This document shows positions 1-35,950 of a stretch of 35,950 bases of DNA, one piece after another. Origin of the DNA: Candidatus Microgenomates bacterium. GTDB taxonomy: Bacteria; Patescibacteriota; Microgenomatia; UBA1406; GWC2-37-13. Position 1 is the first letter of the stretch, and the number at the start of each line of letters is the position of its first letter. The stretch lies in assembly GCA_023245215.1 (NCBI GenBank), contig JAHFKS010000009.1, positions 1-35,950 on the forward strand. The letters run 5' to 3'. The translations under genes and the position numbers were made by a program. The notes under the pieces were generated by a model. It was not told the DNA's origin and ran no database searches. It worked only from the letters and a program-made list of their open reading frames with translations.

Positions 1-102
1 TTCTAGCCACCCTAAATATAATCCATCTCTCGAATAAAAATAGTCGTTATAAATAAAGCCAATATAAATTCCTCTTGAATTATAAATATAAAGAGTGCTC
101 AT
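1..102 (-). CDS. Partial gene: 4-fold beta flower-like repeat protein (N-terminus only)
   Basis: An open frame begins at ATG 102-100 and runs off the left edge, giving 34 visible codons. The ATG overlaps the TGA of the upstream protease gene as ATGA, so the two are probably translationally coupled. The peptide starts MSTLYIYNSRGIYIGF and continues with a second, similar unit (YFYSRDGLYLGWLE). Each unit has aromatic residues, an N/D-S-R-like turn, a G and a G-F/W pair about 15-17 residues apart. This pattern resembles proteins annotated as 4-fold beta flower, whose function I do not know. The family call comes from the repeat pattern alone and the C-terminus is not visible. Low GC matches the two genes upstream. 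Confidence 0.5.
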   Translation of the reverse strand, partial: MSTLYIYNSRGIYIGFIYNDYFYSRDGLYLGWLE

Positions 103-839
103 TTTTTTCTTATTTTTTCTTTTGTAATTTTTCTATTTTCGATTTTTGGTTGAATTTCATGTTCTAATTTAATTTTTCCTTTATGTTCTGGAATATATAT
201 TGCTGGAACAGCAAATCCTACTCCTAATTGAACATTATTTATCAAAGCTTGATAGATTTCAACAATATCGACTCCGTGAAGTGATAATGCTCCAATTGTC
301 ATTGACTCTACTTTTTCTAGTAAATTATTTCGATTTCTTCTTTTTGCGCTAACTACTCCAATTACTTCTCCTTTTACATTCATTAAGGGACATCCACTAT
401 TACCAGAATTTACTGTCCCATCAATCAAAAAACTTGTTATACCAGCAACATCTTTAATTATAGCCGATATTATTCCTTGATGTGTTGTTAAAGATTGAGC
501 TGAAAATGGATAGCCAGAAAAAATTACTGGCATACCTTCAATCACAGTTTCGTACTTAGAGTTCATTAGAGGTTCCCTTGACGAATCATCAAAACTAACC
601 AATGCTAAATCATGTTCGTCATCTCTAATCACAACTTTACCAGTAATATATTTACCTGATGAAGGAAATCTTAAAGCAATTGAACTTCCATCTTTGACAA
701 CGTGATTACAAGTTACAAGTATATTCTTTTTTAAATATATAAAACCGCTTCCAGTTCCAAGAAGTTCATTTTTATTATTGAATACAGCTATAAAAGCAAT
801 GCTATTTTTTACTTTCTTGATAACGTTTGAATAATCCAC
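99..839 (-). CDS. Trypsin-like serine protease, cytoplasmic (HtrA-type catalytic domain without PDZ)
   Basis: A 246-aa protein with the chymotrypsin-fold catalytic triad in the expected order: His46 in TCNHVV, Asp77 in HDLAL and Ser148 in GNSGCPL. A GSGF segment near residue 30 and IGVVSA after the serine also match bacterial S1C/trypsin-like peptidases. There is no signal peptide or membrane segment, so it should act in the cytoplasm. The tail after about residue 200 is charged (many Lys/Glu) and has no PDZ domain. The start is GTG at 839-837. A good promoter ends 9 nt upstream and no Shine-Dalgarno site is visible. It lies between a small HTH gene and a beta-flower-like gene that overlaps its stop codon. 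The gene is AT-rich compared with the core of the window, suggesting acquisition. Its substrate is unknown. A defence or toxin-processing role is only a guess from context. Confidence 0.8.
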   Translation of the reverse strand: MDYSNVIKKVKNSIAFIAVFNNKNELLGTGSGFIYLKKNILVTCNHVVKDGSSIALRFPSSGKYITGKVVIRDDEHDLALVSFDDSSREPLMNSKYETVIEGMPVIFSGYPFSAQSLTTHQGIISAIIKDVAGITSFLIDGTVNSGNSGCPLMNVKGEVIGVVSAKRRNRNNLLEKVESMTIGALSLHGVDIVEIYQALINNVQLGVGFAVPAIYIPEHKGKIKLEHEIQPKIENRKITKEKIRKK

Positions 840-848
840 ACAGCATAT

Positions 849-877
849 ATAATACTCTATAAAATATTTTCTTACAA
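849..877 (-). promoter_or_regulatory. Promoter of the protease gene
   Basis: On the minus strand a -35 box TTGTAA (877-872) and a -10 box TATTAT (854-849) are separated by exactly 17 bp. The -10 box ends 9 nt before the GTG start at 839, so the mRNA would have a leader of only about 0-3 nt. The spacing supports both the promoter and the GTG start. The protease may thus be transcribed separately from the HTH gene upstream. Confidence 0.5.
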
Positions 878-898
878 TATTAAAAAATACGTCGTAAA

Positions 899-1114
899 TT
901 AGAGAAATTTACGACATTTATTTAATAACTTACTCAATTCTTTTGAATAAGGCGGAAACTTTCTTTTTATTCTGTAATTAATATAAATAATCATTCTTCT
1001 AGCATTTTCTCCCGACTTATATCCCATTATTTTTGCAATTTCTTGGAGTGTCTTACCCTGTTGACGTAGTTCCCAAGCTAAATAGTATCGTTTAATATTT
1101 TTCAAATTGGTCAT
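899..1114 (-). CDS. Small helix-turn-helix protein, probable DNA-binding regulator
   Basis: A 71-aa basic protein. Residues about 13-43 (AWELRQQGKTLQEIAKIMGY and following) have the spacing of a helix-turn-helix as in sigma-factor region 4 or small phage-type regulators: a first helix, the G-x-T/S turn, then the EIA-x-x-M-G element and a recognition helix rich in Arg. The C-terminal third is rich in Lys/Arg and hydrophobic residues. The gene lies upstream of the protease, in the same orientation, with about 60 bp between them. A 7-bp inverted repeat sits 12 nt before its ATG, which suggests autoregulation. No Shine-Dalgarno site is seen. It could regulate the protease/beta-flower pair, or be a leftover of a mobile element. 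I recognise no specific family. Confidence 0.6.
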   Translation of the reverse strand: MTNLKNIKRYYLAWELRQQGKTLQEIAKIMGYKSGENARRMIIYINYRIKRKFPPYSKELSKLLNKCRKFL

Positions 1115-1125
1115 ATTTAATCTAT

Positions 1126-1152
1126 TAGACTCATATGCCTCATGGGAGTCTA
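1126..1152. promoter_or_regulatory. Inverted repeat, candidate operator of the HTH gene
   Basis: TAGACTC (1126-1132) and GAGTCTA (1146-1152) form a perfect 7-bp inverted repeat with a 13-bp spacer, ending 12 nt upstream of the HTH start codon at 1114. No T-run follows on either side, so it is not an obvious terminator. The position overlaps where the promoter of the HTH gene should lie (possible -10 TCTAAT next to the start-proximal arm). An operator bound by the HTH protein itself is the simplest reading, but unproven. Confidence 0.35.
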
Positions 1153-1218
1153 TGGACTATAACCTACAAAAGCAGTTTATTGGATTGTTGGAGAAACCTG
1201 AAAAATGCGATATCTTAG

Positions 1219-1292
1219 TGGACTTGAGAGGAGTCGAACCTCTGACCTTTGCAATGTGAATGCAACGCTCTAACCAACTGAGCTACAAGTCC
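1219..1292 (-). tRNA. tRNA-Val (anticodon CAC)
   Basis: Read on the minus strand, 74 nt fold into a full cloverleaf. The acceptor stem is GGACTTG/CAAGTCC, the D stem GCTC/GAGC with loop AGTTGGTTA, the anticodon stem TTGCA/TGCAA around loop TTCACAT, and the T arm AGAGG-TTCGACT-CCTCT. The anticodon CAC reads GUG (Val). The discriminator base is A and the 3' CCA is not encoded, so it must be added by CCA transferase. The 3' end faces the AT-rich accessory genes, a common arrangement when elements insert at tRNA genes. I see no duplicated 3' end of the tRNA within the window. Confidence 0.95.
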
Positions 1293-1304
1293 TTATATAT
1301 GTAT

Positions 1305-1310
1305 ATTATA
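1305..1310 (-). promoter_or_regulatory. Probable -10 box of the tRNA-Val gene
   Basis: TATAAT on the minus strand at 1310-1305 would place the transcription start about 6 nt upstream of the mature tRNA 5' end. No clear -35 box is seen 17 bp further on. It lies back to back with the lepB promoter, within 15 bp. Confidence 0.4.
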
Positions 1311-1319
1311 TATAATCCC

Positions 1320-1348
1320 TTGTTTTTTGAGCTGGATTTCCCTACAAT
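1320..1348 (+). promoter_or_regulatory. Promoter of lepB
   Basis: A -35 box TTGTTT (1320-1325) and a -10 box TACAAT (1343-1348) are separated by 17 bp. The -10 box ends 8 nt before the ATG at 1357, so the transcript would start at or next to the start codon. No Shine-Dalgarno sequence is present. Confidence 0.5.
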
Positions 1349-1356
1349 AAAAAACT

Positions 1357-1929
1357 ATGCTGAAGGGCGCGAAAACAGTCATTGACTTCGTCATGGATAT
1401 TCTGGAGACGGTCGTCTTCATCGGCTCCATATTCATCGTCGTCTATCTATTCATACTCACTCCCAACCAGGTCAAAGGCGCCTCGATGGAGCCCAACTTC
1501 CATACAGGAGACTACATTCTGACGAGCCGGATAACCTATAAATTCAGAAAATTGGAAAGGGGAGACGTGGTAGTCCTTAAATCGCCGAAAAACCCCGATA
1601 TTGAATACATAAAACGGATTGTCGGTCTGCCCGGCGACGTCCTCAATATAAAAGACGGCGACGTTTTTATAAATAACAACTTAATTACAGAAAAATATAT
1701 TGCTGCCAGAACCAATCTCTGGGAAGGCGGCTGTATCAAAGACAACGTCCCTTACTCTATCCCAACTGACGAAGTTTTTGTGATGGGGGACAACCGTCCA
1801 AGGTCTTCTGATTCGAGGGAGTTCTGTTCGGTTCCGGTTCAAAGCCTTATAGGACAAGTTTTCTACCGCTACTTTCCGGCAAACGTAATCGGAGTGATCA
1901 GCAATCCCCTTCCCCAGTCAATCAGATAA
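1357..1929 (+). CDS. lepB: Signal peptidase I
   Basis: A 190-aa membrane protease of family S26 that removes signal peptides from exported proteins. One N-terminal transmembrane segment spans about residues 17-36. The catalytic Ser43 lies in GASMEPNFHTGDYIL and the general base Lys86 in YIKRIVGLPGD. The GDNRPRSSDSR box (144-154) completes the signature. It is of the short, Gram-positive-like type with a single anchor. Its 3' end overlaps the 3' end of the convergent ParB-like gene by 12 bp. It has its own promoter, apparently leaderless, and is the only plus-strand gene before 14440. Confidence 0.95.
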   Translation: MLKGAKTVIDFVMDILETVVFIGSIFIVVYLFILTPNQVKGASMEPNFHTGDYILTSRITYKFRKLERGDVVVLKSPKNPDIEYIKRIVGLPGDVLNIKDGDVFINNNLITEKYIAARTNLWEGGCIKDNVPYSIPTDEVFVMGDNRPRSSDSREFCSVPVQSLIGQVFYRYFPANVIGVISNPLPQSIR

Positions 1930-2448
1930 TTTGGCGAGGACTTCTTTGGCCAATTTTGAAGAATTTTCCAGATTGCCCTTTATTTCTAGATTGAGATTAG
2001 TTTTTATCCGCGTCTGTTTCAATTCAACCTTGAGTCCGGGAAATTTTCTTTCCGAACGGCTTATCAGGTCGGCTTTTTCTACATCGGTAAAAAATGCCCC
2101 TTTGTCATGAATCTGATAAATGACAGCTCTTATCAGTTCTTCCGTCTGTCTTATCGTAAGGTTTTCGGACAGGATTTTTTCATATATCTCCATGAGCTTC
2201 TTTTCGTCTTTGACGCGCGATATCAAAAAAAGGTGGCTGACGTCAACTAACTTTGAATAAAAGCCGTCGACGATAATCTCCGGCAGGTTGTTCAACCTGT
2301 TCAAATGACAGAGATAAGAAGAGGTAATGGAAAGTTTTTTTGCCAAATCAATCACCCGGAAGTTTTTTTCTGTAAGAAGAAAACGGATAAGTTTTGCTTT
2401 GGTGAAAACGTCTGTCTCTTTCTTTATTTTTTCAATGACGTCATCCAT
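1918..2448 (-). CDS. ParB/Spo0J-type HTH domain protein without the CTPase domain
   Basis: A 176-aa protein. Residues about 18-105 resemble the central HTH domain of ParB/KorB: a helix-turn-helix at about 33-50 (VIDLAKKLSITSSYLCHL), then LNNLPEIIVDGFYSKLVDVSHLF, which matches the ParB pattern of lp..v...l..g.is..ha, and finally LTIRQTEELIR. The ParB N-terminal CTP-binding domain with its GERR-type motif is absent, so it is not a full partition protein. It follows rpmA by 9 bp and is the last gene of the rplU-rpmA operon, ending in a 12-bp convergent overlap with lepB. The role is unknown, possibly a nucleoid- or operon-binding regulator. Confidence 0.6.
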   Translation of the reverse strand: MDDVIEKIKKETDVFTKAKLIRFLLTEKNFRVIDLAKKLSITSSYLCHLNRLNNLPEIIVDGFYSKLVDVSHLFLISRVKDEKKLMEIYEKILSENLTIRQTEELIRAVIYQIHDKGAFFTDVEKADLISRSERKFPGLKVELKQTRIKTNLNLEIKGNLENSSKLAKEVLAKLSD

Positions 2449-2457
2449 GAGGACATT

Positions 2458-2703
2458 TTACACTACTGATACGAAAGCTTCTCCCCTTCTTTCAAAAAAT
2501 TTCACCTTGCCTTTTTTCATGGCGAGAATCGTAAAATCGCGGGAAAGCATGGTTCCTGGTCCGGCGTTGACCTTAGTACCTCTCTGGCGAATAATGATGT
2601 TACCTGGAATGACGAGGCCGCCGCCGAAGACTTTAACGCCGAGCCTCTTTGACTTGGAATCGCGGTTGCCTCTAACTGTTTTTTGCGCTTTTGTATGTGC
2701 CAT
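2458..2703 (-). CDS. rpmA: 50S ribosomal protein L27 (bL27)
   Basis: The 81-aa sequence shows the L27 core: MAHTKA at the N-terminus, NRDSKSKRLGVKVFGG, GNIIIRQRGTK and the following G-rich turn (NAGPGTM). L27 sits near the peptidyl-transferase centre of the 50S subunit, with its N-terminal tail reaching the tRNA acceptor ends. Met1 is followed directly by Ala-His, so there is no cleavable Firmicutes-type N-terminal extension. It directly follows rplU with no gap (TAA then ATG), the usual L21-L27 order. Confidence 0.97.
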   Translation of the reverse strand: MAHTKAQKTVRGNRDSKSKRLGVKVFGGGLVIPGNIIIRQRGTKVNAGPGTMLSRDFTILAMKKGKVKFFERRGEAFVSVV

Positions 2704-3015
2704 TTATATTTTTAAAATTTTTAAAGAAGTCAACTGCGGTCTAAACCCTCTGACTTTTCTGTACCTTACTTTTGACTTAAATCTTGCCACTCTTATCTTT
2801 TCTCCTTTGAAACTCGAAATGACTTCAGCCTGGACTTTTTTTGTCAAACTTGGCATTCCGAGATCGACAGACTTTCCTTCCTCGTCAAAGGTCATCAAAG
2901 TCTCGAGCTCGACTTTTTCCTTATCCTTTGCTTCCATTCTGTCGACGACAATTTCATCGCCCTCTTTAACTAAATATTGTTTGCCGCCTGTTTTTACAAC
3001 TGCGAAAGTAACCAT
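2704..3015 (-). CDS. rplU: 50S ribosomal protein L21 (bL21)
   Basis: The 103-aa protein has the standard L21 length. The N-terminus FAVVKTGGKQYLVKEGDEI and the C-terminal KVRYRKVRGFRPQLTSLKI are the conserved rRNA-binding parts (usual pattern K.r.y.r..GHR...T...I). It heads a short operon with rpmA and the ParB-like gene. A promoter with TATAAT lies just upstream of the ATG, inside the end of rodA, so this ribosomal operon can be transcribed independently of the division cluster. Confidence 0.97.
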   Translation of the reverse strand: MVTFAVVKTGGKQYLVKEGDEIVVDRMEAKDKEKVELETLMTFDEEGKSVDLGMPSLTKKVQAEVISSFKGEKIRVARFKSKVRYRKVRGFRPQLTSLKILKI

Positions 3016-3023
3016 AAGTATAA

Positions 3024-3051
3024 ATTATACAAAAAAAAACTAAGGAAGCAA
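3024..3051 (-). promoter_or_regulatory. Promoter of rplU-rpmA
   Basis: The minus-strand -35 box is TTGCTT (3051-3046) and the -10 box is TATAAT (3029-3024), with a 16-bp spacer containing nine T in a row. The -10 box ends 8 nt before the ATG at 3015, giving a leaderless or nearly leaderless mRNA. It is embedded in the small palindrome GTATAA-T-TTATAC (3018-3030), which could be an operator or just AT-rich coincidence. The -35 box lies inside the last codons of rodA. Confidence 0.55.
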
Positions 3052-4071
3052 TGCGAAACCAATAAGAAGCGCCAGGATCGATGAACCGCCGTATGATATG
3101 AAAGGCAAAGCAACGCCGGCCACCGGCATCATACCCATATTCATCCCGACGTTGACAAACACCTGGAAGATCAAGTATGACAGCATCCCCAGGCAGAAAA
3201 GAAACTTCGCTTTCCCTTCACCGCTTCTGTCAAAATAGAACTTGATCGTCCTTTTGGCAACGTGATAAATAAGCAGCGAATAAAAAATCAGGACAAACAA
3301 GCCTCCGAAAAAGCCGAACTGTTCGACGAGCGAGGCAAAAGCAAAATCGGTGGTATTTTCCGGCAGGAAGTAAAGGCGCGACTGCGTCCCCAATCCGAGG
3401 CCTCGGCCGAAAAACTTTCCGCTCCCTATAGTAATGACGGCCTGAATTATGTTGTAGGCAATCCCCTGCGTGTCAAGATGGGGGTTGAAAAAGCTGAAAA
3501 TCCTCGCCTTCTGATACTCTTTCAAAAAAAACCATCCCAACGGCAAAAACAAAGAGGCCAGACCGAAAAAAGATGTCAGATATTTTTTTGGGATGTTTGA
3601 AAAGAAAACAATCAATAAATAAATTACTAAAAAGGCGGCGGCGTTTGCCAAATCAGGCTGTTTGAAAATAATAAAAAACGGCAGCAAAAAATAAAGAAAG
3701 CTTTTGAAGAATAGAGAGAAATCATTCTTGAATAGGTCCTTTGTCGACAGATAATCGCTCATAAACAGAATGAAAAAGGGCTTGAAAAATTCGCTCGCCT
3801 GGAACCGCAAAAAGTAAAAATCGAGCCACCTTTTGGACCCGCGGGCTTCGATGCCGATAACATAAGTAACCACCAAAGCAGCGATGAAAAAAAAGTAAAA
3901 AAACCTCGAGTTCACCTGGAAAAAATGCCGACCGAACGACTTGATAAAAAAATAGATGGCAAAAGCTATCACGCAGTAAATAAGTTGGCGGAAAAACAAA
4001 CCCTGGTTAAGCCCAAAAAGATTAAACAGTCCGAATACCGACAGGAAGATTGAAGGAATGAATAGATTCAT
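3040..4071 (-). CDS. rodA: SEDS peptidoglycan polymerase, RodA-type
   Basis: A 343-aa polytopic membrane protein of the FtsW/RodA/SpoVE (SEDS) family, about ten transmembrane helices. Diagnostic segments are RWLDFYFLRFQASEFFKP, LANAAAFLVIY, FFGRGLGLGTQSRLYFLPE and the C-terminal NVGMNMGMMPVAGVALPF followed by ISYGGSS. The NVGMNMGMMPV-type wording is typical of RodA, which polymerises glycan strands during elongation. A separate FtsW gene is present at 11164-12252. The ATG overlaps the ileS stop as ATGA. The N-terminus is short, so the first helix begins almost immediately. Confidence 0.9.
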   Translation of the reverse strand: MNLFIPSIFLSVFGLFNLFGLNQGLFFRQLIYCVIAFAIYFFIKSFGRHFFQVNSRFFYFFFIAALVVTYVIGIEARGSKRWLDFYFLRFQASEFFKPFFILFMSDYLSTKDLFKNDFSLFFKSFLYFLLPFFIIFKQPDLANAAAFLVIYLLIVFFSNIPKKYLTSFFGLASLFLPLGWFFLKEYQKARIFSFFNPHLDTQGIAYNIIQAVITIGSGKFFGRGLGLGTQSRLYFLPENTTDFAFASLVEQFGFFGGLFVLIFYSLLIYHVAKRTIKFYFDRSGEGKAKFLFCLGMLSYLIFQVFVNVGMNMGMMPVAGVALPFISYGGSSILALLIGFALLP

Positions 4072-6971
4072 TTTTTTATCATCAGCCTTTTTTTAATCAG
4101 GTCAATATCTTTAGCAAACTCTTTGGGAACAGCCAAATCAAGATAGTCAGTCGGCTTCAACCCCATTTCTTTTCTTTTTGCCTGGATCGAACGCATAAAC
4201 TCCCTCAGGCTTCCCTCATATGCCAAATCCGATTCGGAGACTTTGACTTCTTTTTTCGGAAAACGGACGGTTTTATTGACGACGACGTTTTTTATGTTCA
4301 ATTCTTTTAAAATAATTTCCCAGACTGCCGGTGAAAGCGACGAATAATCGCCTTCGATTTTTAAATCAAGTCCTGCCAGGGGGATGCGGACTTTTTTTCC
4401 TTCGATTTTCCTCTTGGCATGTCCGGCTTCAACGACCCGCCTAGCCGATTCCATCTCTTTCTCTAATCTTAAATCCTGAATCTTAAATCCTGAATCTTTT
4501 TCCGGCCAGTTTTCCAGATGGACCGACTCTCCGTTTGTTAAATTAGTATAGATTTCTTCGCTGATAAACGGCATAAAAGGCGAAATGACAATAGACAAAT
4601 CAACTAAGATGTAGTAAAGAGTCGAATAAAAACTGGTCTTATCAGCGCTGTCTTCCGAATTCACCCAGACGCGGTCGCGGCTCCTTCTGATAAACCAGGT
4701 TGATAAATCGGAAACGAATTTCTCGATTTCCAAAGCAGAATCTTTGGCGTTAAACTCTTTCAGGTTTTTTTCAACGGATAAAACTGTTGACGCAAATCTG
4801 CTCAAAATCCATTTATCCAAAACGTTTTTTATCTCTTTTGATTTTTGAATTTCAAATTTATCTAAATTTGAGTATTCAACAAAAAACTTATAAACATTCC
4901 AAAGCATCAGATAAAACTGGCGCCTAACTTCATCGGCTTTATGGTAGCCGAAAAGCATATTGTCGGCCGGATTTTGACGGCTGTACATCCAGCGCATGAC
5001 GTCGACGCCGATCTTATCAGCGCCTTCGTTAAACTCAATCGCGTTTCCCCAGCTTTTATGCATCGGCCGGCCGTCTTCGCCGAGCAAAGTTCCAAATCCC
5101 AAAACTCTTTTGAAAGGCGGCTCATTTTCAAGTACAGTCGATTCGGCAATCATGGCGTAAAACCAATTCTTGAACTGACCGGGAAAAGACTCGGTGATAA
5201 AGTCAACCGGAAACCAGTTCCGCCATTCTTTTTTATTTTTTAGATACAAAGGCTGGCCTTGATTATTTTCAGCTATAGTAGAGTAAGGGACAATACCAGC
5301 ATCGAGCCAAGGATTACCGACATCTTCTATACGTGATACATCGCTGCCGCACTTTGAACATTTTATCTTTACTTCGTCAATGAATGGTTTGTGCGGGCTT
5401 TTGCCTTCAAACTTGTCCCAGCCGGAAACTGCCCTATTTTTCAGTTCTTCTTTTGACCCGAAAACTTCAAAGTGTCCGCACTCCTTGCATTCGTAAATAG
5501 GAAGAGCCAAGCCCCAGTAGCGGTTTTTTTTGGAAATCAGCCAGTCGTGCATGTTTTTCAGCCAGTCAAGCTCTCGGTCGAGTCCGAACTCCGGCATCCA
5601 TTTTATTTTTTTTGCCACTTCCATCATCCTCTGGCGCAAAGATTTTCCTTCAACGGTTTTATCCATTGCAACGTACCATTCATCTGCTACCTTCCAAACT
5701 AATTCTGTTTTACACCTCCAGCAGGCAGGATATCGGTGCTTGTACCTCTCGATGTTAAAAGCCCAATTTGCTTCGTTGCTGTTTTTTTCCGATTTAAGGT
5801 AGTCAAGAATTATTTCCGGGTGTTTTTTGGCATTCTTGCCGGATAAAAATCCAAATCCTTCAATATAATCAGCGTTGTCGGCGATGACAGGAATCATCGG
5901 CAAACCGAGCTTCTTGCCCATCTTAAAATCTTCGACTCCGGCCGATACGGCGGTATGAACCATGCCTGTACCTTCGGTCGTCGTTATAGGAAGAATCAGT
6001 TCATCAGTGGCAAAAACCGTGTGGAAGTTTTTCGGGTTTTCCTTTTTGACTTTGGCTACAGCCGGCAGAATGTCAAACGGCCCCTCATACTTAAGCCCGA
6101 CCAATTCTCTCCCTTTGACTGTTTTAACGATTTTTTTGTAATCTTTCTTAAAAACTTTTTCAACCAGGTCTTTAGCGACCCAGAACTTTTGCCCTTTTGT
6201 TCCCTCAACCAATGAATAGTCAATTTTCCCGTCAACGGCAACGGCGATGTTGGCCGGGATTGTCCAGGGAGTGGTAGTCCAAACAAGAAGATTTTCATTA
6301 CGCCCGACTATCGGAAGTCCGAAATAAACCGATTCGTGAACCAACTCCTTATAGTCCTCTGTCAACATTTCATGCTGTGAAATTGCCGTCTCGCATCTTG
6401 GACACCAAGGGACAGACTCGTGGCCTTTATAGATCCAGCCGTTGTCGAAACATTTTTTCAAAAAAAGCCAGATCATGTAGTTGTTTTCGTCGCTCATCGT
6501 AAAATACGAGTGATCCCAGTCGGCAAAATATCCGAGCCTCTTTGACTGATCGGTTTGGATAGCGGAGTATTTTTTCACCCTGTCCTTGCACATCTGGACG
6601 AACTTGGCGATTGAAGCAAATTTATCCCCAGGCACCAAATTTTCTATGTCTTTTTTGGACTTTAACTTGAGTTCTTTTTCCACTTCGACTTCGACCCATA
6701 ACCCTTGGCAGTCAAAACCGTTTTGGAATCTCTCTTGGTAGCCAAGAAGATTATAAAATCTTGGCCAAAGGTCTTTATAAGTCCTGCCCCAGGCGTGGTG
6801 GACTCCCATAGGGTTATTGGCGGTAATCGGACCGTCCATAAAAGAGAAATATTTTTTACTTTTTTTGTTTTTATTGAGATATTTTTTGACAATTCCTTTA
6901 CCATACCAGTGCTTCAGCCACTTTTTTTCCATCTCGGGAAAATTTTGATTGCCTCCGACCGGTTTAAACAT
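4068..6971 (-). CDS. ileS: Isoleucyl-tRNA synthetase
   Basis: The 967-aa class Ia synthetase charges tRNA-Ile. The HIGH element is seen as GVHHAWG (56-62), the CP1 editing domain as VWTTTPWTIPAN and GMVHTAVSAGVEDFKMG, and the tRNA-binding region after about residue 690. The KMSKS loop is replaced by MHKSWGN (637-643): the second Lys-Ser pair is kept, but the first KM is PM. Four Cys-x2-Cys pairs (CPRC, CWRC, CKEC, CSKC) suggest zinc sites in the editing insertion. A 14-bp tandem repeat lies in the C-terminal part. It has its own extended -10 promoter after ftsZ and overlaps rodA by 4 bp. Valine or leucine specificity is less likely from the overall sequence. Confidence 0.9.
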   Translation of the reverse strand: MFKPVGGNQNFPEMEKKWLKHWYGKGIVKKYLNKNKKSKKYFSFMDGPITANNPMGVHHAWGRTYKDLWPRFYNLLGYQERFQNGFDCQGLWVEVEVEKELKLKSKKDIENLVPGDKFASIAKFVQMCKDRVKKYSAIQTDQSKRLGYFADWDHSYFTMSDENNYMIWLFLKKCFDNGWIYKGHESVPWCPRCETAISQHEMLTEDYKELVHESVYFGLPIVGRNENLLVWTTTPWTIPANIAVAVDGKIDYSLVEGTKGQKFWVAKDLVEKVFKKDYKKIVKTVKGRELVGLKYEGPFDILPAVAKVKKENPKNFHTVFATDELILPITTTEGTGMVHTAVSAGVEDFKMGKKLGLPMIPVIADNADYIEGFGFLSGKNAKKHPEIILDYLKSEKNSNEANWAFNIERYKHRYPACWRCKTELVWKVADEWYVAMDKTVEGKSLRQRMMEVAKKIKWMPEFGLDRELDWLKNMHDWLISKKNRYWGLALPIYECKECGHFEVFGSKEELKNRAVSGWDKFEGKSPHKPFIDEVKIKCSKCGSDVSRIEDVGNPWLDAGIVPYSTIAENNQGQPLYLKNKKEWRNWFPVDFITESFPGQFKNWFYAMIAESTVLENEPPFKRVLGFGTLLGEDGRPMHKSWGNAIEFNEGADKIGVDVMRWMYSRQNPADNMLFGYHKADEVRRQFYLMLWNVYKFFVEYSNLDKFEIQKSKEIKNVLDKWILSRFASTVLSVEKNLKEFNAKDSALEIEKFVSDLSTWFIRRSRDRVWVNSEDSADKTSFYSTLYYILVDLSIVISPFMPFISEEIYTNLTNGESVHLENWPEKDSGFKIQDLRLEKEMESARRVVEAGHAKRKIEGKKVRIPLAGLDLKIEGDYSSLSPAVWEIILKELNIKNVVVNKTVRFPKKEVKVSESDLAYEGSLREFMRSIQAKRKEMGLKPTDYLDLAVPKEFAKDIDLIKKRLMIKK
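4465..4498. repeat. 14-bp tandem repeat inside ileS
   Basis: The unit AATCTTAAATCCTG occurs at 4465-4478 and again at 4479-4492, followed by the first six bases of a third copy. On the coding strand it is read as DSGFKIQDLRLE, a linker in the C-terminal part of IleRS. The unit is not a multiple of three, so the copies are read in different frames. It looks like a local expansion tolerated in a loop. Confidence 0.8.
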
Positions 6972-6979
6972 AGAAGTAA

Positions 6980-6988
6980 ATTATAGCA
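6980..6988 (-). promoter_or_regulatory. Extended -10 promoter of ileS
   Basis: The minus strand carries TGCTATAAT (6988-6980), a perfect extended -10 (TGnTATAAT), in the 17-bp gap between ftsZ and ileS, overlapping the end of the ftsZ stop region. It ends 8 nt before the ileS ATG at 6971. A -35 box is weak (T-rich), as is usual for extended -10 promoters. Confidence 0.55.
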
Positions 6989-8113
6989 TTATTTTTTTCT
7001 CAAAAAAGCAGGGATGTCCAACTCTGAAGTCTCGTCCAAAAATTCATCGTCATCGTTTATCGGCTCTTCGACTTTTTCTTTGTCGGAAAGTTCCTTAACT
7101 GGTTCTTCTTCTTTGTCTCTCAGTTCGTCGCCTTTTTTAAACCTAAATAGTTTGAGTTTATTATCGTCAAACTTGGTGGCGATAATGGTGATTTTCAGCT
7201 GATCCATCAATCTGTCATCAATTACAGCGCCGAAAATAATATCAGCGTCCGGGTCAACTGTCTTGGCAATAATTGAAGCGGCTTCATCTATTTCAGCCAT
7301 AGTCAAATCGGGCCCGCCGACAATATTGAAAAGGACTCCTTTGGCGCCTTCAATGGAAATATCTAAAAGCGGGGAAGAAATCGCCTGCTTAATAGCGGCA
7401 ATGGCCCGCTTGTCACCGCTCCCTACTCCCATTCCCATCAGCGCTGTTCCGGAATTGTTCATTATCGATTTAACGTCGGCAAAATCTACATTGATTAAAC
7501 CTGGTGTGGTAATCAGCTCGGCGATTCCTCTTACACCGGATGTCAAAACTGTATCTATCTTTCTGAAAGCTTCCAATATGGGAGTTTTTTTATCAACGAT
7601 ATTTAGGACTCTCTGATTGGGAACAATAATTAGTGTGTCGACTTTTTCTTTCAGCCTGGAAACTCCGTCTTCGGCGGTAAACTTTCTTTTTACGCCTTCA
7701 AAATCAAAAGGTTTTGTAACAACGGCAATAGTCAATGCGCCGGTTTCTTTGGCGATCTCGGCAATAATGGGCGATGCGCCTGTTCCCGTGCCTCCGCCCT
7801 CGCCGCAGGTGATAAAAATCATGTCGGCTCCGTTTAGTTCTTCTTTAAGCCTTTCCCTTGACTCCTCGGCTGCCTGGCGTCCGACCTCCGGGTCGCCGCC
7901 TGAACCCAGTCCTTTAGTGAGATTTTCGCCAATCTGGATTTTAATGGTGGCTTTATTATTAAGAAGGGCCTGGGCGTCAGTATTAACTGTGATAAACTCA
8001 ACTCCCGCGACTCCGCCTTCGGCTATCATTGAAGAAATTGCATTGCCGCCTCCGCCACCGATCCCGACGACCTTGATGCGGGCAGCTTGACCGGCTCTTG
8101 GTTTGATTAACAT
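6989..8113 (-). CDS. ftsZ: Cell division protein FtsZ
   Basis: The 374-aa tubulin-like GTPase forms the Z ring. The nucleotide site is visible as VVGIGGGGGNAISSM (15-29) and the tubulin signature as GEGGGTGTGASP (104-115). The T7 synergy loop NVDFADV lies near 208-214. After about residue 312 an acidic, variable linker leads to the conserved C-terminal peptide DIPAFLRKK, which binds FtsA. In most FtsZ the signature starts G-M-GGGTGTG, so Glu replaces Met here and Ser follows Ala at the end. The gene starts 2 bp after the ftsA stop and no Shine-Dalgarno site is visible, so coupling to ftsA is likely. Confidence 0.98.
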   Translation of the reverse strand: MLIKPRAGQAARIKVVGIGGGGGNAISSMIAEGGVAGVEFITVNTDAQALLNNKATIKIQIGENLTKGLGSGGDPEVGRQAAEESRERLKEELNGADMIFITCGEGGGTGTGASPIIAEIAKETGALTIAVVTKPFDFEGVKRKFTAEDGVSRLKEKVDTLIIVPNQRVLNIVDKKTPILEAFRKIDTVLTSGVRGIAELITTPGLINVDFADVKSIMNNSGTALMGMGVGSGDKRAIAAIKQAISSPLLDISIEGAKGVLFNIVGGPDLTMAEIDEAASIIAKTVDPDADIIFGAVIDDRLMDQLKITIIATKFDDNKLKLFRFKKGDELRDKEEEPVKELSDKEKVEEPINDDDEFLDETSELDIPAFLRKK

Positions 8114-8115
8114 AA

Positions 8116-9375
8116 TTAAGGTATGAACTGCTTAAAAAAATCTTTTACTCTTCCCATCGATCCGCCAAGCTTAAAATCTCGCAAGACTTTGCCAAAGTTT
8201 TTAAACCCGGCGTTTTCTTCCGTCATTATATTTTTTAATCCGTATAAAAGCAAACCGATTGTCGACGCGTATTGCGGGTCGACGGTCTCGTCAACCAGCC
8301 CGGTCACTTTGTCCGGAATGCCGATTCTTACCGGCAAACCGACGACTCTTTTTCCGGTTTCTAGCATTCCGACTGTCAAAGCGCCGCCGCCGGTTATAAC
8401 CATTCCTGACGGCACCAGCTGGCTGAAATCGCTTTTTTCAATTTCCTCAAAGACGAGTTTAAAAATTTCTTCCAGACGCGGCGCGATAATGCCGTCGACA
8501 AGAGTTTTTAAGGAAACCTCGTTTATATTTTCTTCAAGATTAAGTTCGTTTAAATTAATCTGCGGATTTTTTTTCTTGTTGTTTAAATTTTTACTCAAGA
8601 AAACTTTGATTTTTTCCGCCGAATCCAAAGAAATTCTCAAACCGACGGCAATGTCATTGGTGATGTGGCGGGCGCCTATAGGAATCGAGGAAGAATATGA
8701 CAAGGCGCCTTCGACAAACATCGTCAAATCGATTTTTCCACCGCCGACGTCCACTAAAACTACTCCCAATTCTTTTTCAGTGTTTGTCAAAACCGCTTCA
8801 GCCGAAGCCAGTCCTGAAAAAACAAAACCCTGGTTTTCGATGCCCAGGTCGTCCAAAACGCGGTCAATATTTTTTAAATTGGTCGAAGAAGCGGTGATAA
8901 TGTGGGTTTCCACCTCGAGTCTGACGCCGCTCATCCCTATCGGGCTTCTTATTCCCGGCTGCCCGTCAACGATAAAATCGCGCGGAATAACTTCGATTAT
9001 CTGGCGGGTAGTCGAAAGGGAAATCGCCCGGGCGGCCTCGATGACGCGCCCGACGTCGCTTTCTGAAATTTCTCCCTGCGGGTTGGAGACGGCGACAATG
9101 CCGTGTGAATTTAATGAAGAGATGTGCGGCCCGCCGACTGAAACAAAAGCCTGACTGATTTTGTGGCCGGCCATTCTTTCGGCTTTCTCAACGCTTTCTT
9201 CTACTACATCGGTCACTTCTTTTATGTCAACTATCAGACCTTTTCTTATTCCACGGGCCAAGGTTGTGTTGAAGCCGATTATTTTTACTTCGCCGGTTTC
9301 CTCTGACTTGACGCCCACGACAGTAGCAATCTTGCTACTACCAATATCAATTCCGCAAATTAGAGTATCTGCCAT
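8116..9375 (-). CDS. ftsA: Cell division protein FtsA
   Basis: The actin-like ATPase tethers FtsZ to the membrane. The phosphate-1 loop CGIDIGSSKIATVV is at the N-terminus, followed by the FtsA-specific 1C domain (ISQAFVSVGG..I), the second phosphate loop VVLVDVGGGKIDLTMF and the adenosine motif VITGGGAL. The C-terminal amphipathic helix GRVKDFFKQFIP is the membrane anchor. I place the start at ATG 9375-9373, one base after the ftsQ stop (TAA-T-ATG), giving 419 aa. An in-frame ATG at 9402 would add nine residues that only reflect the end of ftsQ read in another frame. A weak AGG lies 8 nt before the chosen start. Confidence 0.96.
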   Translation of the reverse strand: MADTLICGIDIGSSKIATVVGVKSEETGEVKIIGFNTTLARGIRKGLIVDIKEVTDVVEESVEKAERMAGHKISQAFVSVGGPHISSLNSHGIVAVSNPQGEISESDVGRVIEAARAISLSTTRQIIEVIPRDFIVDGQPGIRSPIGMSGVRLEVETHIITASSTNLKNIDRVLDDLGIENQGFVFSGLASAEAVLTNTEKELGVVLVDVGGGKIDLTMFVEGALSYSSSIPIGARHITNDIAVGLRISLDSAEKIKVFLSKNLNNKKKNPQINLNELNLEENINEVSLKTLVDGIIAPRLEEIFKLVFEEIEKSDFSQLVPSGMVITGGGALTVGMLETGKRVVGLPVRIGIPDKVTGLVDETVDPQYASTIGLLLYGLKNIMTEENAGFKNFGKVLRDFKLGGSMGRVKDFFKQFIP

Positions 9376-9376
9376 A

Positions 9377-10093
9377 TTAAAACCTGACAACAGGCTTGTC
9401 ATAGCGCAAATCTATCTCCTTGAATGACTTTCCTTCAATCTTGAACTGCCTGACAATCTGCTCCAACTGATAGATCTGCAGCTCTCTGTCTTTTTCGCTG
9501 CTGAAAATAATTTTTTTGTCGTTCAAATTAAATAGTAACATATCAACTCCATTAATATCAAGGTTATCCACTTTGAAACCCAAATCGACCAGATTTTTCA
9601 TAAAATAAAGACCGTTCAAAATATCTTTAAATGTAACTAGGTCGCCTGCGTTATAAGATTGGAAGTTAAGTTTTTGGTAAAAATTAATTTTCGAATAACT
9701 CCCGGATTCCCTGGATTTATAAATGATTTTCCCCATCGGAGAAAGAAAAAAGTAGCCGTTGTTCACCAAAAGCGCCGCCAACGGCTCATCATAAGTCAGT
9801 TTCAGAATCAAGGTCGCCGGATATTTCTTCTCTACATTGACATTCTTAATCGAAGGGTTTTTATTAATTATAGTATCAGCAACCTCTTTCTCTGAAACAA
9901 AAATCAGGCTGCTTTTTTTTAATTCGTCAAGGCCGAGAATACTTGAGCGTCCGTTTATAATCCGGATATTTCTTATTTTTACCGAATCATTTAAAAAATT
10001 GAGGCCAATAAAAACGGCAGCGCAGAATAGAATAAAAAAAAGAAAGCGGGTTAATTTAACTAAATATTTCTTTAACGATAAACTGACTGACAT
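9377..10093 (-). CDS. ftsQ: Cell division protein FtsQ/DivIB
   Basis: The 238-aa bitopic protein has a short cytoplasmic N-terminus, one transmembrane helix (about 14-33), then a POTRA-like domain beginning with VKIRNIRIINGRSSI. The FtsQ beta domain includes VEKKYPATLILKLTYDEP, matching the V.r.wP..l.i.v.e..p motif, and the C-terminal IDLRYDKPVVRF, matching IDLR...q. It links FtsL/FtsI to the divisome. The start overlaps the end of murG by 38 bp. No later in-frame Met is available near the start, so the overlap is probably real. Confidence 0.9.
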   Translation of the reverse strand: MSVSLSLKKYLVKLTRFLFFILFCAAVFIGLNFLNDSVKIRNIRIINGRSSILGLDELKKSSLIFVSEKEVADTIINKNPSIKNVNVEKKYPATLILKLTYDEPLAALLVNNGYFFLSPMGKIIYKSRESGSYSKINFYQKLNFQSYNAGDLVTFKDILNGLYFMKNLVDLGFKVDNLDINGVDMLLFNLNDKKIIFSSEKDRELQIYQLEQIVRQFKIEGKSFKEIDLRYDKPVVRF

Positions 10094-11156
10094 TTTTTTT
10101 GTAAAGATAACTCAAGGATTTAAAATTCTTTTTATAGCTGTCAATATTGGCTATCATTTTATCTATTATCCGAAGAAGTTTTCCGCTTGTCTCTATCTGG
10201 TGGAAGATTTCGCCAGTCTGATTCTTAGCAAAAATTTCCGCGTGGAACTGCTGTTCTTTACCGGAAGCCCAGGGCAGCGGGATAAAAACCGCGGGAATTT
10301 TCAGATTGACCAGTTCAAAAAAAGTATTTGCCCCTGACCGTCCGACAACCAAGTCTGCGAGCGAATAAACATAGCCCATCTCGTCTTCAAAAAAATGCTT
10401 GGCGAGAAAATAACGGTTTTGCAAATCCGGAGGCAATTCTTGTTTATACAATAATAAGTCTTCAAAATCGTGGTATTCCTTGGTGTCACCCGCCTGGTGA
10501 ATAACAATATATTTTTTTAAAAGACCGGGGAGAATATTCTTGATATGTTCGTTGATGCTGTGGCTCCCGAGGCTGCCGCCGGTAACGTAAATGACCGGCC
10601 TGTCTTTATTAACTGAAAACGGCTTTTCTTTGATTTCATATATTGACTGCCTGACAGGGTTGCCGGTAACGATAGTTTTTTTGCTGTCAAAATGGGTCTT
10701 TGATTCTTTAAAAGCGACAAATATTTTTTTGGAAAAAAAACCGATGATTTTATTGGCTAAGCCCGTCTTGATAGTCTGTTCGTGGGTAAAGACCGGGATC
10801 CTGAAGACGCTCGCCCAAAATACAAGCGGCACAGCCAGATACCCGCCGAAGGAAAGGATATCATCAGGCCTCTGGTCCCTGACAATAAAAAAGGCGTTGA
10901 AAAAACCCAAAGGAATCCGCAAAAGACTCCTCAATGATCGCAGCGACAAAAGATGCGTCAGCCGGCCAGCCTGAAGAGGAATAAAAGGAATTTTCCTTTT
11001 GTTGATCTCTTTATATTCTAAAGATACGGTTTTTTCCGAATCGAGGGCGTATTTGCGGCCTACGAAAATAATATCCGCTTCCGGTTTGGTTTTTTTAAGT
11101 TCTTCTATTACGGCTAAAGCCGGAGCCAAGTGACCGCCAGTGATTAATAACTTCAT
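10056..11156 (-). CDS. murG: MurG, lipid II-forming GlcNAc transferase (divergent)
   Basis: The 366-aa GT-B glycosyltransferase (GT28) adds GlcNAc to lipid I on the inner face of the membrane. It has ILSFGGYLAVPLVFWA, THEQTIKTGLANKII (HEQN region), VTGNPVRQSI, VTGGSLGSHSIN (GGSxG region), VGRSGANTFFEL and IPLPWASGKEQQFHAE. The first nucleotide loop reads ITGGHLAPALA instead of the usual GGTGGHxxPALA, so it is two to three residues short, and HEQN is HEQT. These changes may be lineage-specific. It starts 7 bp after ftsW and its 3' end overlaps ftsQ by 38 bp. Position in the cluster supports MurG over another GT28 enzyme. Confidence 0.9.
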   Translation of the reverse strand: MKLLITGGHLAPALAVIEELKKTKPEADIIFVGRKYALDSEKTVSLEYKEINKRKIPFIPLQAGRLTHLLSLRSLRSLLRIPLGFFNAFFIVRDQRPDDILSFGGYLAVPLVFWASVFRIPVFTHEQTIKTGLANKIIGFFSKKIFVAFKESKTHFDSKKTIVTGNPVRQSIYEIKEKPFSVNKDRPVIYVTGGSLGSHSINEHIKNILPGLLKKYIVIHQAGDTKEYHDFEDLLLYKQELPPDLQNRYFLAKHFFEDEMGYVYSLADLVVGRSGANTFFELVNLKIPAVFIPLPWASGKEQQFHAEIFAKNQTGEIFHQIETSGKLLRIIDKMIANIDSYKKNFKSLSYLYKKNVSQFIVKEIFS

Positions 11157-11163
11157 ATTTATA

Positions 11164-12252
11164 TTATACCCTGACTCTTTTTTCTATATTTAACAGAATT
11201 CCAACCAGTGCAAAAGATATTAATAGATTGCTTCCTCCATAAGACAGAAAAGGCAGCGGCACTCCGGTCAAAGGAAATAAACCGACCATGCCGGCCAAGT
11301 TGATGATAATCTGGAGATTAAAAAAAGCAAAGACGCCGACGGCGAGGAGTTTTGAAAGCTTGTCCGGCGCCACTCTGACCAAATGGTAGATTTTATAGAT
11401 AAAAACAAAGTAAAGAGCGATCAAAATCAAAGCTCCCATAAAGCCGTATTCTTCGGCAATAATAGCGAATATTGAATCTGTGTGGGCTTCGGGCAAAAAA
11501 AGATATTTTTGCCTCGAAGAGCCGAAACCTTGTCCGAACAGCTCTCCCTGCGATAAAGAAATATAAATCTGGTTGATATGGTAAGTAATCCCCTGGGGGT
11601 CAATCTTAGGGTTGAAAAAAGCTAACAGCCTGTTCAAGCGATAAGGGGCGGCTTTGATCAAAAGGTAAAAACCGCCAAAGGCCACCGGTACAAGAAGAAA
11701 AAGGTTGATAATATTCATCCCTGCCAGATAATAAAGAATCAAACTCAATATAAAAACTATAATTGCCGTACCCATATCTGGTTGGAGGATAATTAGGAAA
11801 GTCAAAAATCCAACCAAAGTAATAAATGACAAAAACCTCCGTTTTTCTTTATTTATAAACCAGGAAGAAAGGTAAATGATAATGGAAAACTTGGCCAGTT
11901 CGGTCGGCTGGACGTTGAAGAAACCGAAATCTATCCACCGCCTTGCTCCTCCCGCCTGGAGGCCGATGCCGGGAATAAGAACAATCATCATCAGAAGAAT
12001 CGTTACTCCCAGGGAAATAAAAGAAAAAAAATATAGTTTTTTATAATCAAAAAACGAAAAAAAGATCATAACAAAGATGCCGACAAACAGCCAAATAGCC
12101 TGATATTTTAAATAGTGGAAACTGTCGCCAAAACTGCTGGCTGCCCTTATCGCTGATGCTTCAAAGATAAATATCAAGCCAATGAGAGAAAGTATTATCG
12201 GTATCGTCGCCAGCTGGGCAAAAAACTTGTTGCGGATAAATATTTTTTTCAT
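11164..12252 (-). CDS. ftsW: Septal SEDS peptidoglycan polymerase FtsW
   Basis: The 362-aa protein has about ten transmembrane helices. The SEDS signatures include FEASAIRAASSFGDSFHYLK, ARRWIDFGFFNVQPTELAK, ILQPDMGTAIIVF and GQGFGSSRQKYLFLPEAHTD. The C-terminal part has GMVGLFPLTGVPLPFLSYG followed by GSN. The HYLKYQ and GLFPLTGVPLPF wording points to FtsW rather than RodA. It polymerises septal glycan together with FtsI. Its ATG overlaps the murI stop as ATGA. murG follows 7 bp downstream. Confidence 0.95.
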   Translation of the reverse strand: MKKIFIRNKFFAQLATIPIILSLIGLIFIFEASAIRAASSFGDSFHYLKYQAIWLFVGIFVMIFFSFFDYKKLYFFSFISLGVTILLMMIVLIPGIGLQAGGARRWIDFGFFNVQPTELAKFSIIIYLSSWFINKEKRRFLSFITLVGFLTFLIILQPDMGTAIIVFILSLILYYLAGMNIINLFLLVPVAFGGFYLLIKAAPYRLNRLLAFFNPKIDPQGITYHINQIYISLSQGELFGQGFGSSRQKYLFLPEAHTDSIFAIIAEEYGFMGALILIALYFVFIYKIYHLVRVAPDKLSKLLAVGVFAFFNLQIIINLAGMVGLFPLTGVPLPFLSYGGSNLLISFALVGILLNIEKRVRV

Positions 12253-13022
12253 CCCAAAAACAGCTCCTTCAATTTTTTGTAGTCAGAATTTGCGTCTGTG
12301 AAATGATATTCCACCTTCTTCTGTTTATCTATTTTTTTTTCAATTTCTGGATGTCTATCTAAATAATCTTTTAGCTTTTCAGCTACAATTATTCCTTCTG
12401 TCAACACGTTTGTCTTTGCACCCATATAACTTTTTATCTCATTAGCAATGATTTCATAATGGGTACAGGCCAAAAGAAGTGCATCAATATTTCTTTTTTT
12501 TAAAGAACTAAGATATTCATCCAATATCGAATCGAGAGTTTTTTTATTCCTGCCCGAATCCTCAATGTAAGGAACCAGCAACGGACAAGCCTGCTGGTAT
12601 ATTATTGAATTTGGCAGTAGTTTTTTTATTTCCTTAACGTACGCCTTCGAATTAATAGTCGCCCTAGTTCCAATCACGCCTATCCTGGCAAATTTTCTTT
12701 CAAACAATTTTTCAACCGCCGGCTTAATAACTCCAAGCACTTTTATTTCCGGATAGAACTTGGGTAGATATTCGCGCTGAACTCTTCGTAGCGAAGTCGC
12801 AGTTGAAGTATTGCAGGCGATAATAATCAATCGGCAGTTTTTTTTGACCAAAAAATCAACCGCCTGTTTTGTAAATTCATAGATAGTTTCTGCCGACCGG
12901 TTTCCGTAGGGCACGCGTGCATTATCTCCGAGATAGATGTAATTATATTCCGGCAGCTCTTTGAGCAATGCTTTCAGGATTGTCAGACCGCCGAGCCCGG
13001 AATCAAAAACTCCAATATTCAT
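12249..13022 (-). CDS. murI: Glutamate racemase
   Basis: The 257-aa enzyme makes D-glutamate for the MurD step. It starts MNIGVFDSGLGGLTIL, with the conserved Asp and Ser of the active site. The two catalytic cysteines are Cys70 in ACNTST and Cys186 in LACTHYE. VPYGNRSAETI and GVIGTRATINS are also family signatures. Length is normal. The gene starts 7 bp after murD, which uses its product, and overlaps ftsW by 4 bp. Confidence 0.97.
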   Translation of the reverse strand: MNIGVFDSGLGGLTILKALLKELPEYNYIYLGDNARVPYGNRSAETIYEFTKQAVDFLVKKNCRLIIIACNTSTATSLRRVQREYLPKFYPEIKVLGVIKPAVEKLFERKFARIGVIGTRATINSKAYVKEIKKLLPNSIIYQQACPLLVPYIEDSGRNKKTLDSILDEYLSSLKKRNIDALLLACTHYEIIANEIKSYMGAKTNVLTEGIIVAEKLKDYLDRHPEIEKKIDKQKKVEYHFTDANSDYKKLKELFLG

Positions 13023-13029
13023 ATTTAAA

Positions 13030-14370
13030 TTAATTATTTAAAATGTATTCAACCGTCCTATTAAACTCTTTTCCGCGATGGAACTCATTATTGAACATGG
13101 CGAAAGAGGTGGCTGCCGGTGAAAAAAGAACATAGCCGCCGTGCAGTTCTCTGGCCAATCGATAAGCTTCTTCGACTGCTTCAGACAAATCGTCATACGT
13201 CTTAGCCGTAATTTTTCTTGACAAAACAGTCTGAAGAGTATCTAATATCTCATTTGTAAATGAGCCGGACAATAAAACTATCCTCTCAACCTTATCCAAC
13301 TCGGCGATCAGCTCTTCCCAGGGAAGATTTTTTGAATTCCCGCCCAAAATTAAGACGATTTTTTTGTCCTTAAATGATTCTATCGCTTTGATGGTGGAGG
13401 TCGGAGTAGTCGACGTCGTATCGTTCACAAAAATGACGCTGCTTTTTTCACCGACAATTTCCTGTCTGAACGGCAGGCCTTTAAAATTGGAAATAATCTT
13501 TATGGCTTTTTCTCTGTCTATTTTTAGCAGTTCAGCCGCCTTTAAAGCTGCTGCAGCGTTTTCCGCATTGTGCTCGCCTTTTAGATAAACCATTTCGCCT
13601 GGAAAATCTTTGCTATTAAATTCCAGAACGCTGGATTTTGGATTTTCCAGATATTTTAGCAGTGACTTATTAATAATCAACGAATCGTCTTTTTTTTGAT
13701 AAAAATAAACCGCCTTTTTGTCATAAAGATATTCATCCATTTTCTTATAGTAATTCAGGTGGTCGGGGTAAATATTGGTGAAAACAGCGATGTGGGGGCT
13801 GATTTTTGCCCGGTGGAAACCGGAAAGGGAAAAAGAAGAAAGTTCGGCAACGAGGTAGTCTTTTTCCTCTAAAGTTTTTAAGTAATTAATCGTCGATATT
13901 CCCGGCAGCCCACCTCCCAGGTAAACGGGGTAACCCGACAGTTTTAATAGATTAAATATCAAGTGCGTCGTTGTAGATTTTCCTCTGGTTCCCGTGACGC
14001 CGATTATTTTTCCCGGAAAATGTTTGGCAAAAAATGACAGCTCCATCTCAACTGGAATTCCTTTTTTTTCAGCAGCCACAATCTCAGGGATAGTCCAGGG
14101 TACTGAAGGGCCTTTGAAAATCACGTCGCTGGCTTCAAAATCAGAAAGAATGTGGCCGCCCAAATGATATTCTATTGGGTAGTCCTTTAATACTTCTATT
14201 GAGACCAAAAGCTGCGTCCTGTCTTTTTTGTCAGTGACGGTGACTTTGGCTCCGAGTTCGGCAAAAAACTTGGCGACGCCGACTCCGCCTCCCTGAAGGC
14301 CCAATCCAACAACCAAAACTTTTTTACTCTGGTATTTTTCCTTAATTATATTCATTAATGGCAAACTCAT
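13030..14370 (-). CDS. murD: UDP-MurNAc-L-Ala:D-Glu ligase
   Basis: The 446-aa Mur ligase adds D-Glu to UDP-MurNAc-L-Ala in the cytoplasm. The N-terminal Rossmann domain begins VLVVGLGLQGGGVGVAKFF, the ATP loop is GTRGKSTT (127-134), and the central domain has VFTNIYPDHLNYYKKMDEY and KGEHNAENAAAA. The C-terminal part has FVNDTTSTTPTSTIKAIESF and VLILGGNSKN. It is full length with all three domains, in contrast to the short MurE here. It is the first gene of the second half of the cluster, with a clear promoter whose -10 box ends 6 bp before the ATG. An internal ATG (codon 6) is an alternative start, but the promoter spacing favours 14370. Confidence 0.96.
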   Translation of the reverse strand: MSLPLMNIIKEKYQSKKVLVVGLGLQGGGVGVAKFFAELGAKVTVTDKKDRTQLLVSIEVLKDYPIEYHLGGHILSDFEASDVIFKGPSVPWTIPEIVAAEKKGIPVEMELSFFAKHFPGKIIGVTGTRGKSTTTHLIFNLLKLSGYPVYLGGGLPGISTINYLKTLEEKDYLVAELSSFSLSGFHRAKISPHIAVFTNIYPDHLNYYKKMDEYLYDKKAVYFYQKKDDSLIINKSLLKYLENPKSSVLEFNSKDFPGEMVYLKGEHNAENAAAALKAAELLKIDREKAIKIISNFKGLPFRQEIVGEKSSVIFVNDTTSTTPTSTIKAIESFKDKKIVLILGGNSKNLPWEELIAELDKVERIVLLSGSFTNEILDTLQTVLSRKITAKTYDDLSEAVEEAYRLARELHGGYVLFSPAATSFAMFNNEFHRGKEFNRTVEYILNN

Positions 14371-14376
14371 AACCTA

Positions 14377-14405
14377 ATTATAAGGTTTCATGTCCCAAAG
14401 CTCAA
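14377..14405 (-). promoter_or_regulatory. Promoter of the murD-to-ftsZ operon
   Basis: The minus-strand -35 box TTGAGC (14405-14400) and -10 box TATAAT (14382-14377) are 17 bp apart. The -10 box ends 6 nt before the murD ATG, so the transcript should begin at the start codon. It lies back to back with the promoter of the small plus-strand gene at 14440. Confidence 0.65.
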
Positions 14406-14419
14406 ACGTTGAAATTATA

Positions 14420-14428
14420 TGATATAAT
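14420..14428 (+). promoter_or_regulatory. Extended -10 promoter of the first small unknown gene
   Basis: TGATATAAT is a perfect extended -10 (TGnTATAAT). It ends 11 nt before the ATG at 14440, giving a leader of about 4-5 nt. A second TATAAT directly touches the ATG (14434-14439) and is too close to be the -10 box of this start. Confidence 0.5.
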
Positions 14429-14439
14429 TAACCTATAAT

Positions 14440-14634
14440 ATGAGTGAAAAATGCTTAAATAATATGCCAGCAACCAAAGGACTTTGGGCTGGTTATGTAA
14501 GAGGAATAAAAAACGTTGCCAAACAGGAAACAATTTTTGACGCGGCTTTAAAAGCACCCATAGCATTCGCAGCTTACAGTTTATGTACGGTTTTTACAGT
14601 GGCTATGGATATATCCCGAAGTCGCAACAAATAA
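14440..14634 (+). CDS. Small protein of unknown function, one possible membrane segment
   Basis: A 64-aa frame on the plus strand, opposite to the flanking division genes. Residues about 37-57 (LKAPIAFAAYSLCTVFTVAM) are hydrophobic enough for one membrane helix. The N-terminal half is polar with several Lys, and the end is basic (ISRSRNK). I recognise no family. Support comes from the strong extended -10 promoter just upstream, the lack of any longer frame on the other strand, and the second small gene following in the same direction. It lies between murD and mraY, where the Mur series is otherwise continuous. Confidence 0.55.
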   Translation: MSEKCLNNMPATKGLWAGYVRGIKNVAKQETIFDAALKAPIAFAAYSLCTVFTVAMDISRSRNK

Positions 14635-14640
14635 TTCTTC

Positions 14641-14669
14641 TTGACACAAATAAAAAGAGAAAGTAGAAT
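14641..14669 (+). promoter_or_regulatory. Promoter of the second small unknown gene
   Basis: A consensus -35 box TTGACA (14641-14646) and a -10 box TAGAAT (14664-14669) are separated by 17 bp. The -10 box ends 9 nt before the ATG at 14679, again predicting an almost leaderless mRNA. It is among the best promoter matches in the window. Confidence 0.65.
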
Positions 14670-14678
14670 GCACGTAAA

Positions 14679-14936
14679 ATGGCTGTTAAAGGAGAAGGTT
14701 TTGTCGAAACAACAAAAGCATGCATAAAAGATTCCTCGAGAGTTTATTTTGTTAATCCCAAAGGTCTCGTAATGGATTTACCGCCTACAAATACTCCCCC
14801 GTTAATTACTGGAATCGCAAAAGACGGCTTAAGGCTGCTGGTCGACCAGTTGGGCCAAGGGCCCTTGGATATACAAGCAACTGTAATCGGTTTGACTGCC
14901 CAAAGCGTTGCTGCTTTAAAAGGAATATTTGTTTAA
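14679..14936 (+). CDS. Small protein of unknown function
   Basis: An 85-aa protein without a membrane segment or signal peptide. It begins MAVKGEGFVETTKACIKDSS, has a Pro-rich middle (MDLPPTNTPPLITGIAKDG) and an alternating hydrophobic C-terminal half (LDIQATVIGLTAQSVAALKG). I do not recognise it. A consensus promoter immediately upstream and a sequence free of coding frames on the other strand support it as real. It converges on mraY with a 10-bp gap, so there is no room for a separate terminator. Confidence 0.6.
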   Translation: MAVKGEGFVETTKACIKDSSRVYFVNPKGLVMDLPPTNTPPLITGIAKDGLRLLVDQLGQGPLDIQATVIGLTAQSVAALKGIFV

Positions 14937-14946
14937 TATTGAATAA

Positions 14947-15987
14947 TTACTTCATGAAAGCAATCATCAGCCCGAAGATAACGAAGATGATAGATACCAG
15001 CCACAGCCTCATAACGATTTTCGGCTCTTCCCAGCCTTTATTCTGAAGATAGAGATGGAAAGGAGAAACCGTAAATATCTTTCTTTTTAAGAATTTTTTG
15101 CCCAGAATCTGAATCAGGGACGAACCGGCTTCAACTACGAATACTCCACCCATTATAGGGAGAGCGAACGCCTTTCCCAGAATGAGTCCGATGACGGCGA
15201 AAGTGGCGCCGAACGAAAGCGCCCCGGTATCACCCATAATAATTCTCGCCGGCCAGATATTAAAATACAAAAAAGCCAGGAGTCCGCCGAGCCAGGCGGC
15301 AATAAAAAGCGACGTCGGGACATCAAGAATGCTTCTGGAAACAACCCAGAAACCGATCAGGGAAAAAGTAAGAATCCCGGAAGCCAGGCCGTCCAAACCA
15401 TCGCTTATATTAACTGCGTTGGCAAAAGCCATAATAATCGCAGTAGAAAATAAAATATAAAAATAGCCGAGGTTAAAGACTCCAAAAAAAGGAATATTGA
15501 TGAAGGAAATTTTTAAATCCTGGAAGAGCCAAAATGAAATTATAAGGGAAAGAATCGCTTCGAGAATTGCTTTGTGCCTGAATCTCAAACCGAAAAAGCC
15601 GTTTTTTCTCCACAAGAAAATTTTGTTTAAATCATCTATTAAACCTAAAAGTCCAAAAGATATGAAAGCGAAAAGAATAATTTTTATTTCAGAAGCAATC
15701 GAAGGATAATTGGTGAGGATTTTCTGACGGAAAAACCAGTAAAGGAAGATAAAGAGAAAAAAAACTATTGTAGTTGTCGCAACAACGAGAATACCCCCGC
15801 CTACAGGAGTGCCTTTTTTGTGGTGGTTGAATTTGTCAAATATTGGCGTCGGCTTGTTAAATAAATCTTTTGTCTTTTGCTCAGCCCTTTGAAATCTAAG
15901 TTTGTACAAAAAATCGATAAAAGGTATGATAAAAATAAAGTTCAGAAAAAAAGAAGCCGAAACGGCCAAAAGATAAATTGACGTCAT
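14947..15987 (-). CDS. mraY: Phospho-MurNAc-pentapeptide transferase MraY
   Basis: An integral membrane enzyme with about ten helices that transfers phospho-MurNAc-peptide to undecaprenyl phosphate, forming lipid I. Conserved parts are TPVGGGILV, GLIDDLNKIF (catalytic Asp pair), NAVNISDGLDGLASG, and MGDTGALSFG. The usual SPxHHHxExxGW near the C-terminus reads SPFHLYLQNKGW, keeping only one His. I start it at ATG 15987, one base after the dgkA stop (TAA-T-ATG), for 346 aa. An in-frame ATG at 16080 would add 31 residues that are the dgkA gene read in another frame and carry no MraY homology. The gene follows dgkA, which fits use of undecaprenyl phosphate. Confidence 0.92.
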   Translation of the reverse strand: MTSIYLLAVSASFFLNFIFIIPFIDFLYKLRFQRAEQKTKDLFNKPTPIFDKFNHHKKGTPVGGGILVVATTTIVFFLFIFLYWFFRQKILTNYPSIASEIKIILFAFISFGLLGLIDDLNKIFLWRKNGFFGLRFRHKAILEAILSLIISFWLFQDLKISFINIPFFGVFNLGYFYILFSTAIIMAFANAVNISDGLDGLASGILTFSLIGFWVVSRSILDVPTSLFIAAWLGGLLAFLYFNIWPARIIMGDTGALSFGATFAVIGLILGKAFALPIMGGVFVVEAGSSLIQILGKKFLKRKIFTVSPFHLYLQNKGWEEPKIVMRLWLVSIIFVIFGLMIAFMK

Positions 15988-15988
15988 A

Positions 15989-16339
15989 TTAAATAATCTT
16001 GGGAATAAAAATAAAACAGACGATGATAAATGAACCAACCGCATAAATGAGCATAGCCGCCGCCGCCACGTCTTTGGCAATCTTTATATCCTCTCTTATT
16101 TTTCTGTCGATGGCGTCAGTAGTCTGCTCGAGCCCAGTGTTGAGAGTCTCTATGACCAGCCCGACTGTAATAAGAAATATAATCAGAAGAAATTCAAAAT
16201 AAGAAATCTTAAACCAGATGCCGGCAATCACCGCCAATAGGGAAAGCGTTATGTGGACTTTGTAGTTTGGCTGGGTTTTTAAGGCCCAAATCAAACCGTC
16301 ATAAGCATGTTTGACGGAAATCGTGTGTCGTTTAAGCAT
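15989..16339 (-). CDS. dgkA: Diacylglycerol kinase-family lipid kinase, probably undecaprenol kinase
   Basis: The 116-aa membrane protein has three transmembrane helices. Conserved catalytic and metal-binding elements are VIETLNTGLEQTTDAI (Glu64) and IAKDVAAAAMLI. The N-terminus HAYDGLIWALKTQPNYKVH is the usual family start. The Gram-positive members phosphorylate undecaprenol. Its place directly before mraY, which consumes undecaprenyl phosphate, makes that role more likely here than diacylglycerol recycling. The first 8 bp overlap the end of yvcK. Confidence 0.9.
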   Translation of the reverse strand: MLKRHTISVKHAYDGLIWALKTQPNYKVHITLSLLAVIAGIWFKISYFEFLLIIFLITVGLVIETLNTGLEQTTDAIDRKIREDIKIAKDVAAAAMLIYAVGSFIIVCFIFIPKII

Positions 16340-17300
16340 AAAATATTTTGTTGAGAATTTTTGCCACTTTATCAGCGTCGTGCCTCAAAATGCTGACATA
16401 TCTTTCATCGGACGGGTTTTTGACAATTTTTTCATTGTCGACCATATCGTCTTCGATGATTTTGTAACCATTGTTCTTAATATCGTTGGCAACTTCGACT
16501 TCATCGTATCTCTTATAAATTCCCAAGATGTCTCTTGGAATCGAGCCGTTGTTAAGCAATACATAGTCGGGCTCGCGGCCGAGGTATTTTATCAAGTCAG
16601 CCAGATGGTCTGATGCGCGATAGTATGTCGTCTGCCCGGACTTAGTCATTAAATTCATTATATATACTATTTTGGCCTGGCTTTTAACGATTGACTCTTT
16701 TACTCCGTCAACAAGGAGCACTGGGATAATGCTGGTATAAAGATCACCGGGACCGATAACAATAAAGTCTGCTTCTTTAATAGCGGTAACAGCATTTTTG
16801 TTAACCGCACCTGCAGGATCAAGATAAGCTTTTTTTATCCGGCTCTTTTCCGAATGGTTCTCGTCTATTAATCCCTCGCCGGTAACGATTTTGCCGTTCT
16901 CATACTCGGCCACCAGATGGACTTTATCTTTAGTGACAGGAATAACTTTGCCTTTGGTTTTTAACACGTAAGAAGCAGTCTCTATTGCTTCGTCGTAAGA
17001 ATCACTCACTTTTTCCAGGGCTGCCAAAAAAATATTGCCGAAATTGTGGCCTTTAAAATCGCCGTTTTCGAAACGGTACAAAAACAGTTTTCTCCAAAGA
17101 GCAGGAGCATCAGATAAAGCCACTAAACACTGACGAAGGTCTCCAGGAGGCAAAACTCCCAGCTGGTCCCTCAGTTTTCCCGTCGAACCGCCAGAATCCA
17201 TCATTGTTACGACGACCGATAATTCTAAAGGGAAATTTTTTAAACCAGAAAGGACGACAAAAGTACCGGTGCCGCCGCCTATTACTGTAATTTTTTTCAT
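16332..17300 (-). CDS. yvcK: YvcK/GlmR-type regulator of cell-wall precursor metabolism (CofD-like fold)
   Basis: The 322-aa cytoplasmic protein starts KKITVIGGGTGTFVVLSGLK, followed by VVVTMMDSGGSTGKLRDQ and LPPGDLRQCLVALSD, all hallmarks of the YvcK family. IVIGPGDLYTSIIPVLLVDG is a further signature. In other bacteria YvcK binds UDP-GlcNAc and directs carbon into peptidoglycan precursors. Its ATG overlaps the stop of the GlmU-like gene as ATGA, so the regulator and a probable UDP-sugar-forming enzyme are made together. In Firmicutes yvcK is usually next to rapZ and whiA, which are absent here. Confidence 0.92.
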   Translation of the reverse strand: MKKITVIGGGTGTFVVLSGLKNFPLELSVVVTMMDSGGSTGKLRDQLGVLPPGDLRQCLVALSDAPALWRKLFLYRFENGDFKGHNFGNIFLAALEKVSDSYDEAIETASYVLKTKGKVIPVTKDKVHLVAEYENGKIVTGEGLIDENHSEKSRIKKAYLDPAGAVNKNAVTAIKEADFIVIGPGDLYTSIIPVLLVDGVKESIVKSQAKIVYIMNLMTKSGQTTYYRASDHLADLIKYLGREPDYVLLNNGSIPRDILGIYKRYDEVEVANDIKNNGYKIIEDDMVDNEKIVKNPSDERYVSILRHDADKVAKILNKIFYA

Positions 17301-18571
17301 ATGTTTAGGTTAATCTTCTCTTCGCCGCCGCTCAAATAAGTTTTTTCGTCTAAATCATAAGTGACGATTTCGCCCGGACCGACCCAGGTTTTTTTGCCTA
17401 TTTTCACACCCGGTGTAATCGTGGCATTGACGCCTATCTTGACTTCCCGCCCGACAATCGCGCCGAGCTTTGACAGGTAGGTATCGACTTTATCATCGCC
17501 CAAATATGAACCGACTGTTTCATTGTCAAAACGCAGATTGGCCGTCAACGCCTGGGCGCCCATTGTCACTTCATCGGAAAGGACTGAATCACCCACATAA
17601 TTGCGGTGAAGGAAGACTTTGTTGCCGATATATGAACGGGCGACTTCGGTATATGACCCAACCAGGCAGTCCTCATCGATCTGACTTTCTCTGATAAGCG
17701 AAAAATCGCCGATAACGGTATTGTCCCCGATATACGTCGGCCCGACTATTTTTGCAAAATCCCCGACAACGACATTTTCTCCGATAACAACAAGACCTTG
17801 AATTTCAGATTTTTTGGAAATTTTTGCCGACTTGGCAATGACTGTTTTTTTGATCCCGGCCAACGATGATTTCATCATGGTCAAAACATTCCAGGAGAAT
17901 TTTAGAGTCTCCCAGTCGCCTTCATAAATGAGGTGGGTTCTTTTTATTTCAGATTTGAGGATATGGTTCAACGCCTGTTCATAATGGTCGTCTTTTTTTG
18001 TCCTGACCGCATCTACAGCTGAAGCCAAAATTGAAAAATCAGAGACATAGTCCAAAACCAGCTTGACTACGTTTGAAGGCAGGTCGTCTTTTTTTGGCTT
18101 CTCCACTACTTCAACCACTTCTTTGTCATTATTGAATTTAAAATAGCCTCCTGAAAAAAATTCGTTGTGTTTTTTTCCGAATAAAACCAGTTTATTCTGT
18201 TCGTGGGAAAAAGCGGCTATTTTTTCGAGGATCGAATAGTCAACGACGTCGTTGGCGTTGACAACTAAAGCTTCACCTTTGACGAGATTTTTTACCGAAG
18301 AGATTGCACCGGCCTGTCCGCCGGCATCATCTTTCTGAATAACAATATCGACGTTCAGAGGCAGGCTGGCATTATCTATCAGCCTTTTTATGGCGACGGC
18401 GTTGGATTTGTGGGCAATGATAAAAATATTTTCACTATAAGGAGCAATTTCTTCGACTTGGTTTAAAATAAGGGGTTTCCCCAAAAAAGAAAATAAAACC
18501 TTGTTTTCAAGAGGCCAAAACCGCGTACTATCGCCCCCGGCCAATAAAAGAACGTTTTTTATCTTCCTCAT
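17297..18571 (-). CDS. GlmU-like bifunctional sugar-1-phosphate nucleotidyltransferase/left-handed beta-helix protein
   Basis: The 424-aa protein has an N-terminal nucleotidyltransferase domain (about 1-230) with NVLLLAGGDSTRFWPLENK and VVNANDVVDYS. The C-terminal left-handed parallel beta-helix (about 240-415) is made of hexapeptide repeats such as IGENVVVGDFAKIVGPTYIG and ends VWVG-like with TPGVKIGKKTWVGPGEIV. This layout fits GlmU or related archaeal-type sugar-phosphate uridylyl/acetyltransferases. The canonical LAAGxGTRM is changed to LAGGDSTRF, so acetyltransferase activity and substrate are unproven. Location between murA and yvcK suggests UDP-GlcNAc supply. A leaderless promoter in the gap after murA and the 4-bp overlap with yvcK define a likely transcription unit. 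Confidence 0.8.
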   Translation of the reverse strand: MRKIKNVLLLAGGDSTRFWPLENKVLFSFLGKPLILNQVEEIAPYSENIFIIAHKSNAVAIKRLIDNASLPLNVDIVIQKDDAGGQAGAISSVKNLVKGEALVVNANDVVDYSILEKIAAFSHEQNKLVLFGKKHNEFFSGGYFKFNNDKEVVEVVEKPKKDDLPSNVVKLVLDYVSDFSILASAVDAVRTKKDDHYEQALNHILKSEIKRTHLIYEGDWETLKFSWNVLTMMKSSLAGIKKTVIAKSAKISKKSEIQGLVVIGENVVVGDFAKIVGPTYIGDNTVIGDFSLIRESQIDEDCLVGSYTEVARSYIGNKVFLHRNYVGDSVLSDEVTMGAQALTANLRFDNETVGSYLGDDKVDTYLSKLGAIVGREVKIGVNATITPGVKIGKKTWVGPGEIVTYDLDEKTYLSGGEEKINLNI

Positions 18572-18577
18572 ATGTCA

Positions 18578-18586
18578 ATTTTAACA
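18578..18586 (-). promoter_or_regulatory. Extended -10 promoter of the GlmU-like gene
   Basis: The minus strand carries TGTTAAAAT (18586-18578), an extended -10, in the 17-bp gap after murA. It ends 6 nt before the ATG at 18571. No -35 box is evident. Confidence 0.45.
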
Positions 18587-18588
18587 CA

Positions 18589-19911
18589 TTAAATCTTCTT
18601 TATCTCTCCGCCCAGCTTGGATACTTTGCCAACAAAGTCCTCATATCCGCGCTCTAAAATTGAGACGCCGTTGACGACTGATTCGCCGCGAGCGGCCAAA
18701 GCCGCAGTCGCCAGACTGGCGCCGGCGCGAAGGTCAGCGATGTTCAAAACACCGCCATGGAGTTTGACCGGTCCTTCAATTTCAATCGTCTGAATGTATC
18801 TTTTGTTCTTTTTATAATTGAAAAAATAATGCTCCTGGGGCTTGTCTACTTTATTTTCGACAAATCTCATTCTGGCGCCCAGTTTTTTCAACTCTTCGAC
18901 ATATGAAAACCTATTTTCAAAAACGCGCTCGTTTATAGTCGACCTGCCTTGAGCTTGCGTCATCAATATTGCCCAGTTGGGCTGCCAGTCAGTCATAAAC
19001 CCGGGATGAGGAGTAGTTTCAACGCTAACTGCTTTTAAAGATTCTACCGCTTCAAAAAAAAGAGAGTTTTCTTTTTCTTTGACTTCAGCACCAGCCTGTT
19101 TTAGCTTGTCTAAGAATACAGAAATATGGCTTGGAATAATATTTTCTATTCTGATCTTACCTCCGGTCGCCAAAGCTAAACAAATATAAGTAACCGCCTC
19201 ATTTCTATCAGAGATAATTTTGAATGGCCGCTTAAAAGCAAGTTTGTCCACTCCGGTAATTTCCACCAAGCTGTTTTTTTTGGTTATTTTTGCACCGCTA
19301 TCATTTAAAAATTCGATAAGATTGTCTATCTCTGGTTCGTGGCTGCAGTTTTCTAAAGTTATCTTTCCTTTGCCGAAAACTGAGAGCATAATCAAAAGCT
19401 CGGTACCTGTATGGCTTGGCTTGGAAAACCGGTAGCTTCCAGCTGGTTTTCCAGTCATTTTAGCTTCATAATAACCTGTCCTCGAATTATATTTCACAAT
19501 GACTCCTAAATTTTTCATGCCGTCGACAATCCTGTCTATAGGCCTGGCGCCGATACGGCAGCCCCCGGGATTTGGCACATAGCAGTTGGCAAATTTATAT
19601 AAGAGAGGCGCAAAAAGCATAAACGAAACCCTGATTTTTGAAGCATATAGCAGGTCGACTTTGTTCAAATTGAGAGACGTCGGATCTATCTCGACCTGGT
19701 TTTGGGAAATAAAGTCTGCCTTTGCCCCCAAAGCTCTTATTAAATGAAGCAGTTCGATGACGTCGTTTATCCTGGGGACATTATCCAAGACTACTTTTTC
19801 GCTGAACAAAAGCGAGGCTATAATCATCTTTAAAGCGGCATTTTTTGCTCCGGACAGTTTTACCGAACCTGCCAATTTCCTGCCGCCTTTAATTATGTAT
19901 GAATCTTCCAT
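18589..19911 (-). CDS. murA: UDP-GlcNAc 1-carboxyvinyltransferase MurA
   Basis: The 440-aa enzyme performs the first committed peptidoglycan step, adding enolpyruvate to UDP-GlcNAc. Lys23-Asn24 in LSGAKNAALK and RVSFMLFAPLL are substrate-binding elements. Cys118 in NPGGCRIGARPID is the PEP-binding cysteine attacked by fosfomycin, so this enzyme should be fosfomycin-sensitive in principle. Further matches are HTGTELLIMLS, FMTDWQPNWAILMTQAQG and LRAGASLATAALAA. It follows the murC-murB fusion by one base (TAA-T-ATG). Confidence 0.96.
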   Translation of the reverse strand: MEDSYIIKGGRKLAGSVKLSGAKNAALKMIIASLLFSEKVVLDNVPRINDVIELLHLIRALGAKADFISQNQVEIDPTSLNLNKVDLLYASKIRVSFMLFAPLLYKFANCYVPNPGGCRIGARPIDRIVDGMKNLGVIVKYNSRTGYYEAKMTGKPAGSYRFSKPSHTGTELLIMLSVFGKGKITLENCSHEPEIDNLIEFLNDSGAKITKKNSLVEITGVDKLAFKRPFKIISDRNEAVTYICLALATGGKIRIENIIPSHISVFLDKLKQAGAEVKEKENSLFFEAVESLKAVSVETTPHPGFMTDWQPNWAILMTQAQGRSTINERVFENRFSYVEELKKLGARMRFVENKVDKPQEHYFFNYKKNKRYIQTIEIEGPVKLHGGVLNIADLRAGASLATAALAARGESVVNGVSILERGYEDFVGKVSKLGGEIKKI

Positions 19912-19912
19912 A

Positions 19913-22189
19913 TTATATAACGATGACCTCTTCTTTCAATTCTATATCAAACTTGTCTTTAACTTTTGACTTAATAATGTTCAAAAGCTTTATCAAATCT
20001 TCGCTCTTGCCTTTGCCGCGGTTAATAATAAAATTGGCATGGATTGGAGAAACATAATAATCTCCGACAGAATAATTCTTGAGCCCGGCTTTATCTATCA
20101 AATAACCAGCGGAAATTTTGCCTGGATTCCGAAAAAAACACCCGCTGGACGCTATTCCGAACGGCTGGGTTTTTTTCCTATAAGCAAGGGCCCAGTCGGC
20201 CTTTTCCTTAATCGTTGCCGGGTCTTCTTTTTTTAACTTAAAAACCGCTTCGAGAATAATTTCTCCCGTCTTCTGGAGTATGGAATAATCATAGCCGAAT
20301 TTAAAATAATTTCGGTTTACTTTTTTTACTCTGCCTTCTGCATCCATTAGATAAGCATAAATAAGATAGTCGCCAAAATAAACCATCGGCTTTGTCCATT
20401 TGGAATTCATATAAATTGCCCCGCCGACAGTACCGGGCAGACCCTGGTGGTATTCAAAACCGCTCCAGCCGTTTTGAATTGACTTAGCAATTAAAAGGGA
20501 AACGGGATAGCCCGAAGAGACGGAAACAGTCGCATAATCTTTATTTTCCTCAATGACTTTCAGATCAATATAATTATTTTTTAACACCAAACCCGGCAAT
20601 GTTTTTTTTGTGATCGCCAAATTGCTGCCTCCTCCAAGCATCAGTAAAGGTGTATGATTTTCCAATGAATATTTTTTGGCGCTCAATAGTTCTTCCCTAT
20701 TTTTTGCCTCGACAAAATTTTCTGCTTTCACTTTAGTCCTCAAGGTCAAAAAATGCGACAGGTCTTTGTTTTTCTCTATTTTTAAATTTTTCCCGCCGAT
20801 GACGGGATTAATTTCATTTATCATTTTTATTAGTTTATCTTTTAGCTTATAAACATTCCCCGCCCCCATAGTAAAAACCACGTCGCCTTTTCGCAGGATT
20901 TTTTCCAGTTGCTTAATCAAGAGTGATTCCGATTCAACATAAATAAGATTTTCCGTTCCTTTAACGATATCTTTTGAATCGACTTTAAACTGGCTGCCTT
21001 TTTCCCTGGCTGAAGCAAAGATCGGCATGACTAAACCAACGTCAGCCGAAGACAAGCTTTCTCTGAATTCTTTCAGCAAAAAGTTTGTCCTCGAAAAAGT
21101 ATGAGGCTGGAAAATGACAATGATTCTTTTCTGCTTGAACCTGTCTTTTGCCGCATTGATTGTCGCCTGAATTTCAGCCGGATGGTGGGCGTAGTCGTCA
21201 AACAGATAACTGCCTTCTTTTACGTAAACCCTTTCAAACCTTCTTTCTGCGCCTTTGAATCCCAAGACTGCTTTCCTAATCTTTTCCGCTTTAAAACCCA
21301 GATGAAGCAACTGGACAATTACGGAAGAAGCATTGGCAATATTATGTTTTCCGTAAAGGGAGATTTCAAACCGGCCGACTCTCTTGATTTCAAATTTTGA
21401 TCCGGTTTCATTAGTCGACCAATTGAGTATCTGATAATCAGCATTGTCTGAAAATCCGTAGCCAAAAGCTTTGCCTGCTTTTATATTTTTGGAGAATAAC
21501 CAAAGATTGGCATCATCAACATTCAGGATTAATTTTTTTTTGCCGAAAAATTTATAGAAGGCGGTTTTTGTTTCTTCAATGTTTTTGTAGACGTCCGGGT
21601 GGTCAAAGTCAATGTTCGTACAGATTATCCAGTCGGGGTCCAGTTTAAAAAACTTCGGAGTCTTGTCCTCTGGCGGATTGACGCCGTATTCATCAGCTTC
21701 AACGACAAAATACTTATTGCTTTGGTAGTCGCTTCCCTGGTTTCCGGTAAAAAACGGCACGCCGACTGTATATGAAGGACTGGCATTCAACCTTTTCAGG
21801 GCGTAGCTCAATAATGAAGAAGTAGTGGTTTTACCGTGGCAGCCGCTGACGGCAATTTTTGTTTCAAAGCCGGACATCAATTCCCCCAATAGTTGAGCCT
21901 GGGAAATAATTCGGATTTTTCGATTGCGGGCTTCAACTATTAAAGGGTTATTCAAGCCTGTATGGGCAGCTGAATAAACAATTAAGTCGACATCTTTTGG
22001 AAGTTTTTTAGGATTAAAACCTGCCAACCAGCTGATTTTGTTATCTTTGAGGAGCTTGTCCGTGATAAATACTTCCTCGACATCCGAGCCTCCGACTTTT
22101 TTACCCATCTTCTTTAAAACCACCGCCAAATTTGCCATGGCGACGCCTTTTATTCCGACAAAAAATATGTTTTTAGCTTGTTTTAGCAT
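19913..22189 (-). CDS. MurC-MurB fusion: UDP-MurNAc:L-Ala ligase plus UDP-enolpyruvyl-GlcNAc reductase
   Basis: A 758-aa two-domain protein. Residues 1 to about 460 are MurC, with the N-terminal FVGIKGVAMANLAVVL, the ATP loop GCHGKTTT (116-123), EADEYG, TNIDFDHPD, GKHNIANASS and DDYAHHPAEI. Residues about 465-758 are MurB, with the FAD loop LMLGGGSNLAI (517-527), GLPGTVGGAIYMN and ASSGCFFRNPG (680-690). It would catalyse two successive steps, MurB then MurC, after MurA. The proton-donor position normally held by Ser appears to be Cys684. The ligase loop has Cys where Thr is usual. No frameshift is seen at the junction. A -10 box precedes it, and murA follows one base later. Confidence 0.93.
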   Translation of the reverse strand: MLKQAKNIFFVGIKGVAMANLAVVLKKMGKKVGGSDVEEVFITDKLLKDNKISWLAGFNPKKLPKDVDLIVYSAAHTGLNNPLIVEARNRKIRIISQAQLLGELMSGFETKIAVSGCHGKTTTSSLLSYALKRLNASPSYTVGVPFFTGNQGSDYQSNKYFVVEADEYGVNPPEDKTPKFFKLDPDWIICTNIDFDHPDVYKNIEETKTAFYKFFGKKKLILNVDDANLWLFSKNIKAGKAFGYGFSDNADYQILNWSTNETGSKFEIKRVGRFEISLYGKHNIANASSVIVQLLHLGFKAEKIRKAVLGFKGAERRFERVYVKEGSYLFDDYAHHPAEIQATINAAKDRFKQKRIIVIFQPHTFSRTNFLLKEFRESLSSADVGLVMPIFASAREKGSQFKVDSKDIVKGTENLIYVESESLLIKQLEKILRKGDVVFTMGAGNVYKLKDKLIKMINEINPVIGGKNLKIEKNKDLSHFLTLRTKVKAENFVEAKNREELLSAKKYSLENHTPLLMLGGGSNLAITKKTLPGLVLKNNYIDLKVIEENKDYATVSVSSGYPVSLLIAKSIQNGWSGFEYHQGLPGTVGGAIYMNSKWTKPMVYFGDYLIYAYLMDAEGRVKKVNRNYFKFGYDYSILQKTGEIILEAVFKLKKEDPATIKEKADWALAYRKKTQPFGIASSGCFFRNPGKISAGYLIDKAGLKNYSVGDYYVSPIHANFIINRGKGKSEDLIKLLNIIKSKVKDKFDIELKEEVIVI
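19958..19974. repeat. Short dispersed repeat, copy in murC-murB (second copy 23584-23600)
   Basis: The 17-mer TTTAACTTTTGACTTAA at 19958-19974 occurs identically at 23584-23600 in murE. Thirteen of its bases (ACTTTTGACTTAA) also occur at 2768-2780 in rplU. The murE copy is read in a different frame (LSQKLKG) from the murC-murB copy (IKSKVKD), so shared protein sequence does not explain it. I see no further full copies. Confidence 0.5.
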
Positions 22190-22200
22190 TCTAATGTCTT

Positions 22201-22206
22201 ATTATA
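22201..22206 (-). promoter_or_regulatory. -10 box before the murC-murB fusion gene
   Basis: TATAAT on the minus strand (22206-22201) lies in the 26-bp gap between pgeF and murC-murB and ends 11 nt before the ATG at 22189. The -35 region is weak. It may add transcription inside the operon. Confidence 0.4.
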
Positions 22207-22215
22207 CTAAAAAAA

Positions 22216-22953
22216 TTAGGTCATTAAGACGAAGCTGAACATTTCTCCGTAGTCGGCTTTTTTGTCACGCCTGAAGGAAAAGAAACGCTCTTCGTCGCAT
22301 TTGGTGCAAAAAGGGAAAAAATCGATGTTCTCTTTTTTGAGGCCTTTTTCCAAAAGCAGCAGGTAATTCAATAAAGCCAAGTTTAGATGCCATTGGCCGC
22401 TTCTGCGGTGGAAAATTTTGTCAGTGTAGCCGTCAAACTCCTCCCTGAATTCATAGTACCTGTCATCGTCGATGTTATAACAGCATTCGCCTATTGTCGG
22501 CCCCAAGGCTATTTTGATTGAATCAAGCGCCGCTCCATTTTCAACCATTTTGTCGACCATTTTTTGCGCCATCCTTTTGACGCTGCCGCGCCATCCTTGG
22601 TGCGAAATTCCGACGACGCCCTGGCTTTTATCAGCGTATATTAAAGGCAGGCAGTCGGCGGTAACCACAGTCAAAACGACTCCTTTTTCTTTCGTGATGA
22701 GGCCGTCGGTTTCCTCTCTCTTCTCAAGATTTTCATTGTTTTTGGAGTTGAATACTTCAAGATTGATTGAGTGTATCTGTTCGGGAATGACAACTTTTTT
22801 ATAAGCGATGTAGTTCGAGTCGAAAAATTTGAAGATGTTTTCGATGTGGTATTTGCCGTCTCCCAATGGCTTGGTCGAAAAGCCGGAAAAAATAGCATTG
22901 TCATTTATGAAGGAGGAGTAATAGATTTTCAAATCAGGCTCGTAGATAATCAT
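22216..22953 (-). CDS. pgeF: PgeF/YfiH-family peptidoglycan editing factor (multicopper polyphenol oxidase/LACC1-like)
   Basis: A 245-aa cytoplasmic protein of the DUF152/LACC1 family. Conserved elements are VIPEQIHSINL, ETDGLIT, VVTADCLPLIYAD, VGISHQGWRGSVKRMAQKMV, LGPTIGECCY and the C-terminal TKCDEERFFSFRRD, including the His-Cys-His metal ligands. Family members act as purine nucleoside phosphorylase/adenosine deaminase-like enzymes. E. coli PgeF (YfiH) keeps wrong residues out of the peptide stem. The neighbouring murE and murC fit that editing role. I start it at ATG 22953, overlapping the murE stop as ATGA. A frame from 23016 adds 21 residues that are only murE sequence. Confidence 0.9.
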   Translation of the reverse strand: MIIYEPDLKIYYSSFINDNAIFSGFSTKPLGDGKYHIENIFKFFDSNYIAYKKVVIPEQIHSINLEVFNSKNNENLEKREETDGLITKEKGVVLTVVTADCLPLIYADKSQGVVGISHQGWRGSVKRMAQKMVDKMVENGAALDSIKIALGPTIGECCYNIDDDRYYEFREEFDGYTDKIFHRRSGQWHLNLALLNYLLLLEKGLKKENIDFFPFCTKCDEERFFSFRRDKKADYGEMFSFVLMT

Positions 22954-24101
22954 AAATTTAAAGCTTTTATTACTGCTTCGTGCTCGCTCCAAGGATATTC
23001 TGTTTTTCCCCGGCACAAGCTCTTTTCATGTGATTTCCCGGTCAGAACTACTGCGTCGCCTTTTTTTGCCATGGCAATTGCTTTGAATATTGCCTGTTCG
23101 CGGTTGATGATTACTTTATAGGGTCGGTCATTTTCTATACCGGAAATAATCTGTTTACAGATATCTTCAGGTTTTTCAGTCCGGAAGTCTTCTTCAGTCA
23201 AAATAATTTGATCCGCATATTTGCTGCTCATCAATCCCATAAGCGGCCTCTTGGTGAAATCTCTTAACCCGGCCGAACCGAAAACGTGAATAAGTTTTCC
23301 GCCTTTTTTTAAATATTTTTTCCTTATCTCCGGGAGGAGATTGGCAAAAGCATTGGGCGTGTGGGCAAAGTCGATGATTACTTTAAAGCCTTTGTCATAA
23401 ACAAGCTCCAATCTGCCTTTTGGAAGTTTAAAAGTCGACATCCCCCTCAATATTTCCTCATCGTTTAGCCCTAATTGTTTGCAGACTGTATAAGCGGCCG
23501 AATAGTTATATTGATTAAATTTTGTCAATGAAGGCAGCTCGTCTAAAATTTTTAATTTTGAATTATATTTCTGACTTTTTCCTTTTAACTTTTGACTTAA
23601 GTAACTGAATGATTCGTCGTCTTCGTTGACTATGCTGATTTTAGCCATCTCCAACAGACTGACTTTTGTCCGTAAATATTCTTCATAGTCTTTATGATAA
23701 TCCAAGTGCTCGTGGGTGACGTTAGTCAGGACGCCAATTTCATAAATAATACCCCAGACGCGGTTCTGGTCCAGAGCGTGGGATGTCGTTTCCAAAATAA
23801 AATATTCGTCTTTATTATCAGCTGACTGTTTTAAAAATTTTTCCAGGGAAAACGGAGAGGGAGTCGTCACGTGAAAACCAATATCATATTCCTTTCCGGC
23901 GATTGAAGCGTAAACCGATGAAACATAAGAAACCTTGCGGTTAGTGCTTTTCAAAATGTGGGCGATGAGATGAGTCGTGGTAGTTTTTCCGTCGGTTCCA
24001 GTTACTCCGATTACTTTGAGGCGCCGCGAAGGAAAACCATATATGATATTTGCCAATATGGCTTGAAACAAATGGTAAACGTTTTTTAACTTTTGAAACA
24101 T
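22950..24101 (-). CDS. murE: MurE-type UDP-MurNAc-tripeptide ligase, short form lacking the N-terminal domain
   Basis: A Mur ligase of 383 aa from the chosen start. The ATP loop GTDGKTTT is already at residues 35-42, whereas in usual MurE it is near 110, so the N-terminal UDP-binding domain is missing. Central features are FHVTTPSPFSLEKFL, ETTSHALDQNRVWG and THEHLDYHKDYEEYL. The C-terminal domain has FAHTPNAF and HVFGSAGLRDFTKRPLMG. The DNPR-like specificity motif reads EDFR, so the amino acid added (meso-DAP, Lys or other) cannot be assigned. I start at ATG 24101, one base after the ftsI stop (TAA-T-ATG). A longer frame from 24155 overlaps ftsI by 53 bp and still would not restore the domain. 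Confidence 0.85.
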   Translation of the reverse strand: MFQKLKNVYHLFQAILANIIYGFPSRRLKVIGVTGTDGKTTTTHLIAHILKSTNRKVSYVSSVYASIAGKEYDIGFHVTTPSPFSLEKFLKQSADNKDEYFILETTSHALDQNRVWGIIYEIGVLTNVTHEHLDYHKDYEEYLRTKVSLLEMAKISIVNEDDESFSYLSQKLKGKSQKYNSKLKILDELPSLTKFNQYNYSAAYTVCKQLGLNDEEILRGMSTFKLPKGRLELVYDKGFKVIIDFAHTPNAFANLLPEIRKKYLKKGGKLIHVFGSAGLRDFTKRPLMGLMSSKYADQIILTEEDFRTEKPEDICKQIISGIENDRPYKVIINREQAIFKAIAMAKKGDAVVLTGKSHEKSLCRGKTEYPWSEHEAVIKALNL

Positions 24102-24102
24102 A

Positions 24103-25761
24103 TTATTGGCTTGGTGATATGCCATAGTATACAATAAGGTCTTTGGCGATCTCAAAAAAAGTCGGCGCTGCCGTCTCTGACCCCCAGGGCGACGTCTGCG
24201 GCTCCTTATATATAACTAAGGCTATAAACTTCGGTTTGTCAACCGGTGCAAAACCTATAAACGAAGCGTTTGTTTTTGAAGGGTCATAATGACCCTGGAT
24301 AGGCACCTGGGCCGTCCCGGTTTTTCCGCCGATTTTATAACCTTGCGGCCTGTCCCATTTTGCTTCGGCATTTTCAACAGTTGAAGTGAGCATTTTTTTG
24401 ATTATCTCCGAAGTAAAGTCAGAGATGACTTTCTTTTCCAATTTCGGCCGGATTTTTATCTCTTCTTTTTGGGATAAGATTTTGTCAACAACATACGGCT
24501 TCATCAAGTTGCCTCCATTGATAAGGGAAGCAAAAGCCCTCAGCATCTGCATTGGTGTTATAGCAATCCCCTGTCCGAATGTAACAGTGGAAAAATCAAT
24601 CGGATACCAATTCGACTCAGGTTTTATATAGCTCGAATTTTCCCCTTGTAAATCAATGCCCGTCGGTTCACCCAACCCATATTTTTCCAAATACTGGTAA
24701 ATCTTGTCTTTGCCGAGTTTTTCACCGACATAGACCATGCCGACGTTTGAGGATTTTTCGAGAATCCTCGTCATTGATATTTTTCCTTCGTACTTGTCAT
24801 CCCAGGTTTTTATTTTATATTCACCGATGGTGACCGGACCGTCCTCCTGATAAGTATCCTGCGGCTTTATTTTTTTCTCCTCGATGGCGGCTGCCATAAT
24901 GAGCGGTTTAAAGATTGACCCTGGCTCATAAAGGTCAGAAACTGTCGGATTTTTAAAATAGTCTTCTGAAAATTGATAGTATTTATCCACGTCATAATCA
25001 GGAAGACAGACTAAAGAAAGGATGGCCATCGTATTCGGGTCGGCAATGATGACGCAGCCCTGTTTTGCCTTATATTTTTCAATCCCTTCCAGCAGCCTTT
25101 TTTTGGCAATTTCCTGAACGGTTTTGTCTATTGTCAGCACCAGGTCCCGGCCGTTTTCGGGGTCGACTTTGTTTTGCACCCCGATAAAAATAGGATGTCC
25201 GTTGAGGTCTCTTTCCGATTCAAGCAAACCCGGCAGGCCGTTGAGATCCTGGTTGTAAAATCCTTCAACTCCGAAATAACCAGTGTCTTCACCCAGCTTG
25301 TCTTTGCCGACAAATCCCAGTAAGTGGGCTGACAATGACGCTTCCGGATAAAAACGTTTCATCTGTTGTTCAAAACCGATTCCGGAAATGTTTAAGCCTG
25401 CTATTTCCTTTTTTTTGTTTTCATCAATGCCGCTGACGATGGCAATCCAGTCTTTGGTTTCGTCAATCTTTGCTTCAAGGGAAGCCTCCGGCATTTCCAG
25501 CTTGTCGCTCAAAAATCGCGTCAATTTTAATTTATCGGTGATTTTTTTTGGCTCGAGATAAACAAGATAGCTGTTTTGATTTAAGGCGAGCGGAGTGAGA
25601 TTCCGGTCAAAAATCTTTCCTCTTTCCGGGTGGAGTTTTTGCGACCTAAGATAAAGATCCTGGCTGACTTTAAAAGGTGATAGGATTTGCAGGAAAAAAA
25701 GTTTAACTATTATCAGTAAATATAAAATAAGGAATCCTATAAACAGCAGTTTCGTCTTCAT
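24103..25761 (-). CDS. ftsI: FtsI/PBP2b septal transpeptidase
   Basis: The 552-aa class B penicillin-binding protein cross-links septal peptidoglycan. An N-terminal membrane helix (about 5-25) is followed by the dimerisation region with HPERGKIFDRNLTPLA. In the transpeptidase domain the active site is S282-I-F-K285 in YEPGSIFKP, the second motif SSN is 337-339 and the third is K480-T-G in GGKTGTAQVP. There are no PASTA repeats. It overlaps ftsL by ATGA and is followed by murE after one base. FtsW, its polymerase partner, is in the second half of the cluster. Confidence 0.96.
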   Translation of the reverse strand: MKTKLLFIGFLILYLLIIVKLFFLQILSPFKVSQDLYLRSQKLHPERGKIFDRNLTPLALNQNSYLVYLEPKKITDKLKLTRFLSDKLEMPEASLEAKIDETKDWIAIVSGIDENKKKEIAGLNISGIGFEQQMKRFYPEASLSAHLLGFVGKDKLGEDTGYFGVEGFYNQDLNGLPGLLESERDLNGHPIFIGVQNKVDPENGRDLVLTIDKTVQEIAKKRLLEGIEKYKAKQGCVIIADPNTMAILSLVCLPDYDVDKYYQFSEDYFKNPTVSDLYEPGSIFKPLIMAAAIEEKKIKPQDTYQEDGPVTIGEYKIKTWDDKYEGKISMTRILEKSSNVGMVYVGEKLGKDKIYQYLEKYGLGEPTGIDLQGENSSYIKPESNWYPIDFSTVTFGQGIAITPMQMLRAFASLINGGNLMKPYVVDKILSQKEEIKIRPKLEKKVISDFTSEIIKKMLTSTVENAEAKWDRPQGYKIGGKTGTAQVPIQGHYDPSKTNASFIGFAPVDKPKFIALVIYKEPQTSPWGSETAAPTFFEIAKDLIVYYGISPSQ

Positions 25762-26039
25762 TGATTGGGAACAAAAGCATAAATTAATTTTTCCAGATAA
25801 CTCGGCTGTGATTTTTTGGTGAAATCAAGGCGCTCGGCTAATTTTTGGGCATATTGGAGTGAGCTTAAATGTGAAAGCTCGGTTTCCAAATTTAAATTTT
25901 CGTGGTGGATTTTATCGATTTTTGTTTCATAGGAAGAAATCTCCGTACCCAGTTTGATGGACGAATAAAACAAAAAAATATTTCCTATTAATAAACCCAG
26001 CATCACGAGTCCGATCACGGATTTTATAAATGATTTCAT
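25758..26039 (-). CDS. ftsL: FtsL-like divisome protein
   Basis: A 93-aa bitopic protein. The transmembrane helix spans about residues 7-26 (SVIGLVMLGLLIGNIFLFYS), then a coiled-coil-like stretch (about 33-70) with regular Leu/Ile spacing and a short C-terminal tail. Size, topology and location between rsmH and ftsI identify FtsL, although its sequence is poorly conserved in general. It overlaps both neighbours by 4 bp (ATGA on each side). FtsB is not seen in the window. Confidence 0.85.
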   Translation of the reverse strand: MKSFIKSVIGLVMLGLLIGNIFLFYSSIKLGTEISSYETKIDKIHHENLNLETELSHLSSLQYAQKLAERLDFTKKSQPSYLEKLIYAFVPNQ

Positions 26040-26848
26040 ATTATTATAGTTCTCAACTTGGCGCTCCGTTCAAACGACCGTAAACCTCTAATTGGTTTCT
26101 TGTCTAAAAGTTTCAGCTGATTATTTCTGGTAAAATTTTTAACGATTCTGTCTTCAAGCGAATGAAAAGTAACGACAACGATTTTTCCTTCTTTTTTTAA
26201 AATCTTAACCGCTCCTGCCAAACCCTGCCTTAGATTTTCGAATTCTTGGTTTACTTCAATCCTTAAAGCCTGAAAAATTCTCGCATAGATAGTCTTACTT
26301 TGAAAACCGGCGGCGCGGTCTATGGCTTTGAGCAAATCCCCAACCGTATCCATTCTTCTTGACGCCTTTACTTCTATAGCAATCTGCTTAGATTTAATCT
26401 CTTCAGAGTTCGCTGCAAATATCTGGTAAAGCTCTTCAACTGACGACCTTTTTACTAAATCTCTTGCTGTAACTTCATTTTCCAAATCCATCCTCATATC
26501 CAACGGGTCGTCAAGCAATTTATAAGAAAATCCCCGGCCAGGTTGATTTATCTGGCCCATTGACAGACCCAAATCAAAAACAACTCCGTCAACCGGGAAA
26601 AAACTGTTTTCTTTGGCGATCTTTTCTATTTCGGCAAAATTTCCTTGAACCAGCTTCAAACCCGTTAACCCGTTAACTTTAAAGTTTTCCAACTGTCTCT
26701 TATCTAAATCTATCGCCAAAACTTTTCCCCCTCTTTTTAAAATCTCTTTTGTATAGCTTCCTTCACCGTATGTCGAATCTATATAAAGGCCGTCTTTTTT
26801 GACGTCTAACCTTTCAATCGCTTGTTGTAAAAGTACTGGTGTGTGCAT
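26036..26848 (-). CDS. rsmH: 16S rRNA (cytosine-1402-N4) methyltransferase RsmH
   Basis: A 270-aa SAM-dependent methyltransferase that modifies C1402 in the ribosomal P site. It begins MHTPVLLQQAIERL, the canonical RsmH start. The SAM loop is YIDSTYGEGSYTKEIL, and VVFDLGLSMGQIN, GRGFSYKLLDDPLDMRMD, ARIFQALRIEVNQE and VVTFHSLEDRIVK are all diagnostic. I use ATG 26848, which overlaps the end of mraZ by 35 bp. A frame from 26902 would add 18 residues not found in the family. It lies in its usual position after mraZ. Confidence 0.96.
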   Translation of the reverse strand: MHTPVLLQQAIERLDVKKDGLYIDSTYGEGSYTKEILKRGGKVLAIDLDKRQLENFKVNGLTGLKLVQGNFAEIEKIAKENSFFPVDGVVFDLGLSMGQINQPGRGFSYKLLDDPLDMRMDLENEVTARDLVKRSSVEELYQIFAANSEEIKSKQIAIEVKASRRMDTVGDLLKAIDRAAGFQSKTIYARIFQALRIEVNQEFENLRQGLAGAVKILKKEGKIVVVTFHSLEDRIVKNFTRNNQLKLLDKKPIRGLRSFERSAKLRTIII

Positions 26849-27221
26849 ATTTTTCCCATTTTTTTTGATTCCAAATTTCAAAATGATCCCCGACCCCGAC
26901 AATTGCTGCTTTATCGTTCAACCCGGAATAGCTTAAAAGATTTTTTGGAATTATAAACCTACCTTGGTCGTCAATTTCCAGATAAACAATTGCGGAAAAA
27001 AGAAATCTTTGTTTTTTTAAATTCTCTTTGTCTAGAAGAGAGCTTTGGAATAGATTTTTTGCTCTGTTTTCCCAATCTTCTTTGTCATAACCAGACAAAC
27101 AAAAATCAAATCCTTTTGTTAGAATAAAGGTATTGCCCTTGAGAAGTTCCCGTAGTCTTTTGGGCAAGACCAGGCGTCCAGGGGAAGTGAATGATAGTTG
27201 ATATTCACCAAAAAACACCAT
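26814..27221 (-). CDS. mraZ: Transcriptional regulator MraZ
   Basis: A 135-aa protein with two SpoVT/AbrB-like swapped-hairpin domains. The first has YQLSFTSPGRLVLPKRLREL and the second YLEIDDQGRFIIPKNLLSYS, both with the D/S-x-x-GR-x-x-x-P core. In other bacteria MraZ forms a ring and represses or activates the dcw operon by binding short G-rich repeats next to its own promoter. Such repeats with 10-bp spacing are present here and even include the start codon. It is the first gene of the minus-strand cluster. Its promoter is consensus-like, with the -10 box ending 8 nt before the ATG. Confidence 0.96.
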   Translation of the reverse strand: MVFFGEYQLSFTSPGRLVLPKRLRELLKGNTFILTKGFDFCLSGYDKEDWENRAKNLFQSSLLDKENLKKQRFLFSAIVYLEIDDQGRFIIPKNLLSYSGLNDKAAIVGVGDHFEIWNQKKWEKYAHTSTFTTSD

Positions 27222-27249
27222 ATAAAACCATTATTCACCAATTTAACCA
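27201..27249. promoter_or_regulatory. MraZ operator: four TGGTG/TGGTT repeats at exact 10-bp spacing plus a fifth at 9 bp
   Basis: On the plus strand CACCA ends at 27210, 27220 and 27240, and AACCA ends at 27230, so four repeats fall exactly 10 bp apart. A fifth ACCA ends at 27249, 9 bp on. Read on the mraZ strand these are TGGTG, TGGTT, TGGTG, TGGTG. Known MraZ boxes are TGGGN-type repeats spaced by 5 nt (10-bp period), so the geometry matches with a changed last G. The row covers the -10 box, the transcription start and the first codons of mraZ; the ATG itself is part of one repeat. It also lies within 75 bp of the divergent murJ start. Confidence 0.8.
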
Positions 27250-27258
27250 GGATGTCAA
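27230..27258 (-). promoter_or_regulatory. Promoter of mraZ and the dcw cluster
   Basis: A consensus -35 box TTGACA (minus strand 27258-27253) and a -10 box AATAAT (27235-27230) are 17 bp apart. The -10 box ends 8 nt before the ATG at 27221, implying a leaderless mraZ mRNA. The -10 box overlaps a TGGTG repeat, so MraZ binding would block RNA polymerase. Confidence 0.7.
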
Positions 27259-27274
27259 GGGGTAAAACATAACT

Positions 27275-28903
27275 ATGGAGCGACTGATCAAAACAACTTC
27301 GAATTTTATATTCTCAAAACAAAAGAGCATTTTTTCTTCGGCGATGCTCATCTCTTCAATGATAGTTTTGACCAGTCTTTCCGGTTTCCTCCGCTACAGA
27401 ATACTGGCCGGATACTTTGCCAAAGAACAGCTTGATATTTTTTTCGCTTCTTTCAGGATTCCGGACCTGATCTTTGAAATACTCATTACCGGCGCCCTGA
27501 CGACAACTTTTATACCCATATTTCTTAAGTACAAATCGAATAAGAATGACTTGAGTAATAATATCTCTTCGATAATTAACTTTATCCTGCTTTTTTTGAC
27601 TGTTTTTATTGTCGTGGCGTCGTTTTTCCTCGACAGGATTATTCCTTTTCTGACTCCCGGATACGGGCCGGACAAAATGGAAAAAATAGTTGTCTTCTCG
27701 CGGCTGCTTTTGGTCGGCCAGCTGCCTTTTTTCGTTTTGGGCAATTTTCTGACGGGAATAGGCCAGGCCAACAAAACCTTTTTTCTTTCCGCCCTGGCGC
27801 CTGTAGTCTATAACCTTTCCATCATCATCACTACGGTAGTCTTATATCAAAGCCTGTCTTTATCTGCGCCAATCTGGGGAGTGATAATCGGCGCAGTTCT
27901 TCTCTTTATAATCCAAATACCGCTCCTTTTTAATTCTGATTTCAATTACCGGTTTATCCTGAAAAAAACCCAAGGGCTGGTAGAATTCATCAGACTCGTT
28001 ATCCCAAGGGCTTTCACAATAATTGTCGCCCAGATTGATGCGACAATCGACTTAACTTTGGCGACTCTTTTGGGAAGCGGGGCTTACACCGTTTTTTATC
28101 TGGCCCAGCACCTCCAGCTCCTGCCCGTATCAGTCATCGGCATCGCCTTTGGCCAGGCTTCTCTGCCCTATTTGACGGAAATTTACCAGGAAAAGAAGAC
28201 CGAACAGTTCAAAAAAATCATCACTGATTCTCTCTTGAGCATTTTTTTTCTCACCATTCCCCTTGCTTTGTTTTTTATATTCGCAAGGACACCCCTGATC
28301 CGGCTATTCTTCGGCGGCCAGAAGTTTGACTGGGACGCTACAGTACAAACCGCCGTCACTCTTTCTTATTTTTCCCTGGCTCTGCCGTTCCACGCCGTCT
28401 ACTATCTTTTAACGCGCTGTTTTTATGCCATTATGGACAGCCGGACGCCTTTCTATATCGGTTTTATCTCGATTATTATAAATACGGCTTTGAGCCTTTT
28501 ATTTATTTTCTATTTCCACCTGCCCATCTGGTCTTTGGCGATTTCTTTTTCCGTATCAATGATTATTAACTCTACTTCTCTTTTTATAATTCTTTGGAAA
28601 AGGACTTCCGGCTTTAATCTCTTTTTTCTCACGGGCGAGCTTTCAAAAATGGCTTTTGCCGGGGGCATAGCCGCCATCGGCTCTTATTGGCTGATGAGAT
28701 TGCTTGACGGACTTATATTTGATACATCCTTCACTATGAATGTTTTCTTTCTCCTTGCCGTTACTTTTTCTGCTTTTATAGGCCTATACTTATTCATAGC
28801 CTGGACAATAAATGTCAGGGAAATTTACCTTGTCAGCAAGCTGATGTTGAAAGCGCAGGAGTACCAAAAAAAGATTACCGAACTTTATACTCATTATGAA
28901 TAA
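27275..28903 (+). CDS. murJ: Lipid II flippase MurJ
   Basis: A 542-aa polytopic membrane protein of the MOP superfamily (MviN/MurJ), about 14 helices, that moves lipid II to the outer face. Family features are SGFLRYRILAGYFA near the N-terminus (R residues of the central cavity), FFASFRIPDLIFEILITGAL, TPGYGPDKM, GVIIGAVLLFIIQIPLL and YFSLALPFHAVYYLLTRCFYA with MDSRTPFYIG. It is divergent from mraZ and shares the 53-bp intergenic region with the MraZ repeats, so co-regulation is possible. TAAAAC 6 nt before the ATG may be its -10 box. Its end overlaps the next gene by 8 bp. Confidence 0.95.
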   Translation: MERLIKTTSNFIFSKQKSIFSSAMLISSMIVLTSLSGFLRYRILAGYFAKEQLDIFFASFRIPDLIFEILITGALTTTFIPIFLKYKSNKNDLSNNISSIINFILLFLTVFIVVASFFLDRIIPFLTPGYGPDKMEKIVVFSRLLLVGQLPFFVLGNFLTGIGQANKTFFLSALAPVVYNLSIIITTVVLYQSLSLSAPIWGVIIGAVLLFIIQIPLLFNSDFNYRFILKKTQGLVEFIRLVIPRAFTIIVAQIDATIDLTLATLLGSGAYTVFYLAQHLQLLPVSVIGIAFGQASLPYLTEIYQEKKTEQFKKIITDSLLSIFFLTIPLALFFIFARTPLIRLFFGGQKFDWDATVQTAVTLSYFSLALPFHAVYYLLTRCFYAIMDSRTPFYIGFISIIINTALSLLFIFYFHLPIWSLAISFSVSMIINSTSLFIILWKRTSGFNLFFLTGELSKMAFAGGIAAIGSYWLMRLLDGLIFDTSFTMNVFFLLAVTFSAFIGLYLFIAWTINVREIYLVSKLMLKAQEYQKKITELYTHYE

Positions 28904-30167
28904 TCAGGACAGTGAAGACGGTGAAAAAATGCTGGCTATAAAAGCCATCCAGAAAAAACTCCTGGGAAAAACTCTTTCCTACCGGGAAATCTATGCAATC
29001 ATGGACGAAATCAGCCATGAAAAACTGACCGATATTTTGACTACTTATTTTGTCGCCTCTTCATTTAGGGAAGGTTATTCGCCGACTGAACTTTATCATT
29101 TCACCAAAGCCATGGTCGAAACAGGGAACAAACTGAAATTCGAGGGCCTGGTCGCCGACAAACATTCGGTCGGGGGCATCGCCGGCACGAGAACGACTAT
29201 GATTATTGTTCCGATTATCGCTGCGGCCGGATTTAAAATACCGAAAATATCCTCGAGGGCAATCACTACACCGGCAGGGACCGCCGACGTCATGGAAGCA
29301 ATTGCAACGGTTGAATTTACTCCACAGGAGCTAAAAAAGATCGTCGAAAAAGTCGGCGCCTGCATCGCCTGGAACGGACGCCTGGGAATCGCCCCGGCCG
29401 ACGACATCATCATCAAGGTTGAAGAACCGCTTTCTTTTGAGTCTTTTGACAAAATTATTATTTCGGTTATGGCCAAAAAAGTCGCCGCCGGGACGACCCA
29501 CTTGGTCCTCGACCTGCCGTACGGAAAAACCGCTAAAATCCGCCACTTCAGCGACGCGGAAAAAGTCTCCAAAAAATTCATCGACCTGGCAAACCGTTTC
29601 AAAATCAAAGCCGCCGTGGACATCAATGAAATGCTCGAACCGGCCGGGCGCGGAATCGGCCCCATCCTCGAAGCCCGCGACGTTCTTTATGTACTCGAAC
29701 AGCACAAGGACAGACCTTTGCGTTTAGAGTCAAAAGCACTTCGATTGAGCGGAATGCTCCTGGAGCTTTGTTATAAAGATAAGAGGATCAAAAAAAACGG
29801 CGAAGACGAAGCCAGGAAAATTCTCGAATCGGGCCAAGCTTTAAAAAAATTCCGGGAAATTGTAACCGCCCAAAAGGGAAACAAAAATATTTCTTCGCAC
29901 AGTCTGAAACTCGCTTCTTATAAAAGAGAGATAGAATCTTCTGTTTTTGGTAAAATTAAAGATATTAACAATTATAATTTGAATACGGTCGCCAAAGTTT
30001 TGGGAGCGCCTAAAGACAACCAAGCCGGTATTTATCTTTTGAAGAAGCTCGACCACAACGTTGACAAAAAAGAACCGATGCTGGTAATTTATTCGAGCGA
30101 TAAATACAGACTCAAAGAAGCAGAAGTAACCCTGAAGAATTTACCAATTTTTACCATTGAAAAATAA
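28896..30167 (+). CDS. AMP phosphorylase-like member of the thymidine phosphorylase family (short form)
   Basis: A 423-aa nucleoside/nucleotide phosphorylase. The phosphate-binding segment is DKHSVGGIAGTRTT (88-101), and SSRAITTPAGTADVME (119-134) matches archaeal AMP phosphorylase better than thymidine phosphorylase, which has SGRGLGHTGGTLDKLE there. AMP phosphorylase converts AMP plus phosphate to ribose-1,5-bisphosphate and adenine in the pentose-bisphosphate pathway ending in form II/III RuBisCO, known from archaea and CPR bacteria. The archaeal enzyme has an extra N-terminal domain of about 80 residues that is absent here. RuBisCO and the R15P isomerase are not in the window. The start overlaps murJ by 8 bp; codon 12 is another Met. 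mltG follows without a gap. Confidence 0.8.
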   Translation: MNNQDSEDGEKMLAIKAIQKKLLGKTLSYREIYAIMDEISHEKLTDILTTYFVASSFREGYSPTELYHFTKAMVETGNKLKFEGLVADKHSVGGIAGTRTTMIIVPIIAAAGFKIPKISSRAITTPAGTADVMEAIATVEFTPQELKKIVEKVGACIAWNGRLGIAPADDIIIKVEEPLSFESFDKIIISVMAKKVAAGTTHLVLDLPYGKTAKIRHFSDAEKVSKKFIDLANRFKIKAAVDINEMLEPAGRGIGPILEARDVLYVLEQHKDRPLRLESKALRLSGMLLELCYKDKRIKKNGEDEARKILESGQALKKFREIVTAQKGNKNISSHSLKLASYKREIESSVFGKIKDINNYNLNTVAKVLGAPKDNQAGIYLLKKLDHNVDKKEPMLVIYSSDKYRLKEAEVTLKNLPIFTIEK

Positions 30168-31130
30168 ATGAAAAAAGGACCAGTAATATTTTTCGTTCTA
30201 TTAATCCTAACAGTATTTTTTTATCTTTTTTATATGCAGGGAACCCTGGCATTCAACAAAGCCGACAAATCAACAAAAATATTTGTCATCAATCCCGGCG
30301 ACCCGCTCCAGAAAATTGTCGACAACCTGGATAAAGAAGACCTCATCCGCAGCAAGCTGGTTTTTTACCTTGTGGTTAAACAACTCGGGCTGGAAAGAAT
30401 CATCCAGGCTGGAGACTTCCGCCTTTCTCCGGCAATGAACGCCTACGACATTGCCAGGAACCTGACTCACGGCACCCTAGACGTTTGGGTGACTTTAATC
30501 GAAGGAACTAGAAAAGAAGAAATGGCGCAAATAATAGGAAAACGGCTGGAAATCCCTGAGGTCGAATTCATTCAAAACGCCCAGGAAGGGTACCTTTTTC
30601 CCGACACATATCTCATGCCGAAAGACGCCACTGCCGGAAGCGTGATTTCGATATTAGAAAATAATTACAAGCAGAAATTCTCGCTTGAACTCAAACAAAA
30701 AGCACTTCGCAGCGGCCTGTCGGAAAAAGAAGTTATCACGCTTGCGTCCATTGTCGAAAAAGAAGCCAGACACGAAGCTGACAAAAAAACTGTCGCCAGC
30801 ATTCTTTTGAAGAGGCTCGACGCCGACTGGCCATTACAGGTCGACGCAACAATCCAATACGCATTGGGATACCAGGCGCAGGACAAAAGCTGGTGGAAAA
30901 AAGAACTGTCGCTCGATGACCTGGCAATTAATTCGCCATATAATTCATATAAAAACAAGGGTCTGCCGCCGACGCCTATCTGCAATCCCGGTTTGACATC
31001 AATAACAGCTGTTGTCGACGCCGACAAAAATACGCCTTACTGGTATTATATGTCTGACAAAAAAGGCAGCATGCACTATGCAACAACAATCGAAGAACAC
31101 AATGCAAACGTAAAGAAGTATCTGCAATAA
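30168..31130 (+). CDS. mltG: Endolytic murein transglycosylase MltG (YceG-like)
   Basis: A 320-aa bitopic protein with one N-terminal membrane helix (about 5-23) and an outside catalytic domain. A LysM-like subdomain (about 38-100, IFVINPGDPLQKIVDNLD) precedes the YceG domain with the catalytic Glu197 in LASIVEKEARH. YLFPDTYLMP, VDATIQYALGY, SPYNSYKNKGLPPTPICNPG and the C-terminal YYMSDKKGSMHYATTIEEHN are family hallmarks. MltG cuts growing glycan strands and limits their length. It starts directly after the previous stop (TAA-ATG) and ends one base from the convergent gene. Confidence 0.96.
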   Translation: MKKGPVIFFVLLILTVFFYLFYMQGTLAFNKADKSTKIFVINPGDPLQKIVDNLDKEDLIRSKLVFYLVVKQLGLERIIQAGDFRLSPAMNAYDIARNLTHGTLDVWVTLIEGTRKEEMAQIIGKRLEIPEVEFIQNAQEGYLFPDTYLMPKDATAGSVISILENNYKQKFSLELKQKALRSGLSEKEVITLASIVEKEARHEADKKTVASILLKRLDADWPLQVDATIQYALGYQAQDKSWWKKELSLDDLAINSPYNSYKNKGLPPTPICNPGLTSITAVVDADKNTPYWYYMSDKKGSMHYATTIEEHNANVKKYLQ

Positions 31131-31131
31131 C

Positions 31132-31671
31132 TCATGGTTTTACTGGGAAGGTTCCTTCAGGCGCATACCAATCCCTCACTTCGACTCCGCTGGTTGACTC
31201 TCCTGCCTGGACTTTTACAGGAATAAGCGAATGGTCTGTGCAGTCAACTGAAAGGCCGCAGGGAACTGCTTTTGAATAAGCTCCGGGCAGATTGCTGTAG
31301 TTGATAGAATAAGCTACGACATAATAAGTTCCCGGTGCGACGCCATCAATCGTAAACTGACTCTGGTTTTCAAAAGTCTTTATCTTAAAAAACTTTGTTT
31401 TGTCGGAAACGCTAAAAGCGTAGACTTCGAGTACGGGGATACCTTCTGCCGGATAGCCCAAGATGCCTTCAATTTTTCCGGTTGTTTCCACGCCTTTTGT
31501 CGGAGCCGGAGTGTTCGTCGGAATTGCTTCCTGTTCTGTAGATACGGGGATGTTCTTTTCTGCTTTCTTGGATTCCTGGTTTCCTTTGAGAAGTCCTTGG
31601 TACTGGTTATAACCCCAATACGCGCCAAAACCTATTAAAAAAAACGCCAAAGCTACTATTAAAGTTTTCAT
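31132..31671 (-). CDS. Membrane-anchored exported protein with a carboxypeptidase-regulatory-like beta-sandwich
   Basis: A 179-aa protein of unknown function. An N-terminal membrane helix (about 3-22) acts as anchor or uncleaved signal. A Thr/Pro-rich linker follows (about 35-62). The remaining domain of about 110 residues has GKIEGILGYPAEGIPVLEVY, FTIDGVAPGTYYVVAYS and GVEVRDWY, resembling the transthyretin-like/CarboxypepD_reg fold (typical G-x-Y-x-V/L core). Two Cys (in VPCGLSVDCTD) could form a disulfide outside. It lies 3 bp after ftsK, in the same direction, and may be transcribed with it. It could be a surface protein; nothing indicates enzymatic activity. Confidence 0.7.
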   Translation of the reverse strand: MKTLIVALAFFLIGFGAYWGYNQYQGLLKGNQESKKAEKNIPVSTEQEAIPTNTPAPTKGVETTGKIEGILGYPAEGIPVLEVYAFSVSDKTKFFKIKTFENQSQFTIDGVAPGTYYVVAYSINYSNLPGAYSKAVPCGLSVDCTDHSLIPVKVQAGESTSGVEVRDWYAPEGTFPVKP

Positions 31672-31674
31672 ATT

Positions 31675-33819
31675 TTAATGAATGTCTCCGGGCTGCATGT
31701 CAGTTGATTCTGGATTGGCCGGCCTTTTGATGACGTCGCGCGGCTTTGAACCTTCAGATGGGCCGACATATCCTGCCGCCTGCATCTGGTCAAGAATCCT
31801 GGCCGCCCTGGCATAACCAATAGAAAGCCTTCTTTGCAATAACGAGGCCGAAGCCTTATCCTGCTGCATGATTATTTCCAAAGCCTGGTTGAATAATGGG
31901 TCGTTTTCCCCACCGTTGACGACGACTGTACCGCCGGCGCCTGTTCGGATTGTCACTGCCTGCTCTGTTACTTCTTCGGTATAGTGGACTTCCGGCGACT
32001 GATTTTTCAAAAATTTGACCAAGTTGACAACTTCTTTTTCCGTGACAAAAGGCCCCTGGATACGTACGGGCTTGGCTTTATCAGGAGGCAGATAGAGCAT
32101 ATCTCCACGACCCAGAAGCTTTTCTGCTCCCGGCATATCAATTATTACCCTTGAATCGATCATGGACGATACGTTAAAAGCCACTCTTGTCGGTATGTTC
32201 GCCTTCATCAGGCCGGTAATGACGTCGACTGAAGGCCTTTGCGTGGCTAAAATCAAATGGATGCCGGTTGCCCTGGACATCTGAGCCACTCTGGTGATCA
32301 GCTCTTCCGATTCACCCGGGGCAAAAATCATCAGGTCTGCGAGCTCGTCTATAATAAACAATATATAGGGTCTTTTTTCAACGCCTTCGATGGCGTTATA
32401 GCTTTCTATGTTCCTGGCGCCGGCTTTGGCAAAAACCTTATACCTTGTTTCCATTTCGCTGACTGTCCATTTTAAGGCTGAAATGATTTTTTCCGCGTCA
32501 ACGATTACAGGCGTCAAAAGATGGGGAATGTCATTGTAAATTGACAGTTCCACCCGTTTTGGATCGACCAAAATCATCCTCAAGTCGTCCGGCTTGGTTC
32601 GGAAAAGAAATGAAGATATCCAGGCGTTTAGCAGAACTGATTTTCCTGATCCGGTGGCTCCGGCGATCAAAACGTGGGGCATCTTAGAAATGCTCGCGGC
32701 TATAGGCTGGCCGGAGACATCCAATCCAAGAGGAACCAATAACGGGTCGTTATTCGAGGTAAAAACAGGTGACGAGAGAATGGCTTTTTCCGTAACAATT
32801 TCCGGCCTTTTGTTTGGAATTTCAATCCCGACTAGCGACCGTCCGGGAATAGGCGCTTCAATCCTCACCTGCCCGGTTGAAGCTGCCAGAGACAAAGCCA
32901 GATTATTGGAAAGGGCGGTAATCCGAGAAAGTTTCGTACCCATGGCAATGGCAATCGCATATTGGGTGACTGCCGGACCGTAATTGATTTCTTCTACTTT
33001 GGCTCTGATGCCGAAGCTGTCCAAAGTCTGCTCAATTGTCGCCGCATTATGTTTGACATCTCCGCGGTCGGCTTCTTTTTGGGAAACGTCAGCCAGCAAT
33101 GATAAAGGCGGATATATCCAGGTCGACTTTGAAGAAAGAGGCAGCGGTTTTATTGTTATTCCCGAGTCTTTTAGAGAAGTCTGCAATACGGGTGCAGCCG
33201 GCATTCTGATTTTCTCCCCGACCTTTTTGTCTAATATCAGCTGCTTTCCCCCTGTAACATTCTGGAGCAGAGTCTTGTCTTCTGATGTCCTGAAAAAATA
33301 GTTTTTTACAAAGAAAACCGCTGATTTCGCCAAATTAAAGACAAATATGATAAAGACATCTATAGAAGTATCCAGAAACAGCACCAGGCCGATGATAAAA
33401 ATTACCGCCATGATTATAACTGCGCCTATCAGGGAAAAATCAAGGCTAAGATTGTCAAATATTGTTTTTCCAATGTCGCCGGAGCGGAAAACCCCTAAAA
33501 GAGCGATAAAAACCATGATAATTCCTCCGGAGATATTCGGCTTGATGAATTTCAATTTCTTTGTATTGAAAAAGTGGGCGGAGACTAATATTAAAATTAA
33601 AGGCAGGAGAATCGACAGGCCGCCGAACTTGGCTGTCAGCATCTGGTTCAGGACGTAAAGCTGACGGCCCGAGTTCTCATTAGACAGGTTTTTGGCAAAT
33701 GAAACTAGGGAAACCAAGGAAACCCCAATTAATATAAAACCAAGAATGTTAAAAATAGTCTGCCGGTTGATTTTCAGTTTCAAAAACGGTAACCTCATTA
33801 AAGTCTTTCTTCTTGCCAT
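31675..33819 (-). CDS. ftsK: DNA translocase FtsK/SpoIIIE
   Basis: A 714-aa septum-located ATPase that moves DNA during division. Four N-terminal helices are followed by the motor: KMPHVLIAGATGSGKSVLLN (Walker A, about residues 387-394), VDPKRVELSIYNDIPHLLTP, ILFIIDELADLMIFAP (Walker B) and HLILATQRPSVDVITG. The C-terminal winged-helix gamma domain has ASLLQRRLSIGYARAARILD. I start at ATG 33819. A TTG at 33855 would add 12 residues but lies exactly on the -35 box of a good promoter. The N-terminal part is shorter than in E. coli, which has a long linker. Confidence 0.95.
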   Translation of the reverse strand: MARRKTLMRLPFLKLKINRQTIFNILGFILIGVSLVSLVSFAKNLSNENSGRQLYVLNQMLTAKFGGLSILLPLILILVSAHFFNTKKLKFIKPNISGGIIMVFIALLGVFRSGDIGKTIFDNLSLDFSLIGAVIIMAVIFIIGLVLFLDTSIDVFIIFVFNLAKSAVFFVKNYFFRTSEDKTLLQNVTGGKQLILDKKVGEKIRMPAAPVLQTSLKDSGITIKPLPLSSKSTWIYPPLSLLADVSQKEADRGDVKHNAATIEQTLDSFGIRAKVEEINYGPAVTQYAIAIAMGTKLSRITALSNNLALSLAASTGQVRIEAPIPGRSLVGIEIPNKRPEIVTEKAILSSPVFTSNNDPLLVPLGLDVSGQPIAASISKMPHVLIAGATGSGKSVLLNAWISSFLFRTKPDDLRMILVDPKRVELSIYNDIPHLLTPVIVDAEKIISALKWTVSEMETRYKVFAKAGARNIESYNAIEGVEKRPYILFIIDELADLMIFAPGESEELITRVAQMSRATGIHLILATQRPSVDVITGLMKANIPTRVAFNVSSMIDSRVIIDMPGAEKLLGRGDMLYLPPDKAKPVRIQGPFVTEKEVVNLVKFLKNQSPEVHYTEEVTEQAVTIRTGAGGTVVVNGGENDPLFNQALEIIMQQDKASASLLQRRLSIGYARAARILDQMQAAGYVGPSEGSKPRDVIKRPANPESTDMQPGDIH

Positions 33820-33826
33820 ATTAATA

Positions 33827-33855
33827 ATACTACTTATAGGATAAAGGGAAATCAA
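33827..33855 (-). promoter_or_regulatory. Promoter of ftsK
   Basis: The minus-strand -35 box TTGATT (33855-33850) and -10 box TAGTAT (33832-33827) have a 17-bp spacer. The -10 box ends 7 nt before the ATG at 33819. This supports that start codon and a leaderless mRNA, and separates ftsK transcription from pnp. Confidence 0.5.
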
Positions 33856-33868
33856 CAGGATGAAACTA

Positions 33869-35950
33869 TTACGGAATCATTTGGAGGTTAATCCTGCCCA
33901 TGTTGTCAATCTGGTAGACTTTGACTTTGACTCTTTGGCCTATCTTGACGACGTCATACGGGCTTTTTACAAATCCCTTGCCCATTTTTGAGACGTGAAC
34001 CAGGCCTTCTTTGCCCGGGAGCATCTCGACGAATGCGCCGAACTGGAGGATTCTCTTCACTTCACCTTCAAACTCTTCGCCGACCTGGATTTCCCGGGTT
34101 ATATTATTGATTTGGGCGACGGCTTCGTCGACCTTGGCGCGGTCTAAACCGCTGATGGTCACTTTTCCATCGTCCTCGACATTGATTTCTGTCTGTGTTT
34201 TAGCGATTAAAGCGCGGATATTTTTTCCGCCCGGCCCGATAATCTCGCCGATTTTGTCAGGCGGAGGAGTCAAAACGACTACTTTAGGAGCGTAGCGGGA
34301 AACTTCCTGCCGTGGTTTGGCGATTACCTTATTCATGGCTGCCAGTATTTCCAATCTTGCTTTCTTTGCCTGGGCGAATATATCTTTTATCATTTTTCCC
34401 GTTAAGCCTTTGTTTTTGACGTCAAGCTGAATCGCAGTGACGCCTTCGGCAGTGCCGGCAATCTTAAAATCCATTTCCCCGGAAAAATCTTCCAGGCCGA
34501 CAATATCTGTTAAAATGACGTATTCGTCGTCAGACTTGGTCATAATCCCCATGGCGACTCCGGCAACCGCTTCTTTCAGCGGAACGCCCGCATCCATCAA
34601 GGATAAAGAAGAACCGGAAACGCTTCCCATTGACGAAGAGCCGTTTTCTGCCAAAATTTCGGAAACGACGCGTATAGCATAAGGAAATTCTTCACTCGTT
34701 GGCAGAACCGGTTCAATGGCTTTTTCCGCCAGAGCGCCGTGGCCGATTGCCCGCCGCGACGGACCCATTATTCTGCCGACCTGGCCGTACGAATAAGGTC
34801 CATCTGAATAATGATGGATGTATCTTTTGGCTTCTTTACCCTCGGGGCCTTCGATGAGCTGCTCGAGGGTCGTCGACCCCAAAGTGGCAATCGAGAGTAC
34901 CTGAGTCTGGCCTCTTTGGAAAAGGGCTGACCCGTGTGTCCTCGGAAGCAGGGAGACTTCGACGTGGAGGTCTCTCACCTGGTCGAACTTCCTGCCGTCC
35001 GGTCTTGTTTTTTTCTCGAGGATGTTTTTTTTGATATTTTCATAGTTGTTTTTTGTGATGGCCGCTAAAATCTGCTTGTTGTCGTATTTTTTCTCCAGGT
35101 CTTCATAGATTGAAGAAACGATTTCATAGAGAAGCTTGTCTTCGCTTCCGGCGGTTGCCGCTGCCTGTTTTACCGCATCTTCTACCGGCTTGGAATACTT
35201 TGATTTGACCAATTTAAGAATTTCCGAATAATCGGCTTCTTCAGGAGCAACGTCTTTTTTCTTTCCGAGTTTTTTGGCGACTTTCTCGATAAATTCGATG
35301 ATTTTCTGGTTTTCTTTTTTCGCCATCTCGATGCCTTCCTGGATTATCTCGTCCTTTATCATGTCGGCTTTTGTTTCTATCATCAGCACCTTGTCTTTAG
35401 TCGAAGAGACTATCAGATCTAGTCCGGAAAAGTCCTGTTCGTTGTCTGTCGGATTTAAAACAAAACCGCTTTCTTTGTTTTCCTGGGAATTGACATATCC
35501 TATGCGGACTGTTGAAATCGGCCCGGCCCAGGGAATAGAAGAAACAGAAAGAGCCGCTGATACGGCAATGGCCGAAAGGACTTCCGGAGCGTTGACTCCG
35601 TCAATGGATAATAGAGTAATAACAACTTGGACCTGTTTTTTGTAGGTTTTCGGAAACAACGGTCTTATCGAGCGGTCTATAAGGCGTCCTGTCAATACGG
35701 CATCATCTGACGGCCTGCCTTCCCGTTTTATCCAGCGCGAGCCTTTGATTAATCCGCCGGCATAAAGTTTTTCCGCATACTCGACCGATAAAGGAAAGTA
35801 GTCGATGTTGGGATTTTCCGGACCGAGTGCAACCGTCACCAAAACCGCTGTATCTCCGAGCGTGGCATAAACCGAAGTATCCACGGCCTGGGCAAGTTTG
35901 CCGAACTGCAGGGTCAGCTTTTGTCCATCAATTTCAATAGATTCTTCAGT
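33869..35950 (-). CDS. pnp: Polyribonucleotide nucleotidyltransferase (PNPase), 5' end cut by the window edge
   Basis: A 3'-5' phosphorolytic exoribonuclease of RNA turnover, 693 visible codons ending at TGA/TAA near 33869. The frame stays open to the right edge: upstream of the Val-Asp-Thr-Ser-Val segment one can read TEESIEIDGQKLTLQFGKLA, the normal PNPase N-terminus, so the GTG at 35884 is not the start and only a few residues are missing. Two RNase PH domains are seen (LTGRLIDRSIRPLFP; RTHGSALFQRGQTQ, FPYAIRVVSEILAENGSSSM), a KH domain (IGEIIGPGGKNIRALI) and an S1 domain (GEVKRILQFGAFVEMLPG). No acidic extension follows S1. ftsK is next, after its own promoter. Confidence 0.96.
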   Translation of the reverse strand, partial: TEESIEIDGQKLTLQFGKLAQAVDTSVYATLGDTAVLVTVALGPENPNIDYFPLSVEYAEKLYAGGLIKGSRWIKREGRPSDDAVLTGRLIDRSIRPLFPKTYKKQVQVVITLLSIDGVNAPEVLSAIAVSAALSVSSIPWAGPISTVRIGYVNSQENKESGFVLNPTDNEQDFSGLDLIVSSTKDKVLMIETKADMIKDEIIQEGIEMAKKENQKIIEFIEKVAKKLGKKKDVAPEEADYSEILKLVKSKYSKPVEDAVKQAAATAGSEDKLLYEIVSSIYEDLEKKYDNKQILAAITKNNYENIKKNILEKKTRPDGRKFDQVRDLHVEVSLLPRTHGSALFQRGQTQVLSIATLGSTTLEQLIEGPEGKEAKRYIHHYSDGPYSYGQVGRIMGPSRRAIGHGALAEKAIEPVLPTSEEFPYAIRVVSEILAENGSSSMGSVSGSSLSLMDAGVPLKEAVAGVAMGIMTKSDDEYVILTDIVGLEDFSGEMDFKIAGTAEGVTAIQLDVKNKGLTGKMIKDIFAQAKKARLEILAAMNKVIAKPRQEVSRYAPKVVVLTPPPDKIGEIIGPGGKNIRALIAKTQTEINVEDDGKVTISGLDRAKVDEAVAQINNITREIQVGEEFEGEVKRILQFGAFVEMLPGKEGLVHVSKMGKGFVKSPYDVVKIGQRVKVKVYQIDNMGRINLQMIP

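Follow-up and report, generated by a model that had tools for sequence, protein, structure and literature searches.

A repeat row best read as an MraZ operator that reaches into the mraZ gene of Roizmanbacteria and their relatives

The mraZ locus, its promoter and the repeat row

The window analyzed here, a stretch of 35,950 nucleotides from Candidatus Microgenomates bacterium (assembly GCA_023245215.1, contig JAHFKS010000009.1), carries a dcw (division and cell-wall) gene cluster that begins with mraZ (Table 1). The nearest named relatives of the source are Candidatus Roizmanbacteria, and the order referred to below comprises Roizmanbacteria and their relatives. Following mraZ on the same strand are rsmH, a short ftsL-like gene, an ftsI-type transpeptidase gene, murE, murC-murB, murA, mraY, murD, ftsW, murG, ftsA, and ftsZ, all assigned by family matches except ftsL, which was assigned by position and size alone. 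MurC and MurB are fused in a single 758-aa frame (window 19913-22189, minus strand; TIGR01082 and TIGR00179). The second DXXXR motif of MraZ is present in the encoded protein (IDDQGR), while in the first the Asp is replaced by Thr or Ser throughout the order, with the Arg kept, and several sister-order proteins also lack this Asp. Membership in the MraZ family is based on the whole profile and not on the pair of motifs, and, as the Asp is missing order-wide, the way the protein reads DNA could differ. Recent structures of MraZ are PDB 9qlr, 9qlg, and 9sx6.

A promoter scan of positions 27000-27500 returned a lone sigma-70-type match, TTGACA-17-AATAAT, with 11 of 12 bases agreeing. The mraZ ATG (27221) lies 8 nt past the -10 element, which itself contains a stop codon in the mraZ frame; because no start codon occurs in that frame between this TAA and the ATG, the mraZ start codon must lie within the repeat row described below. 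With the promoter ending so close to the ATG, a leaderless mraZ mRNA is predicted, and the promoter spacing, conserved in the order, translates into a predicted leader of 0-2 nt. No Shine-Dalgarno sequence precedes mraZ, but one is present in just 2 of the 21 window genes, and a comparison of Shine-Dalgarno duplex energies between the order and its sister orders revealed no difference.

Leaderless starts seem common in the order. An ATG 5-10 nt past ideal promoters was detected in 31 of 53 cases among 20 genomes of the genus, in 38 of 52 among 20 other genomes of the order (6 of these 38 being near-identical copies within one genome), and in 20 of 49 among 20 sister-order genomes, where about 10 were expected in each set. 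A looser promoter-ATG pattern gave 12 matches in the window's own genome, several with long frames from the ATG, compared with 3 in reversed controls. By its promoter spacing the mraZ mRNA is probably leaderless, and these counts suggest that such mRNAs are widespread in Roizmanbacteria and their order. Six near-identical promoters were observed in one genome, G029 (for example at C2:85830-85869 and C4:67754-67793), with the sequence CCTATCCTATAATATTCTCATATG and each with an ATG 8 nt past TATAAT; they probably belong to a repeated gene family or element. Within the dcw cluster of the window, the minus-strand starts of murD (14370), murG (11156), and ileS (6971) have TATAAT 6-8 nt before the ATG, and transcription from such internal, leaderless promoters may therefore escape control by MraZ.

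The minus strand from 27250 to 27200 reads CCTGGTTAAATTGGTGAATAATGGTTTTATATGGTGTTTTTTGGTGAATATC. TGGTG or TGGTT begins here four times at three exact 10-bp steps, and a further TGGTT begins 9 bp from box 1. These are the letters on which the original prediction was built, and they were confirmed, as was the overlap of one repeat (box 3) with the ATG; the prediction had also placed the row over the -10 box, the transcription start, and the first codons, which is borne out by the promoter match and the box positions, the start site being a predicted one. Given the position of the -10 element, its last T belongs also to box 2. The pattern TGGTN6TGGTN6TGGTN6TGGT has a single mismatch-free match in the 819-kb genome, which is the mraZ locus. 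Counted against shuffled sequence, as had been proposed, the four-part pattern with up to three mismatches matched twice within the window (0.09 expected), a number reached in none of 100 shuffles. No second operator target was found elsewhere in this genome or in the related genomes searched.

Table 1. Features at the mraZ locus of the window. Counts give the number of the 61 distinct order sequences of exact geometry.
Feature	Position	Strand	Remarks
mraZ, 135 aa, first dcw gene	26814..27221	-	PF02381 8.4e-26; TIGR00242 102.6 bits (cut-off 98.35)
Box 4, TGGTG	27206..27210	-	codons 4-6 (TTT GGT GAA); TGG in 52/61
Box 3, TGGTG	27216..27220	-	made by ATG (27221-27219) and Val2 GTG; TGG in 48/61
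Predicted transcription start, A	27223	-	7th base past -10; 2-nt leader; A in 60/61
Box 2, TGGTT	27226..27230	-	T shared with -10; TGG in 52/61
-10 element, AATAAT	27230..27235	-	promoter scan; includes in-frame TAA (27233-27231) closing the mraZ frame upstream
Box 1, TGGTG	27236..27240	-	end of promoter spacer, untranscribed; TGG in 55/61
Fifth repeat of the original prediction, TGGTT	27245..27249	-	9 bp from box 1; out of phase, unconserved
-35 element of the mraZ promoter, TTGACA	27253..27258	-	promoter scan; TTGAC and 17-bp spacer conserved in the order
murJ	27275..28903	+	divergent; 53 bp between start codons; PF03023 3.9e-65

Conservation of the boxes and constraint on the coding DNA

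A strict pattern (-35, 17 bp, -10, 8 nt, and an ATG that is a mraZ start, with at most one mismatch) was detected in 62 of the 83 genomes of the order, and eleven additional sequences carried it with a 1-nt shift in geometry. Alignment of mraZ upstream regions from relatives had been put forward as a check on the row, and across the 61 distinct sequences with exact geometry the four boxes do recur at the same positions, with TGG at offsets -19, -9, +2, and +12 for boxes 1 to 4 (counts in Table 1). All four TGG boxes occur together in 33 of these sequences, and every other offset has TGG in 12 at most. Twenty of the 61 were obtained by a search that required the -35, AAT, ATG, TTY, GGN, and GAR, so that these letters are to some extent conserved by construction; the search pattern left box 1, the wobble bases, and the Gs of box 2 free. 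In family f2, which has a spacer 1 base longer, the boxes stay in step with the -10 element and not with the -35 element, and one subclade has no TGG in box 3, its genes starting with ATGCTT or ATGTTT.

The description of the operator as five-part, in contrast, had to be revised to four conserved boxes with at most a degenerate fifth. At the offset of the fifth copy as first written (-28), TGG is found in 2 of the 61 sequences, and this box was rejected. The neighboring offset that keeps the 10-bp phase (-29) has TGG in 12 and GG in 23 of the 61, compared with at most 6 at neighboring non-box offsets. This enrichment of GG makes a degenerate in-phase fifth box possible, and one may exist in the clade, with the window's own copy one base out of register.

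Expected codon usage at the start of mraZ was taken from the remaining codons of the gene together with those of the gene that follows. Val2 is encoded by GTG in 36 of 43 sequences (6.2 expected, 14%), Gly5 by GGT in 49 of 55 (15.7 expected), and Glu6 by GAA in 51 of 55 (38.2 expected). Probabilities calculated for such codon use assume independent genomes, an assumption that does not hold, and codon changes on the MraZ tree were therefore counted as a control: Gly5 has 2 changes versus 20-30 at other conserved Gly codons, and Val2 has 5 versus 23-25 at other conserved Val codons. Moreover, codon 4 specifies F, Y, L, I, S, or V, yet its third base is T in 50 of 55 sequences. The bases that are fixed maintain TGGTG at the 10-bp phase of box 1, which is untranscribed. 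Boxes 3 and 4 are coding, comprising the start codon and codons 4-6, yet to judge from this codon usage they are constrained as DNA.

Sister orders and a possible history of the start codon

In sister orders of the class, TGG is found 18, 28, 38, and 48 bases from the -35 element, at offsets identical to those in the window. Sister-order operators (L050, L054, L107-L112, and L132-L138) share the phase between the -35 element and the boxes with the window and have three to four boxes, but differ in that mraZ starts downstream of them, whereas the mraZ ATG of the window sits in box 3. Starts of mraZ in the sister orders accordingly lie behind the boxes, 53-102 nt from the -35 element as compared with 37 nt in the order (one automatic value of 113 stems from a misplaced -35, and at some loci the operator is still further upstream), and the boxes there sit in an untranslated leader ahead of mraZ.

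A start-in-operator pattern coinciding with a mraZ start was found in 17 of 21 genomes of the order, as against 0 of 163 from elsewhere in the class. A looser pattern, requiring three boxes of which box 3 contains an ATG, matched seven sister-order genomes as well. At L132-L138, the ATG in box 3 is at the same place but opens a frame of just 2-30 codons, such as MVINGEF-stop or MVKKGEII-stop, and mraZ starts downstream of the boxes; at this same place the mraZ of the order begins with MVFFGEY. A looser version of the search based on MFxG gave 22 matches, which lacked a row of boxes and were attributed to chance.

The simplest history would be that a leader deletion joined mraZ to box 3, and that the conserved Phe-Gly-Glu codons became box 4. 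In its full form, this scenario holds that the deletion fused mraZ to the box-3 ATG of an ancestral untranslated operator, whereby the first codons of the gene would be half of its own operator, its N-terminus would be held partly by the binding of its own product, and promoter, operator, and protein would be combined in one stretch throughout the order. We regard this full scenario as having an even chance of being correct.

Other sequences are conserved in some sister-order leaders. Between the operator and mraZ, five loci (L049, L116, L135, L136, and L137) contain a stretch resembling TCTGCCCAGAAAG, in some near GATCGGGACTTCG, which is possibly a leader RNA element. The leader conserved upstream of mraZ in L102-L106 (family f31) is of another type; it contains CAGCCTGCC and TCTGGACAGCAGG, and a TTGAC promoter is absent within 130 nt. 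A search against Rfam gave no match at the window locus or in the sister-order mraZ leaders, including those of the TCTGCCCAGAAAG type and of f31.

The proposed MraZ operator and known systems

An MraZ operator is the best reading of the repeat row, whose existence is confirmed; this reading was advanced in the original prediction and now has good support from the position, period, and conservation of the row and from its family context. Three points go beyond that prediction, namely the leaderless mRNA predicted here, the constraint on synonymous sites within mraZ, and the sister orders whose operator lies ahead of the gene. We consider it likely that the four boxes constitute an operator on one face of the helix, part of it coding, through which the dcw cluster represses itself. 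The boxes (approximately AAATGGYG with a TGG core) would be one turn apart on a single face, extending from where the promoter spacer ends across the -10 element and the predicted start of transcription to the start codon and codons 4-6. By analogy with known systems, MraZ, a ring-forming regulator, would most likely bind several boxes at once, and when bound would block RNA polymerase at the -10 element and the start site. A block of polymerase at the mraZ promoter would amount to repression of the dcw cluster by its own product. On a leaderless mRNA, as predicted here, coding sequence would make up the operator's downstream half and be held by operator and protein alike.

A smaller operator of boxes 1 and 2 alone, with boxes 3 and 4 a mere by-product of the conserved M-V-F-F-G-E start, would account for part of these data, since F-x-G-E is conserved in MraZ outside the order too and part of box 4 is therefore protein-driven. 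However, Val2 GTG and Gly5 GGT are fixed while other Gly and Val codons of mraZ vary freely, codon 4 keeps its final T irrespective of the residue, and in the sister orders boxes 3 and 4 have the same offsets in noncoding DNA, all of which make this alternative very unlikely. We give similarly little credence to the idea that the codon constraint reflects leaderless translation initiation, through start-region structure or ribosome contact, rather than DNA binding. Codon bias is common in start regions in general, and leaderless starts seem frequent in the order, but such bias is usually A/T-rich, and GTG at Val2 is a rare, G-rich choice in the opposite direction; the fixed codon bases furthermore extend the 10-bp phase of box 1, which is untranscribed. 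Although TGG is a common word, a chance run of such words in an AT-rich promoter is incompatible with the fixed offsets in 61 sequences and the uniqueness of the row in the genome; this origin is refuted by conservation, and its probability is negligible.

Control of the divergent murJ by the same operator would be an addition to the MraZ operator reading rather than an alternative to it. Shared control is possible by geometry, as the start codons are close enough (Table 1) for box 1 to coincide roughly with the -35 region that a leaderless murJ would have, and most members of the window's family carry murJ in divergent orientation, often at 36-105 bp. Nonetheless, the spacing between mraZ and murJ is not conserved among relatives (36 to about 1,000 bp), murJ was not found upstream in several family members (some with only ~500 bp of upstream sequence), and no murJ promoter passes the scan in the window. 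We therefore put this addition forward tentatively, as somewhat unlikely.

Few bacterial regulators are as conserved as MraZ, and the literature searched contained no paper on an MraZ operator from the Candidate Phyla Radiation. The four boxes provide a precise, testable site for a division regulator in nearly all-uncultured bacteria. The downstream half of the operator is visible from synonymous-site conservation alone, so that the sequence itself gives evidence of an intragenic DNA-binding site. The case also illustrates how a regulatory site can come to lie in coding sequence when a reduced genome loses mRNA leaders. Across this order of tiny, uncultured bacteria, the same letters seem to act as promoter, control switch, and protein code.

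The MraZ boxes of E. coli reportedly comprise three TGGGN repeats with 5-nt spacers that mediate autorepression. They resemble those of the window in their 10-bp period, TGG core, and location at the mraZ promoter, but are three in number, have TGGG, and precede a gene with an untranslated leader, whereas those of the window are four and run into the gene. Known MraZ sites form 10-bp rows over the -10 element and start site of the mraZ promoter (PMC7761207, PMC8475190, PMC5282649), and the window likewise has 10-bp direct repeats over the -10 element and predicted start, with a TGG core after an A-run and a box 1 that is usually TGGYG in the order. The operator of Mollicutes, (AAAGTGK N3) x3, shares with the window the 10-bp period, an A-run with a TG core, and a single site at the mraZ promoter, but has three boxes with a GTGK core in place of four with a TGG core (PMC5282649, PMC8475190). 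In Burkholderia cenocepacia, four 7-nt repeats with 3-nt spacers lie over the dcw transcription start, and binding of the fragment has been demonstrated; the four repeats, 10-bp period, and GTG core are as in the window, although that site was described in an intergenic promoter fragment, whereas the window's reaches the start codon and coding sequence (PMC7761207). The original prediction had noted that the motif ends in TG rather than GG, which holds true in the window and agrees with the usual box 1 of the order, but not as a novelty, because sister orders have TGGTG-type boxes and a GTG core has already been described (PMC7761207). Both the motif letters and the number of repeats are close to what is known, and what is new is that half of the operator falls within the beginning of a gene whose mRNA is probably leaderless.
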